A stretch of 64,000 bases of DNA from an uncultured Clostridia bacterium (GTDB taxonomy: Bacteria; Bacillota; Clostridia; Christensenellales; Borkfalkiaceae): assembly GCA_944327625.1 (NCBI GenBank), contig CALVHL010000007.1:1-64000 (forward strand), read 5' to 3'. The notes under the pieces were generated by a model that did not search any database, was not told the DNA's origin, and saw nothing but the letters and a program-made list of their open reading frames with translations. Positions within the stretch are counted from its first letter, which is position 1. Each line of letters starts with the position of its first letter. Of this stretch, positions 1 to 64,000 are shown piece by piece. Both the position numbers and the translations under genes were made by a program.

Positions 1-2
1 AA

Positions 3-1031
3 TATTGTACCTTACTTACAAGCATAACCATCCCCGATGGTGTAACTTCTATAAGCTATTCTGCGTTCAAAAATTGCGCCTTGCTTACAAGCATAATCAT
101 ACCTGGTAGCGTTACTTCTATAGGCCGTTATGCGTTCCAAAATTGCACATCGCTTGAAAGCATAATCATACCCGACAGCGTTACAAGTATCGGAAGTTAT
201 GCATTCGAAAATTGCAGCGGGCTGACGAGCATAACCATCCCCGACAGCGTAACTTCTATAGACGATTCAGCATTCAGTAGTTGCATCTCGCTTGAAAGCG
301 TAACAATAGGCAACGGCGTAACTTCCATAGGCAGTTCTGCGTTCAGTGGTTGCTCCTCGCTTACAAGTATAATCATCCCCGAGAGTGTAACTTCTATAGA
401 TGCCTTGGCGTTCTATAATTGCACCTCGCTTACAAGTGTAACCATCCCGGACAGCGTAACTTCCATAGGCAGTTCTGCGTTCTCCGGTTGTACCAATCTT
501 ATACAGAAAGAAAACGGGGTAAGCTATGTAGATAAATGGGCGATAGACTGTGACTTGTCAGTTACAAATGTTGTATTGCGCGAAGATACCGTGGGTATCG
601 CTGTTTATGCGTTCTATAATTGCGACTCGCTTACAAGCATAACCATACCGGACAGCGTAACTTCTATAGGTGAAAGGGCGTTCGAAGATTGCACCTCGCT
701 TGAAAGCATAACCATTCCCGACGGCGTGACTTCCATAGGTAGTTATGCGTTCATAGGTTGCACCTCACTTACAAGCATAACCATACCGGACAGCGTGACT
801 TCTATAGGCAATATGGCGTTCTATGGTTGTACCTCGCTTGATGTTGTATACTATGGCGGCACGGAGAGTGATTGGAAAACTATAGATATTGACTCCTTTA
901 ATAGTCCTCTCACCAATGCTATCCGCTACTATTACAGCGAAACTCAGCCGACAGAGGAAGGCAATTTCTGGCACTATGCGGAGGATGGTGTAACGCCCGT
1001 CATTTGGACGAAAGAGACAGCTGAATCATAA
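3..1031 (+). CDS. BspA-type leucine-rich-repeat surface protein, 3' part
   Basis: The reading frame is open from the left edge of the window, so only the C-terminal part (about 342 residues) is seen. It is built from 23-residue LRR_5 (BspA-like) units of the form CTSLTSITIPDSVTSIGSSA followed by a short FxxC turn; I count at least eleven, with one interruption (KENGVSYVDKWAIDCDLS region, near bases 505-590) that is typical of these proteins. It ends in a non-repeat tail GNFWHYAEDGVTPVIWT with no LPXTG or membrane anchor, so any anchor or signal peptide must lie upstream of the window. The family is usually secreted or surface-bound in gut and oral bacteria and implicated in adhesion; that role is inferred. 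The repeats are also nearly identical at DNA level (69-base period), which favours recombination. Confidence 0.9.
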   Translation, partial: YCTLLTSITIPDGVTSISYSAFKNCALLTSIIIPGSVTSIGRYAFQNCTSLESIIIPDSVTSIGSYAFENCSGLTSITIPDSVTSIDDSAFSSCISLESVTIGNGVTSIGSSAFSGCSSLTSIIIPESVTSIDALAFYNCTSLTSVTIPDSVTSIGSSAFSGCTNLIQKENGVSYVDKWAIDCDLSVTNVVLREDTVGIAVYAFYNCDSLTSITIPDSVTSIGERAFEDCTSLESITIPDGVTSIGSYAFIGCTSLTSITIPDSVTSIGNMAFYGCTSLDVVYYGGTESDWKTIDIDSFNSPLTNAIRYYYSETQPTEEGNFWHYAEDGVTPVIWTKETAES

Positions 1032-1046
1032 ATTTTTAAACGCTGG

Positions 1047-1075
1047 GGCCGCGCCGCAAGGCGCGGCCTCTTATA
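1047..1075 (+). terminator. Rho-independent terminator after the LRR gene
   Basis: Nine-base-pair GC stem GGCCGCGCC / GGCGCGGCC with a GCAA tetraloop, starting 16 bases after the LRR stop codon, followed by a short T-rich run (TCTTATAT). The T-run is weak. Confidence 0.65.
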
Positions 1076-1111
1076 TGATAAAAACATTACAAACAAATGT
1101 TTTTATTTCTA

Positions 1112-1140
1112 TTGACTTGTGAAGATGGATATGATATAAT
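1112..1140 (+). promoter_or_regulatory. Sigma-A type promoter of an untranslated leader
   Basis: TTGACT (1112-1117), 17-base spacer, TATAAT (1135-1140). A close match to the housekeeping consensus. No convincing gene begins immediately downstream; the first relaxase-related sequence is 500 bases further on. Confidence 0.7.
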
Positions 1141-1626
1141 GCAAGAGTACAGGTGTGAAAATTGCCTGTACACTTTTGCCATACATTGAGTTCATGTATG
1201 GCGTACTCCCCTTGCGAGAGAGCGCGCATAACAGGATTGCGCCGCAGAGTTGTATGCTCCGAAGTTGCCGCGCGGAAAAAGGCGCGGCGGGAACCAACCC
1301 GAGCTGTCTGAAAGACGAGCCAAGACGGGGCTTTTATAAGCATACGCTTTTTTAGGAACAAAGCCTCGTTAAGGTCAGTTTTTCGTCGGGCGAAGAAGGA
1401 TTTTTTCAGTATACAATTTTTTAGACAGAGGTAAGCAAGGACAAATCAAATAACAACTTAACAGAATGGTTGACTACCATAGAGCAATGGCAAGTTGCTA
1501 AATAAGGTACAAGTCGGTGATTACTTCAAAGGTGTCAGCGACTTTTTTATGCCCTTTTTCAGCTATCGCACCCATACCCCTTCGGCATGGGTTAAAGATA
1601 AGAAACTTAAAACTTGGAGGTGAGAT
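1141..1626 (+). other. Long non-coding stretch with stem-loops (possible structured leader RNA)
   Basis: No reading frame with a ribosome site is apparent. Directly after the promoter come two perfect hairpins: GTACAGG...CCTGTAC (about 1148-1173) and CATACAT...ATGTATG (about 1182-1202). Further on there is a GC-rich stem around 1270-1290 and CCCAT...ATGGG at about 1571-1591. The T-rich runs at about 1347-1354 and 1404-1426 could be termination points. The sequence could be the leader of the mobilization region or a small RNA; both are inference. Minus-strand frames crossing it (1071-1361) have no ribosome site and are treated as spurious. Confidence 0.35.
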
Positions 1627-1659
1627 ATGAATAATCAAACGACAAACAGACCGCCGTAA
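1627..1659 (+). CDS. Ten-codon peptide with a strong ribosome site (leader peptide or decayed gene start)
   Basis: ATG at 1627 follows an excellent ribosome site (GGAGGTGAGAT) but the frame stops after ten codons (MNNQTTNRPP). The next bases continue in a second frame (RNYSDMVKT) and then in a third frame that stays open through the oriT to about 1897. This pattern could be the frameshifted start of a former small mobilization gene, or a genuine leader peptide. I do not recognise it. Confidence 0.25.
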   Translation: MNNQTTNRPP

Positions 1660-1744
1660 TTACTCGGACATGGTTAAGACATAGCGGTGACTTACGTCAA
1701 ATTAAAAACCATTTTCAGGAAGCAACCACTTTTTGTTTCGACGA

Positions 1745-1786
1745 GAAGTATAGCCCACTATACTTCGTACCGAAGTTTAGTGGGCT
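1745..1786. other. oriT: Putative oriT of MobV type
   Basis: Two overlapping inverted repeats share one arm. The first is GAAGTATAG-CCCA-CTATACTTC (1745-1766). The second pairs bases 1752-1767 with 1771-1786 across TAC, with one mismatch. Read on the minus strand the first gives AAGTATAGTGGGCTATACTT, which resembles the nick region of pMV158-type plasmids (AAGTATAGTGTG/TTATACTT as I recall it). Its position 30-80 bases before a MobV relaxase gene is the classical arrangement. Nick position is inferred from this similarity only. Confidence 0.7.
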
Positions 1787-1818
1787 CTGCGAGGCTTTTA
1801 ATCAAGAAATAACAGGAG

Positions 1819-2901
1819 GTGAAAATTATAAGCTACTTAGTTTGTCACATGGAAAAGTATCACAAGACGGACATTGCGCCCGTCGAAAATGAAAATGAGC
1901 GCGACGAAACCTATCAGGCGGTCAACCCGCAGGTAGACTTCACGCGCACGCGGAACAATTACAACATTATCAAAAGGCAACGGTCGTACACGCAATTTAT
2001 CAACGATAAGATTGAAGCTCTCGACTTGCCCACGAAAGTACGCAAGGACGCCGTGCTCATGTGCTCCTTCGTCGTGGGTTCGGACAGGGAGTTTTTCGAC
2101 AGGCTGTTGCCGCGAGAGCAACAGCAATTCTTCGTTGATTGCACCCGCTTCTTTGCGGAGAGGTATGGCGAGGAGAATATAATCTCGGCTGTCGTCCACA
2201 TGGACGAAACAACGCCGCACCTGCACCTAAATTTAATTCCAATAGCTAACGACAGATTATGTGCAAAAACTCTCTTTGGCAGAAAAGAGTTACAGACCTT
2301 GCAAACTGACTTTCACTCTGCCGTGGGAAAGAAATGGAATTTGCAACGCGGCAAAGAAGGACGTCAGGCAAAGCACCTAGACACGGCGGCTTACAAGTTA
2401 AAGAAGATAAGCGAGGCGGCAGACCAAGCCGAGCTGCGGGCGGACGAGGCGGAAAGCAAGCGGGCGATTGCAGAACAGCGGCAAGTCCACGCCGAACGGA
2501 AAACTAAACAGCTTGAAGATAAGCAGAAACAACTGCAACGTGACACCGCCCCTCTTCAAGCTGCCGCCGAAATTTTGCTGGAATACTCGGACGGAAGGCG
2601 CAAGCTTAACAAAAGGGACTTGCCCGTAATCGCTGCCGAGGCGGCAAAGCTCAAAGCAGAGAACGGGCAACTTGAAGAGCGGCTACAAATCAGCGCACGC
2701 GACCAAAGCGATGTGTTCAATCTCTATCAAAAGACAGAACGCGAAAAGCAGGCACTACAAGGGGATGCCGACGTCCTTCGCGAGATAAGAGAACACGCGC
2801 CCGACAAGTTGCAAGAAGTTATGGAAACGGTTAGGCAGCGCAAGTTGGACAAGTACCGCCCCAAGCCTTTCAAGTCGTCGGGTAACCACTGGGGCAAGTA
2901 A
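1819..2901 (+). CDS. mob: MobV/Pre family plasmid relaxase
   Basis: A 360-residue protein of the Mob/Pre family, which nicks oriT and pilots the strand during mobilization. Seen: an N-terminal ISYLVCHMEKY segment equivalent to the family's SYxVxRMxK start, a region NPQVDFTRTRNNYNI, and the catalytic-type histidine cluster VVHMDETTPHLHLNLIP near residues 125-142. Residues from about 190 to 350 are a long charged coiled coil. The start is problematic: the AGGAGG at 1814-1819 is correctly spaced only for an ATA codon at 1828, where the family's Met would be expected. GTG at 1819 overlaps the ribosome site, and ATG at 1849 would delete the first motif. The gene may therefore be poorly expressed or use a rare start. 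Confidence 0.85.
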   Translation: MKIISYLVCHMEKYHKTDIAPVENENERDETYQAVNPQVDFTRTRNNYNIIKRQRSYTQFINDKIEALDLPTKVRKDAVLMCSFVVGSDREFFDRLLPREQQQFFVDCTRFFAERYGEENIISAVVHMDETTPHLHLNLIPIANDRLCAKTLFGRKELQTLQTDFHSAVGKKWNLQRGKEGRQAKHLDTAAYKLKKISEAADQAELRADEAESKRAIAEQRQVHAERKTKQLEDKQKQLQRDTAPLQAAAEILLEYSDGRRKLNKRDLPVIAAEAAKLKAENGQLEERLQISARDQSDVFNLYQKTEREKQALQGDADVLREIREHAPDKLQEVMETVRQRKLDKYRPKPFKSSGNHWGK

Positions 2902-2959
2902 AACTGAATAAACGCTTTAAAGGAGGAAAGTTATCGAACAGACTACATAACTACGGGGG

Positions 2960-3142
2960 ATGGCGAGAAATAGACAGGAAACAGGCATACAAAATAGCGA
3001 GTTTGATTCGCTCGCACGATTTCTGCTGCCCGTTATACGCTCATTTATGGCTGATGAAAGCAATCAGCGAGAGTTTGAGGCGTGGCAAGCAGAAAGAAAA
3101 TCAAAACAGAATAATCACCTTAATACAGACAAATCCCTTTAA
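2960..3142 (+). CDS. Small accessory protein of the mobilizable element
   Basis: A 60-residue charged protein containing FDSLARFLLPVIRSFM and EFEAWQAERKSK, predicted to be two helices. It follows the relaxase by 58 bases. Small proteins of this look are common just after relaxase genes in mobilizable elements of Clostridia, but I cannot assign a function. A good ribosome site AAAGGAGGAAAG lies further upstream (about 2921-2932), spaced for an ATC codon at about 2934 that begins a six-codon frame; the ATG at 2960 has only GGGGG in front of it. Confidence 0.5.
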   Translation: MARNRQETGIQNSEFDSLARFLLPVIRSFMADESNQREFEAWQAERKSKQNNHLNTDKSL

Positions 3143-3272
3143 CGAATACAGGGATAACCGTTAAATGAGTACGGTTTGCAAAGCCGCCGCGAGAAAGCGT
3201 TGCGGTATATAAATCACTTTATCTAATCCAATTAGGTTGCGCCGAATATCACAAACCTTGAATAACGGCAAG

Positions 3273-3310
3273 GCGGCGGGTGCTTCGTTTGAAGCACCCG
3301 CCGCTTTTTT
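3273..3310. terminator. Bidirectional terminator at the end of the mobile remnant
   Basis: A 14-base-pair perfect stem (3273-3286 with 3291-3304) with a GTTT loop, followed by six T on the plus strand. It sits between the plus-strand mobilization genes and the minus-strand 107-residue gene and could end both transcripts. Confidence 0.85.
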
Positions 3311-3316
3311 CATAAT

Positions 3317-3640
3317 TTATTTCCTTTTTATTTTGATTTCTTTATGGGACTTATCAACTTCGAAAAGTTCAATTTGCCGCTTAAAAATTTTATTAATACT
3401 ATTTTCCAAGTCAACATTTAAAACAACGGTTGCTGTATTGTCATAATAGGGTGAATTATATATAAAGTCATCAACCTTGCTAAAAGTCTGTTCTTTATAT
3501 TCAAAAATTTTATTTAGCATTTTGCTAAGCTCACTGTGATAGTGTAACCTATCAACATAATCTGTTGGGCTTCTTTCTAATAGTTTTTTTGCTTCATCTA
3601 TTAATTCCTGATTATCATCTATAACAAATTGTTTATGCAT
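3317..3640 (-). CDS. Hypothetical 107-residue protein
   Basis: Unrecognised, hydrophilic, mostly helical (MHKQFVIDDNQELIDEAKK at the N-terminus, ending in KEIKIKRK), without membrane segments. I chose the ATG at 3640 because AGGAG lies nine bases upstream; the in-frame ATG at 3649 abuts that ribosome site. The gene is AT-rich compared with the core genome and lies between the mobile remnant and the tRNA-Glu gene, which suggests it came with the element. Confidence 0.6.
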   Translation of the reverse strand: MHKQFVIDDNQELIDEAKKLLERSPTDYVDRLHYHSELSKMLNKIFEYKEQTFSKVDDFIYNSPYYDNTATVVLNVDLENSINKIFKRQIELFEVDKSHKEIKIKRK

Positions 3641-3667
3641 TTTAATCATCTCCTAAATATATACGAT

Positions 3668-3707
3668 AAAGGCGAATCCGTCTCCTAATGGAAACGGGTT
3701 CGCCTTT
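3668..3707 (-). terminator. Terminator of the tRNA-Glu transcript
   Basis: Inverted repeat AAAGGCGAA ... TTCGCCTTT with an inner CCGT/ACGG pairing, nine bases past the 3' end of the tRNA on the minus strand. Confidence 0.65.
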
Positions 3708-3715
3708 AACTTGTT

Positions 3716-3790
3716 TGGTGACCCTGCCGGGAATCGAACCCGGGATTGAGCCTTGAGAGGGCTCCGTCTTAACCGCTTGACCACAAGGCC
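3716..3790 (-). tRNA. tRNA-Glu (anticodon CUC)
   Basis: Read on the minus strand all cloverleaf parts are present: acceptor GGCCTTG pairing with CAGGGTC (two G-U pairs), D arm with GTCAAGCGGTTAAGAC, anticodon stem GAGCC/GGCTC with loop CTCTCAA (anticodon CTC, reading GAG), T arm CCGGG-TTCGATT-CCCGG, discriminator A and an encoded CCA. Length 75 bases. The 3' end faces the mobile remnant, the side at which integrative elements normally insert. Confidence 0.95.
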
Positions 3791-3868
3791 GAATTTAATT
3801 TTTCGTCAGGTCGGGCGAAATCACGCTTCAAACCGCCGCGAAAGCCTCCGCAACCCGACTGCTAAAAG

Positions 3869-3897
3869 ATTATAGCATAAGGTTTTTAAGTTGGCAA
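3869..3897 (-). promoter_or_regulatory. Promoter of tRNA-Glu
   Basis: On the minus strand TTGCCA, 17-base spacer, TATAAT; about 70 bases upstream of the mature tRNA 5' end. Confidence 0.7.
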
Positions 3898-4035
3898 GCA
3901 TTTTTGTGGCAAAAAATTATTTTTAAATTCATATAATTGAAAGGTGCGCGCCCGCCCGACAAAGGCGGCGGAGGGGCGGGTTTGTTTTGTGATAAATATT
4001 TCACAAAAGTCGATAATTTTTGTGTGACGCGCGGT

Positions 4036-4063
4036 TTGACAATTTTAATAAAAATGGTATAAT
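4036..4063 (+). promoter_or_regulatory. Promoter of the ABC exporter operon
   Basis: TTGACA (4036-4041), 16-base spacer, TATAAT (4058-4063), 45 bases before the first ATG of the operon. Confidence 0.8.
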
Positions 4064-4108
4064 ACCTTATTATAGATAATACAAGGAGAAGTAAATCGAG
4101 AGGCAATA

Positions 4109-5875
4109 ATGATTAAGACATTACTCAAAAGTTTGCGGGAATATAAGAAACCCTCGATTATCGTCCCCATACTAATGGCGGGCGAGGCGTTGATGGAAAT
4201 TATTATTCCCTTCCTCATGACCTTCATCGTCGGCGAATTGCAGGACGTAGCGGAAGGCGTAAAGGGAAACGTCGATATCGGCACGATCGTACTGTACGCC
4301 GTGCTTATGATTGTCTGTGCATTGCTTGCGCTCTATTTCGGCGCACTCGGCGGCAAACTCGCTGCGGAAGCGAGCTGCGGTTTGGCGCATAACCTCAGAG
4401 AGGACATGTACAACAACTTGCAGACCTTTTCATTTGCCAACATAGACAACTATTCGACGTCCAGCCTCATAACGAGAATTACGACGGACGTAACCAACGT
4501 ACAGAACGCATACCAGATGAGCATAAGAATGCTCGTGCGCGCGCCGGTGCTCTTTATTGCGTCGATAGTGATGACGGTCGTCATCGAACCGATAATGGCG
4601 GTCATCTTTGCGGGCGCGGCGATAGTGCTCGGCATAGTCGTCGCAATCTGTATGTTCAAAGTCGTACCCTATTTCCGTACTATGTTCAAGAAGTACGATA
4701 CCCTCAACGCCGTAGTGCAGGAAGACCTCACCGCAATAAGGGTAGTCAAGTCCTACGTCAGAGAGGACAGGGAAATTTCCAAGATGAAGGCGGCGAGCGG
4801 CGAAGTCTACAAGTACTCCGTCAAGGCGGAGAGAATACTTACGATAATGATGCCCGGCGTCATGCTCGTAATGTTCATAGTAAACATAATAATACTTACC
4901 GTCGGCTCGAATATGTACGTCGGCAACTTTGCGGGCAGCATAGAGCCTAAGGAAATTCAGACGCTCATACAGTATTCCGCCCAGATCCTGACGGGCGTAA
5001 TGATGGTGGCAATGTGCCTCAACTTCATTTCGCTTTCCAAGGGCTCGGCAGACCGTATATGCGAGGTGCTCAACGAGCGCACGACGCTTCCCAAGCCCGC
5101 AGAACCCGTATACGAAGTCAAGGACGGCACGGTAGATTTTGAAAACGTCTCCTTCTGTTACACCCAGAAAAAGGACGTCACCGTACTTGAAAATATCAAT
5201 CTGCACATAAAGTCGGGCGAAACCGTCGGCATAATCGGCGCGACGGGCTCCGGCAAGTCCTCGCTCGTCAGCCTCATTCCCAGGCTTTACGACGTCGCAT
5301 CGGGCAGCGTCAAGGTCGGCGGAATAGACGTAAGGAACTATAACCTCGACACGCTGAGAAGCAAGGTTGCAATGGTGCTCCAGAAGAACGTGCTGTTCTC
5401 CGGCACTATCGCCGAAAATCTCAGATGGGGCGACGAGAACGCAACCGACGAGGAAATTCAGTTCGCCGCAAAGCAGGCGTGCGCGGATGAGTTCATTCAG
5501 AACCTCCCCGGCGGCTATCAGTACGACCTCGGTCAGGGCGGCGTAAACGTCTCGGGCGGACAGAAGCAGAGGCTGTGTATTGCCCGCGCGCTTCTCAAAA
5601 AGCCCAAGGTAATAATCTTCGACGACTCTACCTCGGCGGTCGATACCAAGACCGACGCGATGATAAGGGCGGCGCTCAGACAACACGCACCCGAAACTAC
5701 CAAGATAATCATCGCCCAGCGCATTGCCTCCGTGCAGGACGCCGACAAGATAATCGTGCTCGACGAGGGCGGGATAGACGGAATAGGCACTCACGAAGAA
5801 CTTTTGAAGACCAACGAGATTTACAGGGAAGTCTACGAATCGCAGATGCAGGGAGGAGGTGACGACAATGCCTAA
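4109..5875 (+). CDS. ABC exporter half-transporter with degenerate nucleotide site (BmrC/LmrC-like)
   Basis: A 588-residue type-IV ABC exporter subunit: six membrane segments in residues about 15-300, then an ATPase domain with Walker A GATGSGKSS (about 377), signature VSGGQKQRL (about 481) and Walker B IIFDDSTSAVDT. Two catalytic positions are altered: the Walker B glutamate is Asp (FDDS) and the H-loop reads AQRIAS (Gln for His). This is the pattern of the non-hydrolysing half of heterodimeric multidrug exporters such as BmrCD, LmrCD and TM287/288. The partner follows with an eight-base overlap, so the two are translationally coupled. Substrate unknown; drug or lipid export is an inference from family. 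Confidence 0.9.
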   Translation: MIKTLLKSLREYKKPSIIVPILMAGEALMEIIIPFLMTFIVGELQDVAEGVKGNVDIGTIVLYAVLMIVCALLALYFGALGGKLAAEASCGLAHNLREDMYNNLQTFSFANIDNYSTSSLITRITTDVTNVQNAYQMSIRMLVRAPVLFIASIVMTVVIEPIMAVIFAGAAIVLGIVVAICMFKVVPYFRTMFKKYDTLNAVVQEDLTAIRVVKSYVREDREISKMKAASGEVYKYSVKAERILTIMMPGVMLVMFIVNIIILTVGSNMYVGNFAGSIEPKEIQTLIQYSAQILTGVMMVAMCLNFISLSKGSADRICEVLNERTTLPKPAEPVYEVKDGTVDFENVSFCYTQKKDVTVLENINLHIKSGETVGIIGATGSGKSSLVSLIPRLYDVASGSVKVGGIDVRNYNLDTLRSKVAMVLQKNVLFSGTIAENLRWGDENATDEEIQFAAKQACADEFIQNLPGGYQYDLGQGGVNVSGGQKQRLCIARALLKKPKVIIFDDSTSAVDTKTDAMIRAALRQHAPETTKIIIAQRIASVQDADKIIVLDEGGIDGIGTHEELLKTNEIYREVYESQMQGGGDDNA

Positions 5876-7784
5876 TATGTCCCACGGAAAAATGGGCGGC
5901 GGAAGACGTGCTAAGAACCCCATGAAGACTTTGGGCAGACTTGTAAAGTACGCCTTTTCGCGCAATAAGTTCGCAACCGTCTGCGTGTTCGTGTTCGTCC
6001 TGTTGGCTTCGGTAGCCAACGTGCTCGCGGCGTCGAGGGTTTCGGTCATAATAGACGAGCTCATCGACGGCGGCCGCGAAATAAACATGACGGTAATCTA
6101 TCAGAACGTCGCGTTCATGGGCTGCGTATATTTCATCGGCGCAATGTCCTCGTTTGCGTATAACATAATAATGATGTATATCGCGCAGGGCACGCTCAAA
6201 AAGATGCGTGACGATATGTTCGCCAAGATGCAGACGCTGCCTTTGAGATACTTTGACAGCCATACGCACGGCGACCTGATGAGCCTCTACACCAACGACG
6301 TCGACACCATGCGTCAGCTGCTCACGCAGACTATACCCCAGCTCATATCGTCAATAATAACGCTGATTGCCATACTCGTATTCATGATTATTTACAGCGT
6401 AACGCTGATGCTCGTCGGCTTCGTAGTGCTGTTCGGCATCATCGTGGTTACAAAGGTAATCGGCGGCAAGTCTGCCAAATACTACCTCGCCAACCAGAAA
6501 GCGCTCGGCTCGCTCAACGGCTACGTCGAGGAGATGACCGAAGGACAGAAGGTCATCAAGGTATTCTGCCACGAGCAGAAGGCGAGAGAGGGCTTCAAGC
6601 AGGTAAACGACGCGCTCAACGAGGCGGGCAGCAAGGCAAACGCCTATGCGTTCGTAATGGGCCCCATCAACAACAACCTCGGCTATCTCCAATACGTGCT
6701 CATCGCCGTAGTCGGCGTGCTCATAATGGCGCTCGGCGGTGAGGTGGGGCTGCTCTCGATATTCTGTAGCGTAATGAATGCAGAGTCCGCCAACAGAATG
6801 GCTATAATGACGGGTATGCTCGTATCCTTCCTGATGTTCACGAGACAGTTCAATATGCCCGTCCAGCAGGTTTCGCAGCAGTTCAGCGCGATAGTAATGG
6901 CGCTTGCCGGTGCGGAGAGAATATTCGACATGGTCGACGAACAGCCCGAGGATGAGGGCGGCGACATCACGCTCACCCACGGCGAAAGCGCGGAGGGCGA
7001 GTGGGCGTGGAAGAAGCCCCTTGCTGACGGCAAGTTCGAGTATATCCCCCTCAAGGGCGATATCCGCTTCAACGACGTCGTCTTCGGCTATGACGAAAAG
7101 AAAGTCGTATTGAAGCACATAACGCTGTACGCCAAGCCCGGTCAGAAGATAGCGTTCGTCGGTTCGACGGGCGCGGGCAAGACGACGATAACCAACCTCA
7201 TCAACCGCTTTTACGACATACAGTCGGGCGAGATAACCTACGACGGCATAAGCATACGCGACATAAAGAAGTCCGACCTGCGCCGCTCGCTCGGCATAGT
7301 GTTGCAGGATACGCACCTCTTTACGGGCACGGTAATGGACAATATCCGCTACGGCAGACTTGACGCCACCGATGAGGAGTGCATAAAGGCTGCAAAGCTC
7401 GCCAACGCCGACAGCTTCATCGTCCACCTTCCTGAGGGTTACCAGACGATGATAAAGGGCGACGGCAGCAACCTGTCGCAGGGACAGCGCCAGTTGCTCG
7501 CGATTGCAAGGGCAATGGTCAGCGACTGCCCCGTGCTCATTCTCGACGAGGCGACGTCCTCCATCGATACCCGTACCGAAAAGCTCATAGAGCAGGGCAT
7601 GGATAAACTAATGGAGGGCAGGACGGTATTCGTCATCGCGCACAGACTTTCGACGGTCAGAAACAGCCACGCGATAATGGTGCTCGAACACGGCGAAATT
7701 ATCGAAAGGGGCAACCACGAACAGCTCATCGCGCAGCGCGGAAAGTACTATCAGCTGTACACGGGCGCGTTCGAGCTCGAATGA
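5868..7784 (+). CDS. ABC exporter half-transporter with canonical nucleotide site (BmrD/LmrD-like)
   Basis: A 638-residue partner of the preceding gene: membrane domain, then an ATPase with Walker A GSTGAGKTT (about 431), signature LSQGQRQLL (about 537), intact Walker B LILDEATSS and H-loop IAHRLSTV. An insertion of about 60 residues (EDEGGDITLTHGESAEG region) precedes the ATPase domain, as in other long half-transporters of this type. I start at ATG 5868, which sits eight bases after GGAGGAGG; the GTG at 5859 lies inside that ribosome site. Together the two genes should form an asymmetric heterodimeric exporter in the cytoplasmic membrane. Confidence 0.9.
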   Translation: MPNMSHGKMGGGRRAKNPMKTLGRLVKYAFSRNKFATVCVFVFVLLASVANVLAASRVSVIIDELIDGGREINMTVIYQNVAFMGCVYFIGAMSSFAYNIIMMYIAQGTLKKMRDDMFAKMQTLPLRYFDSHTHGDLMSLYTNDVDTMRQLLTQTIPQLISSIITLIAILVFMIIYSVTLMLVGFVVLFGIIVVTKVIGGKSAKYYLANQKALGSLNGYVEEMTEGQKVIKVFCHEQKAREGFKQVNDALNEAGSKANAYAFVMGPINNNLGYLQYVLIAVVGVLIMALGGEVGLLSIFCSVMNAESANRMAIMTGMLVSFLMFTRQFNMPVQQVSQQFSAIVMALAGAERIFDMVDEQPEDEGGDITLTHGESAEGEWAWKKPLADGKFEYIPLKGDIRFNDVVFGYDEKKVVLKHITLYAKPGQKIAFVGSTGAGKTTITNLINRFYDIQSGEITYDGISIRDIKKSDLRRSLGIVLQDTHLFTGTVMDNIRYGRLDATDEECIKAAKLANADSFIVHLPEGYQTMIKGDGSNLSQGQRQLLAIARAMVSDCPVLILDEATSSIDTRTEKLIEQGMDKLMEGRTVFVIAHRLSTVRNSHAIMVLEHGEIIERGNHEQLIAQRGKYYQLYTGAFELE

Positions 7785-7791
7785 TAAAAAA

Positions 7792-7834
7792 GCCCGCAAG
7801 TGCAATTCGTTAAGGCATATTGCGGGGGCAATTT
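7792..7834 (+). repeat. Dispersed hairpin repeat, divergent copy 1
   Basis: Eight bases after the exporter stop codon. Right half AAGGCATATTGCGGGGGCAA is a variant of the family core GCGGCATATATGCGGGGC; the left half CCCGCAAGTGC pairs with it (CCCGCAA/TTGCGGG). May act as a transcription end or RNA-stability element; function inferred. Confidence 0.6.
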
Positions 7835-7847
7835 AAAGATTGACCTA

Positions 7848-7884
7848 CAAATGGCAAAGGGCTTTAAAAAGCTTTTTGCCATTT
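7848..7884 (+). terminator. Terminator before sigK
   Basis: AAATGGCAAA pairs with TTTGCCATTT, with an inner GCTT/AAGC stem. Ends the exporter transcript; the T-run is part of the stem, so strength is uncertain. Confidence 0.6.
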
Positions 7885-7886
7885 TG

Positions 7887-7916
7887 TTATAAGACAACCC
7901 GTCAGATTCATATTCT
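7887..7916 (+). promoter_or_regulatory. Possible sigma-E type promoter of sigK
   Basis: CATATTCT at 7909-7916 resembles the sigma-E -10 element (CATAnnnT), with an ATA-containing -35 candidate (TTATAAG, 7887-7893) about 15 bases upstream. sigK is a sigma-E target in spore formers, which makes the match plausible; it is weak on its own. Confidence 0.3.
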
Positions 7917-7948
7917 ATTAAACTCATCTTCAAAGGGGGTTAAGGAAT

Positions 7949-8653
7949 ATGTTTTTCGACGTGGTGGGGCTGCTTTTAAGCAAAATTTTCATCTTTACGG
8001 GCATGGTGCGGCAGAAGGGAACTTTCCCCAAACCGCTCTCGCCCGAGGACGAAAAGCGGTATCTCGCGCTCGCCCGCGCGGGCGACGCAAATGCGAGGGA
8101 TATACTCGTAAAGCACAATATGCGGCTGGTCGCGCACATAGTCAAAAAGTATGCGGGTGCGGCGGAAACCGACGATCTGCTGTCGGTCGGCTCGATAGGG
8201 CTCATAAAGGCGATAAATACCTTTCGGGAGGGCAAGGGTACGCAGCTTGCGACCTACACCGCCCGCTGTATTGAAAACGAAATACTCATGCTCATAAGGG
8301 CGGGCAAGAAGTACAAAAATACCGTGTCGCTGTCCGATCCCGTCGGCGTCGACAAGGACGGGAACGAACTTACCGTCATGGATCTGCTTGCCGAAAAGGA
8401 AGAAAACGTATTCAGCCGCGTCGAAAAATCCATTCAGCGCGAAAAATTCATCGAGCTGTTGAAGGGCATACTCAACCCGCGCGAATACACGATAATAACC
8501 CTGCGTTACGGGCTGATCGACGGCGTGCCCACGCCCCAGCGCGAGGTCGCCCGCAGGCTCAAAATATCCCGCTCCTACGTGTCGAGAATTGAAAAACGCG
8601 CCATAGAAAAGGCGCGCGCGGGGCTGAGAAAGGAAGATTTTTTCACCGACTGA
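7949..8653 (+). CDS. sigK: RNA polymerase sporulation sigma factor SigK
   Basis: A 234-residue sigma-70 family protein. The N-terminal hydrophobic pro-region (FFDVVGLLLSKIFIFTG) followed by FPKPLSPEDEKRY is typical of pro-sigma-K. Region 2 (HNMRLVAHIVKKYAGAAETD, DLLSVGSIGLIKAINTF) and region 4 helix-turn-helix (QREVARRLKISRSYVSRIEK) are intact. Sigma-K directs late mother-cell gene expression during sporulation after pro-peptide cleavage. The gene is one uninterrupted frame, so there is no skin-type element in it. ATG 7949 is preceded by GGGGGTTAAGGA. Its presence argues that the organism descends from, or still is, a spore former. Confidence 0.92.
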   Translation: MFFDVVGLLLSKIFIFTGMVRQKGTFPKPLSPEDEKRYLALARAGDANARDILVKHNMRLVAHIVKKYAGAAETDDLLSVGSIGLIKAINTFREGKGTQLATYTARCIENEILMLIRAGKKYKNTVSLSDPVGVDKDGNELTVMDLLAEKEENVFSRVEKSIQREKFIELLKGILNPREYTIITLRYGLIDGVPTPQREVARRLKISRSYVSRIEKRAIEKARAGLRKEDFFTD

Positions 8654-8720
8654 CCATAAATAATTGCAAAGTCGGCAATTTATTGCTATACTTTTTACAG
8701 ATAAAAAATCAAGGTGCGTT

Positions 8721-9908
8721 ATGGAAATATTTGAAGAACTTAAAGAAAGAGGGCTCATCGCCCAGGTAACCGACGAAAAGGAGATAAAAGAACTCATAAA
8801 CGGCGGCGGCGCGCGCTTCTATATCGGGTTCGATCCGACGGCAGACAGCCTGCACGTCGGGCACTTTATGGCGCTCTGCCTGATGAAAAGGTTGCAGATG
8901 GCGGGCAATAAACCCGTAGTGCTCATCGGCGGCGGCACGGGCTACGTCGGCGATCCGTCGGGCAGAACGGATATGCGCTCCATGCTGACTCCCGAGATGA
9001 TAGAGCATAACTGTGCCTGCTTCAAAAAACAGATGGAGCGGTTTATCGAGTTCGGCGACGACAAGGCTATTATGGTCAACAACGCCGACTGGCTGCTGAA
9101 ACTCAACTACGTCGAGGTATTGAGGGAGGTCGGCGCCTGCTTTTCGGTCAATAATATGCTCCGCGCGGAGTGCTACAAACAGCGCATGGAAAAGGGGCTG
9201 AGCTTCCTCGAATTTAACTATATGATAATGCAGGCGTACGACTTCTATCACCTCAACGGTCAGTACGGCTGCAATATGCAGTTCGGCGGCGACGACCAGT
9301 GGTCGAATATGCTTGCCGGCACCGAGCTCATCAGGAAAAAGACGGGCAAGGATGCCTATGCCATGACCATAACCCTGCTGCTCAACAGCGAGGGCAAGAA
9401 GATGGGCAAGACGGCGAAGGGCGCGGTCTGGCTGGACGAAAATAAGACCACCCCTTACGAGTTCTATCAGTATTGGCGCAACGTCGACGACGCGGACGTG
9501 ATGAAGTGCATAAAGATGCTGACCTTCATTCCCATGTCTGAAATACGCGAAATGGAGAATTGGGACGCCTCCCGCATAAACGAAAAGAAGGAAATTCTCG
9601 CCTACGAGCTCACTAAACTCGTTCACGGCGAGGAGAAGGCGCAGGCGGCAATGGCGCAGGCCAAGGCGGCGTTCGGCGGCTCGTTCGACGACCTGCCCGA
9701 AACCGAAATAAGCGTCGAAAACCCCACCGTGCTGTCCGTATTGGTCGCGGCAAAGCTGTGCGCGTCCAACGGCGAGGCAAGGCGGCTCATTCAGCAGGGC
9801 GGCGTGTCGCTCAACGATAAAAAGGTGACGGACATCAATGCGCCCGTCATAAGCGGCGACATTCTGCACAAGGGCAAGAAAATTCATTTAAGGATAAAGC
9901 TCGTCTGA
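8721..9908 (+). CDS. tyrS: Tyrosyl-tRNA synthetase
   Basis: A 395-residue class I aminoacyl-tRNA synthetase that charges tRNA-Tyr. Seen: the HIGH-type motif HVGHFMA near residue 45, the KMSKS-type loop KMGKTAKG near 226, and a C-terminal S4 RNA-binding domain ([20 protein letters not shown]). The length fits TyrRS. I start at ATG 8721, preceded by AAGGTG; an upstream in-frame extension to 8664 has no ribosome site. No T-box leader is visible in the 67-base gap after sigK, unlike many Firmicutes tyrS genes; a weak TTGCAA/TATACT promoter lies there. Confidence 0.95.
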
Positions 9909-9912
9909 AATT

Positions 9913-10542
9913 ATGCAGGGTTATCTGTCGGTGTCCGGCGAGCTCGAAACCGTAAAAGTCATAGAAAAATCTAAATTCATAACCCGCTCGCGGCACGTCG
10001 AGGGCGAGGAGGAGGCAAGGGCGTTCGTCGCCTCGGTCGCGGCGGCGCACAGGGACGCAACGCACAACTGCTATGCCTATATCGCCGACGACAAGGGCAA
10101 TTTCCTGCGCTTTTCGGACGACGGCGAGCCGCAGGGCACGGCGGGCATGCCCATGCTCGAAGTCATAAAAAATAACAACCTCAGACAGACGGCGGTCGTC
10201 GTCACGCGCTATTTCGGCGGCATAAAGCTGGGCGCGGGCGGGCTGGTCAGGGCATATTCCGGCAGCGTCGCCGAAAATCTCGCCGCGGCGGTCAGGGTGA
10301 ATTATCTGCCCTGCGCAGAGAGCGAATATATCGTCGACTATCCGCTCGTCGACGCTATGATGCGGTATTGCGGCGAAAACGACTGTCAGGTCAAGGATAC
10401 GCAGTACGCCGACAGAGCGGTGTTCACGATAGCCGTCAAAAAAGAGGCGGAAGAGGGCTTCAACGCCGCCCTCGTCAACCGTCTGAACGGCAGGGTGGGC
10501 ATAATAAAAAAACGGGAGTATATGTTCCCGTTCAAAGTATAA
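9913..10542 (+). CDS. YigZ/IMPACT family protein
   Basis: A 209-residue member of the YigZ/IMPACT (UPF0029) family. The N-terminal domain carries the conserved DDGEPQGTAGMPMLEV and TRYFGGIKLGAGGLVRAYS segments; the C-terminal half is the DUF1949-type ferredoxin-like domain. It begins four bases after the tyrS stop codon and is almost certainly co-transcribed with it. Biochemical role in bacteria is not settled; a link to translation regulation is known for the eukaryotic relative IMPACT only. Confidence 0.9.
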   Translation: MQGYLSVSGELETVKVIEKSKFITRSRHVEGEEEARAFVASVAAAHRDATHNCYAYIADDKGNFLRFSDDGEPQGTAGMPMLEVIKNNNLRQTAVVVTRYFGGIKLGAGGLVRAYSGSVAENLAAAVRVNYLPCAESEYIVDYPLVDAMMRYCGENDCQVKDTQYADRAVFTIAVKKEAEEGFNAALVNRLNGRVGIIKKREYMFPFKV

Positions 10543-10545
10543 AAA

Positions 10546-10583
10546 CCGCATTGTCTGCGGCATATATGCGGGGCAATTGCAGA
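10546..10583 (+). repeat. Dispersed hairpin repeat, copy 2
   Basis: Contains the perfect family core GCGGCATATATGCGGGGC (10557-10574) followed by AATTGC. A local stem CCGCA-TTGTC-TGCGG precedes it. Starts four bases after the YigZ stop codon. Confidence 0.8.
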
Positions 10584-10615
10584 TATTCCCCCGCAGAAAT
10601 AAATGAGATAATCAA

Positions 10616-10645
10616 AAAACCCCGACTTCAAATGTCGGGGTTTTT
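10616..10645. terminator. Bidirectional terminator
   Basis: AAAACCCCGAC / GTCGGGGTTTTT stem with a seven-base loop between the convergent YigZ (plus) and DUF1349 (minus) genes; T-runs on both strands. Confidence 0.9.
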
Positions 10646-10649
10646 AAGT

Positions 10650-11249
10650 TCAGTCGGGCTGTTGTCCGTCGTGCGGCAGCCACTTGCAGTCGGTCAGTTC
10701 AAAGTCGGTGAAAGTTGCGAGAAACGAAGAGTTTTCGGGGCTGCACGCATAGACGCCGAGGCGTATTTTGCCCGCGCCGCCGAAGAGGTGACAGATACGC
10801 ATCTGCCTGTAATTTATGCCGTCGTCCGAGCACTCTATGAGGAAGTCGTCCTCCCTGCGGCTCAGTCTGTACCACATTTCGCGCGTGCCGGCGCCGATGT
10901 CGGTCGTCGCCCAGTCGGAGAAGCCGTTGTTGGTCACTACGCTGCCGAGGCGGGCTTTTTTGTCGTCCTCGTACTCAACGGAAGCCTTCAACCAGTTCTC
11001 GCTGTCGAGGTAGAGTATTATGCCGCACTGGTCGAAGCGCTGCGCGGGCGCAAACTGCGTCCTGACTGAAAACGAAAAGTATCTCTCGTCGGTGTCGAAT
11101 TGCAGCATTGGCGCGTTGTCGTTGCGGAAATGGTAATATGTGCGTTGCCACAAATCGGTGTGCGGTGCGGTTATGATTTCAACTTTATTCCAGTCGAGGG
11201 AATAACTCTCGGGCTCGTTGAGCCACTGCATTGACTTTATGTCTAACAT
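10650..11249 (-). CDS. DUF1349 domain protein
   Basis: A 199-residue protein of the DUF1349 family (concanavalin/jelly-roll-like fold). Recognised by the segments FRNDNAPMLQFDTDERYFSF, QCGIILYLDSENWLKASVEY and the late HLFGGAGKIRLGVYACSP. No signal peptide or membrane segment, so cytoplasmic. Its start codon overlaps the ilvE stop (TAATG), so it is the second gene of a two-gene operon with ilvE. Related proteins are often annotated as glycan-related, but no catalytic assignment can be made here. Confidence 0.85.
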   Translation of the reverse strand: MLDIKSMQWLNEPESYSLDWNKVEIITAPHTDLWQRTYYHFRNDNAPMLQFDTDERYFSFSVRTQFAPAQRFDQCGIILYLDSENWLKASVEYEDDKKARLGSVVTNNGFSDWATTDIGAGTREMWYRLSRREDDFLIECSDDGINYRQMRICHLFGGAGKIRLGVYACSPENSSFLATFTDFELTDCKWLPHDGQQPD

Positions 11250-12277
11250 TATGCCTTAGCTATCTCCCTCAGCCAGCCTTCGGGCGCCTCTATTCTGCCC
11301 ATCTGTATGCCTGTCAGAGTGTCGTAAAGTTTCTTGGTTATTTCGCCCATATTCTCCATTCCGGAGGGCAGGCAGATCTCTTTTCCGTGGTCGACTATCT
11401 TGCCTACGGGCGAGATGACCGCCGCCGTGCCGCAGAGCCCGCACTCGGCAAAGTCCTTGACCTCGTCGAACCTTACAGGTCTGTGCTCGACGGTAAGTCC
11501 GAGATATTTTTCCGCCACGTAGCAGAGCGAGCGGCGGGTAATCGAGGGCAGTATGCTGTCCGATTTGGGCGTCACCACCTTGCCGTCCTTGGTTATGAAC
11601 AGGAAGTTTGCGCCGCCCGTCTCCTCGACGAAAGTTCGTGTGCCCGCGTCGAGATACATATTCTCGTCAAATCCCTTGTTGTGCGCGTCGACAATAGCGT
11701 GCAGGCTCATCGCATAGTTGAGCCCCGCCTTGATATGCCCCGTGCCGTGAGGGGCAGCCCTGTCGAAGTCCGAAACCCTTATGGTTATGGGTTTTACGCC
11801 GCCCTTGAAGTAGGGGCCGACGGGCGTTGCGAACAGCCTGAACTCGTACTCCGTCGCGGGCTTTACGCCGATGACGGGGGAGGAGCCGTACATATACGGT
11901 CTGAGGTAGAGCGTCGCGCCGCTGCCGTAGGGCGGAACGTAGTCCTTATTCGCGCTGACCACCTTGTCGACGGCTTCGAGGAACATTCCGTCGGGCAGGG
12001 CGGGCATTTCCAGCCTTGCCGCAGACTGGTTCATTCTCTCGGCGTTGAGGTCGGGGCGGAAGGTGACTATTCTGCCGTCCTCGGTGGTGTATGCTTTAAG
12101 CCCTTCAAACGCCGTCTGCGCGTATTGCAGCACGCCCGCACATTCGGATATTGTCACTTTGTCCTCGGCGGTCAGTCCGCCCTTGTCCCAACCCTTGCCG
12201 TCATAGTGCGCGACAAAGCGCCAGGGCGTCTTAATATAGCCGAAGCCTATATTTTTCCAGTCAATATCGACAGCCAT
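11249..12277 (-). CDS. ilvE: Branched-chain amino acid aminotransferase
   Basis: A 342-residue fold-type IV PLP enzyme that interconverts valine, leucine and isoleucine with their 2-oxo acids. Seen: ECAGVLQYAQTAFEGLKAY, the PLP-lysine region HIKAGLNYAMSLHA, and YLDAGTRTFVEETGGANFLF. Length fits the 340-360 residue class II BCAT group. A strong promoter and an AAGAAGG ribosome site lie upstream. It is transcribed divergently from recX and overlaps the DUF1349 gene by one base. No T-box or leader peptide was seen in its short leader. Confidence 0.93.
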   Translation of the reverse strand: MAVDIDWKNIGFGYIKTPWRFVAHYDGKGWDKGGLTAEDKVTISECAGVLQYAQTAFEGLKAYTTEDGRIVTFRPDLNAERMNQSAARLEMPALPDGMFLEAVDKVVSANKDYVPPYGSGATLYLRPYMYGSSPVIGVKPATEYEFRLFATPVGPYFKGGVKPITIRVSDFDRAAPHGTGHIKAGLNYAMSLHAIVDAHNKGFDENMYLDAGTRTFVEETGGANFLFITKDGKVVTPKSDSILPSITRRSLCYVAEKYLGLTVEHRPVRFDEVKDFAECGLCGTAAVISPVGKIVDHGKEICLPSGMENMGEITKKLYDTLTGIQMGRIEAPEGWLREIAKA

Positions 12278-12309
12278 AAAATTACCTTCTTAAAATGATA
12301 TTATATAAT

Positions 12310-12338
12310 ATTATACCGCGGCGGCGGGCGTATGTCAA
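12310..12338 (-). promoter_or_regulatory. Promoter of ilvE
   Basis: On the minus strand TTGACA, 17-base spacer, TATAAT: perfect consensus hexamers. Confidence 0.85.
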
Positions 12339-12347
12339 TAATCGTCA

Positions 12348-12376
12348 TTGACAAAGTGCCGCAGAAATGATAGAAT
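12348..12376 (+). promoter_or_regulatory. Promoter of recX-birA-nnr
   Basis: TTGACA (12348-12353), 17-base spacer, TAGAAT (12371-12376), divergent from the ilvE promoter ten bases away. Confidence 0.8.
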
Positions 12377-12403
12377 ATTTTTGATTTTAAAGGAGAAATT
12401 GCG

Positions 12404-13018
12404 TTGGCGGAGATAACTTCGATAGAGCCGCAGGTCAAGGACAAGCGGCGGTGCAACATATACGTGGATGGCAGATTTTACTGCGGAATGAAGCTCGAGG
12501 TGGCTATAAAAAACCGCCTCAAAGTCGGGCAGAGCATAGACAGGGCAGAGCTCGACAGGCTGCAACTCGAAACCGAGAAGCTCGAGGCGACGGACAAGGC
12601 TATGACGCACCTCTCGGCTTCGATGAAGACCGAAAGGCAGATGCGCGACTTCCTCGGAAAAAAGGGCTATGTTCCCGCCGTCTGCGACTATGTCATCGAC
12701 AAGCTCAAAGGCTACGGCTATCTCGGCGACGAGGCGTATTGCCGCGCCTACGTCGAGGGCATATCGGGCAAGAGCCGCCGCGCGATCGCGGCGGAGCTCA
12801 TGAAGCGCGGCGTCGACGGCGGAACGGTGGAGAGGGTGCTCTCCGACTATTCGGACGACGAGGACGAAATACTTGCGCTCCTCAAAAAATACCTCCGCGG
12901 CAAGCCCGCGACGGAGGAGAATATATATAAGGGCTGCCGCTATCTCATATCCAGGGGGTATGAATACGACAAAGTAAAGGCGGCCTGCGAGAGGCTGAAT
13001 GAAGACGAAGATAATTGA
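12404..13018 (+). CDS. recX: Regulatory protein RecX
   Basis: A 204-residue RecX-type protein made of tandem three-helix repeats (SMKTERQMRDFLGKKGY, KSRRAIAAELMKRGVD, YKGCRYLISRGYEYDKVK). RecX binds RecA filaments and limits recombination. Translation starts at TTG 12404, eight bases after AAGGAG; no ATG fits. recA is not in the window. The gene overlaps birA by 20 bases in another frame, so the three genes recX-birA-nnr form a tight operon, although their functions are unrelated. Confidence 0.88.
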   Translation: MAEITSIEPQVKDKRRCNIYVDGRFYCGMKLEVAIKNRLKVGQSIDRAELDRLQLETEKLEATDKAMTHLSASMKTERQMRDFLGKKGYVPAVCDYVIDKLKGYGYLGDEAYCRAYVEGISGKSRRAIAAELMKRGVDGGTVERVLSDYSDDEDEILALLKKYLRGKPATEENIYKGCRYLISRGYEYDKVKAACERLNEDEDN

Positions 13019-13688
13019 ACTTGACGAGGTCGACAGCACCAACGAATATATAAAGCGGCTTCAAAGCCCGTGCGACGTGATAGTCACGGCGGCGCGGCAG
13101 ACTGCGGGCAAGGGCACGAAAGGCAGGTCGTTCGTCTCCGACGAGGGCGGCGTGTACGTCTCCGCGCTGCGCATACTTAAAGATTATGACTTCTCGCGCG
13201 CGTATTCAATAATGATTTCGTCGTGCGTCGCCGTCTGTAAAACTCTTGAAGATTTCGGGCTGAAACCGACGATAAAATGGGCAAACGACGTGCTCGTCGG
13301 CGGCAGGAAGATTTCGGGTACGCTGATTGAAAATACGCTTTCGTCGGGCAATATATGCCGCTCAATCGTCGGAATAGGGCTTAACGTCAATAACGATTTT
13401 TCGGGCGGGCTTGAAGATATTGCCACCTCCATGCGCGCGCAGGCGGGGCGAAGTTTTTGCGTTGCAGATGTCCGCAACGCGCTCATAGCTCATCTCGATG
13501 AAAGCTATTCGGTTGACGATTACAGGGGCTATATCGACTGGTTCGGCAGCACTGTGAAGATAATAAGAGAGGGGGAACAGACTGACGCCGTCGCGCTCGG
13601 CGTAGACGATACGGGCAGACTGCTCGTCCGCACGGACGAGGGGGTTGCCGCGCTTTCGAGCGGGGAGGTCAGTTTAAGACTGAAATGA
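12999..13688 (+). CDS. birA: Biotin--[acetyl-CoA-carboxylase] ligase
   Basis: A 229-residue biotin protein ligase without the N-terminal DNA-binding domain, hence a monofunctional (class I) BirA that attaches biotin to carboxylase carrier proteins but should not repress transcription. Seen: DEVDSTNEYIK, the biotinyl-adenylate loop AGKGTKGRSF (GRGRRGR in E. coli), and KWANDVLVGGRKISGTLIE (normally KWPNDV). The C-terminal SH3-like domain is present (VDDTGRLLVRTDEGVAALSS). Start overlaps recX; its stop overlaps the next start (ATGA). Confidence 0.9.
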   Translation: MKTKIIELDEVDSTNEYIKRLQSPCDVIVTAARQTAGKGTKGRSFVSDEGGVYVSALRILKDYDFSRAYSIMISSCVAVCKTLEDFGLKPTIKWANDVLVGGRKISGTLIENTLSSGNICRSIVGIGLNVNNDFSGGLEDIATSMRAQAGRSFCVADVRNALIAHLDESYSVDDYRGYIDWFGSTVKIIREGEQTDAVALGVDDTGRLLVRTDEGVAALSSGEVSLRLK

Positions 13689-15124
13689 AGACCATACTTA
13701 CAAACGGCGAAATGCGCCGCGCCGACGAGGCGACGATTGCGGGCGGGGTTTCTTCCGAAATTCTCATGCACCGCGCGGGGCAGGCGATAGCCGAAGAAAT
13801 TGAAAAATGCGCAACCGAACGCGGTGCGCGCGACTTGCTTTTCGTCTGCGGCACGGGCAACAACGGCGGCGACGGCTACGTCGCGGCGGGCATACTCAAA
13901 GGCAGGGGCTATAATGTCGCCGTGTACGCCGCCGAGGGCAGGCTCTCCGCCGACTGTCAGCGCGAAAAGGAACGCTATGACGGACGTTATTCGCAACATA
14001 TATGCGGGGATATTATCGTCGACTGCATTTTCGGCACGGGGCTTTGCCGCGAGGTCACGGGCGAGTATGCCGAACTCATAGACGCGGTCAACTCGTCGGG
14101 CGCGTTCGTCGTCGCCGCAGATATTCCCAGCGGCATAAACGGCGATAACGGGCTGATTATGGGCAGGGCGGTAAGGGCAGGCCTGACCGTCGCCGTGGCA
14201 TATCCCAAACTCGGTCACCGCCTCGCCGACGGCATAGACTGTTGCGGCAGGCTGGTAGTGCGCGACATAGGCATTGCCGAGGTCGGACATTCGGCGTGCG
14301 TCGCCGAGGACGACGATATACGCGCCTTCTTCCCGCCGAGAAAGCGCAACAGCCATAAGGGCACTTACGGGCATTGCCAAGCGGTAGGCGGCAGGGCGTA
14401 TCAGGGCGCGCTCGCGCTGTCGCTCGCCTCGGCGCTGACGGGCGGGTGCGGGTACGTCAGCGCGGTCGTCTACGAACGGCTAAAATACGCGCTCGTCGGG
14501 CAATATCCCCAGGTCATTTACTCTGCCAAGACCGACCTTTCCGCCGACTGCATAGTTTTCGGAATGGGCATGGGCTGCGACGATAGCACTTATTCCGACC
14601 TCACGCGGTTGCTGCTCGACTACGACGGCAAACTCATTATCGACGCGGACGGAATAAACGCGCTCGCAAAATACGGCGCGGACGCGCTCCGCAGCGCAAA
14701 TTGTCAGGTCTTGCTCACCCCGCACATAAAGGAATTTTCCCGCATTTCGGGGCGGACGGTCGGGCAGGTACTCGCCGATCCCGTAGGGGAGGCGGCGGCT
14801 TTCGCGCGCGAATATAATGTAACGGTACACCTCAAAAGCGCCGTAACCCTGACCACCGACGGCAATCGCACGGTAATGGTCGACAGGGGCAGCAGCGCGC
14901 TCGCCCGCGCGGGCAGCGGCGATATGCTGTCGGGGTTGATAGCTTCGGGTGCTGCCCGCGGCTTAACCACCTTCGACGCGGCGGTCTGCGGACAGTATAT
15001 TCTCGGCAGGGCGGCGGAAATAACGTCGGAAGAAGTCGGCGACTACTGCTCGACATCGCAGGATATAATAAAAAATATAAAAACCGTCGTCAAAAGCTTG
15101 ACTTGCGGCGTGGGGAAGTGTTAG
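13685..15124 (+). CDS. nnr: Bifunctional NAD(P)H-hydrate epimerase / ADP-dependent dehydratase
   Basis: A 479-residue fusion that repairs damaged nicotinamide cofactors. The N-terminal YjeF_N domain carries GTGNNGGDGYVAAGILKGRG; the C-terminal ribokinase-like dehydratase carries KGTYGHCQAVGG and ARAGSGDMLSGLIASGAA. Start ATG 13685 overlaps the birA stop by four bases. A stretch at about 13983-14014, coding RYSQHICGDII just before the conserved VDCIFGTG, closely matches the dispersed intergenic repeat of this genome and may be an in-frame insertion of it. Confidence 0.93.
   Translation: MKTILTNGEMRRADEATIAGGVSSEILMHRAGQAIAEEIEKCATERGARDLLFVCGTGNNGGDGYVAAGILKGRGYNVAVYAAEGRLSADCQREKERYDGRYSQHICGDIIVDCIFGTGLCREVTGEYAELIDAVNSSGAFVVAADIPSGINGDNGLIMGRAVRAGLTVAVAYPKLGHRLADGIDCCGRLVVRDIGIAEVGHSACVAEDDDIRAFFPPRKRNSHKGTYGHCQAVGGRAYQGALALSLASALTGGCGYVSAVVYERLKYALVGQYPQVIYSAKTDLSADCIVFGMGMGCDDSTYSDLTRLLLDYDGKLIIDADGINALAKYGADALRSANCQVLLTPHIKEFSRISGRTVGQVLADPVGEAAAFAREYNVTVHLKSAVTLTTDGNRTVMVDRGSSALARAGSGDMLSGLIASGAARGLTTFDAAVCGQYILGRAAEITSEEVGDYCSTSQDIIKNIKTVVKSLTCGVGKC
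13983..14014 (+). repeat. Possible repeat copy lodged in the nnr reading frame
   Basis: CGTTATTCGCAACATATATG followed by CGGGGATATT aligns base for base with the intergenic copy at 21210-21240 (CGTTATCTGCGGCATATATG, CGGGGCAATC). The frame stays open. Could be chance, but the length of the match argues against it. Confidence 0.4.
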
Positions 15125-15127
15125 AAT
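15098..15127 (+). promoter_or_regulatory. Promoter of the Mn2+ riboswitch transcript
   Basis: TTGACT (15098-15103), 18-base spacer, TAGAAT (15122-15127), overlapping the end of nnr. Confidence 0.6.
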
Positions 15128-15135
15128 CTTCTTCG

Positions 15136-15228
15136 TTGGAAGGGAGTAGTTTAAAGTCAGGCAACGACATCACAGCGCAACCGCTCGGGGCCCGACGCCG
15201 TTTCATTTCGGTAACAAGACTTTTAACT
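15136..15228 (+). promoter_or_regulatory. Mn2+ riboswitch (yybP-ykoY type)
   Basis: Contains the family's hallmark segments in order: GGGAGTAGT (15142-15150), GGCAACGACATCA, GACGCCG, and CGGTAACAAGACTTTT (15209-15224). It directly precedes a terminator and a cation exchanger gene, the usual arrangement for this Mn2+-sensing element, in which Mn2+ binding prevents termination. Confidence 0.85.
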
Positions 15229-15262
15229 TAAAGTTTTTTTAAGTTAGAGGTCTTTTTTTTAT
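15216..15262 (+). terminator. Riboswitch-controlled terminator
   Basis: AAGACTTTTAACTTAAA pairs with TTTAAGTTAGAGGTCTT, followed by eight T. The left arm shares AAGAC with the 3' end of the aptamer, so ligand-bound aptamer and terminator exclude each other. Confidence 0.85.
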
Positions 15263-15296
15263 TATTGCAGAAAATATATTTTAAAAGGTGCGGAAT

Positions 15297-16403
15297 ATGG
15301 ATGCATTGATAGCAATTGGTTGGATACTTGCCGTAATCGTCGGGTTCGTCCTGCTCGTCAAGGGCGCAGACTTCTTCGTCGACGGCGCGGCGGGAATAGC
15401 CGCAAAGCTCAAAGTCTCGTCGTTCATAATCGGTCTGACGATAGTCGCGCTCGGCACTTCTGCACCAGAAGCGGCGGTGTCGGTCATCGGCGGCGTAAAG
15501 GCGGCAATGGGCAACAGCGAGGCGGCAAGCGTCATAATGGGCAACGTGCTCGGCAGCAATATGATAAATATTCTGCTGATTTTGGGCATTGCGTCGCTCA
15601 TAGCCAAAATTCCCGTGCAAAAGAGCAGCCGCTATTTTGAACTTCCCTTCCTAATTGCCGTCAGCTTCATATTCATTCTGCTCGGCGACATCGGCAATTC
15701 CTTCGCGTGGTACGACGGCCTCATTCTCATAGTTCTCTACCTCGCGTTCATGGCGTATACGATTATTATGGCAATGCGCACCCAGCCCGCCATGCTCGAA
15801 GCCGACATTGCCGCCGTCCAGCCGCAGGAAAAGCCCGTAAGACAGGGCTTTTTGGGCTTTATCGACAGGGCGGGAGAAAGGTACGAGGCGCTCAAAGAAA
15901 AGGTGTGGTTCCTCATAGTAATAACCATAGTCGGGCTGGGAATGGTAGTGCTCGGCGCACAGCTCGTCGTCGACGGCGCGACCTATATCGCGCAGGACCT
16001 TTTCGGTATTCCCACCTCAATAGTCGCGCTGACCGTCGTCGCGTTCGGCACTTCGCTTCCAGAGCTCGTCACGTCCGTCTCGGCGGCGCGCAAGGGCGAT
16101 ATGGGTATAGCCACGGGCAATATAATAGGCAGCAATATCGCCAACCTGCTGCTTATAGCAGGCCTCGGCTTCGTCAGCTCGGGCGGTGCGGGCGTACCCT
16201 TCGATATTTCCTCGCTCGCCGACGGATATATGTCGATAATCGCCGCCGTCGCGCTGCTTTGCTTCTCGTTCGTCAAGGGCAATAACCTCGGCAAGGCCGC
16301 GGGCGTCACCTTCCTCGTGCTTCTCGTCGCGTACTATACTTACAGAATTTGCGCGGCGCTCGGCATCTGCCCGATGATAGAAATTCCCGCATTGTTCGCG
16401 TAA
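15297..16403 (+). CDS. CaCA family Na+/Ca2+ (probably Mn2+/Ca2+) antiporter
   Basis: A 368-residue membrane protein with two inverted Na_Ca_ex domains. The two alpha repeats are clear: GTSAPEAAVSV with GSNMINILLILGI, and GTSLPELVTSV with GSNIANLLLIAGL. About ten to eleven membrane segments, with a cytoplasmic loop around residues 155-200. Start chosen at ATG 15297, six bases after AAGGTG. Because a Mn2+ riboswitch controls it, I infer a role in exporting Mn2+ (possibly with Ca2+) when manganese is high. The riboswitch supports this but does not prove specificity. Confidence 0.9.
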   Translation: MDALIAIGWILAVIVGFVLLVKGADFFVDGAAGIAAKLKVSSFIIGLTIVALGTSAPEAAVSVIGGVKAAMGNSEAASVIMGNVLGSNMINILLILGIASLIAKIPVQKSSRYFELPFLIAVSFIFILLGDIGNSFAWYDGLILIVLYLAFMAYTIIMAMRTQPAMLEADIAAVQPQEKPVRQGFLGFIDRAGERYEALKEKVWFLIVITIVGLGMVVLGAQLVVDGATYIAQDLFGIPTSIVALTVVAFGTSLPELVTSVSAARKGDMGIATGNIIGSNIANLLLIAGLGFVSSGGAGVPFDISSLADGYMSIIAAVALLCFSFVKGNNLGKAAGVTFLVLLVAYYTYRICAALGICPMIEIPALFA

Positions 16404-16453
16404 TCGCGTATAAAAATCCCCGCCGAAGTCAACAATTTTAAGTGCCGCGGGCG

Positions 16454-16483
16454 TATAATGGAATAGGCACGGTCAATGACCGT
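16454..16483 (+). promoter_or_regulatory. -10 box and operator-like palindrome before mazF
   Basis: TATAAT at 16454-16459, then the perfect palindrome ACGGTCA-A-TGACCGT at 16469-16483, placed where a repressor would block a promoter. No good -35 box. Whether it controls mazF is inference. Confidence 0.45.
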
Positions 16484-16523
16484 CGCCCGCCGCGGGCGCA
16501 AAAATGTCTGAGGGGTGCAAGCA

Positions 16524-16874
16524 ATGACGATTAAGCGAGGAGAGCTGTATTATGCCGACCTGTCCCCCGTCGTAGGCAGCGAACAGGGCGGCGTCCGTCC
16601 CGTGCTCGTCGTGCAGAACGACGTGGGCAATAAATATTCCCCTACGATAATCGCGGCGGCGGTGACCAGCAAGATAAACAAGGCAAAACTGCCGACGCAT
16701 ATCGAATTGCCCGTCGGCTCGTTCGGGCTCGCCAAGGAGTCGGTCATTCTTCTCGAACAGATAAGGACCATCGACAAGCGGCGGCTCAAAGAGCGGATAG
16801 GCGAACTGCCTGCCGCCCAGATGGATAAGGTCGACAGGGCAATACTCATAAGTTTAGGGTTTATAAAACAATAG
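16524..16874 (+). CDS. mazF: MazF/PemK family endoribonuclease toxin
   Basis: A 116-residue toxin of the MazF/EndoA type, which cuts mRNA at short specific sequences. The active-site Arg ([12 protein letters not shown]) and Thr ([10 protein letters not shown]) segments are intact, and the length is normal. ATG 16524 follows GAGGGG by eight bases. No antitoxin gene precedes it: the 120 bases between the CaCA exchanger and mazF hold no coding frame, and the next gene is lspA. A terminator follows immediately, so it is a single-gene unit. The antitoxin may be encoded elsewhere. Confidence 0.92.
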
Positions 16875-16910
16875 AGCGCAGAAAAGCCAATTTCTGCGCT
16901 TTTTCTTTTT
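16875..16910 (+). terminator. Terminator after mazF
   Basis: AGCGCAGAAA / TTTCTGCGCT stem with a six-base loop followed by a T-rich run, directly at the mazF stop codon. Confidence 0.9.
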
Positions 16911-16924
16911 GGTGCTTCAAACGC

Positions 16925-16953
16925 TTTTAAATTTTCGCGGGCTGTGGTATAAT
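16925..16953 (+). promoter_or_regulatory. lspA promoter, leaderless arrangement
   Basis: TATAAT at 16948-16953 is followed by exactly six bases (CATCTT) and then the ATG of lspA. A weak -35 (TTTTAA, 16925-16930) lies 17 bases upstream. Transcription should begin at the start codon; there is no ribosome site. Confidence 0.65.
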
Positions 16954-16959
16954 CATCTT

Positions 16960-17691
16960 ATGGCATCCAAAAAGATTTTCGGCAAGATAACCATACACTA
17001 CGGCAAGGTCAGCCTCATTCTGCTTGCCGTGTTTGCCGTATTGCTCGCAAGCGACCTCGTCTTAAAGTATGTCGAGGAGGCGTTCGACTGGAATTTCGTC
17101 GTCATTCCCCGCCTTATATGGGTGGAGAGCGGCTACCGCAATACGGGCGCGGCGTTCTCCTTCCTCGCCAATGAGGAGTGGGGCAGGGTGTTCCTCATTG
17201 TGCTGACGATAATAATGCTGCTCGCGATGATAGCGGTATTTCTGCTCATTCCCGAAAAGTTCGTCGTGCTCAAACTCGCCATAGCCATGATTGCGTCGGG
17301 CGCGCTCGGCAACCTCGTCGACAGGCTGGCTTTTGGCTACGTCAGAGATTTTGTCTGGGTGAATATGTTTTTCAGCACGGCTTGCTGTAACTTTGCCGAC
17401 TTCTGGATAGTGTTCGGCGTAATAATCGCCGCGATAGACACGCTGTTTTTCAACGATTGGGCGATCGTTCCGCTGACTGCCCGCGCAAAGGCGGCTCAGG
17501 CAGAACGCCGCGCCGAGGAGGCGGGCGAAAGTTCCCGAAATATTCCCGACGCGGACGCAACCTCGCAGAATATCCCCGACGCGGATACAAATACTCAGAA
17601 TATCCCCGAAAATAATCAGACCGACCTTTCGGACGGCGCTTCTTCCGAGATTGACGAGGGCGCTCCCCCCGAAAGCAGTGACGACAGATAA
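16960..17691 (+). CDS. lspA: Signal peptidase II (lipoprotein signal peptidase) with a C-terminal extension
   Basis: A 243-residue protein whose first 175 residues are LspA: four membrane segments with RNTGAAFSF, GALGNLVDRLAFGYVRDF and NFADFWIVFG, containing the two catalytic aspartates. The enzyme cleaves prolipoproteins at the lipidated Cys and is the target of globomycin. The remaining roughly 65 residues are a hydrophilic extension with three imperfect repeats (RNIPDADATS, QNIPDADTNT, QNIPENN) and an acidic end, not found in typical LspA. ATG 16960 is used without a ribosome site. Its stop overlaps the rluD start (TAATG). Confidence 0.92.
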   Translation: MASKKIFGKITIHYGKVSLILLAVFAVLLASDLVLKYVEEAFDWNFVVIPRLIWVESGYRNTGAAFSFLANEEWGRVFLIVLTIIMLLAMIAVFLLIPEKFVVLKLAIAMIASGALGNLVDRLAFGYVRDFVWVNMFFSTACCNFADFWIVFGVIIAAIDTLFFNDWAIVPLTARAKAAQAERRAEEAGESSRNIPDADATSQNIPDADTNTQNIPENNQTDLSDGASSEIDEGAPPESSDDR

Positions 17692-18608
17692 TGGAGACGC
17701 GGCGTATTGTCGCCTCGCGGGAATATGCCCGCGCGGACGTGTTCATAAGCGAAATGCTCGAAGGCTATACCCGCTCGCAGGTCAAAAAGCTGTTCGACGG
17801 CGAAATAACCATTAACGGCAAGGCGGCCAAGCCGTCGCAGTCGGTGGCGGTCGGCGACGTGGCGGAGGTAAATCTTCCCGATCCCGTCGCGGCGGAAGCC
17901 CGTCCCGAGGATATTCCCGTCGACATAGTCTATGAGGACGACGACATTGCGGTAATAAATAAACCGCAGGGGCTGACGGTACACGCGGGCAACGGCAATC
18001 CCGACGGCACGCTCGTCAACGCGCTGCTCTTTAAACTCGGAAATTTAAGCGGAATAGGCGGGGTTATACGCCCGGGTATAGTGCATAGAATAGACAAGAA
18101 CACTTCGGGGCTTCTGGTCGTCGCCAAGAACGACGCGGCGCACCTAAGCCTTGCCGCGCAGATAGCCGAAAAGAGCTGCCGCCGCACCTATATCGCCCTG
18201 TTGGAGGGCAACGTCAAAGCCGACAGCGGCGTTATTTCTACCTATATCGGCAGAGATCCGTCCGACCGCGTCAGAATGGCGGTCGTCGACGAAAAACACG
18301 GCAAATACGCCCTGACCGAATACACGGTCTTAGAGCGTTCGTCGGGCTATACTCTCTGTCGTTTCGACTTGAAGACGGGCAGAACCCACCAGATAAGGGT
18401 ACACGCAAAGCATATCGGCCACCCGATAGTCGGCGACGACGTGTACGGCAGAAAGAAGCGGGAATTCGGGCTCCAAGGTCAGCTGCTGCACGCTTGCAGG
18501 CTGGAACTTACCCACCCCGCGACGGGCGAGAGGATGACTTTTGAAGCGCCCCTGCCCGACTATTTCGTAAAGGTGCTCAGAAAACTGGGCTTTTGCAATT
18601 TCAGTTGA
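17691..18608 (+). CDS. rluD: RluA/RluD family 23S rRNA pseudouridine synthase
   Basis: A 305-residue enzyme: N-terminal S4 domain (SQVKKLFDGEITINGKAAK), then the RluA catalytic domain with HRIDKNTSGLLVVAKN (catalytic Asp) and KTGRTHQIRVHAKHIGHPIVGD. RluD in E. coli modifies helix 69 of 23S rRNA; the exact target here is inferred. The gene overlaps the lspA stop codon; lspA followed by an RluD-type gene is a very common Firmicutes order. Confidence 0.9.
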   Translation: METRRIVASREYARADVFISEMLEGYTRSQVKKLFDGEITINGKAAKPSQSVAVGDVAEVNLPDPVAAEARPEDIPVDIVYEDDDIAVINKPQGLTVHAGNGNPDGTLVNALLFKLGNLSGIGGVIRPGIVHRIDKNTSGLLVVAKNDAAHLSLAAQIAEKSCRRTYIALLEGNVKADSGVISTYIGRDPSDRVRMAVVDEKHGKYALTEYTVLERSSGYTLCRFDLKTGRTHQIRVHAKHIGHPIVGDDVYGRKKREFGLQGQLLHACRLELTHPATGERMTFEAPLPDYFVKVLRKLGFCNFS

Positions 18609-18674
18609 CTTCGCCGTTGCGCCTCGGCGGGCGGCGTCGGTATAATTTTGAAAAATTTTAAAAGGAGATAGGTT

Positions 18675-19022
18675 ATGGCAAAGAAGTCTACCACCAGCAA
18701 GAAGACTACCACCGTATATGCGGGGCATTATTCGCTTGTCAAGGTGTGCGCGTTCTGGGGCGTAGTGCTCGCGGGCGTTGCGGGACTTATAAGCTTCATA
18801 CTCAAACTGCTTGAAGCCTGCGGAGTTATCATCACGTGGGGCAGCAAGGTGAGCGGAGCTTGTTCCATGGTCGCTCAGCTTGCGCTCTTTATTTCGGCGT
18901 GGCTTGCGGCTTACGATTACGTCCGCAATAAGCCCAAGGCATGGAAGACGGTCTATATCGTATTCCTCATTCTCGGCATACTCGGACTTGTCGGACTGGG
19001 ACTCAACACCTTCCTCAACTGA
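18675..19022 (+). CDS. Small membrane protein, unknown function
   Basis: A 115-residue protein with a basic Ser/Thr/Lys-rich N-terminus (AKKSTTSKKTTT) and three likely membrane segments (VCAFWGVVLAGVAGLISFIL, MVAQLALFISAWLAAY, VYIVFLILGILGLVGLGL). Preceded by AAAGGAGATAGG and followed by a terminator, so probably a single-gene unit. I do not recognise a family. Bases 18712-18735 coding VYAGHYS share 13 consecutive bases (TATATGCGGGGCA) with the dispersed repeat of this genome. Confidence 0.75.
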   Translation: MAKKSTTSKKTTTVYAGHYSLVKVCAFWGVVLAGVAGLISFILKLLEACGVIITWGSKVSGACSMVAQLALFISAWLAAYDYVRNKPKAWKTVYIVFLILGILGLVGLGLNTFLN

Positions 19023-19040
19023 CGGAGGGGCAAAAGCAGG

Positions 19041-19080
19041 GCGGTTTGCGCGGTTATCCGTGCAAACCGCTTTACTTTTT
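19041..19080 (+). terminator. Terminator after the small membrane protein
   Basis: GCGGTTTGC / GCAAACCGC stem, then TTTACTTTTTT. The T-run overlaps the -35 box of the der promoter. Confidence 0.8.
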
Positions 19081-19099
19081 TGCGGCGTTATTCTATAAT
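19071..19099 (+). promoter_or_regulatory. Promoter of der-plsY
   Basis: TTTACT (19071-19076), 17-base spacer, TATAAT (19094-19099), 34 bases before the der start codon. Confidence 0.75.
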
Positions 19100-19133
19100 G
19101 GGGTAGAGAATAACATCAAGGATACAGGAAGAA

Positions 19134-20444
19134 ATGGCAAATCCTCTCATCGCCGTCGTCGGCAGACCGAACGTCGGTAAGAGCACGTTTTTCAATAAAG
19201 TGGTCGGCAGAAAGATATCCATAACCGAGGACAGGCCCGGCGTCACGCGCGACAGGCTGTATGCCGACGCCGAATGGCGGGGAAAGAGCTTTTCGCTCGT
19301 CGATACGGGCGGCATAGAGCTCAAAAGCGACGACGTAATGTGGAAGCAGATCAAAAAGCAGGCGGAGGTCGCAATCGAGACGGCGGTCGTCATACTCTTT
19401 TTCGTCGACGGCAGGGAGGGGCTGACGAGCTCTGACTACGACGTGGCGGAAATGCTCCGCCGCAGCAAAAAGCCCGTCATTCTCGTCGTCAACAAGATAG
19501 ACGAATATTCCGAAGAAAAGGTGTTCGAGTTCTATTCCCTCGGCCTCGGCGAACCCTTCCCCGTCTCTGCCGAGCACGGCACGGGCATAGGCGACGTCCT
19601 CGATGAGGCGGTCAGCTATTTTGAAAAATTTGCCGTCGAAGAAGACGACAGCCTCAAAATAGCCGTCGTCGGCAAGCCCAACGCGGGCAAATCCAGCCTC
19701 GTAAACCGCCTTCTGGGCTTCGAGCGGTCGATAGTCACCGACATTGCAGGCACTACCCGCGACGCGATAGACACTAAATTCACCTACGACGGCAGAGATT
19801 ATACGATTATCGACACCGCAGGCATAAGGAAAAAGGCGAGGGTGGAGGACGATATCGAATACTATTCGGTAATGCGCGCCTTCGACGCCGTGCGCCGCGC
19901 CGACGTCTGCCTTCTCGTCGTCGACAGCACCGAAGGACTTACCGAGCAGGATACCAAGATCATCGGCTACGTCCACGAACAGGGCAAGCCGTCGGTCATA
20001 GTCATGAATAAGTGGGACCTCATAGAGAAGGACACCAACACCATAAACAAGTTTGAAAACAAGCTCAAAGAAGACCTCAAATTCATGGACTATTTCAAGT
20101 CGGTCTACGTCTCGGCAAAGACGGGGCAGCGCACCGAAAAGATAATGGCGGCGGTCGACCTCGTCAACGAGAACGCGCACAGGCGCATACCCACGGGTAC
20201 GCTCAACGACCTCATTTCGGATACCGTCAGGGCGAACGAACCGCCCTCGTACAACGGCAGGCGGCTGAGGGTGTACTATTCCTCTCAGGTCTCCGTCGCG
20301 CCGCCGACTTTCGTATTGTTCGTCAACAGCGAAGATCTTTTGCACTTTTCCTACGAGCGTTTCCTCGAAAATACGATAAGAAAGGCGTTTGATTTCTCGG
20401 GTACGCCCATACGCATAGTCGTAAGGGAGAAAAAGGAGAATTAA
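19134..20444 (+). CDS. der: Ribosome biogenesis GTPase Der (EngA)
   Basis: A 436-residue protein with two GTPase domains in tandem (GRPNVGKST near residue 10 with DTGGIE, and GKPNAGKSS near 183 with DTAGIR, NKWD) and a C-terminal KH-like domain. Der is needed for 50S subunit maturation. The tail ends in REKKEN without a long extension. It stops directly at the plsY start codon, a pairing often seen in Firmicutes (der-plsY-gpsA), although gpsA is not found here. Confidence 0.95.
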   Translation: MANPLIAVVGRPNVGKSTFFNKVVGRKISITEDRPGVTRDRLYADAEWRGKSFSLVDTGGIELKSDDVMWKQIKKQAEVAIETAVVILFFVDGREGLTSSDYDVAEMLRRSKKPVILVVNKIDEYSEEKVFEFYSLGLGEPFPVSAEHGTGIGDVLDEAVSYFEKFAVEEDDSLKIAVVGKPNAGKSSLVNRLLGFERSIVTDIAGTTRDAIDTKFTYDGRDYTIIDTAGIRKKARVEDDIEYYSVMRAFDAVRRADVCLLVVDSTEGLTEQDTKIIGYVHEQGKPSVIVMNKWDLIEKDTNTINKFENKLKEDLKFMDYFKSVYVSAKTGQRTEKIMAAVDLVNENAHRRIPTGTLNDLISDTVRANEPPSYNGRRLRVYYSSQVSVAPPTFVLFVNSEDLLHFSYERFLENTIRKAFDFSGTPIRIVVREKKEN

Positions 20445-21188
20445 ATGAAAGAACTTGCATTTGCCGACGTATGGTATTGGTTCCTGCTCGGCGCGGCGAT
20501 AAGCTATCTCATCGGCTGTTTCAACTTCGCCGTGCTCATCTCGGGGCTCAAACATCAGGATATTCGTCATATCGGCAGCGGCAACCCCGGCACTATGAAT
20601 ATGACGAGGACTTTCGGGCTCAAAATAGGGCTCATCAACTTCTTCTGCGACGGGCTTAAAGGCGCAATCCCCGTGCTCTGCGGCTATTTCATATTCCGCG
20701 GCTATTGCTTCGTCGGCACGGACGTGCTCGTCAGCGACTTCGCCCGCTATTTCTTCGGCGTATTCGCCGTAATCGGCCACGTCTTCCCCGTAACCATGAA
20801 GTTCAAGGGCGGCAAGGGCATAGCCACTACGATAGGCCTTTTCTGGTGCGCCCTCTCGTGCGAGACGTGGTGGTTCGTCTTTATCGGCCTCGGCATATTC
20901 CTCGGGCTGTTCCTCTACGTGCTCATAGAGGAGTGGGGCTCTATGGCTTCGCTCATAGGCGTTTCGGTCTATACGGTATGGCAGGCGGTAATCTTCGTGC
21001 TGCGCTATTCGGCGGAGCTGACAAACGTCTTCGTCGTGCTCTGCTTCATGTTGCTTCTCGTGTTCAACCTCATCACGTGGATAGCCCATCACGCCAACCT
21101 CGTGCGGCTGATGGCGGGGGAGGAACACCACACTTCGGTAAAGAAAATGCTTAAAAAGAAGAAGGCTAAAAAGCAGGCTCAATCTTAA
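20445..21188 (+). CDS. plsY: Acyl-phosphate glycerol-3-phosphate acyltransferase PlsY
   Basis: A 247-residue integral membrane enzyme that makes lysophosphatidic acid, the first step of phospholipid synthesis. The three PlsY motifs are present: GSGNPGTMNMTRTFG, FKGGKGIATTIG and a later loop near WIAHHANLVRLM. About six membrane segments. It is longer than the usual 190-215 residues because of added length around residues 75-130 and a basic C-terminal tail KKMLKKKKAKKQAQS. It begins at the base after the der stop codon with GGAG upstream. Confidence 0.9.
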   Translation: MKELAFADVWYWFLLGAAISYLIGCFNFAVLISGLKHQDIRHIGSGNPGTMNMTRTFGLKIGLINFFCDGLKGAIPVLCGYFIFRGYCFVGTDVLVSDFARYFFGVFAVIGHVFPVTMKFKGGKGIATTIGLFWCALSCETWWFVFIGLGIFLGLFLYVLIEEWGSMASLIGVSVYTVWQAVIFVLRYSAELTNVFVVLCFMLLLVFNLITWIAHHANLVRLMAGEEHHTSVKKMLKKKKAKKQAQS

Positions 21189-21198
21189 ATAAAAAACT

Positions 21199-21241
21199 AC
21201 CCGCAAATGCCGTTATCTGCGGCATATATGCGGGGCAATCA
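21199..21241 (+). repeat. Dispersed hairpin repeat, copy 3 (best-paired copy)
   Basis: Starts ten bases after the plsY stop. The core GCGGCATATATGCGGGGC (21219-21236) is preceded by CCCGCAAATGCCG, which folds back on it: TGCCG with CGGCA and CCCGCA with TGCGGG. This copy shows the full stem-loop form of the family. Confidence 0.85.
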
Positions 21242-21244
21242 TTA

Positions 21245-21297
21245 AGGGCGGGCGCACCTGCAATGTAAATGCAGGCGCGCCCGCCCTATCTTTTTTT
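21245..21297 (+). terminator. Terminator after plsY
   Basis: AGGGCGGGCGC...GCGCCCGCCCT stem with an inner TGCA/TGCA, followed by seven T. Confidence 0.85.
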
Positions 21298-21316
21298 GCC
21301 CTTTTCGGGCTATTCT

Positions 21317-21868
21317 TCATTTAAGAAATTTCGCCCATTTCATTTCGTCGAGGTCGCTTTTTATCACCTTGTCCAATACGCGCTCGTACATTTCCACTTT
21401 TTCGGCAATATGTTCGGCGCAGTCGTCCGCGCCGTACCTTAAAACTATCGCCGTCAGCTCGTATATGCACAGCCCGGGCGCGTGTCGCACCGTATGCACT
21501 GTCGAACACGCCTGCCCGACCGCGTGATACAGCGCCCTCGCCTCGGCAAGGCTTTCGCCCTTTGCGGCGTCGTGACAGTCGAGAATGTACCTTTTCGCCT
21601 CGGGCATCTTTATGTCGCCCCGCGCCCACAGCCTCGCGGCGACTATCGCGTCGCTCGCGGGCGCACCCGCAAGGGGGCGGAGCTCGTTCAGCCTTTCGGC
21701 AACGCTCTCTGCGCACCGCAACGCCCATTCGGTCGCCTGCCTGCGGCTTGCGCTCTGCAATCTGAGAATTACTCCCCGCGCGGGCGGGCAATCCCTGTCG
21801 AAAAGCACCTGCCTTTTAAGTTTAAGTTTCTGCCTGACCTGTTCAAGCCATTCCTGCGTGTCTTCCAT
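21317..21868 (-). CDS. Imm5-like putative immunity protein
   Basis: A 183-residue helical protein. The middle section (ATEWALRCAESV, DAIVAARLWARGDIKMPEAK, HDAAKG, AVGQACSTVHTVRHAPG) resembles the Imm5 family, in which a WxxxCAE-type helix is followed by AI.AAR.W..GEI and A.AAG.A..T.H. Such proteins protect against polymorphic toxins in some settings, but no toxin gene is nearby and many genomes carry stand-alone copies. No ribosome site stronger than CGAGGAT. Function therefore open. Confidence 0.6.
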   Translation of the reverse strand: MEDTQEWLEQVRQKLKLKRQVLFDRDCPPARGVILRLQSASRRQATEWALRCAESVAERLNELRPLAGAPASDAIVAARLWARGDIKMPEAKRYILDCHDAAKGESLAEARALYHAVGQACSTVHTVRHAPGLCIYELTAIVLRYGADDCAEHIAEKVEMYERVLDKVIKSDLDEMKWAKFLK

Positions 21869-21941
21869 ATCCTCGGTTAAAATTGCCGTTTCGCCCTGCG
21901 CTTAACGGTTATGCGCGGCAACGCCTCTCCAAATATAGTTA

Positions 21942-21976
21942 TATGATAAGCGCGGCAGCACCCTGCCGCGCGTCTT
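21942..21976 (-). terminator. Hairpin after the PH-like gene
   Basis: GCGCGGCAG / CTGCCGCGC stem directly downstream of the minus-strand membrane protein gene; only a short TTAT follows on that strand. Confidence 0.5.
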
Positions 21977-21983
21977 ATGCCTT

Positions 21984-22451
21984 TTATTCGTCCTTTTCGT
22001 CCTCGGAGCGTATTCTGTACTCTATCTTGGGGTTAGCGCCGAGCAGCGCGGTAACAAATTCTTCGTACCATTCTTCCTTGACGACTATGACTATATAGTT
22101 GTTGTCCGTAAAGGTCACGACGAGCTTGTTGGTCTTTCTGTCGAGCGTGACGACCTCTATCTTCTCGGTATCGTACTTGCTGACTATAAAGCCGAAGCGC
22201 GTCTTGAAGTACTTGCCGTCGACGACGTATTCCGAAAAAAGCAGCACGCTGACGAGCAGCGAACCCAAGACGACGGTCACAATGAACATAATCGTGTACT
22301 GAATTATAGGGTATACGGGATCGGCGGCGGAGGCCGTGCCGTATTTTATGCACTGAACGAGGTTTATCGTAAAGCCGACGACGCACAGCGCTATGCCCGC
22401 GATTATGAGGGCGGTATTGAGCTTTGTAAACTTGTATTTAAAGGTTTTCAT
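21984..22451 (-). CDS. Two-pass membrane protein with a bacterial PH-like domain
   Basis: A 155-residue protein: two membrane segments (LNTALIIAGIALCVVGFTI and IQYTIMFIVTVVLGSLLVSV), then a domain reading DGKYFKTRFGFIVSKYDTEK-IEVVTLDRKTNKLVVTFTD, which looks like the bPH_2-type domain of small membrane proteins. Function unknown. I start at ATG 22451 because TATAAT ends exactly six bases upstream on the same strand; the upstream in-frame ATG (22466) lies within that promoter and cannot be transcribed from it. Confidence 0.75.
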   Translation of the reverse strand: MKTFKYKFTKLNTALIIAGIALCVVGFTINLVQCIKYGTASAADPVYPIIQYTIMFIVTVVLGSLLVSVLLFSEYVVDGKYFKTRFGFIVSKYDTEKIEVVTLDRKTNKLVVTFTDNNYIVIVVKEEWYEEFVTALLGANPKIEYRIRSEDEKDE

Positions 22452-22457
22452 GCCCAT

Positions 22458-22486
22458 ATTATACATTTATTTCCCCGAAAAATCAA
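22458..22486 (-). promoter_or_regulatory. Promoter of the PH-like gene, leaderless arrangement
   Basis: Minus strand: TTGATT, 17-base spacer, TATAAT, then six bases (ATGGGC) and the start codon. A good sigma-A promoter that predicts an mRNA beginning at the ATG. Confidence 0.7.
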
Positions 22487-22545
22487 TGCGGGCGGGGCAA
22501 AATATAGTTAATTTCACGAGGAAATCATTTTTTTGGGCGTAAAGC

Positions 22546-22574
22546 TTGATTAAAATCGGCTTTTGTTATAAAAT
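22546..22574 (+). promoter_or_regulatory. Promoter of the hydratase gene
   Basis: TTGATT (22546-22551), 17-base spacer, TAAAAT (22569-22574), 30 bases before the start codon. Confidence 0.7.
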
Positions 22575-22603
22575 TATAGACAGCAACTAACGGAGGTTTG
22601 CAG

Positions 22604-24829
22604 ATGATCAGACTCGTAAAAAACGGCGTTTACTATATGGACGGCAGGCTCGTGCGGGAGCGCGAAGCATTCATCGTCGAGGCGAAGAAGCAGGAGGCGA
22701 TTAAGGGTACTATAACCTATTCGATATTAAAGAGCCACAATAAGGGCGACGAGGACAACCTCAGGATAAAGTTCGACGCGCTCGCCTCGCACGACATTAC
22801 CTATGTCGGCATAATTCAGACGGCAAAGGCCTCGGGGCTCAAAGAATTTCCCGTTCCCTATACGCTCACCAACTGCCACAATTCGCTGTGCGCGGTGGGC
22901 GGCACTATCAACGAGGACGATCATCTTTTCGGACTGTCCGCGGCAAAGAAGTACGGCGGCAACTTCGTTCCGCCTCACCTTGCGGTCATTCACCAGTATA
23001 TGAGGGAGATGCAGACGGGCTGCGGCAAGATGATACTCGGCTCCGACAGCCACACCCGCTACGGCGCGTTCGGCACTATGGGCGTGGGCGAGGGCGGACC
23101 TGAACTCGTCAAACAGCTCCTCTCCGACACCTACGACATCAAGCGCCCGCAGGTCGTCGCCGTCTATCTCAAAGGCAAGCCCAAGAAGGGCGTAGGCCCG
23201 CACGATGTGGCTATCGCGCTCGTCGGCGCAACCTTCAAAAACGGCTTCGTCAAGAATAAAATTCTCGAATTCATCGGCCCCGGAATAAAGAACCTCACCA
23301 TGGACTTCCGTTCGGGCATAGACGTAATGACGACCGAAACAACTTGCCTTTCAAGTATATGGGAGACCGACGAAACGACGCGCGAATACTATAAACTGCA
23401 CGGCAGGGAGGGCGATTTCAGGGTACTTCACCCCGCCGAACCCGCATATTACGACAGCGCGGTGGTAATCGACCTTTCGAGGGTAGAGCCGATGATTGCC
23501 CTGCCTTTCCACCCGTCCAACGCCTATACCATAAGGGAAGTAATAGACAACGCCAGGGACATACTCGGCGAAGTAGAGGCGGCGGGCAACAAGCTCAAAG
23601 GCGCGGGTGCAAAGCCGTTCAGACTGCTCGACAAGATAAAGGACGGCAAAATCTGCGTAAGTCAGGGCATAATCGCGGGCTGCGCGGGCGGCACTTACGA
23701 AAACGTCGCGGAGGCGGCGGAGATACTGCGCGGCAAATCGTGCGGCAACGGCGAATTCTCGCTCAGCGTCTATCCCCAGTCCCAGCCCGTATTCAAGTGC
23801 CTCATGGATAACGGCTACGCCTCGTCGCTCATGGCGTCGGGCGCGGTCATGAAGACGGCGTTCTGCGGCCCCTGCTTCGGCGCGGGCGACACCCCCGCCG
23901 ACAACGCGTTCTCCGTTCGCCACACGACGCGCAACTTTGAAAACAGGGAGGGCAGCAAGCTCGGCGAACAGCAGCTCGCGGCGGTCGCGCTCATGGACGC
24001 GCGCTCTATCGCGGCTACGGCGGCAAACGGCGGCGTGCTCACCCCCGCAACCGAAGTCGAATACACCAAGAAACTCAAAAAGTACTATTTCGACGGCTCT
24101 ATCTACGAGCGCAGGGTATATTCGGGCGCAGGTCACCCTCAGCCCGACGAACAGCTCATCTACGGCAACAATATCGCCGACTGGCCGGAGCAGATCGCAC
24201 TCACCGACAACGTGCTCATCAAGGCGGTATCGGTAATCGACGATCCCGTCACGACGACGGACGAGCTCATTCCCTCGGGCGAGACCTCGTCATACCGCTC
24301 CAATCCCCTGCGCCTTGCCGAGTTCGCCCTTTCGCGAAAAGATCCCAAGTATGTCGGCAGGGCAAAGGAAGTAAAGGCACAGGAGCTTGACCGCCGCGAG
24401 AGCGGAAAGCTGCCCGACGAAGTGCTTGCCGAGGTCGGCGTTGAAATACCCGAAAATACGCTTTTCGGCAGCGCGGTAATCGCCAGAAAGCCGGGCGACG
24501 GCTCGGCGAGGGAGCAGGCGGCTTCCTGCCAGAGGGTACTCGGCGGCATAGCCAACATTGCCCTCGAATACGCCACCAAGCGCTACCGCAGCAACCTCAT
24601 CAACTGGGGCATGCTTCCCCTCGTCTGCAAGAAGTTCGACTTCAAGGTGGGCGACTATATCCTCATTGAGAATATAAAGGAGCTCATAACGGAGGACGAT
24701 CCCGTCATTACCGCAAAGCACATTTCGGGCGGCAAGGTCAATAAAATCTATCTTACCGTCGGCGCTCTCACCGCAGAGGAGAAGAAGATTATTTTAAGCG
24801 GCTGTCTCATAAATTACAACAAGAAATAA
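22604..24829 (+). CDS. Aconitase family hydratase (YbhJ-like)
   Basis: A 741-residue member of the aconitase superfamily. Seen: [39 protein letters not shown] (aconitase-type SDSHT), [11 protein letters not shown], and the cluster segment [19 protein letters not shown] (CGPC), plus a C-terminal swivel domain with [14 protein letters not shown]. The overall pattern resembles the E. coli YbhJ group of putative hydratases rather than AcnA or AcnB; its substrate is not established. Only the CxxC pair is obvious, with the usual SCTN segment replaced by GCAGG. ATG 22604 follows CGGAGG by seven bases. Single-gene unit with terminators behind it. Confidence 0.85.
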
Positions 24830-24840
24830 GCTAAGGTAAG

Positions 24841-24870
24841 CGGCGCGGAAAGGTAAAACCTTCCGCGCCG
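24841..24870 (+). terminator. First terminator after the hydratase gene
   Basis: CGGCGCGGAA / TTCCGCGCCG perfect ten-base-pair stem eleven bases after the stop codon; no T-run directly after it. Confidence 0.6.
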
Positions 24871-24878
24871 CATTAAAT

Positions 24879-24916
24879 TAAGGGGGCGGCGCTCTGCGCC
24901 GCCCCCTTAATCTTTT
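24879..24916 (+). terminator. Second terminator after the hydratase gene
   Basis: TTAAGGGGGCGGCG / CGCCGCCCCCTTAA perfect 14-base-pair stem followed by TCTTTT. Confidence 0.8.
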
Positions 24917-24931
24917 CCGTGCCCCTTTTGG

Positions 24932-24963
24932 GCGTTGATCAAGCCATATATGCGGGGCAATCT
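24932..24963 (+). repeat. Dispersed hairpin repeat, copy 4
   Basis: GCGTTGATCAAGCCATATAT followed by GCGGGGCAATC: matches the family core with CGGC changed to AGCC. Confidence 0.75.
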
Positions 24964-25024
24964 TATTTTTCGCCGCCCTGCCGACTGTTTATCGGTTTTC
25001 TTGTTCATTTTATGCGCGAAAACC

Positions 25025-25057
25025 GCGTTCGTCGGGGCATATATGCGGGTGAATTAC
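25025..25057 (+). repeat. Dispersed hairpin repeat, copy 5 (divergent)
   Basis: GCGTTCGTCGGGGCATATAT followed by GCGGGTGAATTA. Overlaps the last four bases of the minus-strand lipoprotein gene, so it marks that gene's 3' end. Confidence 0.65.
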
Positions 25058-25425
25058 GGCTGAATGTATGCCGATATGCGCATATTTTCTCCCGAACTGC
25101 CCTCGCCGTCGCCGTCCTCGGGCGGGGCTATCGGGTGGGGCATAACTCTGCGCCAGCCGTGCCTGCCGTGCCGTCCGTGTCCGTGACCGTGCCCGCGGTG
25201 CCTTTCGGGGCATCTTCCGTCGGGACAGCCGTCGTCGGGACAACCATCGTCGGGGCGTTCGTCGTTGTCGGGCGATTGTTCTTCCTCGCCCTGCTCGCTT
25301 CCGCGCACTATGCGCGTGTTTTCGTCTTTTGCCGCATTGCCGTCCGCGGAGGAGGCGCAGCCCGCAAAGGACAGGCAGAGCACCGCCGCCGCAACAAAAA
25401 TAAGTCTTCTTTCAAGTGCTTTCAT
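25054..25425 (-). CDS. Cys/His-rich lipoprotein, possible metal binder
   Basis: A 123-residue lipoprotein: signal peptide RRLIFVAAAVLCLSFAGC with lipobox FAGC, an acidic linker, then repeats DDGCPDDGCPDGRCP and a histidine run HRGHGHGHGRHGRHG, ending in a short tail. The Cys/His composition suggests binding of Ni, Zn or a similar metal outside the membrane; this is inference from composition. Start at ATG 25425: a CATAAT -10 box ends six bases before it and no ribosome site exists. The 135-residue upstream extension would begin beyond that promoter. It is divergent from the TM1266-type regulator. Confidence 0.7.
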   Translation of the reverse strand: MKALERRLIFVAAAVLCLSFAGCASSADGNAAKDENTRIVRGSEQGEEEQSPDNDERPDDGCPDDGCPDGRCPERHRGHGHGHGRHGRHGWRRVMPHPIAPPEDGDGEGSSGENMRISAYIQP

Positions 25426-25431
25426 GCAAAT

Positions 25432-25461
25432 ATTATGCTCGGGATAAAAAGGGTTATGCAA
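25432..25461 (-). promoter_or_regulatory. Promoter of the Cys/His-rich lipoprotein, leaderless arrangement
   Basis: Minus strand: TTGCAT, 18-base spacer, CATAAT, then six bases (ATTTGC) and the ATG. Confidence 0.55.
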
Positions 25462-25599
25462 ACGCTTGAAAAAAAGCGCGGGCTATGGTATTATAATTCA
25501 GCCTGAGCGCGAAGGGAGACCTGAGGGTAAAGGGGTAAATCTGCCTGCATTTTTACGCCCTCTTTGCGCCCATTTTCAAGGCAAAGGGGGTATTTTTTT

Positions 25600-25851
25600 A
25601 TGACCGAAGCACGCATAGCAGTCACGGGAATTATCGTCGAGGACAGACAGTCCGCCGAAAAGATCAACGCCGTACTCTCCGAATACGGCGAATACATAAT
25701 CGGCAGAATGGGCATACCGTACCGCACGAGGGGCGTAAACGTCATTTCGGTCATAATCGACGCCCCGCAGGAGATAATCAATGCGTTTACGGGCAAGCTC
25801 GGCAACCTCGACGGCGTGACCGCAAAGACGCTGATGAGTAAGTCAAAATAA
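25600..25851 (+). CDS. TM1266-type iron-only hydrogenase system putative regulator
   Basis: An 83-residue ACT-like protein (NikR C-terminal fold type). The sequence ARIAVTGIIVEDRQSAEKIN and GEYIIGRMGIPYRTRGVNVI is highly characteristic of the TM1266 family, which in many anaerobes sits with [FeFe]-hydrogenase maturation genes (hydE, hydF, hydG). None of those genes is in this window. TATAAT at 25492-25497 and a 100-base leader precede it; ribosome site AAGGGGG. DNA-binding has not been established for the family, so 'regulator' is a name by association. Confidence 0.88.
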   Translation: MTEARIAVTGIIVEDRQSAEKINAVLSEYGEYIIGRMGIPYRTRGVNVISVIIDAPQEIINAFTGKLGNLDGVTAKTLMSKSK

Positions 25852-25911
25852 TTTCAAAGCGATTAAATTTTAAGGCGGAAGGGCAGACCTGACGCCGAAA
25901 AAGGAGTTTTT

Positions 25912-26922
25912 ATGAAGAAGATAATTGCAACCTGCGCGGCCGTGCTTTTCTGTGCCGCCGCTACTTCGTTTGCCGCCTGCGGCGACGAGGGTGAGAGCAC
26001 GACGCTCAGCGTATTCGCGCCCGACGGTGCGCCCGCGCTGTCCGTCGCCCGTCTTTACGAGTGCGAGCTTTCGGAAAAGTTCGACGTCAACATCGTCGAC
26101 GCGAACACCATTCAGGTGTACGTCACGGGCGAAAATGCCTTGGCGGATATTGCCATTCTGCCCGTCAATGCCGCCGTCAAATTGCTCGGCACGGGCGAAA
26201 ATTATAAGATGCTCGGCACGGTCACGCACGGCAATCTCTACATACTCAAAAAGTCCTCGGGCGAGGAGATAACGACGGCAAATCTCTCTGCGCTCGTCGG
26301 CAAGACGGTGGGCGTAATCAACCTTGCCAACGTGCCCGGGCTGACCTTCAAGGCGATACTTGCCGACAACGGGCTGGAATTCAACGAGCTCAAAGACGGC
26401 GCGGCAGTCGCGGCGGATAAGGTCAATTTAAAGGCTGTCGAGGCGACCGAAGCCGTGCCCTCCAACGCCGACTGCGACTATTTCATAGTGCCCGAACCCG
26501 CCGCAAGCACCAAGGTTTCGGCGACGGGCGGCGCGCTGTCGTTTGCCGGCGATTTGCAGGAGCTTTATGAGGGCGGCAACGGCTATCCTCAGGCGGTTGC
26601 CGTCGCAAAGACTTCGGTAAGCGACGCCGATATTTCGGCTTTCATCGACACCTTCGACGACACGCTCGAATGGCTGCTCGATGAGGACACTTCGTCCGAA
26701 ACGATAGTTACCGCCGTCAATTCGCTCATGTACAAGGACGACTATAAGAGCACACTGACGGCAACCACCCTTACAAAGACGGTAATAGAAAACAGCGGGA
26801 TAGGCTTCGTCTCCGCGACGGAGAGCAAGGCGGCGGTTATGGCGTATATGACAAAAATTAACGCCGTCTCCCCGTCGGGCTTCGGCACGCCGTCGGACGA
26901 GTTCTTCTATACGGCAAAATAA
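25912..26922 (+). CDS. ABC transporter substrate-binding lipoprotein (NMT1/SsuA-like)
   Basis: A 336-residue lipoprotein. Signal peptide MKKIIATCAAVLFCAAATSF with lipobox SFAAC, then an NMT1-like periplasmic-binding fold: TLSVFAPDGAPALSVARLYE, ADIAILPVNAAVKLLGTGEN, LVGKTVGVINLANVPGLTFK, DYFIVPEPAAS. The family binds sulfonates, nitrate-type anions or thiamine precursors; which one applies here cannot be read from the sequence. It overlaps the permease gene by one base (TAATG), and the ATPase follows, forming a complete importer. A weak hairpin leader but no known riboswitch precedes it. Confidence 0.9.
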   Translation: MKKIIATCAAVLFCAAATSFAACGDEGESTTLSVFAPDGAPALSVARLYECELSEKFDVNIVDANTIQVYVTGENALADIAILPVNAAVKLLGTGENYKMLGTVTHGNLYILKKSSGEEITTANLSALVGKTVGVINLANVPGLTFKAILADNGLEFNELKDGAAVAADKVNLKAVEATEAVPSNADCDYFIVPEPAASTKVSATGGALSFAGDLQELYEGGNGYPQAVAVAKTSVSDADISAFIDTFDDTLEWLLDEDTSSETIVTAVNSLMYKDDYKSTLTATTLTKTVIENSGIGFVSATESKAAVMAYMTKINAVSPSGFGTPSDEFFYTAK

Positions 26923-27698
26923 TGAAAAAATACCTCGCTGAAAACGCCTATAACTTAGCGGCTTCGCTGCTTGCCGTCGTCGCAATGTGGCTGGTATGGA
27001 TTATTGCCTACGCTGCGGTCGGCAACGACTATCTCGTTCCCTCCTTTTGGGGAACGGCGGAGGAGTTCTTTTCGCTCTTTGCCCAAGCGTTTTTCTGGCA
27101 GGCGTTCGCGTACACGCTTTTAAGGACGGCGGCGGCGTTTTTAATCTCGTTCGCGCTCGGCCTCGTCGCTGCGGCGCTGGGCGTGGCGTTTGCGCCCTTT
27201 TCGCGCTTTCTCCGCCCGATTATCGCCGTCTGCCGCACTCTGCCGACTATGGCAGTGCTGCTACTCATACTCGTGTGGACTTCGCCAAAGACCGCGCCGA
27301 TAGTCGTCACCGTGCTCGTGCTCTTTCCCGTAATTTATTCCCAGCTGACCTCGTCCATATCGGGCGTGGGCGGAGAACTTGCCGAAATGGCGAGGGCATA
27401 CCGCCTGACCGCGCGGCAGAAGCTTTCAAAGATCTATCTGCCGCAGATCGCCCCCGTAACCGTCGCACAGACGGGCGCGAATTTGTCGTTCGGCATAAAG
27501 CTTACCATTTCGGCGGAGGTAATGGCGCACACCTATACGGCGCTCGGCGGGCTGATGAGCGAGGCGCAGACCTACTATAACCTCCCCCGACTTGCCGCCT
27601 TAACGCTGTGCGCGATATTCGCGGGGCTGATTATCGAGCTTATTTTCCGCCTCATCTCTCGGTATGCGTTTGCGTGGCAGAGGAGGGCAGAGGCGTGA
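26922..27698 (+). CDS. ABC transporter permease (SsuC/TauC-like)
   Basis: A 258-residue membrane subunit with about six segments and the coupling-helix motif region ELAEMARAYRLTARQKLSKIYLP (EAA loop). The GIKLTISAEVMAHTYTALGGLM segment is typical of SsuC/TauC-type permeases. Its end overlaps the ATPase gene by four bases (GTGA). Confidence 0.9.
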   Translation: MKKYLAENAYNLAASLLAVVAMWLVWIIAYAAVGNDYLVPSFWGTAEEFFSLFAQAFFWQAFAYTLLRTAAAFLISFALGLVAAALGVAFAPFSRFLRPIIAVCRTLPTMAVLLLILVWTSPKTAPIVVTVLVLFPVIYSQLTSSISGVGGELAEMARAYRLTARQKLSKIYLPQIAPVTVAQTGANLSFGIKLTISAEVMAHTYTALGGLMSEAQTYYNLPRLAALTLCAIFAGLIIELIFRLISRYAFAWQRRAEA

Positions 27699-28351
27699 TA
27701 AGCATTAAAGATTTAAGCAAAGTCTACGGCGACAACGTCGTGTATTCGCATTTCAACCTCGACATAGAGGAGGGCAATGTACTCTGTATTCTCGGCGAGA
27801 GCGGTTGCGGTAAGTCGACGCTTCTCAATATCCTTGCGGGATTAACCCCCTGCGAGGGCGATATTCCCAAGCTGAGAACGGCGTATGTATTTCAGGAGCC
27901 GCGGCTCGTTCCTAACCTCACCGTGCTCGGCAACCTGCGGCTTATCGGCGCGGACGAGGACGCCGCGCGGCAAATGCTCGCCTCGGTCGGGCTGGACGGG
28001 CTGGCTTCGCGCTATCCGCGCTCTCTTTCGGGCGGTCAGGCTCAGCGCGTCGCGCTCTGCCGCGCCTTTCTGTTTCCCGCCGACCTCATGCTTCTGGACG
28101 AGCCCTTTTCCTCGCTCGATTTAAGGCTGAAAATTTCGGTGATGCAGGTGTTTAAGCGACTTCGCGAAAATAAGCGCATAACCGCGCTTTTCGTCACCCA
28201 CGACGTCGATGAGGCGCTCTGCCTTGCCGACAGAATAGTCGTGCTCGGCTCGGGCGGAATTGCGGGCGATTTTTCAAACACCCCGTCGGAAAAATACGGC
28301 GGCAATTCGCCCCTGCGCGAAAGGCTGTTCGCCCTGCTTTCGGGCAACTAA
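27695..28351 (+). CDS. ABC transporter ATP-binding protein (SsuB/TauB-like)
   Basis: A 218-residue ATPase: Walker A GESGCGKST (about residue 36), Q-loop VFQEPRL, signature LSGGQAQRVALCRAF, Walker B LMLLDEPFSSLD, H-loop VTHDVDEAL. Completes the importer with the two preceding genes. Translation starts at GTG 27695 after AGGAGGG; the longer in-frame version starting at 27608 lies wholly inside the permease gene and has no ribosome site. Confidence 0.9.
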   Translation: MISIKDLSKVYGDNVVYSHFNLDIEEGNVLCILGESGCGKSTLLNILAGLTPCEGDIPKLRTAYVFQEPRLVPNLTVLGNLRLIGADEDAARQMLASVGLDGLASRYPRSLSGGQAQRVALCRAFLFPADLMLLDEPFSSLDLRLKISVMQVFKRLRENKRITALFVTHDVDEALCLADRIVVLGSGGIAGDFSNTPSEKYGGNSPLRERLFALLSGN

Positions 28352-28373
28352 TAAGTAAGATAATATTTTGTGC

Positions 28374-28412
28374 GCGGCGCGGAAAGACTTTCCGCGCCGC
28401 GTTTCCTTTTTT
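28374..28412 (+). terminator. Terminator after the ABC importer operon
   Basis: GCGGCGCGGAAA / TTTCCGCGCCGC perfect stem with a three-base loop, followed by GTTTCCTTTTTT. Confidence 0.85.
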
Positions 28413-28417
28413 CCGCG

Positions 28418-28475
28418 CAACCGCCAACTCCGCGCCCCTCGTTTTTCCTCGTTGCCAACCGCCAACTCCGCGCCC
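28418..28475 (+). repeat. Direct repeat of 20 bases before lepA
   Basis: CAACCGCCAACTCCGCGCCC occurs exactly at 28418-28437 and 28456-28475 (38-base period). It lies between a terminator and the lepA promoter. Function unknown. Confidence 0.8.
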
Positions 28476-28527
28476 GCCCGTACAATAACCCGCGCCATTA
28501 AAATTTTTCAGGCGGCGGGCATTTTTA

Positions 28528-28556
28528 TTTACAATCGCCCGTCTTTTTTGTATAAT
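28528..28556 (+). promoter_or_regulatory. Promoter of lepA
   Basis: TTTACA (28528-28533), 17-base spacer, TATAAT (28551-28556), 30 bases before the start codon. Confidence 0.8.
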
Positions 28557-28586
28557 GATAAAAAACAACCCGAAGCAGACAGGACT

Positions 28587-30395
28587 ATGAAGAAACCCAA
28601 CCGACTGATACGCAATTTCTGCATAATAGCGCATATCGACCACGGCAAATCGACGCTCGCCGACAGGCTCATTGAGATGACGGGGCAGGTCTCCAAGCGC
28701 GACATGGAGGAGCAGCTCCTCGACAGCATGGACATCGAAAGGGAGAGGGGCATAACCATAAAGCTCACGCCCGTCAGAATGTTCTACGACGCCGACGACG
28801 GCAACGAGTATATTTTCAACCTCATCGATACGCCGGGGCACGTCGACTTCACCTACGAAGTCTCGCGTTCGCTCGCCGCGTGCGAGGGTGCGATACTCAT
28901 CGTCGACGCGTCGCAGGGCATCGAGGCGCAGACGCTCGCCAACGTCTATCTCGCGCTTGAAAACAACCTCGAAATACTGCCCGTAATAAACAAGATCGAC
29001 CTGCCCTCCGCCCGTCCCGACGAGGCAAAGAAGGAGATAGAGGACGTAATCGGTCTCGACGCGTCCTACGCCCCGCTCGTCTCGGCGAAGGAGGGCATAA
29101 ACATAAAGGAAGTGCTCGAAGCGGCGGTAAAGTATTTTCCCGCCCCCGACGGCGACGAGGACGCGCCTTTGAAAGCGCTCATCTTCGACAGCTATTACGA
29201 CAACTATAAGGGCGTAATACTCTTTGTCAGGCTCAAAGACGGCAAAGTGGCGGTCGGCGACAAGATAACCACCTTCCGCGCCGACAAGGTGTACGAAGTT
29301 ACCGAAGTCGGCGTATTCGCGCCCTCGCTCCTGCCAAAAAACGGGCTGTATGCGGGCGAAGTCGGCTATATCGCGGCGTCCATAAAGTCCATTCAGGACG
29401 TGGCGGTCGGCGATACGGTAATAAACGCCGAAGACCGCGCCGCCGAACCGCTCCCCGGCTATAAAAAGGTACAGCCCGTGGTGTTCTGCGGCATATATCC
29501 CCTCGACGGCTCGCGCTTCAACGATCTCAAAGACGCACTCCTCAAACTCCAGCTCAACGACGCTTCGCTCGTATTCGAGCCCGACACCTCCCAGGCGCTC
29601 GGCTTCGGCTTCCGCTGCGGCTTCTTGGGGCTTCTGCACATGGAGATCATGCAGGAGCGGTTGGAGAGGGAGTTCAACCTCGACATAATAACCACCGCGC
29701 CGTCGGTTAGTTACAGGGTGATTAAGACGGACGGCGAAAGCCTGTTCGTCGATAATCCCTCGCACCTGCCGCCCGTGTCGGAGATAGACTATATGGAAGA
29801 ACCCATCGTCCACGCGGACATCTATTCCCCGCCCGACTACCTCGGACAGATCATGGATCTCTGCCGCGAAAAGAGGGGGGTATTCGAGCAGATGACCTAT
29901 CTCGACGCCAACCGCGTGAAACTTGAATACAAACTGCCGCTCAACGAAATAATCTTCGACTTCTTCGACCAGATAAAGTCGAGGACGCGCGGCTATGCGA
30001 GCTTCGATTACGAGCTCATCGGCTACGAGCGCAGCAAGCTCGTCAAGCTCGACATTCTGTTGAACGGCGAGGTGTGCGACGCGCTCTCAATGATAGTGCA
30101 CGAAGATTCGGCGTATACCCGCGGCAGAACGCTGTGCGAAAACCTCAAAGACGCCATTCCCCGCCAGCTGTTCGAGATACCCGTTCAGGCGGCGATCGGC
30201 GGCAAGATCATCGCGCGCGAGACCGTCAAGGCAATGCGCAAGGACGTGCTTGCAAAGTGCTACGGCGGCGACATAACCCGAAAGAAAAAGCTGCTTGAAA
30301 AGCAGAAGGAAGGCAAGAAGCGCATGCGCACGATAGGCAGCGTCGAAGTGCCGTCCGAAGTGTTCATGCAGATACTCAAAACCAACAAGGACTGA
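28587..30395 (+). CDS. lepA: Elongation factor 4 (LepA)
   Basis: A 602-residue translational GTPase: G1 [15 protein letters not shown]3 DTPGHVDF, G4 NKID, followed by EF-G-like domains and the LepA-specific C-terminal domain ending [20 protein letters not shown]. LepA promotes back-translocation or assists subunit assembly. ATG 28587 is the start consistent with the promoter; a 73-residue upstream extension in frame crosses the terminator and direct repeats and is not coding. The MGMT-type gene begins two bases after its stop codon. Confidence 0.95.
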
Positions 30396-30397
30396 CG

Positions 30398-30706
30398 ATG
30401 GACTTCAACGAGCGCGTATACGCGGCAATACGCAAAATACCCGCGGGCAAGGTCGCAACTTACGGCGATATCGCCGTGCTCGTCGGCTCTCCCCGCAGCG
30501 CAAGGCAGGTCGGGCGCGCGCTTCACTTCAATCCACGCCCGATAGAAAACCCCTGCCACCGCGTGGTTTTTGCCGACGGCTCGCTCGCCTCGGCGTTCGC
30601 CTTCGGCGGCGAGGAAGTGCAGAAATCTCTGCTCGAAGCCGAGGGCGTAGAGGTGGACGAGGGCTTTAAGGTGAACCTCGCAAAATACCGCTGGGACGGG
30701 CGATAA
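30398..30706 (+). CDS. MGMT family methyltransferase-like protein
   Basis: A 102-residue protein equivalent to the C-terminal DNA-binding domain of O6-alkylguanine-DNA alkyltransferase: IPAGKVATYGDIAVLVGSPR, then the acceptor motif NPCHRVV. The Cys is present, unlike alkyltransferase-like (ATL) proteins, which usually have PWHRV, so direct alkyl transfer is possible. The protein lacks the N-terminal domain of full-length Ogt. Co-transcribed with lepA (two-base gap). Confidence 0.88.
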   Translation: MDFNERVYAAIRKIPAGKVATYGDIAVLVGSPRSARQVGRALHFNPRPIENPCHRVVFADGSLASAFAFGGEEVQKSLLEAEGVEVDEGFKVNLAKYRWDGR

Positions 30707-30707
30707 A

Positions 30708-30743
30708 AAGCGTTCGTCGCGGCATATATGCGGGGCAATCGCT
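30708..30743 (+). repeat. Dispersed hairpin repeat, copy 6
   Basis: GCGTTCGTCGCGGCATATAT followed by GCGGGGCAATCGC, containing the perfect core, four bases after the MGMT-type stop codon. Confidence 0.85.
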
Positions 30744-30783
30744 ATTTTGCCGAAATTACGGATACTTTTGCTCTTTTGCCCCC

Positions 30784-30823
30784 GAAAATGCCGTTCGCTG
30801 CGGCATATATGCGGGGCAATTGC
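30784..30823 (+). repeat. Dispersed hairpin repeat, copy 7
   Basis: GCCGTTCGCTGCGGCATATA followed by TGCGGGGCAATTGC, perfect core. Only 60 bases from copy 6 in the same orientation, and 20 bases upstream of the hemW start. The left flank GCCCCCGAAAATGCCG can pair with CGGCA and CGGGGC. Confidence 0.85.
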
Positions 30824-30842
30824 TGAATTTTAAGGAGATTTT

Positions 30843-31952
30843 ATGGCGGGAATATACGTACACGTTCCTTTCTGCAAATCCAAGTGCAGATATTGCGATT
30901 TCACATCCTTTCCCGACAAGCTGGGCTTTGCCGAAAGCTATATGACCTGCGTCTACCGCGAAATGCTCATGCGCAAGGAGGAGCTTTCGGGCTATACTTT
31001 TGACACGCTGTATATCGGCGGCGGTACGCCCTCGGTAATCGACGAAAGCTATATCGCCATGCTCGTCGCGGCGGCGAGAAAGTACTTCAACCTCGCAAAA
31101 GATGCCGAAATAACCATAGAGATGAACCCCGGCACGGTCAGCGCGGACAAGATAAAGCTGTATAAAAAGTGCGGCATAAACCGCTTTTCCGTCGGGCTTC
31201 AGACGGCGATCGACAGCCAGCTCAGGGAGCTCGGCAGGTGCCACAATCTCAATCAGTTCGTCGACTGCGCCAAGCTCCTCAAAGGCGAAAATTTCAACGC
31301 CGACGTCATGATCGGGCTTAAAGGTCAGACGCTCGACGACATAGACAAGACCATTCAGGTCGCGGCGGCGTTCGGCGCAAGCCATATATCCATGTACGCG
31401 CTCACGCCCGAGGACGGCACGCCCATCTATACCGACTATCTCAACGGCGAACTTCCCGACGGCGACGAGGTGGCGGATATGTACGAATTCGGCGTAAAAA
31501 AGCTCGCCGAACTCGGCTTTAAGCGATACGAAGTCTCCAACTTCTGCAAGGAGGGCAAGGAGAGCAGGCATAACCTCAACTACTGGCGGCGGGGCGAATA
31601 CATCGGCTTCGGCGTGTCCGCGTCCTCGCACATAAATAACGTGCGCTTCACCAACACCTTCGACCTCGACGAATACTTCAAGTGCATACTTTCGGGCTGT
31701 CTGCCCGTCATCGACAGGCAGGAAATCGACCTGCCCGCCCGCAAGGAGGAGAGCATAATGCTCGCCCTGCGCACCGCTGAGGGGCTGGATATCGGCAAAT
31801 TCAACGCCGAATATTCCGCCGACTTCTTCAAAGATTACGCCCCCGCGCTCGAAAAGAACGCCTCCGCGTTGCAGACCGTCGGCGGTCGGCTGAGGATAAA
31901 GGACGAATATCTGTACGTGCAGAACACCATAATCTGCGATTTTCTGTCCTGA
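30843..31952 (+). CDS. hemW: Radical SAM protein HemW
   Basis: A 369-residue radical SAM protein with the cluster motif CKSKCRYC (Cys11, Cys15, Cys18) followed by DFTSF, the GGGTPSV loop, EMNPGTV and a C-terminal HemW domain. HemW is a haem chaperone related to coproporphyrinogen dehydrogenase HemN and is often misannotated as such; the CxxxCxxCxF pattern does not by itself separate the two, but length and the lepA neighbourhood (lepA-hemW order in Firmicutes) favour HemW. ATG 30843 follows AAGGAGA. Confidence 0.9.
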   Translation: MAGIYVHVPFCKSKCRYCDFTSFPDKLGFAESYMTCVYREMLMRKEELSGYTFDTLYIGGGTPSVIDESYIAMLVAAARKYFNLAKDAEITIEMNPGTVSADKIKLYKKCGINRFSVGLQTAIDSQLRELGRCHNLNQFVDCAKLLKGENFNADVMIGLKGQTLDDIDKTIQVAAAFGASHISMYALTPEDGTPIYTDYLNGELPDGDEVADMYEFGVKKLAELGFKRYEVSNFCKEGKESRHNLNYWRRGEYIGFGVSASSHINNVRFTNTFDLDEYFKCILSGCLPVIDRQEIDLPARKEESIMLALRTAEGLDIGKFNAEYSADFFKDYAPALEKNASALQTVGGRLRIKDEYLYVQNTIICDFLS

Positions 31953-32078
31953 ACGCCCGCTCCGAGCAATGCAATGGCAAATTGTCAAACAAATTGAAAT
32001 ATTTTGAAAGAGAGAAGTTGAATATATCGACGCTTTTATATCACATAATACATTTTTGTAATTAATATGTGCCAGTGA

Positions 32079-32300
32079 GTGCTCATTACTAAAGTAATTA
32101 ATATATTGGTAGTAATATCTTATCTGGTTTGTGTTGTCTTGATTCCAAGATCATGGTTTGAGATAGAAGGGAAAATTATTGTTACAGCGATAGGATATTG
32201 CTCTTTGTTTTTGGGTGGCTTAATGGTTTTATTAAAAGTTTGCCTGTCTTTAAAGAAAAGGAAAATAAAGAACAGCCGTGATAAGGCTCAGTCCCATTAA
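32079..32300 (+). CDS. Small two- to three-pass membrane protein
   Basis: A 73-residue AT-rich reading frame with membrane segments VINILVVISYLVCVVLIP and VTAIGYCSLFLGGLMVLL and a basic end KKRKIKNSRDKAQSH. The start would be GTG 32079 without a ribosome site; the true start is uncertain. No family recognised. The base composition differs strongly from hemW, so it is probably acquired DNA. Confidence 0.45.
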   Translation: MLITKVINILVVISYLVCVVLIPRSWFEIEGKIIVTAIGYCSLFLGGLMVLLKVCLSLKKRKIKNSRDKAQSH

Positions 32301-32313
32301 TATGTGTTAATGA

Positions 32314-32436
32314 TTATTTTGTGTTTGGGCTAATGTCAAAAAGCAGCAGTCGACGATTTTTGATCTGGAAGTGGCTGATTATGGTGAAGATATTTTTATT
32401 GCGATAATGAATTTTCTTAAAATAAGAGGGATGTAA
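32314..32436 (+). pseudogene. C-terminal fragment of an unidentified gene
   Basis: An open stretch of 40 codons without a start (VKKQQSTIFDLEVADYGEDI and IAIMNFLKIRGM) ending four bases before the next gene. Its acidic/hydrophobic make-up looks protein-like, and it may be the tail of a gene whose front is missing. Speculative. Confidence 0.3.
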
Positions 32437-32439
32437 ACT

Positions 32440-32781
32440 TTGGATTTTATTTGTGCGATGATTTTATCTTGCTGCCTGTTTTTTGCGGTGGATATTGGTA
32501 CCGTGTATAATTTTTATTGTTTATGGATCAAGAAGAACGGATTGTTACAATGTTTTCCGCATTGGGAAAATACAAATAAGAATTATATATGGTGGATTAC
32601 GTGGAGCATAATATTATTTACTAATTTACTTACATTTATCATCGTTATTATATTTTGCTTTCCCTTTGTTGAAGGAGTGCTGTTCGGATTTATAATAATT
32701 TATCCCGCTGCCACAATATTGATAGGCGTAATATATTTTATTGTCAAACACATTTTAATCATAAAACAGAAAAAGTGTTAA
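32440..32781 (+). CDS. Small three-pass membrane protein
   Basis: A 113-residue AT-rich gene with segments FICAMILSCCLFFAVDIGTV, ITWSIILFTNLLTFIIVIIF and VLFGFIIIYPAATILIGVIY, and a basic end IIKQKKC. TTG 32440 is preceded by AGAGGGATG. Unrecognised. With the preceding frame and fragment it forms an AT-rich islet between hemW and the mgtA leader. Confidence 0.55.
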   Translation: MDFICAMILSCCLFFAVDIGTVYNFYCLWIKKNGLLQCFPHWENTNKNYIWWITWSIILFTNLLTFIIVIIFCFPFVEGVLFGFIIIYPAATILIGVIYFIVKHILIIKQKKC

Positions 32782-32889
32782 TATGAAGAAGTCATCGGAG
32801 AGTAATAGCTTATGGCTTCCTTTTACCCTATATTGACACCTTTTGCGCGGTCGTACTTTCACTAATACGGCGACGGCGTTATGTAAAGC

Positions 32890-32932
32890 GGGCGGAGCAT
32901 CGGTATGACCGATGCTCCGCCCTGACGTTTTT
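32890..32932 (+). terminator. Terminator of the AT-rich islet
   Basis: GGGCGGAGCATCGGT / ACCGATGCTCCGCCC perfect 15-base-pair stem with an ATG loop, followed by TGACGTTTTT. Confidence 0.85.
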
Positions 32933-32970
32933 CCGCCCCCGACCGAGCGGCAGGGGCGGAAAAATTTTTT
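32928..32970. terminator. Second, bidirectional terminator
   Basis: TTTTTCCGCCCC / GGGGCGGAAAAA followed by six T, immediately after the first terminator. Confidence 0.8.
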
Positions 32971-32979
32971 GCTGAGGGC

Positions 32980-33009
32980 TTGACAAATGCGTTGCCGTCG
33001 GTTTATAAT
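32980..33009 (+). promoter_or_regulatory. Promoter of the M-box/mgtA transcript
   Basis: TTGACA (32980-32985), 18-base spacer, TATAAT (33004-33009), just before the M-box. Confidence 0.8.
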
Positions 33010-33012
33010 GCA

Positions 33013-33165
33013 GTCAGGAAAACGGTAGGTGAGGCTATTGCAGGGATACGGACTGTTGCCGCAAAGCGAAGGAGACTTCGTTCGCAGGTGTGAACAGGTT
33101 GCATCGGTTCAAGGTGCAGCATAACACAGTTACATCGCCCTTCAAAGTTAAAACTCGGACGGATA
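33013..33165 (+). promoter_or_regulatory. Mg2+-sensing M-box riboswitch (ykoK leader)
   Basis: Shows the conserved M-box blocks in order: GGTAGGTGAGGCT (about 33024-33036), GGGATACGGACTGTTGCCGC, ACAGGTTGCATCGGTTCAAG then GTGCAGC, and AAAACTCGGACGG. The following gene is a Mg2+-type P-type ATPase, the standard M-box target; high Mg2+ should lead to termination. Confidence 0.9.
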
Positions 33166-33188
33166 ACAGGAAAATACCTATAATTTCT

Positions 33189-33228
33189 TATCCCCGCTCG
33201 CCCGCCGTGGCGAACGGGATATTTTTTT
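33189..33228 (+). terminator. M-box expression-platform terminator
   Basis: ATCCCCGCTCGCC / GGCGAACGGGAT stem followed by seven T, placed right behind the aptamer. Confidence 0.85.
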
Positions 33229-33352
33229 GATCATGGACAGTCATTATTGCTTAACAATCAGACAGAAAACCGAATACGAACGCAGACAAAGCGGCATTTA
33301 CGGCACGGCGCGCCTCATCGCATAGCGCACGGCTATATTTGGCTTTATAAAA

Positions 33353-33391
33353 AAGCGGCGTCGTCTTCGGCTTAACGACGCCGCTTTTTCT
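33353..33391 (+). terminator. Second terminator inside the mgtA leader
   Basis: AAGCGGCGTCGT / ACGACGCCGCTT perfect 12-base-pair stem followed by TTTC. It lies after the M-box terminator and before the leader reading frame, so transcripts must pass two termination points to reach mgtA, unless another promoter exists between them. Confidence 0.8.
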
Positions 33392-33427
33392 GTGCGGCGC
33401 AGAAAAATAAAATGAGGAGGTAATACG

Positions 33428-33556
33428 ATGAACGCAGGCAACGACAGTTACCGAAGTACGGCAAATAAAGTTGAATTTACGCGCAGCCATGCTCTGTCGC
33501 TGTCGGCGTCAGCATTGCGCGTGGCTTCATGCCGTGCTTCCTTCAATCCCGGTTAA
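33428..33556 (+). CDS. 42-codon upstream reading frame in the mgtA leader
   Basis: ATG 33428 sits seven bases after a perfect AGGAGG (33415-33420) and runs 42 codons (MNAGNDSYRSTANKVEFTRS at the start, ending SCRASFNPG). Its stop codon TAA is part of the mgtA ribosome site (TAAGGAGG), so translation of the two is coupled. The composition is basic, Ser/Ala-rich and not membrane-like. It could be a regulatory leader peptide in the manner of enterobacterial mgtL, or a small protein partner of MgtA. No family recognised. Confidence 0.65.
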   Translation: MNAGNDSYRSTANKVEFTRSHALSLSASALRVASCRASFNPG

Positions 33557-33570
33557 GGAGGTACAGAGCA

Positions 33571-36285
33571 ATGAAATTGAAAGTTAAAGAAGTAAGGGGC
33601 GGCGCAGGGCGCAAGCTGAGCGCGAGGACGATGCGCAACGCCCTCGGCAGGGAGACTGCGGAGAGAATGAGGTATTCCGCCGCGCACTCCGTCGACAAGA
33701 CCTATAAGCTGATCGGCTGCGACAGGGGCGGGCTGGACGCCGAGAAAGTCGCGCTCATGCGCGAACGCTACGGCGCAAACGTCATACGCGTCGCCGAGAG
33801 CAAGTCGGCTTTAAGGCGGCTTGCCGAGGCGTTCGTCAACCCGTTTTCGGCGATACTGTTCGCGCTGGCGATAATTTCGCTGTTCACGGACGTAATATTT
33901 GCCGCCGCCGAGGACAAAAATCCCGCAACGGTCATAATAATCGCGGCAATGCTGCTCATCTCAGGCACTCTGCGCTTTATCGAGGACAGTCGCTCGGACA
34001 GCGCGGTGCGCAGACTTGCGGGAATGGTCAGCACTACCGCAACCGTCGAAAGGGAGGAGGGAGTGTGCGAAATTCCCCTTTCCGAAGTGGTCGTCGGCGA
34101 CATAGTCCGCCTGTCCGCGGGCGATATGCTCCCCGCCGACATTAGGATAATAGCGGCGAAAGATCTGTTCGTCAGCCAGTCCGCGCTGACGGGCGAGAGC
34201 GAGCCCGTCGAAAAGACGTCGCTCGTCGTCAGGGACAGCCGCGCCCTGACCGAGTGCGACAATCTCGCATTCATGGGCAGCAACGTCATAAGCGGCAGCG
34301 GTACGGGCATAGTGCTCGCCGCGGGCGGCGGCACCATGTTCGGCAGCATAGCGGGTACGCTTTCGGTCAAGCCGCCCAAGACCGAGTTTGAAAAGGGCAT
34401 GAGCAGGGTTTCGTGGCTGCTCATAAAGTTCATGCTCGTAATGGTGCCGATAGTGCTGATATTAAACGGCCTCCTGAAGGGCGATTGGGCGGAGGCGCTG
34501 TTATTCGCCGTGTCCGTGGCGGTGGGGCTCACCCCCGAGATGTTGCCGATGATAGTCACTTCGGCGATGGCTAAGGGCTCGGTTGCGATGAGCCGCAAGA
34601 AGGTAATAGTCAAGCGCATGCACGCAATACAGAACCTCGGCGCGATAGACATACTCTGCACGGACAAGACGGGCACGCTCACGCAGGACAGGGTAGTGCT
34701 CGAACGCCACCTCAACGTGCACGGCGAGGAGGACGACAGGGTGCTCCGCCATGCGTGGCTGAACAGCTATTTCCAGACGGGGCTCAAAAACCTCATAGAC
34801 GTCGCCGTAATAGAGCGGTTCAACGAGGTGTTCGGCGCAGGAATGGAACAGAGCTATATAAAGACGGACGAAATTCCCTTCGATTTCACCCGCCGCAGAA
34901 TGAGCGTTATCATCTCCGACAGGGCGGGCAAGACGCAGCTCATAACCAAGGGCGCGGTGGAGGAAATGCTCGGCTGCTGCGACTTTGCCGAATACGGCGG
35001 CAAGGTCGAGAAGATGACGGAAGATTTGCGCCGCTTCATAATATCCAAGGCGGACGAACTCAATACCGAGGGAATGAGGGTTATCGCCGTCGCGCAGAAG
35101 AAGGTGCGCGGCGAGGCGGGCTCGTTCTCGGTAGAGGACGAGAGCGGCATGGTGCTCATGGGCTATCTCGCCTTTCTCGATCCGCCCAAGCCGACGGCGG
35201 CTAAGGCGATAGCCGAACTCGGCAGGCGCGGGGTTAAGGTAAAGGTGCTCACGGGTGACAGCGAAAAGGTGACGGCGGCAATCTGCGGACAGGTCGGACT
35301 ATGCGCCGACGAAATAGTGCTCGGCTCTCAGCTCGACGGGCTGGACGACGGGGAACTCGCCGCGCTCGCAGAGAGGGTTTCGGTATTTGCCAAGCTCTCG
35401 CCCGCACAGAAAGCGCGCGTGGTCGGCGTATTGCGCGACGCGGGGCATACGGTCGGGTATATGGGCGACGGAATAAACGACGCTTCGGCAATGGTGCAGG
35501 CGGATGTCGGAATATCCGTCGATACCGCCGTCGACATAGCCAAGGAGGCGGCCGACATAATACTGCTCGAAAAGGATCTGACCGTGCTCGAAGACGGCAT
35601 AACCGAGGGCAGAAAGACCTACGCCAACATGATAAAGTACGTCAAGATGACCGTCGCGTCCAACTTCGGCAATATGCTCTCCGTGCTCGCGGCGAGCGCG
35701 TTCCTTCCCTTCCTGCCCATGGCGGCAATACAACTCGTGCTGCTCAATCTCATATACGACGTATCATGCTCGGCAATTCCGTGGGACAACGTCGACGAGC
35801 AGTATCTCATGGTGCCCAGAAAGTGGGAGATAAAGTCGATAACGCGCTTCATGCTCAGTTTCGGGCCCGTCAGTTCGCTGTTCGACGTCGTGACTTTCGC
35901 CGCGCTGTACTTCATAATCTGCCCCGCAGCCTGCGGCGGCGGGTATGCCGCGCTGAGCGAGGAGATGAGGGAGACTTTCGTTGCCGTATTCCGCGCGGGG
36001 TGGTTTATCGAGTCCATGTGGACGCAGACTCTGATAATTCACTTTATCCGCACGTCAGAGCTGCCCTTCATAAGAAGCCGCGCTTCGTGGCAGGTCACGG
36101 CGCTCACGGCGGCGGGCATAGCCGTGCTGACGGCAATACCCTTTACTCCGCTCGGCGAAGTGATAGGGCTGAGCGCCCCGCCCGCGCAGTATTTCATATT
36201 GCTTATCGCCGTGGTTGCGGCATATATGGCGCTCGTCACCCTCGTAAAATATCTCTACGTCAGGCGTTTCGGCGAACTGTTATAG
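33571..36285 (+). CDS. mgtA: Magnesium-translocating P-type ATPase (MgtA/MgtB type)
   Basis: A 904-residue P3B-type ATPase that imports Mg2+. Seen: an N-terminal cation-ATPase domain, two membrane segments, the actuator motif LTGESEPVEK, the phosphorylation motif DKTGTLT (Asp about 365), MGDGINDA hinge, and C-terminal membrane segments (NFGNMLSVLAASAFLPFLPM). Start at ATG 33571, nine bases after the ribosome site shared with the upstream reading-frame stop; the frame extends upstream to 33529 but without a ribosome site. Controlled by the M-box and a second leader stage, so expected to be expressed when Mg2+ is low. Confidence 0.95.
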   Translation: MKLKVKEVRGGAGRKLSARTMRNALGRETAERMRYSAAHSVDKTYKLIGCDRGGLDAEKVALMRERYGANVIRVAESKSALRRLAEAFVNPFSAILFALAIISLFTDVIFAAAEDKNPATVIIIAAMLLISGTLRFIEDSRSDSAVRRLAGMVSTTATVEREEGVCEIPLSEVVVGDIVRLSAGDMLPADIRIIAAKDLFVSQSALTGESEPVEKTSLVVRDSRALTECDNLAFMGSNVISGSGTGIVLAAGGGTMFGSIAGTLSVKPPKTEFEKGMSRVSWLLIKFMLVMVPIVLILNGLLKGDWAEALLFAVSVAVGLTPEMLPMIVTSAMAKGSVAMSRKKVIVKRMHAIQNLGAIDILCTDKTGTLTQDRVVLERHLNVHGEEDDRVLRHAWLNSYFQTGLKNLIDVAVIERFNEVFGAGMEQSYIKTDEIPFDFTRRRMSVIISDRAGKTQLITKGAVEEMLGCCDFAEYGGKVEKMTEDLRRFIISKADELNTEGMRVIAVAQKKVRGEAGSFSVEDESGMVLMGYLAFLDPPKPTAAKAIAELGRRGVKVKVLTGDSEKVTAAICGQVGLCADEIVLGSQLDGLDDGELAALAERVSVFAKLSPAQKARVVGVLRDAGHTVGYMGDGINDASAMVQADVGISVDTAVDIAKEAADIILLEKDLTVLEDGITEGRKTYANMIKYVKMTVASNFGNMLSVLAASAFLPFLPMAAIQLVLLNLIYDVSCSAIPWDNVDEQYLMVPRKWEIKSITRFMLSFGPVSSLFDVVTFAALYFIICPAACGGGYAALSEEMRETFVAVFRAGWFIESMWTQTLIIHFIRTSELPFIRSRASWQVTALTAAGIAVLTAIPFTPLGEVIGLSAPPAQYFILLIAVVAAYMALVTLVKYLYVRRFGELL

Positions 36286-36359
36286 GAGTATTTTACGATA
36301 TTGCGGCGGGCGTCGCCCCGCAGAAAGCGCCTTCGCCTGCAAATTTTTTAGATTATTCA

Positions 36360-36396
36360 GTGCGCCGTCGGGCAGTCCGCCCGACGGCGCACAAAT
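36360..36396 (+). terminator. Terminator after mgtA
   Basis: GTGCGCCGTCGGGC / GCCCGACGGCGCAC perfect 14-base-pair stem followed by AAATTT; the T-run is short. Confidence 0.6.
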
Positions 36397-36461
36397 TTCC
36401 TGCCAGCATAATATGAAGGTGTGACAGACAGCGGTATTGAGAAAAAATGGGTGAATAAATC

Positions 36462-36512
36462 ATGCCATAACGGGAGCCAGATTTACAATCGGGCTCCCGT
36501 TATGGCATTTAA
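36462..36512. terminator. Bidirectional terminator between mgtA and the TIR gene
   Basis: A perfect 17-base-pair stem, ATGCCATAACGGGAGCC with GGCTCCCGTTATGGCAT, and a 13-base loop; T-runs on both strands (TTTAAATTAAAATT on plus, ATTTATTCACCC on minus). Confidence 0.8.
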
Positions 36513-36549
36513 ATTAAAATTGAATACAAGGTATTTAAGAAGCAAGCAA

Positions 36550-37902
36550 TTATAGAGAGTTGGTTATTTCCTTACATTCCTGAATAATTTTCTCAATCGC
36601 GTCCTTATCTTCAAGATTTATATCGGGGCTTACGCTGCATTGCTGCGAGATAGTATATATAAGTTGCGGGTTGAGAAACTGGCTCATATTTCTATGACAA
36701 TGATAGACAAGCTGGTTTACTTCAAAGCCGCTCATATCGGGTTTCCTTTTAATTGCGAGTATGTCTTTATAGGTCTGAATTTTCTCATCGTTGAGGAGGG
36801 GCGACCAGGAATTTATAAGCCCTATCATGCGGTCAACTGCCATGGAAATGCTCATAAGTATGGGTACGAAAGGCTTTTCAAAATTATTCATCTGTTTGAT
36901 TTCGAAATAGCAGTTATCGCTTTCAAAGAAGTTTTCCGAAAGAAAGACGAAAGCGGAATGACAGTTTTCGTGGTTGAGCGCAGCGTGAACATTATCCTTC
37001 CAGCCATCGCTTCCGGGGGTGGAGGATGTAATGTTTTTAAAATCGAGATAATAATTTATGCCAAGTTTATCAAGGAACAGGCATATTTCATAAACCCTTG
37101 CGCTGTTGGCGGCCGTATAGCATATAAACGAAAAGGGCTTAGAGAAATCGCACTTGCTCAGATAGGGGAGAATATCGCTTCCGTCAGATTCCATGTTTTT
37201 GAGCTTGCGGAGATCTATATTGATGCACTCTGCAAGAAGTTTTATAAAATTCTCGTCAAGCTCCGTGATGGGGCGAGGGGGATCTTCATAAGTATCTCCC
37301 GTATTCAGCCAGATGAGCTGACCGTCGCCGTTATAGACTTTGCCGATGACGAGCGGAACGGTTATTTTTTTGCCTGTCTGCGGATTAGTTATCAGGGTAT
37401 CGAAAAATATTTCTTTTTCGTGCAGTTTGTCCGTGTCGCCCCAACATATTTCGCCGTCGGCAAGTAAAAAATTGCTGGTAAGTGAGGAAAATGCGTGTAC
37501 TTGCTTGCAGTAGGCTGTTTTTGAATAGGGAACGTCCGTCTCTCTTTGAAAGTTGTTTACCTGATAGTTAAACATCTGCTGCAAAGTAATGTTTCTCGTC
37601 CTGCGATAAATTATGTCGTGGGTAACGATTAGCTTTTTCCCCGAATCGACGAATTCGTCAAGGCGGTCGCCTATTTTTTCTCTTTCCTTTTCGTCGGAGG
37701 AGAACTTTGTCACATCGGTCGATTGCAGCATTATTATGTCGTATTGCGAAAGATCGAATTCGTCGTGGCTGATTTGCCATATATCTTCGATAATTTCAAA
37801 TTCGCATTGCGGGCAGTAAGCGCTAACACGTTTAAGAAGGTGTCGCGAATAACTTTTTTTAAAATCAGCCCAATATAGTATTTTCAGATTGTTATTATCC
37901 AT
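36550..37902 (-). CDS. TIR domain protein with an N-terminal ThuA/amidotransferase-like domain
   Basis: A 450-residue cytoplasmic protein. Residues about 5-220 look like a ThuA/class I amidotransferase-type Rossmann fold (LKILYWADF, YDIIMLQSTDV, LDEFVDSGKKLIVTHDIIYR, GQLIWLNTGD); this call is moderate. Residues about 255-350 are a TIR domain: KPFSFICYTAANSARVYEIC, LDKLGINYYLDFKNI, HSAFVFLSENFFESDNCYFE, KPFVPILM. The SxxCxxE motif (Ser328, Cys331, Glu334) matches the catalytic-glutamate signature of NAD-cleaving TIR domains. About 100 further residues follow. It lies 19 bases after the GDPD gene, and both are more AT-rich than the core genome, suggesting horizontal gain. Defence or signalling role is inferred. 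Confidence 0.75.
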   Translation of the reverse strand: MDNNNLKILYWADFKKSYSRHLLKRVSAYCPQCEFEIIEDIWQISHDEFDLSQYDIIMLQSTDVTKFSSDEKEREKIGDRLDEFVDSGKKLIVTHDIIYRRTRNITLQQMFNYQVNNFQRETDVPYSKTAYCKQVHAFSSLTSNFLLADGEICWGDTDKLHEKEIFFDTLITNPQTGKKITVPLVIGKVYNGDGQLIWLNTGDTYEDPPRPITELDENFIKLLAECINIDLRKLKNMESDGSDILPYLSKCDFSKPFSFICYTAANSARVYEICLFLDKLGINYYLDFKNITSSTPGSDGWKDNVHAALNHENCHSAFVFLSENFFESDNCYFEIKQMNNFEKPFVPILMSISMAVDRMIGLINSWSPLLNDEKIQTYKDILAIKRKPDMSGFEVNQLVYHCHRNMSQFLNPQLIYTISQQCSVSPDINLEDKDAIEKIIQECKEITNSL

Positions 37903-37921
37903 GGTATCGCCTTACCGAAAG

Positions 37922-38671
37922 TTATTTTTTGTCGGGGATAATGCGTTCAAAGATGATATTGTCGGCAATATCCTTTGCCAGTGCTTCCTTTTCCTTTGAA
38001 TTTATCGTCCAGGTAAGTATTTTAAGCCCGCGTTTTTTTTGCTTTTCTACATATTTGTTTGGCAGATATATTATGTCGTAGGAAATAAAGTCTGCGTGAA
38101 TAAATCTGGCAACAGTCAGCGATTTGAGGGCATATTTGACTAATTTATTTTTTGGTTTCAGGTCATAAGAACTTAAAAAACCTGCCGAATACTTGTCTGT
38201 ATGCGTCTTTAAATATTTGACTGCGGCAGGATGAAACGACTGCAAGGCGACCATATCGGGATAGGGGTAGGTTTCAAGCAATTCAAGCAATGCGTCTGCC
38301 TGATTGTGGTCGAATACGCTTCCGAATTTCAGCTCTATGAGCAGGGGAACTTTGCCGTCGATAAGGTCAAGCAGATCTTTTAAAAGCGGAATGCGCTGCC
38401 CGTCTTTGAGGGGATAATTTTTAAGTTCTTCCGACGAAAGATTTTCAACGATTGCATTTTTGCCCGTCACTCTTTCAAGATTGCTGTCGTGTACGACTGC
38501 GAGTTGTCCGTCGGTTGTAAGATGGACGTCAATTTCTATCGCGTAATTATTTGCTATTGCCCTTCTGAAAGCTTCCATAGAGTTTTCGGATATTTCGGGC
38601 GTGTGCAAGCCGCGGTGAGCAATGGCGATATTTATAAAGTTATCATTAAGAGCTATTTTTTCAGGCTTCAT
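37922..38671 (-). CDS. Glycerophosphodiester phosphodiesterase family protein
   Basis: A 249-residue GDPD/UgpQ-type TIM-barrel protein with intact catalytic residues: HRG (His19, Arg20), the metal pair EID (Glu46, Asp48) and VVHD (His61), then LLIELKFGS and a C-terminal KILTWTINSKEK. No signal peptide or membrane segment, so it acts in the cytoplasm. The family hydrolyses glycerophosphodiesters to glycerol-3-phosphate and an alcohol. Here it is the first gene of a two-gene operon with a TIR protein, which is not a metabolic neighbourhood. AGAGG precedes the start. Confidence 0.88.
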   Translation of the reverse strand: MKPEKIALNDNFINIAIAHRGLHTPEISENSMEAFRRAIANNYAIEIDVHLTTDGQLAVVHDSNLERVTGKNAIVENLSSEELKNYPLKDGQRIPLLKDLLDLIDGKVPLLIELKFGSVFDHNQADALLELLETYPYPDMVALQSFHPAAVKYLKTHTDKYSAGFLSSYDLKPKNKLVKYALKSLTVARFIHADFISYDIIYLPNKYVEKQKKRGLKILTWTINSKEKEALAKDIADNIIFERIIPDKK

Positions 38672-38697
38672 TGCGCAATAACCTCTTTTTTGTTGAA

Positions 38698-38726
38698 TTT
38701 ATAAGTATTTTAACAGATTATGTCAG
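38698..38726 (-). promoter_or_regulatory. Promoter of the GDPD-TIR operon
   Basis: Minus strand: CTGACA, 17-base spacer, TATAAA, 27 bases before the GDPD start. Confidence 0.6.
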
Positions 38727-38921
38727 AAAAATCAATATTATAGATAAAATTTTGCCGATCATTGTCTTAATATCTTGTGTGCTCATAAATCGGCGGGAAT
38801 TTGTCTGAACAGATAATCAGTTTATTCCGCCGACGGTAACCGTTCGGGGCGAGGCGGCGGGGTTGCGCTCTGCACCGTTTTAAATTCCGCGGGGAGGGCG
38901 AATAAAAATTGTATATGGCAC

Positions 38922-38950
38922 TTGCATTTTAATACAAGATATGGTATAAT
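38922..38950 (+). promoter_or_regulatory. Promoter of the topoisomerase operon
   Basis: TTGCAT (38922-38927), 17-base spacer, TATAAT (38945-38950), about 97 bases before the first start codon. The leader contains a GC-rich stem (GCGCCGCTTCGGCGC) at about 39000-39014. Confidence 0.75.
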
Positions 38951-39047
38951 CATACAGATATATAATGTATAAGGGGATAATCGTCGTCTTGTCCGTGCGC
39001 GCCGCTTCGGCGCTCTCTGCGGCGTTGTCCCGATCGGGAAAATTTCA

Positions 39048-41129
39048 ATGGCTGAAAAGACTTATAACGCAAACGATCTGAAAGTACTTGAAGGGTTAGA
39101 GGCCGTCAGGGTAAGACCTGGTATGTATGTCGGCTCTACGGGCGTCAAGGGGCTTCATCATATTCTCTGGGAGATAGTCGACAACTCAATCGACGAGGCG
39201 GCTAACGGCTATGCCGACGAGATAACCGTCACCCTTCACGAGGACGGTTCGGCTTCGGTCGAGGACAATGGCAGAGGTATGCCCACGGACATCAACACCA
39301 AGACGGGAATGTCGGGCGTCGAACTCATCTTCACCAAGCTCCACGCGGGCGGCAAGTTCGACAGCGGCAACTATGCCTTTTCGGGCGGACTGCACGGCGT
39401 GGGCGCGTCGGTCACAAACGCGCTTTCCCGTTGGCTCAAAGTCGAGGTCTATCGCGGCACCGTATTTAAGATGAGCTTCACCTCCTCTTATGACAAGAAG
39501 CAGAAGAAGTGGCTGTGCGGCATACCCGACGGCGCAATAGTCGATACGGGCGAAAAGACCGCAAAGCGCGGCACATTCGTCCGCTTCATGCCCGACGCCG
39601 AGGTGTTTGAGACCATTGAATGGAACTATGACACGGTTGCCAAGCGCCTCAAAGAGCTGGCGTTCCTCAATAAGGGCGTAAAGATAAACTTCATAGACCT
39701 CCGCAAGCTCTACAAGACGGAGGAAGTGGCGACCGAGGACGGCGAACTCGTCCAGACCAAGGTGCAGCTCCCCGACAGAGAGCCCGTCAGCTATAAGTAC
39801 GACGGCGGCCTCGTCGATTTCGTCAACTATCTCAACGACGGCAAGACCTCGCTCTATGCCAAGCCGCTCTACTATTCAGCTGTCAAGGATATACAGATAA
39901 AGGGTGCGCCCGCTGGCAAGATAAAGGTAGAGTTTGCCATTTCCCACACTAAGGACGACGATGAAAATCTCTATTCCTTCGTCAACAACATATCGACCGT
40001 CGAGGGCGGCTATCACGAGATAGGCTTCCATAACGGACTTTTAAAAGCCGTCAACGAATACGCCCGAAACAACGGCTTTTTAAAGAGCAAAGATCCCGCG
40101 TTCGTCGCCGACGACGTAAAGGAGGGGCTGACCGCCGTCCTCACCGTCCAGCTCAACAATGTCGAGTTCGAGGGACAGACCAAGACCAAGCTCGGCAATC
40201 CCGAGGCGAAAGCGCCCGTCGAGCAGGCGGTCGTTGAGGGATTAACCCAGCTCATGAACGCGCGCGGCAACAAGCCCGTATTTGACGAAATAGCCAAGAA
40301 GGCAAAGTTTGCCGCCGACGACAGAATTAAGCACCGCGCCGAGCGCGACGTCGCAAAGGCGGCTTCCGAAAACGACGGGCTTAACCTCATCGGCAAGCTC
40401 GCGCCCTGCTCGGGCAAGAACCCCGAACTCAACGAACTGTTCATAGTCGAGGGCGATTCGGCGGGCGGCACGGCAAAGCAGGCGAGGGTGAGACAGTTCC
40501 AGTCGATACTGCCTTTGAGGGGCAAGCCGCTCAACGTGCAGAAAAAGAGCGCCTTGCAGGCTTTGCAGAACGAGGAGATCAAGACGCTCGTCTCGGCGAT
40601 AGGCGCGGGCTTCAACCGCACTTTCGAGGTCGAAAAGACGCGCTATAAAAAGGTAATAATACTCTCCGATGCCGACCAGGACGGCATGCACATTCGCTGC
40701 ATACTTCTGACCTTCTTCTTCAAGTATATGCGCGACCTGATTGCGGCGGGCTACGTCTATATCGGTATGCCGCCCCTCTACAAGGTCTATAAAAAGGACG
40801 TGGTGGAATACGCCTACGACGACAAGGAACTCGACGAAAAAATCAAGAAGGTCGGCAAGGGCTATTCCCTGCAACGCTACAAGGGACTGGGCGAGATGTC
40901 CGCCGACCAGCTGTGGGAGACGACGATGAACCCCGCGACGCGCAACCTCATTCAGGTCACGCTCGAGGACGTGTCGGAGGCGTCGAGCATGATAGAAATG
41001 CTCATGGGCGACAAGGTCGAGGGCAGAAAACAGTTCCTCGCCGAGAATGCCGACTTCAACAAGGTCGACGGCTTCATCGAAAGGGTTAATATCGAAAAGA
41101 GCGAAGGACAGAGCGGGGACGAGGTATAA
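39048..41129 (+). CDS. Type IIA DNA topoisomerase subunit B (ParE/GyrB family)
   Basis: A 693-residue ATPase subunit. GHKL ATPase motifs are intact: EIVDNSIDEA, EDNGRGMPTD, GGLHGVGASVTNAL; TOPRIM residues follow: IVEGDSAGGTAKQ, PLRGKPLNVQKK and SDADQDGMHIR. The C-terminus has LQRYKGLGEM. Length exceeds most GyrB of Firmicutes (about 640) by roughly 50 residues. Whether it is gyrase or topoisomerase IV is decided mainly by the partner, which lacks a GyrA box, so a ParE-type role is preferred. It ends four bases before subunit A. No dnaA, dnaN or recF lies nearby. Confidence 0.9.
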   Translation: MAEKTYNANDLKVLEGLEAVRVRPGMYVGSTGVKGLHHILWEIVDNSIDEAANGYADEITVTLHEDGSASVEDNGRGMPTDINTKTGMSGVELIFTKLHAGGKFDSGNYAFSGGLHGVGASVTNALSRWLKVEVYRGTVFKMSFTSSYDKKQKKWLCGIPDGAIVDTGEKTAKRGTFVRFMPDAEVFETIEWNYDTVAKRLKELAFLNKGVKINFIDLRKLYKTEEVATEDGELVQTKVQLPDREPVSYKYDGGLVDFVNYLNDGKTSLYAKPLYYSAVKDIQIKGAPAGKIKVEFAISHTKDDDENLYSFVNNISTVEGGYHEIGFHNGLLKAVNEYARNNGFLKSKDPAFVADDVKEGLTAVLTVQLNNVEFEGQTKTKLGNPEAKAPVEQAVVEGLTQLMNARGNKPVFDEIAKKAKFAADDRIKHRAERDVAKAASENDGLNLIGKLAPCSGKNPELNELFIVEGDSAGGTAKQARVRQFQSILPLRGKPLNVQKKSALQALQNEEIKTLVSAIGAGFNRTFEVEKTRYKKVIILSDADQDGMHIRCILLTFFFKYMRDLIAAGYVYIGMPPLYKVYKKDVVEYAYDDKELDEKIKKVGKGYSLQRYKGLGEMSADQLWETTMNPATRNLIQVTLEDVSEASSMIEMLMGDKVEGRKQFLAENADFNKVDGFIERVNIEKSEGQSGDEV

Positions 41130-41132
41130 GGT

Positions 41133-43616
41133 ATGGCAAAGAAGAATAACGGCGACAATTTCCAGACCTTCATACCCCAGGGCAAGGTGTTCACCACGCC
41201 GCTCGAAGAAGTAATGCCCCAATCCATGCTGCCCTATGCCGAGTTCGTCATTCTCGACAGAGCTCTGCCGAGGGTAGAGGACGGGCTTAAACCCGTTCAG
41301 CGCAGAATACTCTATACCATGGCGGAAATGGGGCTTACGCCCGACAAGCCGCACAAGAAGTCGGCGAGAATAGTCGGCGACTGCATGGGCAAATACCACC
41401 CGCACGGCGACAGCTCGGTCTACGACGCAATGGTCAGAATGGCGCAGGACTTCAATATGCGCATGACGCTCGTCAACGGTCACGGCAACTTCGGCTCGGT
41501 CGACGGCGATCCCGCCGCGGCTATGAGGTACACCGAAGCGCGGCTTGAACCGCTCGCCTTAGAGCTCCTCCGCGATATGGACAAGGAGACTGTGCCATTC
41601 TCGTTCAACTTCGACGACAGCCTTTTAGAGCCCGACATATTGCCGGGAAGATTTCCCAACCTTCTCGTCAACGGCGCAAACGGCATAGCCGTAGGTCTTG
41701 CGACGAATATCCCCACGCACAACCTCGGCGAGGTCATCGACGGAGTGTGCGCATATATCGATAATCCCCGCATATCCCTCGGCGAAATGATGAAAATCAT
41801 TCCCGGGCCCGACTTCTCGACGGGCGGCTTCATCATCAGGAACGAGTTGAAGCAAGCCTATGAAACGGGCAAGGGCAGGATAACCCTGCGCGCCAGATAT
41901 TCGGTCGAAATGGGCGAAAACGGCAAGAAGGAGATTATCTTCACCGAACTGCCCTACCAGACCAACAAGGCCGACCTCCTCAGAAAGATAATGATAATGA
42001 AGGAGGAGAAGAAGGACATACTTGCGGGCATCGCCGACGTCGTGGACGAGTCGGACAGAACGGGCATGCGCGCCGTCATCTACCTCAAAAAGGACGCGGA
42101 CGCGGACGCCGTGCTCGCCTATCTCTTTAAATATACCGACCTCGAATGTACTTTCGGCATCAACATGGTCGCAATCGCGGGCGGCAAGCCCCAGCAACTC
42201 GGGCTTTTGGACATTATCCGTCACTACGTCGCATATCAGCGTCAGGTCATAATCCGCCGCACCAAGTACGAACTCAAAGAGGCGGAAGCGCGCTGTCATA
42301 TCCTCGAAGGCCTAATAATAGGCGTCCACAACATAGACGAGGTCATAAGGATAATCAAGACCAGCGAATCTACGCCCGTTGCGAGGACGCGCCTCATGGA
42401 GGCGTTCGCCCTTTCAGAGCGGCAGGCGCAGGCAATACTCGATTTAAGGCTGGCGCGGCTTGCCAAGCTCGAAATAAAGAAGCTCGAGGACGAGCTCCGC
42501 GAGCTGAAAAAGAAGATCGCGCGGCTCAAAGCCATACTCGCAAGCAAGGACGAGCAGATGTCGCTCGTCAAGAGCGAAATGCGCGAGATAAAGGAAAAAT
42601 ATCCCTGCCCGAGAAGGAGCGAAATAGTCGACAGCGCCGAGGACATAAAGGTATTCCGTCAGGACATCAAACGCGCCGCAACCGAGTGGGTGTGCGCGAT
42701 AACCGCAGGCAACAATATCCGCCTCATAGACAAAATCGAATATGACCAGAAGCACAAAAAGCCGCTCGGCGCAAACTACCGCGCCGACGGGGTGTTCAGA
42801 CAGGTTGTATCCGGCAGGTCGGACGGAATACTGCTCATATTCACCAACTACGGCAACTGTCTGAGGCTCGATCTCAACGAATACGAGGCGACGGGCTTCG
42901 GCGGCGCGGCGTTAAAGCTCAAAGACATAAACGAGGGAGTATTGCGCGGCGAAACGCCCGTCTCGCTGTTTACTTTCGTCGGCGAAGTGCCGGAGGGCGA
43001 ACTGCTCTTTTATACCCGTCAGGGTACGGTCAAGCGCACGCCGTGGGCGGAATATACCGTCGGCAAGGCGACCTTCCCCGCAATCAAGCTCAAAACGGGC
43101 GATGAACTTATGGGCGTCGAACAGTTTATCGAGGACGGCGACAATACTATCTGTTTCGTCACGCGGCAGGGCATGTGCCTCAATGCCGAAAAGGACGACA
43201 TTCCCACGCAGGGCAGGGTGACAGGCGGTGTAAGGGGCATACTTTTAAACGACGGCGACGAAGTGGCGTTTGCCACCCAGATGTACGGCGAGGGCGAAAT
43301 AATCGTCGTCTCGCGCGCGGGCAACGCCAAGAGGGTGGTATCCTCGCTGTTCACGCCCATGGCGAGGGGCAGAAAGGGCATGCTCGTCATCGACAGTAAG
43401 TCGGAGGTGTTGTTCGCCGACTACGTGACCGTGCCGTATAAGCTCGGCATAGTCAGAAACGACAATACTTTCGAGGAAATCGACACCGAAGATATAAGGA
43501 TTGAACCCCGACCGACGCGCGGCAGACCGCTTCAACGCGCCGCGCAGGTCACCGAAGTCATTGCGCTCAAATACCGTTCGGACTATTCCGACGGCAATAT
43601 GCAGATAAAATTTTAA
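41133..43616 (+). CDS. Type IIA DNA topoisomerase subunit A (ParC/GyrA family)
   Basis: An 827-residue breakage-reunion subunit. Seen: [19 protein letters not shown], the quinolone-region helix [20 protein letters not shown], the catalytic-tyrosine motif [10 protein letters not shown], a coiled-coil tower and a six-bladed C-terminal propeller (repeated GxxxRxxxxEY-type strands such as [20 protein letters not shown]). The GyrA box (QRRGGKG) expected in the first blade is absent, replaced by [10 protein letters not shown]; a distant ARGRKGM is in a later blade. GDSS rather than GDSA also fits ParC. I therefore favour topoisomerase IV or a gyrase-like paralogue. Forms a two-gene operon with subunit B. 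Confidence 0.9.
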
Positions 43617-43628
43617 CGGGAGACAATT

Positions 43629-45347
43629 ATGTTAAAAGAATGTATTGACGCGGCAATATCCCGCAACAAAGCCGATATCGTGCTCAAAAACGCAAGCTTC
43701 GTAAACGTGTTTACGGGCAGGATAGAGCAGGGCGACATAGCCATCGTCGGCGACAGAATTGTCGGCGTGGGCGACTACGACGGCAAAGAGGAATACGACG
43801 TAAAGGGGCTTGTCGTGCTGCCCGGCTATATCGACGGTCACGTGCATATCGAGAGCTCGCAGCTCTCCCCCGAGGAGTTCGCCTCGCTCATAGTTCCCCG
43901 CGGCACGACGACGATAATCGCCGATCCGCACGAGATAACCAACGTCTGCGGAATGGCGGGCGTCGACTACATCGTCAGGGCGTCCAAAAATATTCCGCTC
44001 GACGTAAAAGTTCAGCTGCCCTCCTGCGTGCCCGCAACGCCCTTCGAGACGAGCGGCGCGGTGCTTTCGGGCAAGGATATAGAAGAGCATATCTGCGACG
44101 AGGGCGTGTTCGGTCTGGGCGAATTCATGAACTATCCCGGCGTAATCAATGCCGATCCCGACGTAATAACCAAGCTCGAAGCCGCGCACGAGGCGGGCAA
44201 GATAATCGACGGTCACGCCCCCGCAACCTCGGGCAAGGCGCTCAACGCATATCTCTGCGGCGGCATCTCGACCGATCACGAGTGCGTCTCCGTCGAGGAG
44301 ATCGACGAGAAAATATCCAAGGGCATGTACGTGCATTTGCGGCACGGCTCGTCGACGCGCAACCTCGTCTCCAATTCCAAGGCGGTCAACGCGGCTAATA
44401 TGCGCAGGTTTATTCTCTGCACCGACGACAGACACGCCGCAGACCTCAAAGAGAAGGGACACCTTGACGACGCGCTCAGAAAGGCCGTCGCGGGCGGGCT
44501 CGATCCCATCTGGGCGGTGACCATTGCAACCCTCAACGGCGCAGAGTGCTACTCGCTCAAAGACAGGGGCGCGATCGCGCCCATGCGCATAGCCGACCTC
44601 GTCGTCGTAGACGACCTCAAAGGCTTCAATGCAAAATACGTATTCAAGAGCGGCAGACTTGTCGCAAAGGACGGCAAGCCGCTGTTCGACACGACTTCGC
44701 GCTATCTTCCCGAAAGCGTCCTCAATACCGTCCACGTCGACAAGCTCAAAGCTGACGACTTCCGCCTCACCCTCAAGGGCAAAAAGGCGAGGGTTATGAC
44801 CATACTCCCCGGCAACGTCGTCACGGGCTGCGAGATAATGGAGATTGCCTCCAAGGACGGCGACGTCGACATAGTCGGCACGGACGTGCTCAAAATGGCG
44901 GTAGTAGAGCGGCATAAGCACACGGGCAATATCGGCAAGGGACTGCTGAAAGGCTACGGCTTCAAGGGCGGCGCTATGGGCATAACCATATCGCACGACT
45001 CCCACAACATAATACTGCTCGGCGACGACAACGAGAGCATGGCAAAGGCGGCAAACGAACTCGCGCGGATAGGCGGCGGCATGGTAATCGCCGACAAAAA
45101 GGCGGACAAGGTATATTCGCTGACGCTCGACATTGCGGGGCTGATGTCGTCGAGGGACGCAGACAGCCTGCAACGCGACAGCAAGGCGCTCATCGAGCGC
45201 GCCTACGCTATGGGCGTCGACAGAGAGCAGGAGGCGTTCATGTCGCTGGCATTTTTGTCGCTTGCCGTAATTCCTCAGCTCAAACTGCTCGACACGGGGC
45301 TTTTCGACGTGACGAAATTCGCCTTTACGAGCGTAGACGCAGAATGA
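43629..45347 (+). CDS. ade: Adenine deaminase
   Basis: A 572-residue amidohydrolase that converts adenine to hypoxanthine and ammonia. Seen: LPGYIDGHVHIESSQLSPEE (metal ligands HVH), ADPHEITNVCG, DGHAPATSGKALNAYLCGGI, TDDRHAADL, and the Ade-specific C-terminal domain (VVERHKHTGNIGKGLLKGYG, ISHDSHNIILLG). Length is typical of bacterial Ade. It follows subunit A by twelve bases with GGGAGA as ribosome site and is probably in the same transcript. Purine salvage links it to guaB and guaA further on, though these are separate units. Confidence 0.93.
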   Translation: MLKECIDAAISRNKADIVLKNASFVNVFTGRIEQGDIAIVGDRIVGVGDYDGKEEYDVKGLVVLPGYIDGHVHIESSQLSPEEFASLIVPRGTTTIIADPHEITNVCGMAGVDYIVRASKNIPLDVKVQLPSCVPATPFETSGAVLSGKDIEEHICDEGVFGLGEFMNYPGVINADPDVITKLEAAHEAGKIIDGHAPATSGKALNAYLCGGISTDHECVSVEEIDEKISKGMYVHLRHGSSTRNLVSNSKAVNAANMRRFILCTDDRHAADLKEKGHLDDALRKAVAGGLDPIWAVTIATLNGAECYSLKDRGAIAPMRIADLVVVDDLKGFNAKYVFKSGRLVAKDGKPLFDTTSRYLPESVLNTVHVDKLKADDFRLTLKGKKARVMTILPGNVVTGCEIMEIASKDGDVDIVGTDVLKMAVVERHKHTGNIGKGLLKGYGFKGGAMGITISHDSHNIILLGDDNESMAKAANELARIGGGMVIADKKADKVYSLTLDIAGLMSSRDADSLQRDSKALIERAYAMGVDREQEAFMSLAFLSLAVIPQLKLLDTGLFDVTKFAFTSVDAE

Positions 45348-45371
45348 ATTTAACAGCTTGAATTTATTTAA

Positions 45372-45410
45372 CCCCGCGGGGGCTGACGGCCCTTCCGCGG
45401 GGAAATTTTT
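45372..45410 (+). terminator. Terminator after ade
   Basis: CCCCGCGG...CCGCGGGG stem with an inner GGGC/GCCC pairing followed by AAATTTTT. Confidence 0.8.
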
Positions 45411-45451
45411 GCCCGAAAATCAAAATATTGCAAATTTCTCAAAAAAAAGCT

Positions 45452-45480
45452 TTTACATAGTCGACAAAATATAGTACAAT
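45452..45480 (+). promoter_or_regulatory. Promoter of secA-prfB
   Basis: TTTACA (45452-45457), 17-base spacer, TACAAT (45475-45480). The 95-base leader contains a CGCCCG...CGGGCG stem (about 45539-45561) followed by AAGTTTT, which could attenuate secA; inference only. Confidence 0.7.
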
Positions 45481-45579
45481 AATGAATGGAATAAAATCGG
45501 GGTGTATGACTGTCTCCCGAAATATACTATCAACCGTCGCCCGAAAGTATCGGAACGGGCGAAGTTTTAAGGAGTTATA

Positions 45580-48450
45580 ATGGGACTTTTGAATTTTTTA
45601 TCCAACGCGGACAGCCGCCGCGCAGTAAAAAAACTCGATAAGCTCGCTAAGAAGGTAGAGGATCTCGAACCCAAGTATCAGGTAATGACCGATGACGAGC
45701 TCAAAGCGCAGACGGGCGTATTGAAGGGCAGGCTTGCCGCGGGCGAAACGCTCGACGACATAATGTTCGACGCATTCGCCGCCCTCCGCGAAGCCAGCTG
45801 GCGCGTGCTTAAAATGAAGCACTTTCACGTACAGATAATCGGCGGTATCTGCCTGCATCAGGGCAGAATTGCAGAGATGCGCACGGGCGAAGGCAAGACG
45901 CTCGTCTCTACGCTTCCCGCATATCTCAACGCGCTGACGGGCAAGGGCGTGCATATCGTCACCGTCAACGACTACCTCGCAAGGCGCGACGCCGAGTGGA
46001 TGGGCAAAGTTCACAAGTTCATGGGGCTCACCGTCGGCGTGGTCGTCGCGGGTATGGACGACGAGCAGAAGAAAAAGGCGTACCGGTGCGACATAATATA
46101 TGCAACCAATAACGAACTCGGCTTCGACTACCTCAGGGATAACCTCAAAAACTCCATTCCCGCAATGGTACAGAGGGAGCTCAACTACTGCATAATCGAC
46201 GAAGTCGACTCCATACTCATCGACGAGGCAAGAACGCCCCTCATCATCTCCGGCAAGGGCGGCGTAAGCTCCAAGCTCTACGAGGACGTCGACAGGTTTG
46301 TAAGAGGCCTGCACGGCGGCTTCGACGACGACAAGAAAGAGGCGGAGGCGAAAGCGCCCATCCGCAAGAAGAAGGGACAGACCTTCACCGAGGAGGAGGA
46401 AGAAGTCAACCGCAAGCTCGAAGCCATCCGCAAGGATATGGAGAGCTGGGACTATATCATCGACCGCAAGGACAAGTCCGTCACCATTACCGAGCTCGGC
46501 GCGGAAAAGGCGGAAAAGTTCTTCAACATAAATAACCTCGGCGACATCGAAAACGCCGACCTCAACCACCACATTCAGCAGGCGCTCAAAGCGCACGAGC
46601 TGTTCAAGAGGGATGAGGACTATATCGTCACGCAGGACGGCGAAATAATGATAGTCGACGAATTTACCGGTCGTCTTATGGTCGGCAGGAGATATTCCGA
46701 CGGGCTTCATCAGGCTATCGAGGCGAAGGAACACGTCAAGGTGCGCGACGAGAACAAGACGCACGCGACCGTCACTTTCCAGAATTATTTCAGACTGTAC
46801 ACCAAGCTCTCGGGCATGACGGGTACGGCAAAGACCGAGGAGGCGGAGTTCCGCACCATCTATTCGCTCGACGTCGTCGTCATCCCCACCAATAAGCCCG
46901 TTCTCCGCGTGGACGAACCCGACAAGATATTCGCCACATTCGAGAGCAAGAAAAAGGCCATTGTCGAGGAAGTCTCCAAGCGCCACGCGATCGGCCAGCC
47001 CATACTTATAGGTACTGTAACCGTCGACAAGTCGGAGGAGATTTCAAGGCTTCTGAGAAGAAACGGTATAAAGCACAACATTCTCAACGCCAAGAACCAC
47101 GAAAGGGAGGCGGAAATAGTCGCCCAGGCGGGCAGGTACGGCGCGGTCACCATTGCGACCAATATGGCAGGCCGTGGTACGGATATTCTGCTCGGCGGCA
47201 ACCCCGAATATCTCGCCAAGAAGCGCATGCGCGAGGAGGGCTACGACCACGACATGATAGAAGTGGCAATCTCCTACGCCGACAGACCTTTCACCGAGGA
47301 AGAACAGACGGCGAGGGCGCGCTATTCCGAACTCTATGAAAAGTTCAAAGAGGAGACCGACGCCGAAAAGGTCAAGGTCATCGAAGCGGGCGGACTGTGC
47401 ATACTCGGCACCGAAAGGCACGAAAGCCGCCGTATAGACAACCAGCTCCGCGGTCGTGCGGGCCGTCAGGGCGACATAGGCGCGTCGGTATTCTTCATCT
47501 CGCTCGAAGACGACCTCGCAAAGCGTTTCGGCGGCGAAAGGCTCAAAAGCATATACACGACGCTCATGGACGAGGACGACAGTATTCAGTCGAAAATGCT
47601 CAGCCGCTCAATCGAGAACGCGCAGAAGGCAATCGAGGGGCGTAACTTCGGCATAAGAAAGCACACCCTGCAATACGACGAAGTCATGAACGAACAGCGT
47701 AAGATAATCTACGCCGAAAGGCTCAACGTGCTCAAAGGCGGCGACGTTCACGACCAGATAGTCAAATTCATACCCGACTATGTCGAAAAGGTAGTCAGGG
47801 AGACGGTCAACACCGAAGTAATGCCCGAGCAGTGGGACGCCGACGCGCTCAACGCCGCGCTCGTGCAGAAGGTCTATCCCGACGAATGTACCTTTACGAT
47901 TACCCCCGAAATTCTCGCCAAGTGGGACTACGAGGCGGCAATCCACAAGATAAGCAAGGAAGTCAGCAAGGCCTACGAGCAGAAGGTCGAAAATATCGCC
48001 AAGGAGACCGAGGGGCAGATCGATTACCGCCAGATAGAGCGCAACGAACTCCTCCGCGCGGTCGACAGGCATTGGATAGACCACATCGACGCAATGGATC
48101 AGCTCAGAAAGGGCATAGGTCTGAGGGGCTACGCCCAGCAGGATCCCGTCATCGCCTACAAGCAGGAAGGACACGATATGTTCGAGGAGATGATAGAGCG
48201 CATCCAGACCGTCACGGTTTCGAGGCTCCTGAAAGGCAGAATAATCAAAGTGCCCGCAATGCCCCAGCGCGCACCTCAGCGCGCGCCCCAGGCGGTTCGT
48301 CCCGCTCCCAAGGCACAGCCTGCGGCAAACGCTCAGGCGGCAAACGCAGCCGCAAGACCTGCCGCGCCCATTCAGCCCAAGCCCATAGACGACAAGGGCA
48401 ACTTCGTGCCCGAGGGTACGCAGATTCACCGCCCCAAGGACAACAAATAA
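45580..48450 (+). CDS. secA: Protein translocase ATPase SecA
   Basis: A 956-residue motor of Sec-dependent export. Walker A MRTGEGKT (about residue 100), DEVDSILIDEARTPLIISG, GRLMVGRRYSDGLHQAIEAK, and helicase motifs ATNMAGRGTDILLGGNPEY and LRGRAGRQGD are present. The C-terminal linker is Pro/Ala/Gln-rich (QRAPQRAPQAVRPAPKAQPA) and ends without the SEC-C zinc cysteines, so SecB-type binding is not expected. An insert of charged residues (DDDKKEAEAKAPIRKKKGQT) lies near residue 250-270. prfB follows, the normal Firmicutes order. Confidence 0.96.
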   Translation: MGLLNFLSNADSRRAVKKLDKLAKKVEDLEPKYQVMTDDELKAQTGVLKGRLAAGETLDDIMFDAFAALREASWRVLKMKHFHVQIIGGICLHQGRIAEMRTGEGKTLVSTLPAYLNALTGKGVHIVTVNDYLARRDAEWMGKVHKFMGLTVGVVVAGMDDEQKKKAYRCDIIYATNNELGFDYLRDNLKNSIPAMVQRELNYCIIDEVDSILIDEARTPLIISGKGGVSSKLYEDVDRFVRGLHGGFDDDKKEAEAKAPIRKKKGQTFTEEEEEVNRKLEAIRKDMESWDYIIDRKDKSVTITELGAEKAEKFFNINNLGDIENADLNHHIQQALKAHELFKRDEDYIVTQDGEIMIVDEFTGRLMVGRRYSDGLHQAIEAKEHVKVRDENKTHATVTFQNYFRLYTKLSGMTGTAKTEEAEFRTIYSLDVVVIPTNKPVLRVDEPDKIFATFESKKKAIVEEVSKRHAIGQPILIGTVTVDKSEEISRLLRRNGIKHNILNAKNHEREAEIVAQAGRYGAVTIATNMAGRGTDILLGGNPEYLAKKRMREEGYDHDMIEVAISYADRPFTEEEQTARARYSELYEKFKEETDAEKVKVIEAGGLCILGTERHESRRIDNQLRGRAGRQGDIGASVFFISLEDDLAKRFGGERLKSIYTTLMDEDDSIQSKMLSRSIENAQKAIEGRNFGIRKHTLQYDEVMNEQRKIIYAERLNVLKGGDVHDQIVKFIPDYVEKVVRETVNTEVMPEQWDADALNAALVQKVYPDECTFTITPEILAKWDYEAAIHKISKEVSKAYEQKVENIAKETEGQIDYRQIERNELLRAVDRHWIDHIDAMDQLRKGIGLRGYAQQDPVIAYKQEGHDMFEEMIERIQTVTVSRLLKGRIIKVPAMPQRAPQRAPQAVRPAPKAQPAANAQAANAAARPAAPIQPKPIDDKGNFVPEGTQIHRPKDNK

Positions 48451-48457
48451 TTAAATT

Positions 48458-48484
48458 GGTGCGGCAATATGCCGCAGATAACGG
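48458..48484 (-). repeat. Dispersed hairpin repeat, copy in reverse orientation
   Basis: On the minus strand CCGTTATCTGCGGCATATTG followed by CCGCACC, sharing CCGTTATCTGCGGCATAT with copy 3. Located between secA and prfB and contains the palindrome TGCGGCAATATGCCGCA. Confidence 0.65.
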
Positions 48485-48490
48485 ATATTT

Positions 48491-49591
48491 ATGTTCAAAG
48501 CAGACGATTACAGATTAAGACTTAAATCGCTTACGGAAACTCTTTCGGAAGCAAAATACGCCCTCGATATTGACAACCTCGGCGGCAAGCTCGAACAGCT
48601 CAAAGTCGAGCAGGAAAAGCCCGAGGTCTGGCAGGACCTCGAAAAGTCCAAGCATATCGGCAGGGAAATATCCTCGATAGAGAACAAGCTCGCCTCCTAT
48701 AAAAAGGGCGAGGCTGCAATAGCCGACGCAATGGCGTTCATCGACCTCATCGAAGAAGCGGACGACGAAAGCCTCATTCCCGAGCTCGAAACGATGATTA
48801 AATCGGCGGAGGACGACATAGAGGATATGCGCATACGCGCGCTGTTGAAGGGCAAGTATGACGCAAACAACGCCATGCTCAACCTCCACGCGGGCGCGGG
48901 CGGCACCGAGGCTTGCGACTGGACGCAGATGCTGTACAGGATGTATCTGAGGTACTGTGAAAAGGCGGGCTTCAAGGTGACCGAGCTCGACCTCGAAAAC
49001 GGCGACGAAGCGGGCATAAAGTCTGTTTCGTTCAGGGTAGAGGGAGAAAATGCCTACGGCTTTCTCAAAGCCGAAAAGGGCGTGCACAGACTTGTGAGAA
49101 TTTCGCCCTTCGACAGCAACAAGCGCAGACATACCTCGTTCGCCTCGCTCGAAGTAATGCCCGAAGTCGACGACGAGGGCGAAGTCGAGATAAGGGACGA
49201 GGATATAAGGATAGACGTCTATCGTTCGTCTGGTGCAGGCGGTCAGAAGGTCAATAAGACCGAGACGGCTATAAGAATAACGCACTTCCCGACGGGCATA
49301 GTCGTCACCTGCCAGAACGAGAGAAGTCAGCTTCAGAACAAGGAAATGGCGTTCCAGTATCTACGCGCCAAGCTCATCGAAAGGCAGATAGCCGAGCGTG
49401 AAGCCGCCGACGCCGAACTCAAAGGCGAAATAAAGAAGATCGAATGGGGCAGCCAGATCCGCTCTTACGTATTCTGTCCGTACACGCTCGTCAAGGACCA
49501 CCGCACGGGCTATGAAAACACCAACATTCAGGCAGTTATGGACGGCGATATACAGGGGTTCATAATCGACTACCTCAAAAAGACCGTATAA
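48491..49591 (+). CDS. prfB: Peptide chain release factor 2
   Basis: A 366-residue class I release factor that reads UAA and UGA. The stop-codon tripeptide SPF (RLVRISPFDSNKRR) identifies RF2 rather than RF1, and the catalytic GGQ is at about residues 250-252 (SSGAGGQKVNKTETAIR). The whole protein is one frame: the programmed +1 frameshift site (CTTTGA near codon 26) found in most bacterial prfB genes is absent. Preceded by the reverse repeat copy; 40 bases after secA. Confidence 0.95.
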   Translation: MFKADDYRLRLKSLTETLSEAKYALDIDNLGGKLEQLKVEQEKPEVWQDLEKSKHIGREISSIENKLASYKKGEAAIADAMAFIDLIEEADDESLIPELETMIKSAEDDIEDMRIRALLKGKYDANNAMLNLHAGAGGTEACDWTQMLYRMYLRYCEKAGFKVTELDLENGDEAGIKSVSFRVEGENAYGFLKAEKGVHRLVRISPFDSNKRRHTSFASLEVMPEVDDEGEVEIRDEDIRIDVYRSSGAGGQKVNKTETAIRITHFPTGIVVTCQNERSQLQNKEMAFQYLRAKLIERQIAEREAADAELKGEIKKIEWGSQIRSYVFCPYTLVKDHRTGYENTNIQAVMDGDIQGFIIDYLKKTV

Positions 49592-49605
49592 AGGGGGTTA
49601 TACTC

Positions 49606-50124
49606 ATGGAAAATAATCAGAAGACGGCTTATGAAGTCACCGCGTCAGAGCTGGGCGAAAAACTCGTCGCGCTCTATAAGACCAGGCTCTTTCCCCGCGA
49701 CGGAAAGTTGCTCGCCGACAGTCTGTTCTCGGCAGGGTTCGAGGCAGGTTCGCTGTTGCAGATGATGGCGCACCTTAGCGACCGCCCGAGAAAGGTAGAG
49801 ACGGCAAACCGCGCGCTCGAAAAGCTCTGCCAGGCGGAATATCTCGTTTCGCTCATGGAGGAAAACGGCTACTATAAGACCAGCGAATGTTTTGCCGCAA
49901 AGAGCTATATAGGCAAGGTCATCGAAAACCTCGAAACGCTGCTCAAAAGCGCTAAGGAAGCCGACGGCACGGCCGCTTCCGCCACCGCGCAGCAGCCCAT
50001 AAAGGTCGAAATCAAGCCCGTAATACATACGCCCGCGCCCAAGACGATTATTCAGCCCGCCCCCGCGGCAGGTCAGCCCGTCGTGCGCCCCATAATGCCC
50101 GACGGCTTCGACGATCCCGTATAA
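49606..50124 (+). CDS. Hypothetical helical protein with a Pro-rich tail
   Basis: A 172-residue protein. Residues about 1-115 are helical (ASELGEKLVALYKTRLF, ANRALEKLCQAEYLVSLMEE, GKVIENLETLLKSAKEAD) and resemble a four-helix bundle as in the 23S rRNA intervening-sequence family, but the match is not strong. The remainder is a Pro/Ala/Ile-rich tail (HTPAPKTIIQPAPAAGQP). It follows prfB by 14 bases with AAGGGGG as ribosome site, so it shares the secA-prfB transcript. Confidence 0.65.
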   Translation: MENNQKTAYEVTASELGEKLVALYKTRLFPRDGKLLADSLFSAGFEAGSLLQMMAHLSDRPRKVETANRALEKLCQAEYLVSLMEENGYYKTSECFAAKSYIGKVIENLETLLKSAKEADGTAASATAQQPIKVEIKPVIHTPAPKTIIQPAPAAGQPVVRPIMPDGFDDPV

Positions 50125-50148
50125 CCGAACAAAATAAAAGAGGAATTT

Positions 50149-50176
50149 CAGGCGCATTAAACGTGCGCCTGTTTTG
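50149..50176 (+). terminator. Hairpin between the hypothetical gene and tsaD
   Basis: AGGCGCA / TGCGCCT stem followed by GTTTTG, ending a few bases before the tsaD start codon. Weak terminator or translational hairpin. Confidence 0.45.
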
Positions 50177-50180
50177 CGAT

Positions 50181-51218
50181 ATGTACAATCTCAAAGACTA
50201 TAAAATCAAGCCTCAGCCCGTCATACTTGCCATTGAATCGAGCTGTGACGAGACGGCTTGCGCCATCATTCGCGGGCGGCAGGTGCTCGCCGACAGAATA
50301 AGCTCGTCTGCCTCGACGCAGGCGCTGTACGGCGGCGTAGTTCCCGAAATTGCCAGCCGCGCCCACACCGACGCGGTCGGCGAGGTCGTCAGGCTCGCGC
50401 TCTCCGACGCTGGGCTTGAAAGCCGCGACATAGACGCCGTCGCCGTAACCTACGGCGCGGGGCTGTTGGGTGCTCTGCTCGTCGGGCTGTCGTTCGCCAA
50501 GTCGTTCGCCTACGCGCTCAATATTCCGCTCATAGCGGTAAATCACATTCGCGGACATATAGCGGCGGCGTATCTCGAAGATACCTCGCTTGAACCGCCC
50601 TTCATAACGCTGCTTGCAAGCGGCGGGCACACGGCAATACTGCGCACTTTAAGTTATTCGGAGAGCGAAGTATTAGGCTCGACCTGCGACGACGCGGCGG
50701 GCGAGGCGTTCGACAAGGTCGCAAGGGTGCTTTCGCTGCCCTATCCGGGCGGACCTAACGTGCAGAAGATGGCGGAGGGCGGCAATTTTACCGTGCCGCT
50801 TCCCTCGGCGCTCATAAGGCACGGCGACGGAATGACCTTTTCGTACAGCGGATTGAAGACGGCGGTCATAAACTATTGCCACACCCTCGCGCAGAAAGGG
50901 CAGGAGGTCAACGCGCACGACGTCGCCGCGTCCTTCCAGAAAGCGGCGTTAGATCCGCTTGCCTTGAAGGCGGTCGAGAGTGCGGAAAAATACGGAATAA
51001 AGACCATAACCGCAGGCGGCGGAGTGGTCGCGAACGACTATCTCAGAAACACCCTGTCCGCGCTGTGCGCAGAGAGGGGCATAAAGCTCGTGCTGCCCGC
51101 CAAGCGCAGGTGCACGGATAACGCCTGCATGATAGCGGCGGAGGGGCTGAATATGTACCTTGCGGGCAACTTCGCGCCGATGTCGGTCAACGCCAGGGCG
51201 GCAATCCCGCTCAGATGA
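50181..51218 (+). CDS. tsaD: tRNA N6-adenosine threonylcarbamoyltransferase TsaD
   Basis: A 345-residue Kae1/TsaD ATPase-fold enzyme making t6A37 in ANN-decoding tRNAs. Seen: LAIESSCDETACAII, GGVVPEIASRAHTDAV, metal histidines in NHIRGHIAAAYL, and ALLVGLSFAKSFAYAL. The C-terminal AGGGVVANDYLRNTL and DNACMIAAEGLNMY are also typical. No ribosome site precedes ATG 50181, and an upstream hairpin (50149-50176) lies directly before it; the alternative GTG at 50163 is inside that hairpin. The partners tsaB, tsaC and tsaE are not in the window. Confidence 0.93.
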   Translation: MYNLKDYKIKPQPVILAIESSCDETACAIIRGRQVLADRISSSASTQALYGGVVPEIASRAHTDAVGEVVRLALSDAGLESRDIDAVAVTYGAGLLGALLVGLSFAKSFAYALNIPLIAVNHIRGHIAAAYLEDTSLEPPFITLLASGGHTAILRTLSYSESEVLGSTCDDAAGEAFDKVARVLSLPYPGGPNVQKMAEGGNFTVPLPSALIRHGDGMTFSYSGLKTAVINYCHTLAQKGQEVNAHDVAASFQKAALDPLALKAVESAEKYGIKTITAGGGVVANDYLRNTLSALCAERGIKLVLPAKRRCTDNACMIAAEGLNMYLAGNFAPMSVNARAAIPLR

Positions 51219-51230
51219 CGAGGTAACCCG

Positions 51231-51252
51231 CGCAAAAGCCTACTTTTGCGCA
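51231..51252 (+). terminator. Hairpin after tsaD
   Basis: CGCAAAAG / CTTTTGCG stem with a four-base loop; no clear T-run. Confidence 0.45.
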
Positions 51253-51267
51253 TAATAGAAAAATCGC

Positions 51268-51296
51268 TTTACTTTTGCAAAGTTTGCGCGTATAAT
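51268..51296 (+). promoter_or_regulatory. Promoter of ileS
   Basis: TTTACT (51268-51273), 17-base spacer, TATAAT (51291-51296), just upstream of the T-box leader. Confidence 0.8.
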
Positions 51297-51319
51297 AATA
51301 ACATAAAATTTAATTGTAA

Positions 51320-51519
51320 AGGCTATGACGAAGGACAACGCCCCGCAATCGACTTTTTAAGAGAGCCCTTGGACGGTGAGAAAGGGTAAAGAGTTTGCGG
51401 CAGAAATCACCTTTCAGCCTGCCGCCCGAAAGCTTATAAGGATAAGGCGGCACGGATTCGCAACCCGTCACAAGTTGCGGCAAATGTCAGTTTGTTTTGG
51501 TGGTAATAAGCACTTTTTT
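51320..51519 (+). promoter_or_regulatory. T-box riboswitch for isoleucine
   Basis: Stem I has the AG-rich segment AAGAGAG, the GGACGGTGAGAAAGGG distal region and a specifier loop with ATC (51406-51408, within CAGAAATCACC), an isoleucine codon followed by A as usual. The T-box bulge keeps only its tRNA-pairing core TGGT (51501-51504, pairing with ACCA of tRNA-Ile); the flanking ACCGCG of the consensus is replaced by AATAAGC. Located 100 bases before ileS, followed by a terminator. Confidence 0.88.
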
Positions 51520-51555
51520 AAGGGGTGTCCGAAATGACGGATGCCCCTTTTTTAA
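51520..51555 (+). terminator. T-box terminator
   Basis: AGGGGTGTCCG / CGGATGCCCCT stem followed by six T; alternative to the antiterminator formed with uncharged tRNA-Ile. Confidence 0.9.
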
Positions 51556-51618
51556 TTGCCCTTGCCGCCGCGTTGAAGAAAATATTTTGCAAAAAGAGAA
51601 TATTTCAAGGAGCTCAAA

Positions 51619-54600
51619 ATGTACAAAAAGGTAGACACATCTCTCAATTTCATCGACAGGGAAAAGGAGATAATCGACTTCTGGAAGAAGAACGACGTCT
51701 TTGAAAAATCGGTCGAAAAGAACGTCGGCGGGCAGGAGTTCTCCTTCTACGACGGCCCTCCCACGGCCAACGGCAAGCCGCATATCGGCCATATTCTTAC
51801 GCGCGTAATGAAGGATATCATTCCCCGTTACCGCACGATGAAGGGCTATCACGTCCTCCGCAAGGCGGGCTGGGATACCCACGGTCTGCCCGTCGAACTC
51901 GAAGTCGAGAAGTCGCTCGGCATAGACGGCAAGCCCCAGATAGAGAGCTACGGCATAGAGCCGTTCATCAAACAGTGCAAACAGTCGGTCTGGAAGTACA
52001 AGAGCGAGTGGGAAAAGATGAGCGACCGCGTCGGTTATTGGGTAGACATGGACAACCCCTACGTCACCTACGACGATAAGTATATAGAGTCGGAGTGGTG
52101 GGCGCTCAAAGAGATGAACAAGAAAGGGCTTTTGTATAAGGGACACAAGATAGTTCCCTATTGCCCCCGCTGCGGCACGGCGCTCTCCTCGCACGAGGTT
52201 GCGCAGGGCTATAAGACGGTCAAGGAAAATTCGGTGGTCGCCCGTTTCAAAGTAAAGGGCGAGGACAACCTCTATATTCTCGCGTGGACGACCACGCCGT
52301 GGACGCTCCCCTCGAACGTCGCGCTCTGTATGAACCCCGACGAAAACTACGTAAAGATCGAGGCTGACGGCGTAAACTATATTCTCGCCGAAGCGCTCGT
52401 TCCCAACCACTTCGAGGAATATAAGGTAATCGAGAGAAAGCTCGGCAGAGAGTGGGAAGGGCTGGAATATGAGCCGCTGTTCCCCGAAACTACCGCCGAA
52501 ATCAAGAGAATTTCCCCCGCAAACGCACCCTTGAAGGCGCATTACGTCGTCTGCGACGGCTACGTCACCATGGGCGACGGCACGGGCGTAGTTCACATTG
52601 CCCCCGCATTCGGCGAGGACGACTATAAGGTCGGCAAAAAGTACAATCTGCCCGTCGTTCAGCTCGTCAACGAGAGGGGCTGCTTCGACGAGAGGTTTGA
52701 AAGCCTCAACGGCGTATTCGCCAAGAAAGCCGACAAGAGCCTCATCGAAAGGCTTGAAAAGGAGGGCAAGCTCTTTAAGGTAGTGCCATTCGAGCACGAT
52801 TATCCCCACTGCTGGCGCTGCGACACGCCGCTTCTCTATTACGCGCGTTCAAGCTGGTTCATCGCCGTCACCAAGGTCAAGGACGAGATAATCGCCGCAA
52901 ACCGCTCGGTAAACTGGATGCCCGACACCATAAAAGAGGGCAGAATGGGCAACTTCCTCGAAAACGTCATCGACTGGGGACTTTCCCGCGACAGGTATTG
53001 GGGTACGCCCCTGCCCGTCTGGGTATGCCCCGACTGCGGCGAGATAGAGGTAATAGGCTCTAAGGCGGAACTCAAAGAGAAATGCGGTCTGCCCGCCGAT
53101 AAGGACATTGAACTGCACCGCCCGTACCTTGACGACCTCACCTGCAAGTGCCCCAAGTGCGGCGGCAGCATGAAAAGAACGCCCGAGGTCATCGACTGCT
53201 GGTTCGACAGCGGCTCTATGCCCTTCGCGCAGTATCACTACCCGTTTGAAAATAAGGACGTATTCGCCGAAACCTTCCCCGCCGACTTCATATCCGAAGC
53301 CGTCGACCAGACGCGCGGCTGGTTCTATACGCTGCTCGTCATAAATACCATACTGTTCGGCAAAGCGCCCTTCAAGAACTGCATAGTCCTCGGCCACGTC
53401 AACGACAAGAACGGCATAAAGATGTCCAAACACAAGGGCAACGTCGTCGATCCGTGGTCGGTACTCGACAAGCAGGGCGCAGATGCCGTCCGCTGGTACT
53501 TCTACACGAGTTCGGCGCCCTGGCTGCCCTCGCGCTTCTATGAGGAGGCGGTGTCCGAAGCCCAGCGCAAGTACATCGGCACGCTGTGGAACGCTTATGC
53601 ATTCTTTACGCTGTACGCCGAGATAGACAAGTACAACCCCGCCGACTATAAGCTTGAAAACTGCAAGCTGTCGCTCATGGATAAGTGGATACTCTCCAAG
53701 CTCAACAGCCTCATAAAGTTCGTCGACGAGGACCTTGCCGAATATGAAATAACCGAGAGTGCGCGTGCCCTGCAGGACTTCTGCGACGTGCTCTCCAACT
53801 GGTATATAAGGCGCGGCAGGGAACGCTATTGGGGCAGCGAGATGACCGACGACAAGGCGGCGGCGTACACTACGCTCTATACCGTGCTCGTCACGCTCGC
53901 AAAGCTCACCGCACCCTATACGCCCTTCGTCGCCGAGTTGATGTATCTCAATCTCGTGCCCGAATTCTTCAAGGATGCGCCCGTATCCGTTCATCTCTGC
54001 CCGTTCCCCGTCGCCGACGAAAAGGCGATCGACGTCCGGCTTGAAAAGGGCATGGACGGCGTGCTCGACATAGTCGTCCTCGGCAGAGCGGCAAGAAACG
54101 CGGGCAACGTCAAGAACCGTCAGCCGCTCGGCGAAATGGTCGTCGTCAGCACGAGGGAACTAAATCTCTCCGAAGACGAAATAAGAATAGTCCTCGACGA
54201 ACTCAACGTCAAGAAGTTCACCGTGGCGGAGGACGCGACGAAGTATATAAGCTATAAGCTTAAACCTCAGCTCAAAACCCTCGGTCCCAAGTACGGCAAG
54301 AAGCTGGGCGCAATCTCCAAATTCCTCGCCGAGTGCAACGCCGAAGAAGTCGTCGAGGCGGTCAAGAACGGCGGCATATATAATATTGCCGATCTCGACG
54401 TCGCGCTTACGCAGGAAGATCTGCAGATATTCACCGAGAGCGCAAAGGGCTACGTCGCCGCGGCAGACAGGGGAATAACCGTCGCCCTCGACGTCAATCT
54501 CACCGAGGAGCTCGTCGAAGAAGGGCTTGAAAGAGAGCTCGTCTCCAAAATTCAGAATATGAGAAAGGAGGCGGGTTTCGAGGTCACCGACCGCATAGAG

Positions 54601-54762
54601 ATATACTATTGCGCCGACGGCAGGGTTGCAGAAGTGCTCAAAAAGGGCAACTTTGCGTCGCAGGTGCTGGCAAACAAGGTGGAAAGCGGCACGGCGGACG
54701 GCTTCACCCGCGAGATTTCGGTAAACGGCGAAAAGGTAACATTGACGCTCGTCAGATTATAA
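51619..54762 (+). CDS. ileS: Isoleucyl-tRNA synthetase, long eukaryote-like type
   Basis: A 1047-residue class I synthetase. HIGH is PHIGHILTR (His55 region), KMSKS is KMSKHKGN (about 601), with GWDTHGLPVELEVEK in the catalytic domain and an editing domain containing AWTTTPWTLPSNVAL. The length and the GYWVDMDNPYVTYDDKYIES segment fit IleRS type 2, the group shared with eukaryotes and archaea and usually resistant to mupirocin; resistance is inferred. Internal zinc-type motifs CPRCG and CPDCG...CPKCG are present. Regulated by the upstream T-box. AAGGAG precedes the ATG. Confidence 0.95.
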   Translation: MYKKVDTSLNFIDREKEIIDFWKKNDVFEKSVEKNVGGQEFSFYDGPPTANGKPHIGHILTRVMKDIIPRYRTMKGYHVLRKAGWDTHGLPVELEVEKSLGIDGKPQIESYGIEPFIKQCKQSVWKYKSEWEKMSDRVGYWVDMDNPYVTYDDKYIESEWWALKEMNKKGLLYKGHKIVPYCPRCGTALSSHEVAQGYKTVKENSVVARFKVKGEDNLYILAWTTTPWTLPSNVALCMNPDENYVKIEADGVNYILAEALVPNHFEEYKVIERKLGREWEGLEYEPLFPETTAEIKRISPANAPLKAHYVVCDGYVTMGDGTGVVHIAPAFGEDDYKVGKKYNLPVVQLVNERGCFDERFESLNGVFAKKADKSLIERLEKEGKLFKVVPFEHDYPHCWRCDTPLLYYARSSWFIAVTKVKDEIIAANRSVNWMPDTIKEGRMGNFLENVIDWGLSRDRYWGTPLPVWVCPDCGEIEVIGSKAELKEKCGLPADKDIELHRPYLDDLTCKCPKCGGSMKRTPEVIDCWFDSGSMPFAQYHYPFENKDVFAETFPADFISEAVDQTRGWFYTLLVINTILFGKAPFKNCIVLGHVNDKNGIKMSKHKGNVVDPWSVLDKQGADAVRWYFYTSSAPWLPSRFYEEAVSEAQRKYIGTLWNAYAFFTLYAEIDKYNPADYKLENCKLSLMDKWILSKLNSLIKFVDEDLAEYEITESARALQDFCDVLSNWYIRRGRERYWGSEMTDDKAAAYTTLYTVLVTLAKLTAPYTPFVAELMYLNLVPEFFKDAPVSVHLCPFPVADEKAIDVRLEKGMDGVLDIVVLGRAARNAGNVKNRQPLGEMVVVSTRELNLSEDEIRIVLDELNVKKFTVAEDATKYISYKLKPQLKTLGPKYGKKLGAISKFLAECNAEEVVEAVKNGGIYNIADLDVALTQEDLQIFTESAKGYVAAADRGITVALDVNLTEELVEEGLERELVSKIQNMRKEAGFEVTDRIEIYYCADGRVAEVLKKGNFASQVLANKVESGTADGFTREISVNGEKVTLTLVRL

Positions 54763-54779
54763 TATCATTAAAATTTATG

Positions 54780-54808
54780 GACGCTCATAGTATATTGCTA
54801 TGAGCGTC
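54780..54808 (+). promoter_or_regulatory. Perfect hairpin enclosing the feoA start codon
   Basis: GACGCTCATAG / CTATGAGCGTC, an 11-base-pair perfect stem with a seven-base loop. The right arm contains the ATG of feoA (54800-54802). No T-run follows, so it looks more like a translational or RNA-processing element than a terminator. Confidence 0.7.
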
Positions 54809-55024
54809 TATGATTTATCGGCAGGGCAAAGCGCAGAGGTTATTGCGGTAAACGTCGACGGCGCGGCGGCGGAAAGGCTGTATTCGCTGGGAATACGCAA
54901 GGGCGCTAAGGTAAAGTGCGTCGCCTTTTCGCTGTTCGGCGTGAGCGTGCTCGTGCTCTGCGGCTATAACAGAATAGGGCTGAGAAAGGCGGTTGCCGAG
55001 CGCATTGAGGTGCATATATGCTGA
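54800..55024 (+). CDS. feoA: FeoA domain protein
   Basis: A 74-residue SH3-like FeoA protein (MSVYDLSAGQSAEVIAVNVD, RLYSLGIRKGAKVKCVAFSL, LRKAVAERIEVHI), a cytoplasmic accessory of the FeoB Fe2+ transporter. ATG 54800 has no ribosome site and lies in the right arm of a perfect hairpin. The gene overlaps feoB by seven bases. Confidence 0.88.
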   Translation: MSVYDLSAGQSAEVIAVNVDGAAAERLYSLGIRKGAKVKCVAFSLFGVSVLVLCGYNRIGLRKAVAERIEVHIC

Positions 55025-56700
55025 AATGTACAGCCGTGAAGGGCGAAAGGACTGCGGCGGTCAAGGTCGTGCTTGCGGGCAACCCAAACGCGGGCAAGAC
55101 CACGCTTTTCAACGCGCTTACGGGCAGCCGACTGCGCACGGGCAACTATCACGGCGTGACTACGGCGGCATTTTCCGCGACCGTCGGCGGCACGACCTAT
55201 ACCGACGTCCCGGGAATGTATGCCTTCAACGCTTACACCATGGAGGAGAGCGAGGCATATTCGGCGATAGAACAGGCGGACATAATCGTCAACGTCGTCG
55301 ACGCGCTGACGCTCGAAAGCTCGGCAGAGCTGACGCGGCGGCTTATCGCCCTCGGCAAGCCGACGATAATATATGTGACCAAGCTGCCCGCGCTTCGGGC
55401 GCGAAAGGGCTTTCTCGATGAAAAACTGCTCTCCGCGCACTTCGGCGTGCCCGTGACGGGCAGCGTAAAACGCCTCAGACAGCTGCTCTCGGAGGGCGGC
55501 TTCAAGCTCGCTCCCGCACAGCAGAAAATACAATTGGATAAGGCATACTACGGGGGCAATTGCAATATTACGGCTGCGGAAAAGCTTATCTATAACCGCA
55601 TTTTCGCGCCCGTCCTGTTCGTGCTTTCGCTGACGCTCACATTCTTTATAACCTTTTTCCCGGGTATGCCGGGGGAGGCGTTAAAATCGCTCGTCGAGCG
55701 GCTGATCTTCGTCGATCTGTATAACGCGACTGCCGCAAATATTTCCAATCCCGTCGCCGCGTCGCTCGTCGGCGAGGGGGTGATAGGCGGAATAGGCGGG
55801 GTGCTCTCATTCATTCCGCAGATAGCCATACTCTATCTCTGCCTCGTCTTGCTCGACGAAAGCGGGGTGTCGTCGGCGTTGAGTTTCGTCACGGACGGGC
55901 TGTTTGAAAAGGTCGGGCTTTCTGGCAAGGCGGCGTTCTCGCTCGTGTCGGGGTTCGGCTGTACGGCGGCGGCAATAGCCACCACGCGAGGCTTTTCGCT
56001 CGACCGTTCGCGCAGAAAGACGGTCGCGGTATTGCCATACATACCCTGCGGCGCAAAGATGCCCGTCTTTTTAACTCTGCTGTCGCCGCTCACGAAAAAC
56101 CCGTTTCCCGCCGTGTGCGTGCTGTATTTCGGCGGAATACTGCTCGCCGTCGGGCTCTCCGCCCTGCTAAAAAGCGGCAGGGAGGGGCTGATATGCGAAG
56201 TCACGCCCATAAGCCTGCCCGCGCCGACAGTCGTCATTAAAAAGTTGTCTTTTTATCTGCAATCGTTTATAATTAAGGTGACGACTTATGTGTTCGTATT
56301 CTGCCTTATCAGCTGGCTTCTTTCGCACTTTTCGCCGTCGTTTGAATACTGCGAGGCGGACGAGAGCATGCTCGGCGGGCTGTCGCGGGCAATATTGCCG
56401 ATATTTATGCCGATGGGTATAACCGACTGGCGGTATGCCTACGCGCTCATCTCTGGGTTCGCCGCCAAGGAAAATATAGCGGCTACTCTCGGAATGTTAT
56501 TGCCGCAGGGCGTATATCTTACCCTGCCCGCCACGGCCGCGGTCTGCGTATTCGTGCTGACCTGCCCCGCCTGCATATCGGCTTTTGCGTCGTCCGTGCG
56601 CGAGGTCGGGCTGAAAACAACGCTTAAATTCAACGCCGCGCAGCTCGCGTTTGCGTTCGTCGCGGCATATCTCACTTATTTTATTGCAAGACTTATATGA
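55018..56700 (+). CDS. feoB: Ferrous iron transport protein B, short form
   Basis: A 560-residue Fe2+ transporter with an N-terminal G domain and a membrane domain. G1 GNPNAGKTT, switch Thr in TGNYHGVTT and G3 DVPGMY are intact, but the G4 motif (normally NxxD) reads TKLP (YVTKLPALRARKG), so nucleotide specificity may be altered. The gate motifs GFGCTAAAIATTR and PCGAKMPVF are present. It is shorter than most FeoB (about 600-770), partly because the G-domain linker is reduced. A stretch coding LDKAYYGGNCN resembles a dispersed-repeat insertion. Overlaps feoA and, by four bases, the following pseudouridine synthase. Confidence 0.9.
   Translation: MLKCTAVKGERTAAVKVVLAGNPNAGKTTLFNALTGSRLRTGNYHGVTTAAFSATVGGTTYTDVPGMYAFNAYTMEESEAYSAIEQADIIVNVVDALTLESSAELTRRLIALGKPTIIYVTKLPALRARKGFLDEKLLSAHFGVPVTGSVKRLRQLLSEGGFKLAPAQQKIQLDKAYYGGNCNITAAEKLIYNRIFAPVLFVLSLTLTFFITFFPGMPGEALKSLVERLIFVDLYNATAANISNPVAASLVGEGVIGGIGGVLSFIPQIAILYLCLVLLDESGVSSALSFVTDGLFEKVGLSGKAAFSLVSGFGCTAAAIATTRGFSLDRSRRKTVAVLPYIPCGAKMPVFLTLLSPLTKNPFPAVCVLYFGGILLAVGLSALLKSGREGLICEVTPISLPAPTVVIKKLSFYLQSFIIKVTTYVFVFCLISWLLSHFSPSFEYCEADESMLGGLSRAILPIFMPMGITDWRYAYALISGFAAKENIAATLGMLLPQGVYLTLPATAAVCVFVLTCPACISAFASSVREVGLKTTLKFNAAQLAFAFVAAYLTYFIARLI
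55539..55563 (+). repeat. Possible repeat copy lodged in the feoB reading frame
   Basis: TAAGGCATACTACGGGGGCA followed by ATTGC matches the variant copy after the ABC exporter (TAAGGCATATTGCGGGGGCA). It lies in the linker between G domain and membrane domain, where an insertion would be tolerated. Confidence 0.45.
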
Positions 56701-57521
56701 AAACTTTTACCTGTGACAAAAATATGCGGTTGCGCGATTTTACCGATGCGGTCTATCCGCAGGGCAGTTTTGCGTTCAATTCTCTCATAAAGCGGGGCGA
56801 CGTCCGCGTCAACGGAGTGCGCACCCGCGCTGATATTCCGCTCTCTGCGGGCGATATCGTCGCCTATTACACTACGGCGGCGGAGGAGGCGAAGCCCTGC
56901 CATAATACGGTGTACGAGGACGAAAATATCCTCATCGCCGACAAGTACTCGGGCGTATCGAGCGAGGCGCTCTTTTCCGCGCTCTCTGGCGTTGCGGCAT
57001 ATCCCGTTCACCGCCTCGACAGAAATACCTGCGGTCTGCTGGTAATCGCTAAAAACGAGGGCTGTCAGCGGCTGCTCGTCGACGCGTTCAGAGAGCGGCG
57101 GGTGGAAAAAATCTATCTGTGCTTTGCCAAAAATGCGTTCAGGCGCGATAGCGCGGTGCTTTCCGCCTATCTCAAAAAGGACGAAAAGAGCAGCTCTGTA
57201 AAGGTCAGCGACAGCCCCTCGGCGGGCGCGGTGAAGATCGTAACTGAATACGAGGTACAGAAAAAATACGGCGATTACGCGCTCGTAAAGGTGACGCTGC
57301 ACACGGGCAAAACCCACCAGATAAGGGCGCACCTCGCGCATATAGGCTGTCCCGTGCTCGGCGACGAGAAGTACGGCGACAGGGCGCTCAACGACAAGTA
57401 CCACGCCCGCAGGCAGATACTCGTCGCAAAGTCCCTGACCTTCAACGCGGGCGGAGAACTTTGCTATCTCGACGGCAAGAGCTTTGAAAGCAACTTCTTC
57501 CCCGAGCTTCCCGTTAGGTGA
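56697..57521 (+). CDS. RluA family pseudouridine synthase
   Basis: A 274-residue enzyme with an N-terminal S4 domain (NSLIKRGDVRVNGVRTRADI) and the catalytic segment YPVHRLDRNTCGLLVIAKNE, plus HTGKTHQIRAHLAHIGCPVLGD. It is a second RluA-type synthase in the window, distinct from the one at 17.7-18.6 kb. Which RNA it modifies is not evident. Start ATG 56697 overlaps the feoB stop. Confidence 0.88.
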   Translation: MKTFTCDKNMRLRDFTDAVYPQGSFAFNSLIKRGDVRVNGVRTRADIPLSAGDIVAYYTTAAEEAKPCHNTVYEDENILIADKYSGVSSEALFSALSGVAAYPVHRLDRNTCGLLVIAKNEGCQRLLVDAFRERRVEKIYLCFAKNAFRRDSAVLSAYLKKDEKSSSVKVSDSPSAGAVKIVTEYEVQKKYGDYALVKVTLHTGKTHQIRAHLAHIGCPVLGDEKYGDRALNDKYHARRQILVAKSLTFNAGGELCYLDGKSFESNFFPELPVR

Positions 57522-57591
57522 AAGATATGAGTTTTAGGGAGTTTTGATTGATAATTTGCGCTTGATGTATAATTTATTTTCAATAATGAAT

Positions 57592-57616
57592 AAAACGCCT
57601 CCGAAAGGGGGCGTTT
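57592..57616 (-). terminator. Terminator of the minus-strand lipoprotein transcript
   Basis: AAACGCCCCC / GGAGGCGTTT stem followed on the minus strand by TTATTCATTATTG; on the plus strand no T-run follows. Confidence 0.55.
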
Positions 57617-57773
57617 ATGCACAAAAAGTTATCGACAACGGGCGCTGTTCAAATCTTTTTCAAACAAACTTTCGCAAAAGTTATCAACAATTCGCTAAAA
57701 ATGCGACATTTTTCGCGTGATTTTTTTTAACTTTCGTTCCGCGTAGTCATAATTGACTACAAAGTTATCAACA
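57615..57773 (+). other. Cluster of four DnaA-box-like 9-mers with an AT-rich tract
   Basis: TTATGCACA (57615-57623), TTATCGACA (57629-57637), TTATCAACA (57681-57689) and TTATCAACA (57765-57773), all in the same orientation; the last three sit in AAAGTTATCRACAA. The first is a perfect TTATNCACA box, the others have one mismatch. Between them lie TTTTTTTTAACTTT (57721-57734) and the inverted repeat GTAGTCA-TAAT-TGACTAC (57743-57760). No gene in this 326-base gap. Confidence 0.55.
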
Positions 57774-57847
57774 ATTCAAGAATGTATGGCGGACGAGTAA
57801 AATCCATTAGCCCCGCCGCGCCCGCAAAAGGCTGAAAAGCGCCGCAA

Positions 57848-58483
57848 TCAGCCGCGTTCGGCAAGCACTCTGCCGTCCGTGCCGTCGAGGAGGTATGCGT
57901 AGGTATTGCCCTCGCGGTCGCAGACGCCGACGTAGTAATAACAGCCCTCGTCGTAGAGCAGGCGGATATTTATCTCGCCGAGGAAGCGGTTGCCCTTGGT
58001 AAGCGCGGCAAAGCGCTCGCCGTCGTATTCGAGTACGCATTGCAGCGCCTTGCGCCCGTCTATTACGCCCTCGTCGCGCACGTTGGGCACGTCAATAGTC
58101 TTCTCCTTGCCGTCTACGGTCAGCGTCGCCTGTACGGAGGCGGCGCCCTCGTCCTCGGCGGTAAAGCAGAGGTAGAAGTCGCGCGTGACCGAGCGGTAGT
58201 TCATATCCCCCTGCATATCGCCGACGGATATATGCACTTCGTCGGCGGTCGCGTCGGAGCTGTAAAAGATCTCGACCGTGTCGTTGAGCTGCCCCTTTAT
58301 TCCGTCGGAGGAATAGGGCGCTTCGCGGCGGGAGCAGTAAATTTTAAGTTCTTCGCCGTCCTCCGAAAATATGTAGACCGAGCTTCTGTATTCCGAGACG
58401 TAGTCGAAATAGTCGGGCGAGGACGAGCAGGCGGTAAATCCCAAAAGAAACAGCGGCGCAAGCGCGCATAAAAATTTTTTCAT
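57848..58483 (-). CDS. Lipoprotein of unknown function
   Basis: A 211-residue lipoprotein: signal peptide MKKFLCALAPLFLLGFTAC with lipobox FTAC, then a mature part rich in beta-strand-like segments (SSVYIFSEDGEELKIYCSRR, ATLTVDGKEKTIDVPNVR, INIRLLYDEGCYYYVGVCDR). No known family recognised. ATG 58483 is six bases after a perfect TATAAT on the same strand and has no ribosome site; the in-frame extension to 58741 lies beyond the promoter. It is a single-gene unit, divergent from the next gene. Confidence 0.75.
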   Translation of the reverse strand: MKKFLCALAPLFLLGFTACSSSPDYFDYVSEYRSSVYIFSEDGEELKIYCSRREAPYSSDGIKGQLNDTVEIFYSSDATADEVHISVGDMQGDMNYRSVTRDFYLCFTAEDEGAASVQATLTVDGKEKTIDVPNVRDEGVIDGRKALQCVLEYDGERFAALTKGNRFLGEINIRLLYDEGCYYYVGVCDREGNTYAYLLDGTDGRVLAERG

Positions 58484-58489
58484 ATTTTC

Positions 58490-58495
58490 ATTATA
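58490..58495 (-). promoter_or_regulatory. -10 box of the lipoprotein gene, leaderless arrangement
   Basis: TATAAT on the minus strand, then GAAAAT and the ATG. No good -35 hexamer at 17-18 bases. Confidence 0.5.
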
Positions 58496-58555
58496 TAGCG
58501 CAAAAAGTCGTATTATGATTATCATCGTCAAACAGCCTAATTTTTGCCGAAACAG

Positions 58556-58584
58556 TTGATTTTTCCGTGCGGCTGTGATAAAAT
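58556..58584 (+). promoter_or_regulatory. Promoter of the following membrane-anchored protein gene
   Basis: TTGATT (58556-58561), 17-base spacer, TAAAAT (58579-58584). The in-frame ATG at 58583 overlaps the -10 box, so transcripts from here cannot use it as start. Confidence 0.6.
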
Positions 58585-58642
58585 GTATAAAATATATCAA
58601 AGGCAGGTCAGACGTCGGGTTTTTCGCCCGATAAAAAGTCAT

Positions 58643-59287
58643 TTGGAGAAGATAGTAGTAAAGACCGCGGTCAAGACCGTACTTGCCATAATCATCATTC
58701 TGGCCGTCGCATTCGCGGTGTTCAACTTTGCATTTCCGCAACAGATGGCTACGATCTGCGAAAATCTCGGCAATTACTCTCTGGCGGTAAAATATTCGTC
58801 GTTGCGCTATTCCTACACGGGCTCGGGGCTCGACCTCGCGCGGTGCTTTGAAAACAGTTTAAGCCTCGGCGACGACGATTACATCATAGAGTTCGGCGAA
58901 GAACTTGTCGGAAGGAGCGATTTCGACGACGTCTGCCATTCCATGGAGACGGAGTTTTACGAGCTCAACGATAAGTACCTCGAAGGCGAGCGAATAGAGT
59001 TCGACTATGAACAGCGCGTCAAGGGCAAGCTTGCGGCTTCGTATTATTGCAAGGGCGAGACGACCAAGGCGATTAACTACGCCTTTGAAACCAACGGCAC
59101 TTCTTCGTTTGCGTCGGGCAACGCCTTAATTCTCTTGTACGCCGAGATAAAGTCGGCGGGGGACGGCGACGCGGCGCAGATAATGCTCGAAAAGCTCGCG
59201 CTCGTAACGCCTGCGGACGAAGACCAGCGGCAGATGCTCGTCGAGGTCACGCAGAGCCTTCGGGCGGTGGTAGTCGCCGACAAGTGA
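58643..59287 (+). CDS. Membrane-anchored protein with a helical extracytoplasmic domain
   Basis: A 214-residue protein when started at TTG 58643: short N-terminus, one membrane segment TVLAIIIILAVAFAVFNFAF, then a helical domain (MATICENLGNYSLAVKYSSL, GSGLDLARCFENSLSLGDDD, GKLAASYYCKGETTKAINYA) that looks like tetratricopeptide-type repeats. I recognise no family. The upstream ATG 58583 would add 20 basic residues but overlaps the likely -10 box, and no ribosome site supports either choice. guaB follows after 62 bases. Confidence 0.6.
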   Translation: MEKIVVKTAVKTVLAIIIILAVAFAVFNFAFPQQMATICENLGNYSLAVKYSSLRYSYTGSGLDLARCFENSLSLGDDDYIIEFGEELVGRSDFDDVCHSMETEFYELNDKYLEGERIEFDYEQRVKGKLAASYYCKGETTKAINYAFETNGTSSFASGNALILLYAEIKSAGDGDAAQIMLEKLALVTPADEDQRQMLVEVTQSLRAVVVADK

Positions 59288-59346
59288 GATATAAATAAGG
59301 TTAAAATTACACATAATATATATACAGAATACATTAAAGGAGATAA

Positions 59347-60804
<1,458 letters not shown>

Positions 60805-60865
60805 TTATAAGGCGGAGGTCAGATCCTCCGCTTAAATACTTGAAAGAGGAGAAATTTTAAACATT

Positions 60866-62398
60866 ATGCAGCACCAAAGAGTACTTATCCTTGACTTTGG
60901 CGGACAGTATAATCAGCTTATCGCAAGGCGCGTGAGAGAGCTTTCGGTATTCTGCGACCTCGTTCCCTGCGATATGTCCTATGAAAAGATAGTCGAATAC
61001 AACCCCATCGGCATAATCTTCACAGGCGGCCCCAACAGCGTCTACGAGGAGGGCAGCCCGAGGATAGACAAGCGCGTGTTTGAGCTCGGCATACCCGTGC
61101 TGGGTATCTGCTACGGCTGTCAGCTTATGGCGTACACGCTCGGCGGCACGGTAGAACACGCCCAGACGAGCGAATACGGCAAGGTGGAGGTCAGCTACAA
61201 GAGCTCGCCCATTACGGTGGATATGCCCGCCAAGGCGGTCTGCTGGATGAGCCATACCGACAGAATAACCGTCCTGCCCGAGGGCTTCGTCGGGCTTGCA
61301 AAGTCGGACAACTGCCCCTACGCGGCGTTCGGCGATAAGGAAAGAAAGCTTTACGGCGTACAGTTCCACCCCGAAGTCAACCACACCTTCAAGGGCACGC
61401 AGATACTCAAAAACTTCCTCTACGAGGTGTGCGGCGCGGTCGGCGACTGGACCATGTCCAACTTCGTCGCAAACAAGATTGACGAACTCCGCGCGAGGAT
61501 AGGCGACAAGAAAGTGCTGTGCGCAATGTCGGGCGGCGTCGACAGCGCGGTTGCGGCAACGCTCCTGCACAGGGCGGTGGGCGATCAGCTCGTCTGCGTA
61601 TTCGTCGACCACGGACTTTTGAGAAAGTACGAGGCGGACGAGGTAATGAGCGTGTTTAAAGACGGGCTCGGCATGAACCTCATCAAGGCGGACGACGGCA
61701 GGATATTCCTCGAAAAGCTCAAAGGCGTGACCGATCCCGAGACCAAGAGAAAGATAATCGGCGAACAGTTCATCCGCTCCTTTGAAAAGCAGGCAAAGGC
61801 GATAGGCAAGGTCGATTTCCTGGTTCAGGGCACGATATATCCCGACGTAATCGAGAGCGGCAAGGGCAAATCTGCCGTCATAAAGTCGCACCACAACGTC
61901 GGCGGACTGCCCTCGGTCGTCGACTTCAAGGAGATTGTAGAGCCGCTCCGCGACCTCTTTAAGGACGAGGTCAGAAAGGTCGGCTTCGAGCTGGGGCTGC
62001 CCAAAAAGGTAGTAATGCGCCAGCCCTTCCCCGGCCCCGGGCTTGCGATAAGGATAATGGGCGAAGTCACCGAAGAAAAGCTTGAAACGCTGCGCGACAG
62101 CGACTATATCCTCAGGGAGGAGATAGCCAAAGCCGGTCTCGACGGCGAGATATGGCAGTATTTCACGGTCATAACCAACTCTAAGACGGTCGGCGTTCAG
62201 GGCGATTTCAGAACGTATGAAAACGTCGTCGCCATCCGCGCCGTGACTTCCGTCGACGCGATGACCGCAGACTGGGCGAGAATACCCTACGACGTCCTCG
62301 AAACCATCTCGACGAGGATAGTCAACGAGGTCAAGCACGTCAACCGCATCGTCTACGACATAACTTCCAAACCCCCTTCAACCATCGAGTGGGAGTAA
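60866..62398 (+). CDS. guaA: GMP synthase (glutamine-hydrolysing)
   Basis: A 510-residue bifunctional enzyme. The N-terminal class I amidotransferase domain has [17 protein letters not shown] (Cys nucleophile) and the His/Glu triad in [12 protein letters not shown]; the synthetase domain has the P-loop [18 protein letters not shown], and the C-terminal dimerization domain ends [17 protein letters not shown], the standard GuaA terminus. AGAGGAGA precedes the start. It completes the guaB-guaA pair and is followed by a terminator. Confidence 0.96.
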
Positions 62399-62410
62399 TC
62401 TTAAACTTAA

Positions 62411-62438
62411 CGCCCCGCACATTCTGCGGGGCTTTTGA
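62411..62438 (+). terminator. Terminator after guaA
   Basis: GCCCCGCA / TGCGGGGC stem with a five-base loop, followed by TTTT. Confidence 0.8.
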
Positions 62439-62505
62439 ATACGCGCCGCAAGGCGCAGAGCCGCGCCTCCGCGCGGCGCAATAATCTCATACAGGGAGAA
62501 ACGCT

Positions 62506-62973
62506 ATGAAATCAGAATACGCAACGACGGAAGATATAAGCATACTCACCGAGCTTCGGCTTGCGTACCTTGCCGCCGACTTCGGCGAAGTGGGGGAGGA
62601 GCTCAAAACCGCCGTCCGCCGCGAGCTGCCGCCGTACTTTGAAAGACATCTCAATTCCGACATATTCGGCTATCTCATGCGCGAGGGCGACGACGTCGCC
62701 GCCTGCGCCTTTCTGCTCGTCGTCGAAAAGCCGCACAGCCCGTTGTTTCCGACGGGCAAAATCGGCATAGTCATGAACGTCTACACCCGTCCCGACTGCC
62801 GTCACAGGGGCTACGCCCGCAGCCTAATTCAACAGCTGCTCGCCGACGCGAAGGCAAAGGGGCTCAGTTTCGTCGAATTGCAGGCGACGGCGGCGGGCTA
62901 TCCGCTCTATAAGTCGCTCGGCTTTGCCGACGAGGAGAGCAGATATAGAAATATGATCTACCCCATAGCCTGA
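62506..62973 (+). CDS. GNAT family acetyltransferase
   Basis: A 155-residue N-acetyltransferase. The acetyl-CoA loop is RPDCRHRGYARSLIQQLL (R/Q-x-x-G-x-G/A type) and the C-terminal motif is VELQATAAGYPLYKSLGFAD. The substrate is not evident. Start ATG 62506 after AGGGAGA. Single gene between guaA and the helicase. Confidence 0.88.
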   Translation: MKSEYATTEDISILTELRLAYLAADFGEVGEELKTAVRRELPPYFERHLNSDIFGYLMREGDDVAACAFLLVVEKPHSPLFPTGKIGIVMNVYTRPDCRHRGYARSLIQQLLADAKAKGLSFVELQATAAGYPLYKSLGFADEESRYRNMIYPIA

Positions 62974-63010
62974 TAGGTTTTTAAATCAATCCGTAACATT
63001 TTTTAAGCGA

Positions 63011-63062
63011 ACGCCCCGCGGCGGCGGACGAAAGTCCCCCGCCGCGGGGCGCTGTTTTTTTG
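63011..63062. terminator. Terminator before the helicase gene
   Basis: GCCCCGCGGCGG / CCGCCGCGGGGC stem followed by GCTGTTTTTTTG. Confidence 0.85.
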
Positions 63063-63183
63063 TAAAATTTAATGACAAATTCGTGTAAGTCGTGCGAAAA
63101 AATTGCATTTTTGCCGCGCAAAGCTGGCGCTTTCAGCCAAATATGGCGGTTTGCTTGCATTTTGTGACGACTGGTGATATACT

Positions 63184-63189
63184 TATAAT
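63184..63189 (+). promoter_or_regulatory. -10 box of the helicase gene
   Basis: TATAAT 14 bases before the ATG, with TTGTGA 16 bases upstream as a possible -35; a second TATAAT at 63196-63201 is too close to the start. The leader would be only about seven bases and has no ribosome site. Confidence 0.4.
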
Positions 63190-63203
63190 TCGATATATAA
63201 TGT

Positions 63204-64000
63204 ATGGCTGACATCAACGAACTCAAAAAGTTAATAGATCCGCATAAGCAGCCCGACAAGCAGTTCTATCTCGACCTGCTCGACGAGGAAAAGCAGAGGA
63301 AGTGGGAGGAAATTCATCTTTCCGCCGTGCTCTCCATGCTCAAAATCATGTACGTCGGCAAGCTCACCCGCGCAATAAAGGACGCGCAGGCGGAAAAGGC
63401 AGAGCTGTTGCGCTCGCCCGACTACAATGCGGAAAAATATAAGAGGGTGCTCGAACTCGACGCGCTCATCTCGTCGTGCGTGCAGAAGCGCCTCGCCTAC
63501 AAGTGCTTTTTCGACGAGACCTATTTCGCCCGAATGGACCTCGAAGACGACAAGGACGGGTATAACAGCTATTATATCGGCAAGCACGGCGACGAGGGGC
63601 TGGAAATAGTCGACTGGCGCGCCCCGCTCGCAAGGCGGTACTATCAGAAAAGTAAGCTGCAATTTTCCATAAACCAATTCAACTATAAGCTCGTCCTGCG
63701 CCGTTCGCTGCGCACGCGCAACGGCAGGCTGGAGGACTTCAAGAACGAATATCTGACCGTCGGCGACAACCTCACGGAGGAGGAGATAGGCGGCAGAGAC
63801 GCCTCCGTAGTGTTCGATCCCTTCCTCAAAGAGATACTGCAATCGCGCAAGGAAAAGGACGAAATCTGCGACATAATAGAGACCATTCAGGAGCGGCAGT
63901 ACGAGATAATCACCGCCCCCGAACGCGCCGAAATGGTCGTGCAGGGCGTGGCGGGCAGCGGCAAGACGATGATACTTCTTCACAGGCTGAGCTATCTCAT
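63204..64000 (+). CDS. HelD-type UvrD-like helicase, 5' part
   Basis: The frame starts at ATG 63204 and is open to the right edge of the window (265 codons). It begins with a coiled-coil arm (DEEKQRKWEEIHLSAVLSML), followed by YYIGKHGDEGLEIVDWRAPL, typical of HelD, and the Walker A segment MVVQGVAGSGKTMILLHRLS of superfamily 1 helicases. HelD proteins bind RNA polymerase and recycle stalled complexes; this role is inferred from family. The rest of the ATPase lies outside the window. Confidence 0.88.
   Translation, partial: MADINELKKLIDPHKQPDKQFYLDLLDEEKQRKWEEIHLSAVLSMLKIMYVGKLTRAIKDAQAEKAELLRSPDYNAEKYKRVLELDALISSCVQKRLAYKCFFDETYFARMDLEDDKDGYNSYYIGKHGDEGLEIVDWRAPLARRYYQKSKLQFSINQFNYKLVLRRSLRTRNGRLEDFKNEYLTVGDNLTEEEIGGRDASVVFDPFLKEILQSRKEKDEICDIIETIQERQYEIITAPERAEMVVQGVAGSGKTMILLHRLSYL

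Follow-up and report, generated by a model that had tools for sequence, protein, structure and literature searches.

Organisation and composition of the gene pair

On the minus strand of the window (the whole 64,000-nucleotide stretch of clostridial DNA analysed here), a gene for a GDPD-family phosphodiesterase is followed, after a gap of 19 bp, by a gene for a 450-residue protein in which a ThuA-like domain is joined to a TIR domain. The ORF list and translations confirm both reading frames, their order and their 19-base spacing as described in an initial annotation of the sequence. The features of the locus are:

37922..38671, minus strand: first gene, GDPD-family phosphodiesterase of 249 aa (Pfam PF03009, residue check)
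36550..37902, minus strand: second gene, ThuA-TIR fusion protein of 450 aa (ORF and translation)
37222..37881, minus strand: ThuA/class-I-GATase-like domain, residues about 8–227, a candidate sensor (PF06283 matches of relatives, hhalign)
36850..37128, minus strand: TIR domain, residues 259–351, with S328-x-x-C331-x-x-E334 and the putative NADase glutamate E334 (PF13676 match, residue check)
36462..36508, minus strand: 17-bp perfect inverted repeat directly 3′ of the TIR gene (folding energy -39.5 kcal/mol with z -7.9)
38707..38735, minus strand: promoter-like site upstream of the GDPD gene, extended -10, TTGATT-17-TAAAAT (not above chance)

Both genes have a GC content of 41%, with GC3 values of 0.44 (GDPD) and 0.49 (ThuA-TIR) compared with a median GC3 of 0.71 across the window ORFs of at least 200 aa; the AT-richness noted at first reading is thus evident. 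The case for a promoter of its own and for isolation by terminators is weaker than first proposed. The 10 promoter-like matches lie close to the chance level of 6.5 +/- 2.2 in shuffled sequences, and a sequence scan around the pair found no T-run terminator, but the perfect hairpin 3′ of the TIR gene is probably a transcription terminator or marks the mRNA 3′ end.

The neighbours of the pair in the window are housekeeping genes, with a P-type ATPase (33529–36285; Pfam) on one side and a pair of gyrase-type genes from 39048 onwards (identified by reading the sequence) on the other. An M-box magnesium riboswitch (Rfam RF00380, 82 bits) at 33014–33171 on the plus strand lies upstream of the ATPase gene at 33529, suggesting that the latter encodes a magnesium-regulated transporter. 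An AT-rich stretch at 32000–33000 (35.5% GC) contains an ORF (32440–32781, plus strand) for a hydrophobic protein of 113 aa, which has no match in Pfam, PHROGs or PADLOC.

Domains of the two proteins

The first protein matches PF03009 with E=3.4e-30, and the catalytic residues H19, R20, E46, D48 and H61 are all intact, four of them (His19, Glu46, Asp48 and His61) at the positions originally reported. By this profile match and its HR...E-x-D...H residues it can be assigned to the GDPD family (PF03009). Hydrophobicity analysis reveals no transmembrane segment, and the nearest solved structure is 2pz0 (E=6.8e-20). In possessing all five catalytic residues the protein is like other cytosolic bacterial GDPDs, with orthologues in the genus being 51–66% identical; its sequence has no feature that distinguishes it within the family, and only its partner gene is unusual.

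The N-terminus of the window ThuA-TIR protein itself has no Pfam match. The ThuA-like character first ascribed to it is not directly detectable in the window sequence, but is supported by way of its relatives. The domain is 29–38% identical to domains in four other genomes (G531, G1054, G1023 and G1006). Relatives' domains match PF06283 above the curated cut-off of 33.4 bits (G1054, 38.4 bits and G531, 37.1 bits; E=2e-9 and 5e-9), with that of G1023 reaching 25.6 bits, and a profile-profile comparison (hhalign) of the family with bona fide ThuA proteins gives a match probability of 94%. The window domain carries the motifs TDVTKFS, THDIIYRRTRN, DGEICWG and LNTGD, and TDVTK, HDIIYRRTRN, GEICWG and an N-x-GD ending are strongly conserved among the family domains. 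The fold family of this domain is that of the ThuA proteins (PF06283) and the GATase-like domains of glycosidases, from which it differs in its own conserved THDIIYRRTRN and DGEICWG motifs, in its fusion to a TIR domain or membrane segment, and in its pairing with a GDPD. Single-sequence AlphaFold models were of low confidence (mean pLDDT 40.7 for the full ThuA-TIR protein and 43.6 for the N-terminal domain). Three weak matches to the ThuA profile (L061–L063) were rejected as family members, being ordinary ThuA proteins, and were used as negative controls. Two of these loci encode near-identical ThuA-NUDIX fusions (PF06283 and PF00293; L062 1069–2097 and L063 815–1843); in L063 a short-chain-dehydrogenase-like gene lies beside the fusion gene.

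The C-terminal TIR domain with an SxxCxxE signature is confirmed, residues 259–351 matching TIR_2 (PF13676) above the curated cut-off (E=1.5e-8) and S328, C331 and E334 all being present. It is a divergent TIR domain, with weak matches to MyD88 TIR structures in the PDB (E about 0.2), and could serve as a scaffold.

Relatives of the ThuA-like domain and their GDPD neighbours

No full-length relative of the ThuA-TIR protein was found in 61 close relatives, in 297 genomes of the order, or in genome, viral, phage and plasmid collections; pattern scans of genome contigs for the TIR protein gave no match, and none of the other genus members searched carries it. A 399-genome sample of the phylum yielded one relative of the N-terminal domain (G531; 32% identity, E=3.4e-28), and use of the window and G531 alignment as query recovered three more (G1054, G1023 and G1006). 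The ThuA-like domain family is therefore rare, being seen in five genomes including that of the window. Follow-up searches at order and genus level from G1054 and G1023 gave no further members, and relatives were absent from the viral, phage and plasmid collections. The sample is small: the five family members come from one collection sample, and among them one is decayed and another lies at the end of a contig.

The loci of three relatives can be read on both sides:

G1054 (L055): GDPD gene at 8848–9600 and membrane-segment-ThuA gene at 9590–10450, the two overlapping by 11 bp
G531 (L049): GDPD gene at 11922–12662 and membrane-segment-ThuA gene at 9124–10005, on the same strand
G1023 (L056): TIR-ThuA gene followed by a GDPD remnant, the reverse of the order in the window

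With the window included, a GDPD gene adjoins the ThuA-effector gene in all four assessable loci, with an IS insertion between the two in G531; G1006 was left out because its domain lies at a contig end. The same GDPD profile that recovered every module GDPD found none within about 1.5 kb in 19 TIR-only control loci, nor in the three ThuA-only loci (control loci were about 2–3.5 kb long). Among the assessable loci a ThuA-effector gene was never seen without a GDPD gene. The co-occurrence search that the initial annotation had proposed thus came out in favour of a functional pair, an idea supported both by the GDPD neighbour of every readable ThuA-domain relative and by the swappable TIR or membrane part. 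In each of the four genomes (window, G531, G1054 and G1023) the module is AT-rich relative to its own surroundings, as is seen for acquired genes.

The G1023 locus is decayed, with damage to the start of the TIR domain and to the junction between the genes. In G531, transposase fragments occupy the interval between the GDPD and membrane-segment-ThuA genes (L049 10006–11921), and an IS110-like gene lies on the other side. The G1054 module is flanked by genes for CAAX-protease-like membrane proteins (L055 6940–7686, identified by reading the sequence, and 10504–11115, Rce1-like by Pfam).

An exchangeable putative executor

The part attached to the ThuA-like domain varies between members: it is a C-terminal TIR_2 domain in the window and an N-terminal SARM1-like TIR domain in G1023, and in G531 and G1054 hydrophobicity analysis shows a single hydrophobic (membrane) segment at the N-terminus. 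As judged from these architectures, a constant ThuA-like domain whose TIR or membrane part can be exchanged fits an effector module, although the single membrane segment could be a mere anchor. The G1023 TIR domain matches SARM1 structures with E=6e-23, and its catalytic-glutamate motif aligns with DWVHKE of SARM1; it is a bacterial example of a SARM1-like TIR domain, albeit within a decayed gene (L056 9286–9700). NADase activity of the TIR members is plausible, given the intact glutamate and the SARM1-like G1023 member. The window and G1023 TIR domains barely align, though their ThuA-like domains are 36–38% identical, and the two TIR domains were therefore probably joined to the ThuA-like domain independently. 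This suggests a sensor whose output can be exchanged.

Origin of the GDPD partner

Orthologues of the window GDPD (51–66% identity) are present in about 8 of 61 genomes of the genus. In the seven genus loci that were read they sit elsewhere, among genes for rubrerythrin, Fur-type, DegV, phosphoglycerate mutase and uracil-DNA glycosylase proteins (names by reading the sequence), and neither the window neighbour genes nor a ThuA-TIR gene is found there; the GDPD is thus common in the genus without any ThuA-effector. In at least four of these seven loci (L037, L038, L040 and L041) the GDPD gene is directly preceded by a gene for a TMEM164-family membrane protein, the two possibly forming a glycerophosphodiester or lipid-remodelling operon; in animals, TMEM164 acts as a phospholipid acyltransferase (PMC10474074).

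In a phylogenetic tree, which has long branches and a rough bootstrap, the window GDPD groups with the genus GDPDs (support 100/99.9), and a common clade for the module GDPDs is rejected (p-AU 0.00026). On this tree, either the pair had more than one origin or a module gave rise to the genus GDPDs; on both views it is ordinary GDPD activity that would count. Since the GDPDs of the pairs form no single clade and that of the window lies among genus GDPDs, the pair probably came together more than once, around an ordinary GDPD activity, which the effector accordingly appears to need. A GDPD acting as a dedicated effector or as a specialised signal enzyme, as had been envisaged, is less likely than was stated, because the window enzyme falls in the ordinary clade of the genus. 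The GC content of the window GDPD gene (41%) is below that of its orthologues (49–59%), which suggests that it arrived alongside the TIR gene from a relative with a higher AT content.

Proposed mechanism and alternatives

Because of the GDPD pairing in all four assessable loci, the clean controls, the swapping of executors and the conserved ThuA motifs, we tentatively favour, at somewhat less than even confidence, an undescribed two-gene effector module in which a ThuA sensor, restrained by the GDPD, controls a TIR NADase or a membrane part. We infer a ligand, a direction of control, an NADase activity and a defence role for the module along the following lines. The constant core would be the cytosolic GDPD and the ThuA-like domain, with a variable executor attached to the latter. 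The ThuA-like domain would bind a phosphorylated metabolite of GDPD chemistry (a glycerophosphodiester or a related lipid-headgroup compound) through the conserved His-Asp-x-x-x-Arg-Arg, Glu-x-Cys-Trp-Gly and Asn-x-Gly-Asp residues. In a healthy cell, the co-expressed GDPD would clear this compound, such that the effector is held off; build-up of the compound would be the trigger, as when a phage infects, the membrane comes under attack, phospholipases act or the GDPD is lost. In the TIR version the domains would then assemble and degrade NAD+, whilst the membrane version would act at the membrane, each resulting in growth arrest. A restraining role is favoured for the GDPD because its gene is the first in three of the four loci, because the genes overlap in G1054, because the distribution is asymmetric (the GDPD is found without the effector, whilst the effector is not seen without the GDPD), and because the paired enzymes do not form a specialised clade.

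The same enzyme might instead make the signal. On infection, the GDPD would release or cyclise a phosphodiester product, which would bind the ThuA-like domain and turn on the TIR or membrane part, in the manner of the CD-NTase and STING of CBASS, with parallels in TIR-STING and TM-STING (PMC10732462). The conserved pairing and the swapping of effectors would fit this arrangement too. We nonetheless regard it as unlikely, since the paired GDPDs are no specialised clade, since the same enzyme occurs alone in a housekeeping position beside a TMEM164-family gene, and since a constitutive product would hold the effector on. Some GDPD-superfamily enzymes do make cyclic phosphates, which counts in its favour.

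A role outside defence likewise appears unlikely. Here, the ThuA-like domain would take part in the use of glycerophosphodiesters, as an enzyme or as a regulator, and the TIR domain or membrane segment would do no more than oligomerise or localise it, without killing. ThuA proteins are tied to sugar metabolism (by their Pfam name), the single membrane segment resembles an anchor, and the GDPDs of the genus lie in a lipid-type context after TMEM164-family genes, whose animal counterpart acylates phospholipids (PMC10474074); however, TIR domains with an intact putative catalytic glutamate have been joined independently at opposite ends of the ThuA-like domain, and genes that are extremely rare, AT-rich, and decayed or interrupted by an IS do not resemble metabolic genes. 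Chance adjacency, in which a TIR gene landed beside an unrelated GDPD gene, is rejected as very improbable: although the window GDPD lies in the genus's own clade and other genus members searched lack the TIR protein, the pairing is repeated in three unrelated genomes with none in 19 TIR-only and three ThuA-only controls, and, at no more than a few GDPD genes in about 2,000 genes (~0.3% per adjacency), three more coincidences have a probability of ~1 in 10^7 by rough estimate.

Returning to the GDPD-restrained effector, it is doubtful, though conceivable, that the module is a novel immune or cell-death system in which a GDPD controls a ThuA-like receptor with interchangeable executors via a lipid-headgroup-type metabolite, and which surveys membrane-lipid breakdown rather than nucleotides. 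Most of the bacterial TIR effectors described so far respond to nucleotide signals or phage proteins, and such a system, if real, would be the first hint of bacteria gating a suicide-type effector by phospholipid-headgroup metabolism. The exchange of a TIR for a membrane executor on one sensor would then be the logic of bacterial STING carried out with unrelated parts. The SARM1-like TIR domain of G1023 opens an immediate NADase test, and two genes suffice for testing the hypothesis.

Relation to known defence systems

Sensor-gated TIR and membrane effectors are known; what is new here is an as yet undescribed sensor (ThuA-like) and partner (GDPD). The module resembles the bacterial STING effectors of CBASS (TIR-STING and TM-STING), in which one sensor domain carries either a TIR NADase or a membrane segment and the neighbouring gene encodes a phosphodiester-chemistry enzyme (PMC10732462), but its sensor is ThuA/GATase-like, its partner is a GDPD rather than a CD-NTase, and the TIR domain may be at either end; no CD-NTase, STING or other nucleotide-sensing match was obtained for the pair with Pfam or PADLOC, and membership of CBASS was rejected. 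In Cat1 (CARF-TIR; PMC12162218) and the TIR-SAVED effectors a ligand-binding domain likewise gates a TIR NADase, whereas the module has no CARF or SAVED domain in a Pfam scan and no adjoining type III CRISPR or CD-NTase gene. Thoeris (ThsA/ThsB) shares a TIR domain within a small two-gene system, but here there is no ThsA effector (of SIR2-SLOG or macro type), and TIR domain and sensor are in one protein; the window proteins have no Thoeris match in PADLOC or NCBIfam, their neighbours being GDPD, P-type ATPase and gyrase-type subunit genes, and Thoeris was likewise set aside. The gene order and the 11-bp overlap in G1054 would also be compatible with a toxin-antitoxin system. A search of the open-licence literature turned up no account of a ThuA-TIR or GDPD defence system, in agreement with the earlier statement that the pairing had no known precedent.

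The architecture of the module, together with its rarity, its composition and its decay, makes a role in defence plausible. The context of the window pair does not establish the anti-phage role first suggested for it: PADLOC and NCBIfam defence models do not match the pair, its neighbours are the housekeeping genes described above, and the locus has neither a defence island around it nor a phage-induced context. The proposed survey for nearby defence genes found a candidate in one of the four loci, that of G1023. This gene is a PDC-S14 candidate phage-defence gene (L056 12460–13218; PADLOC, E=6e-77), located about 1.5 kb from the module.
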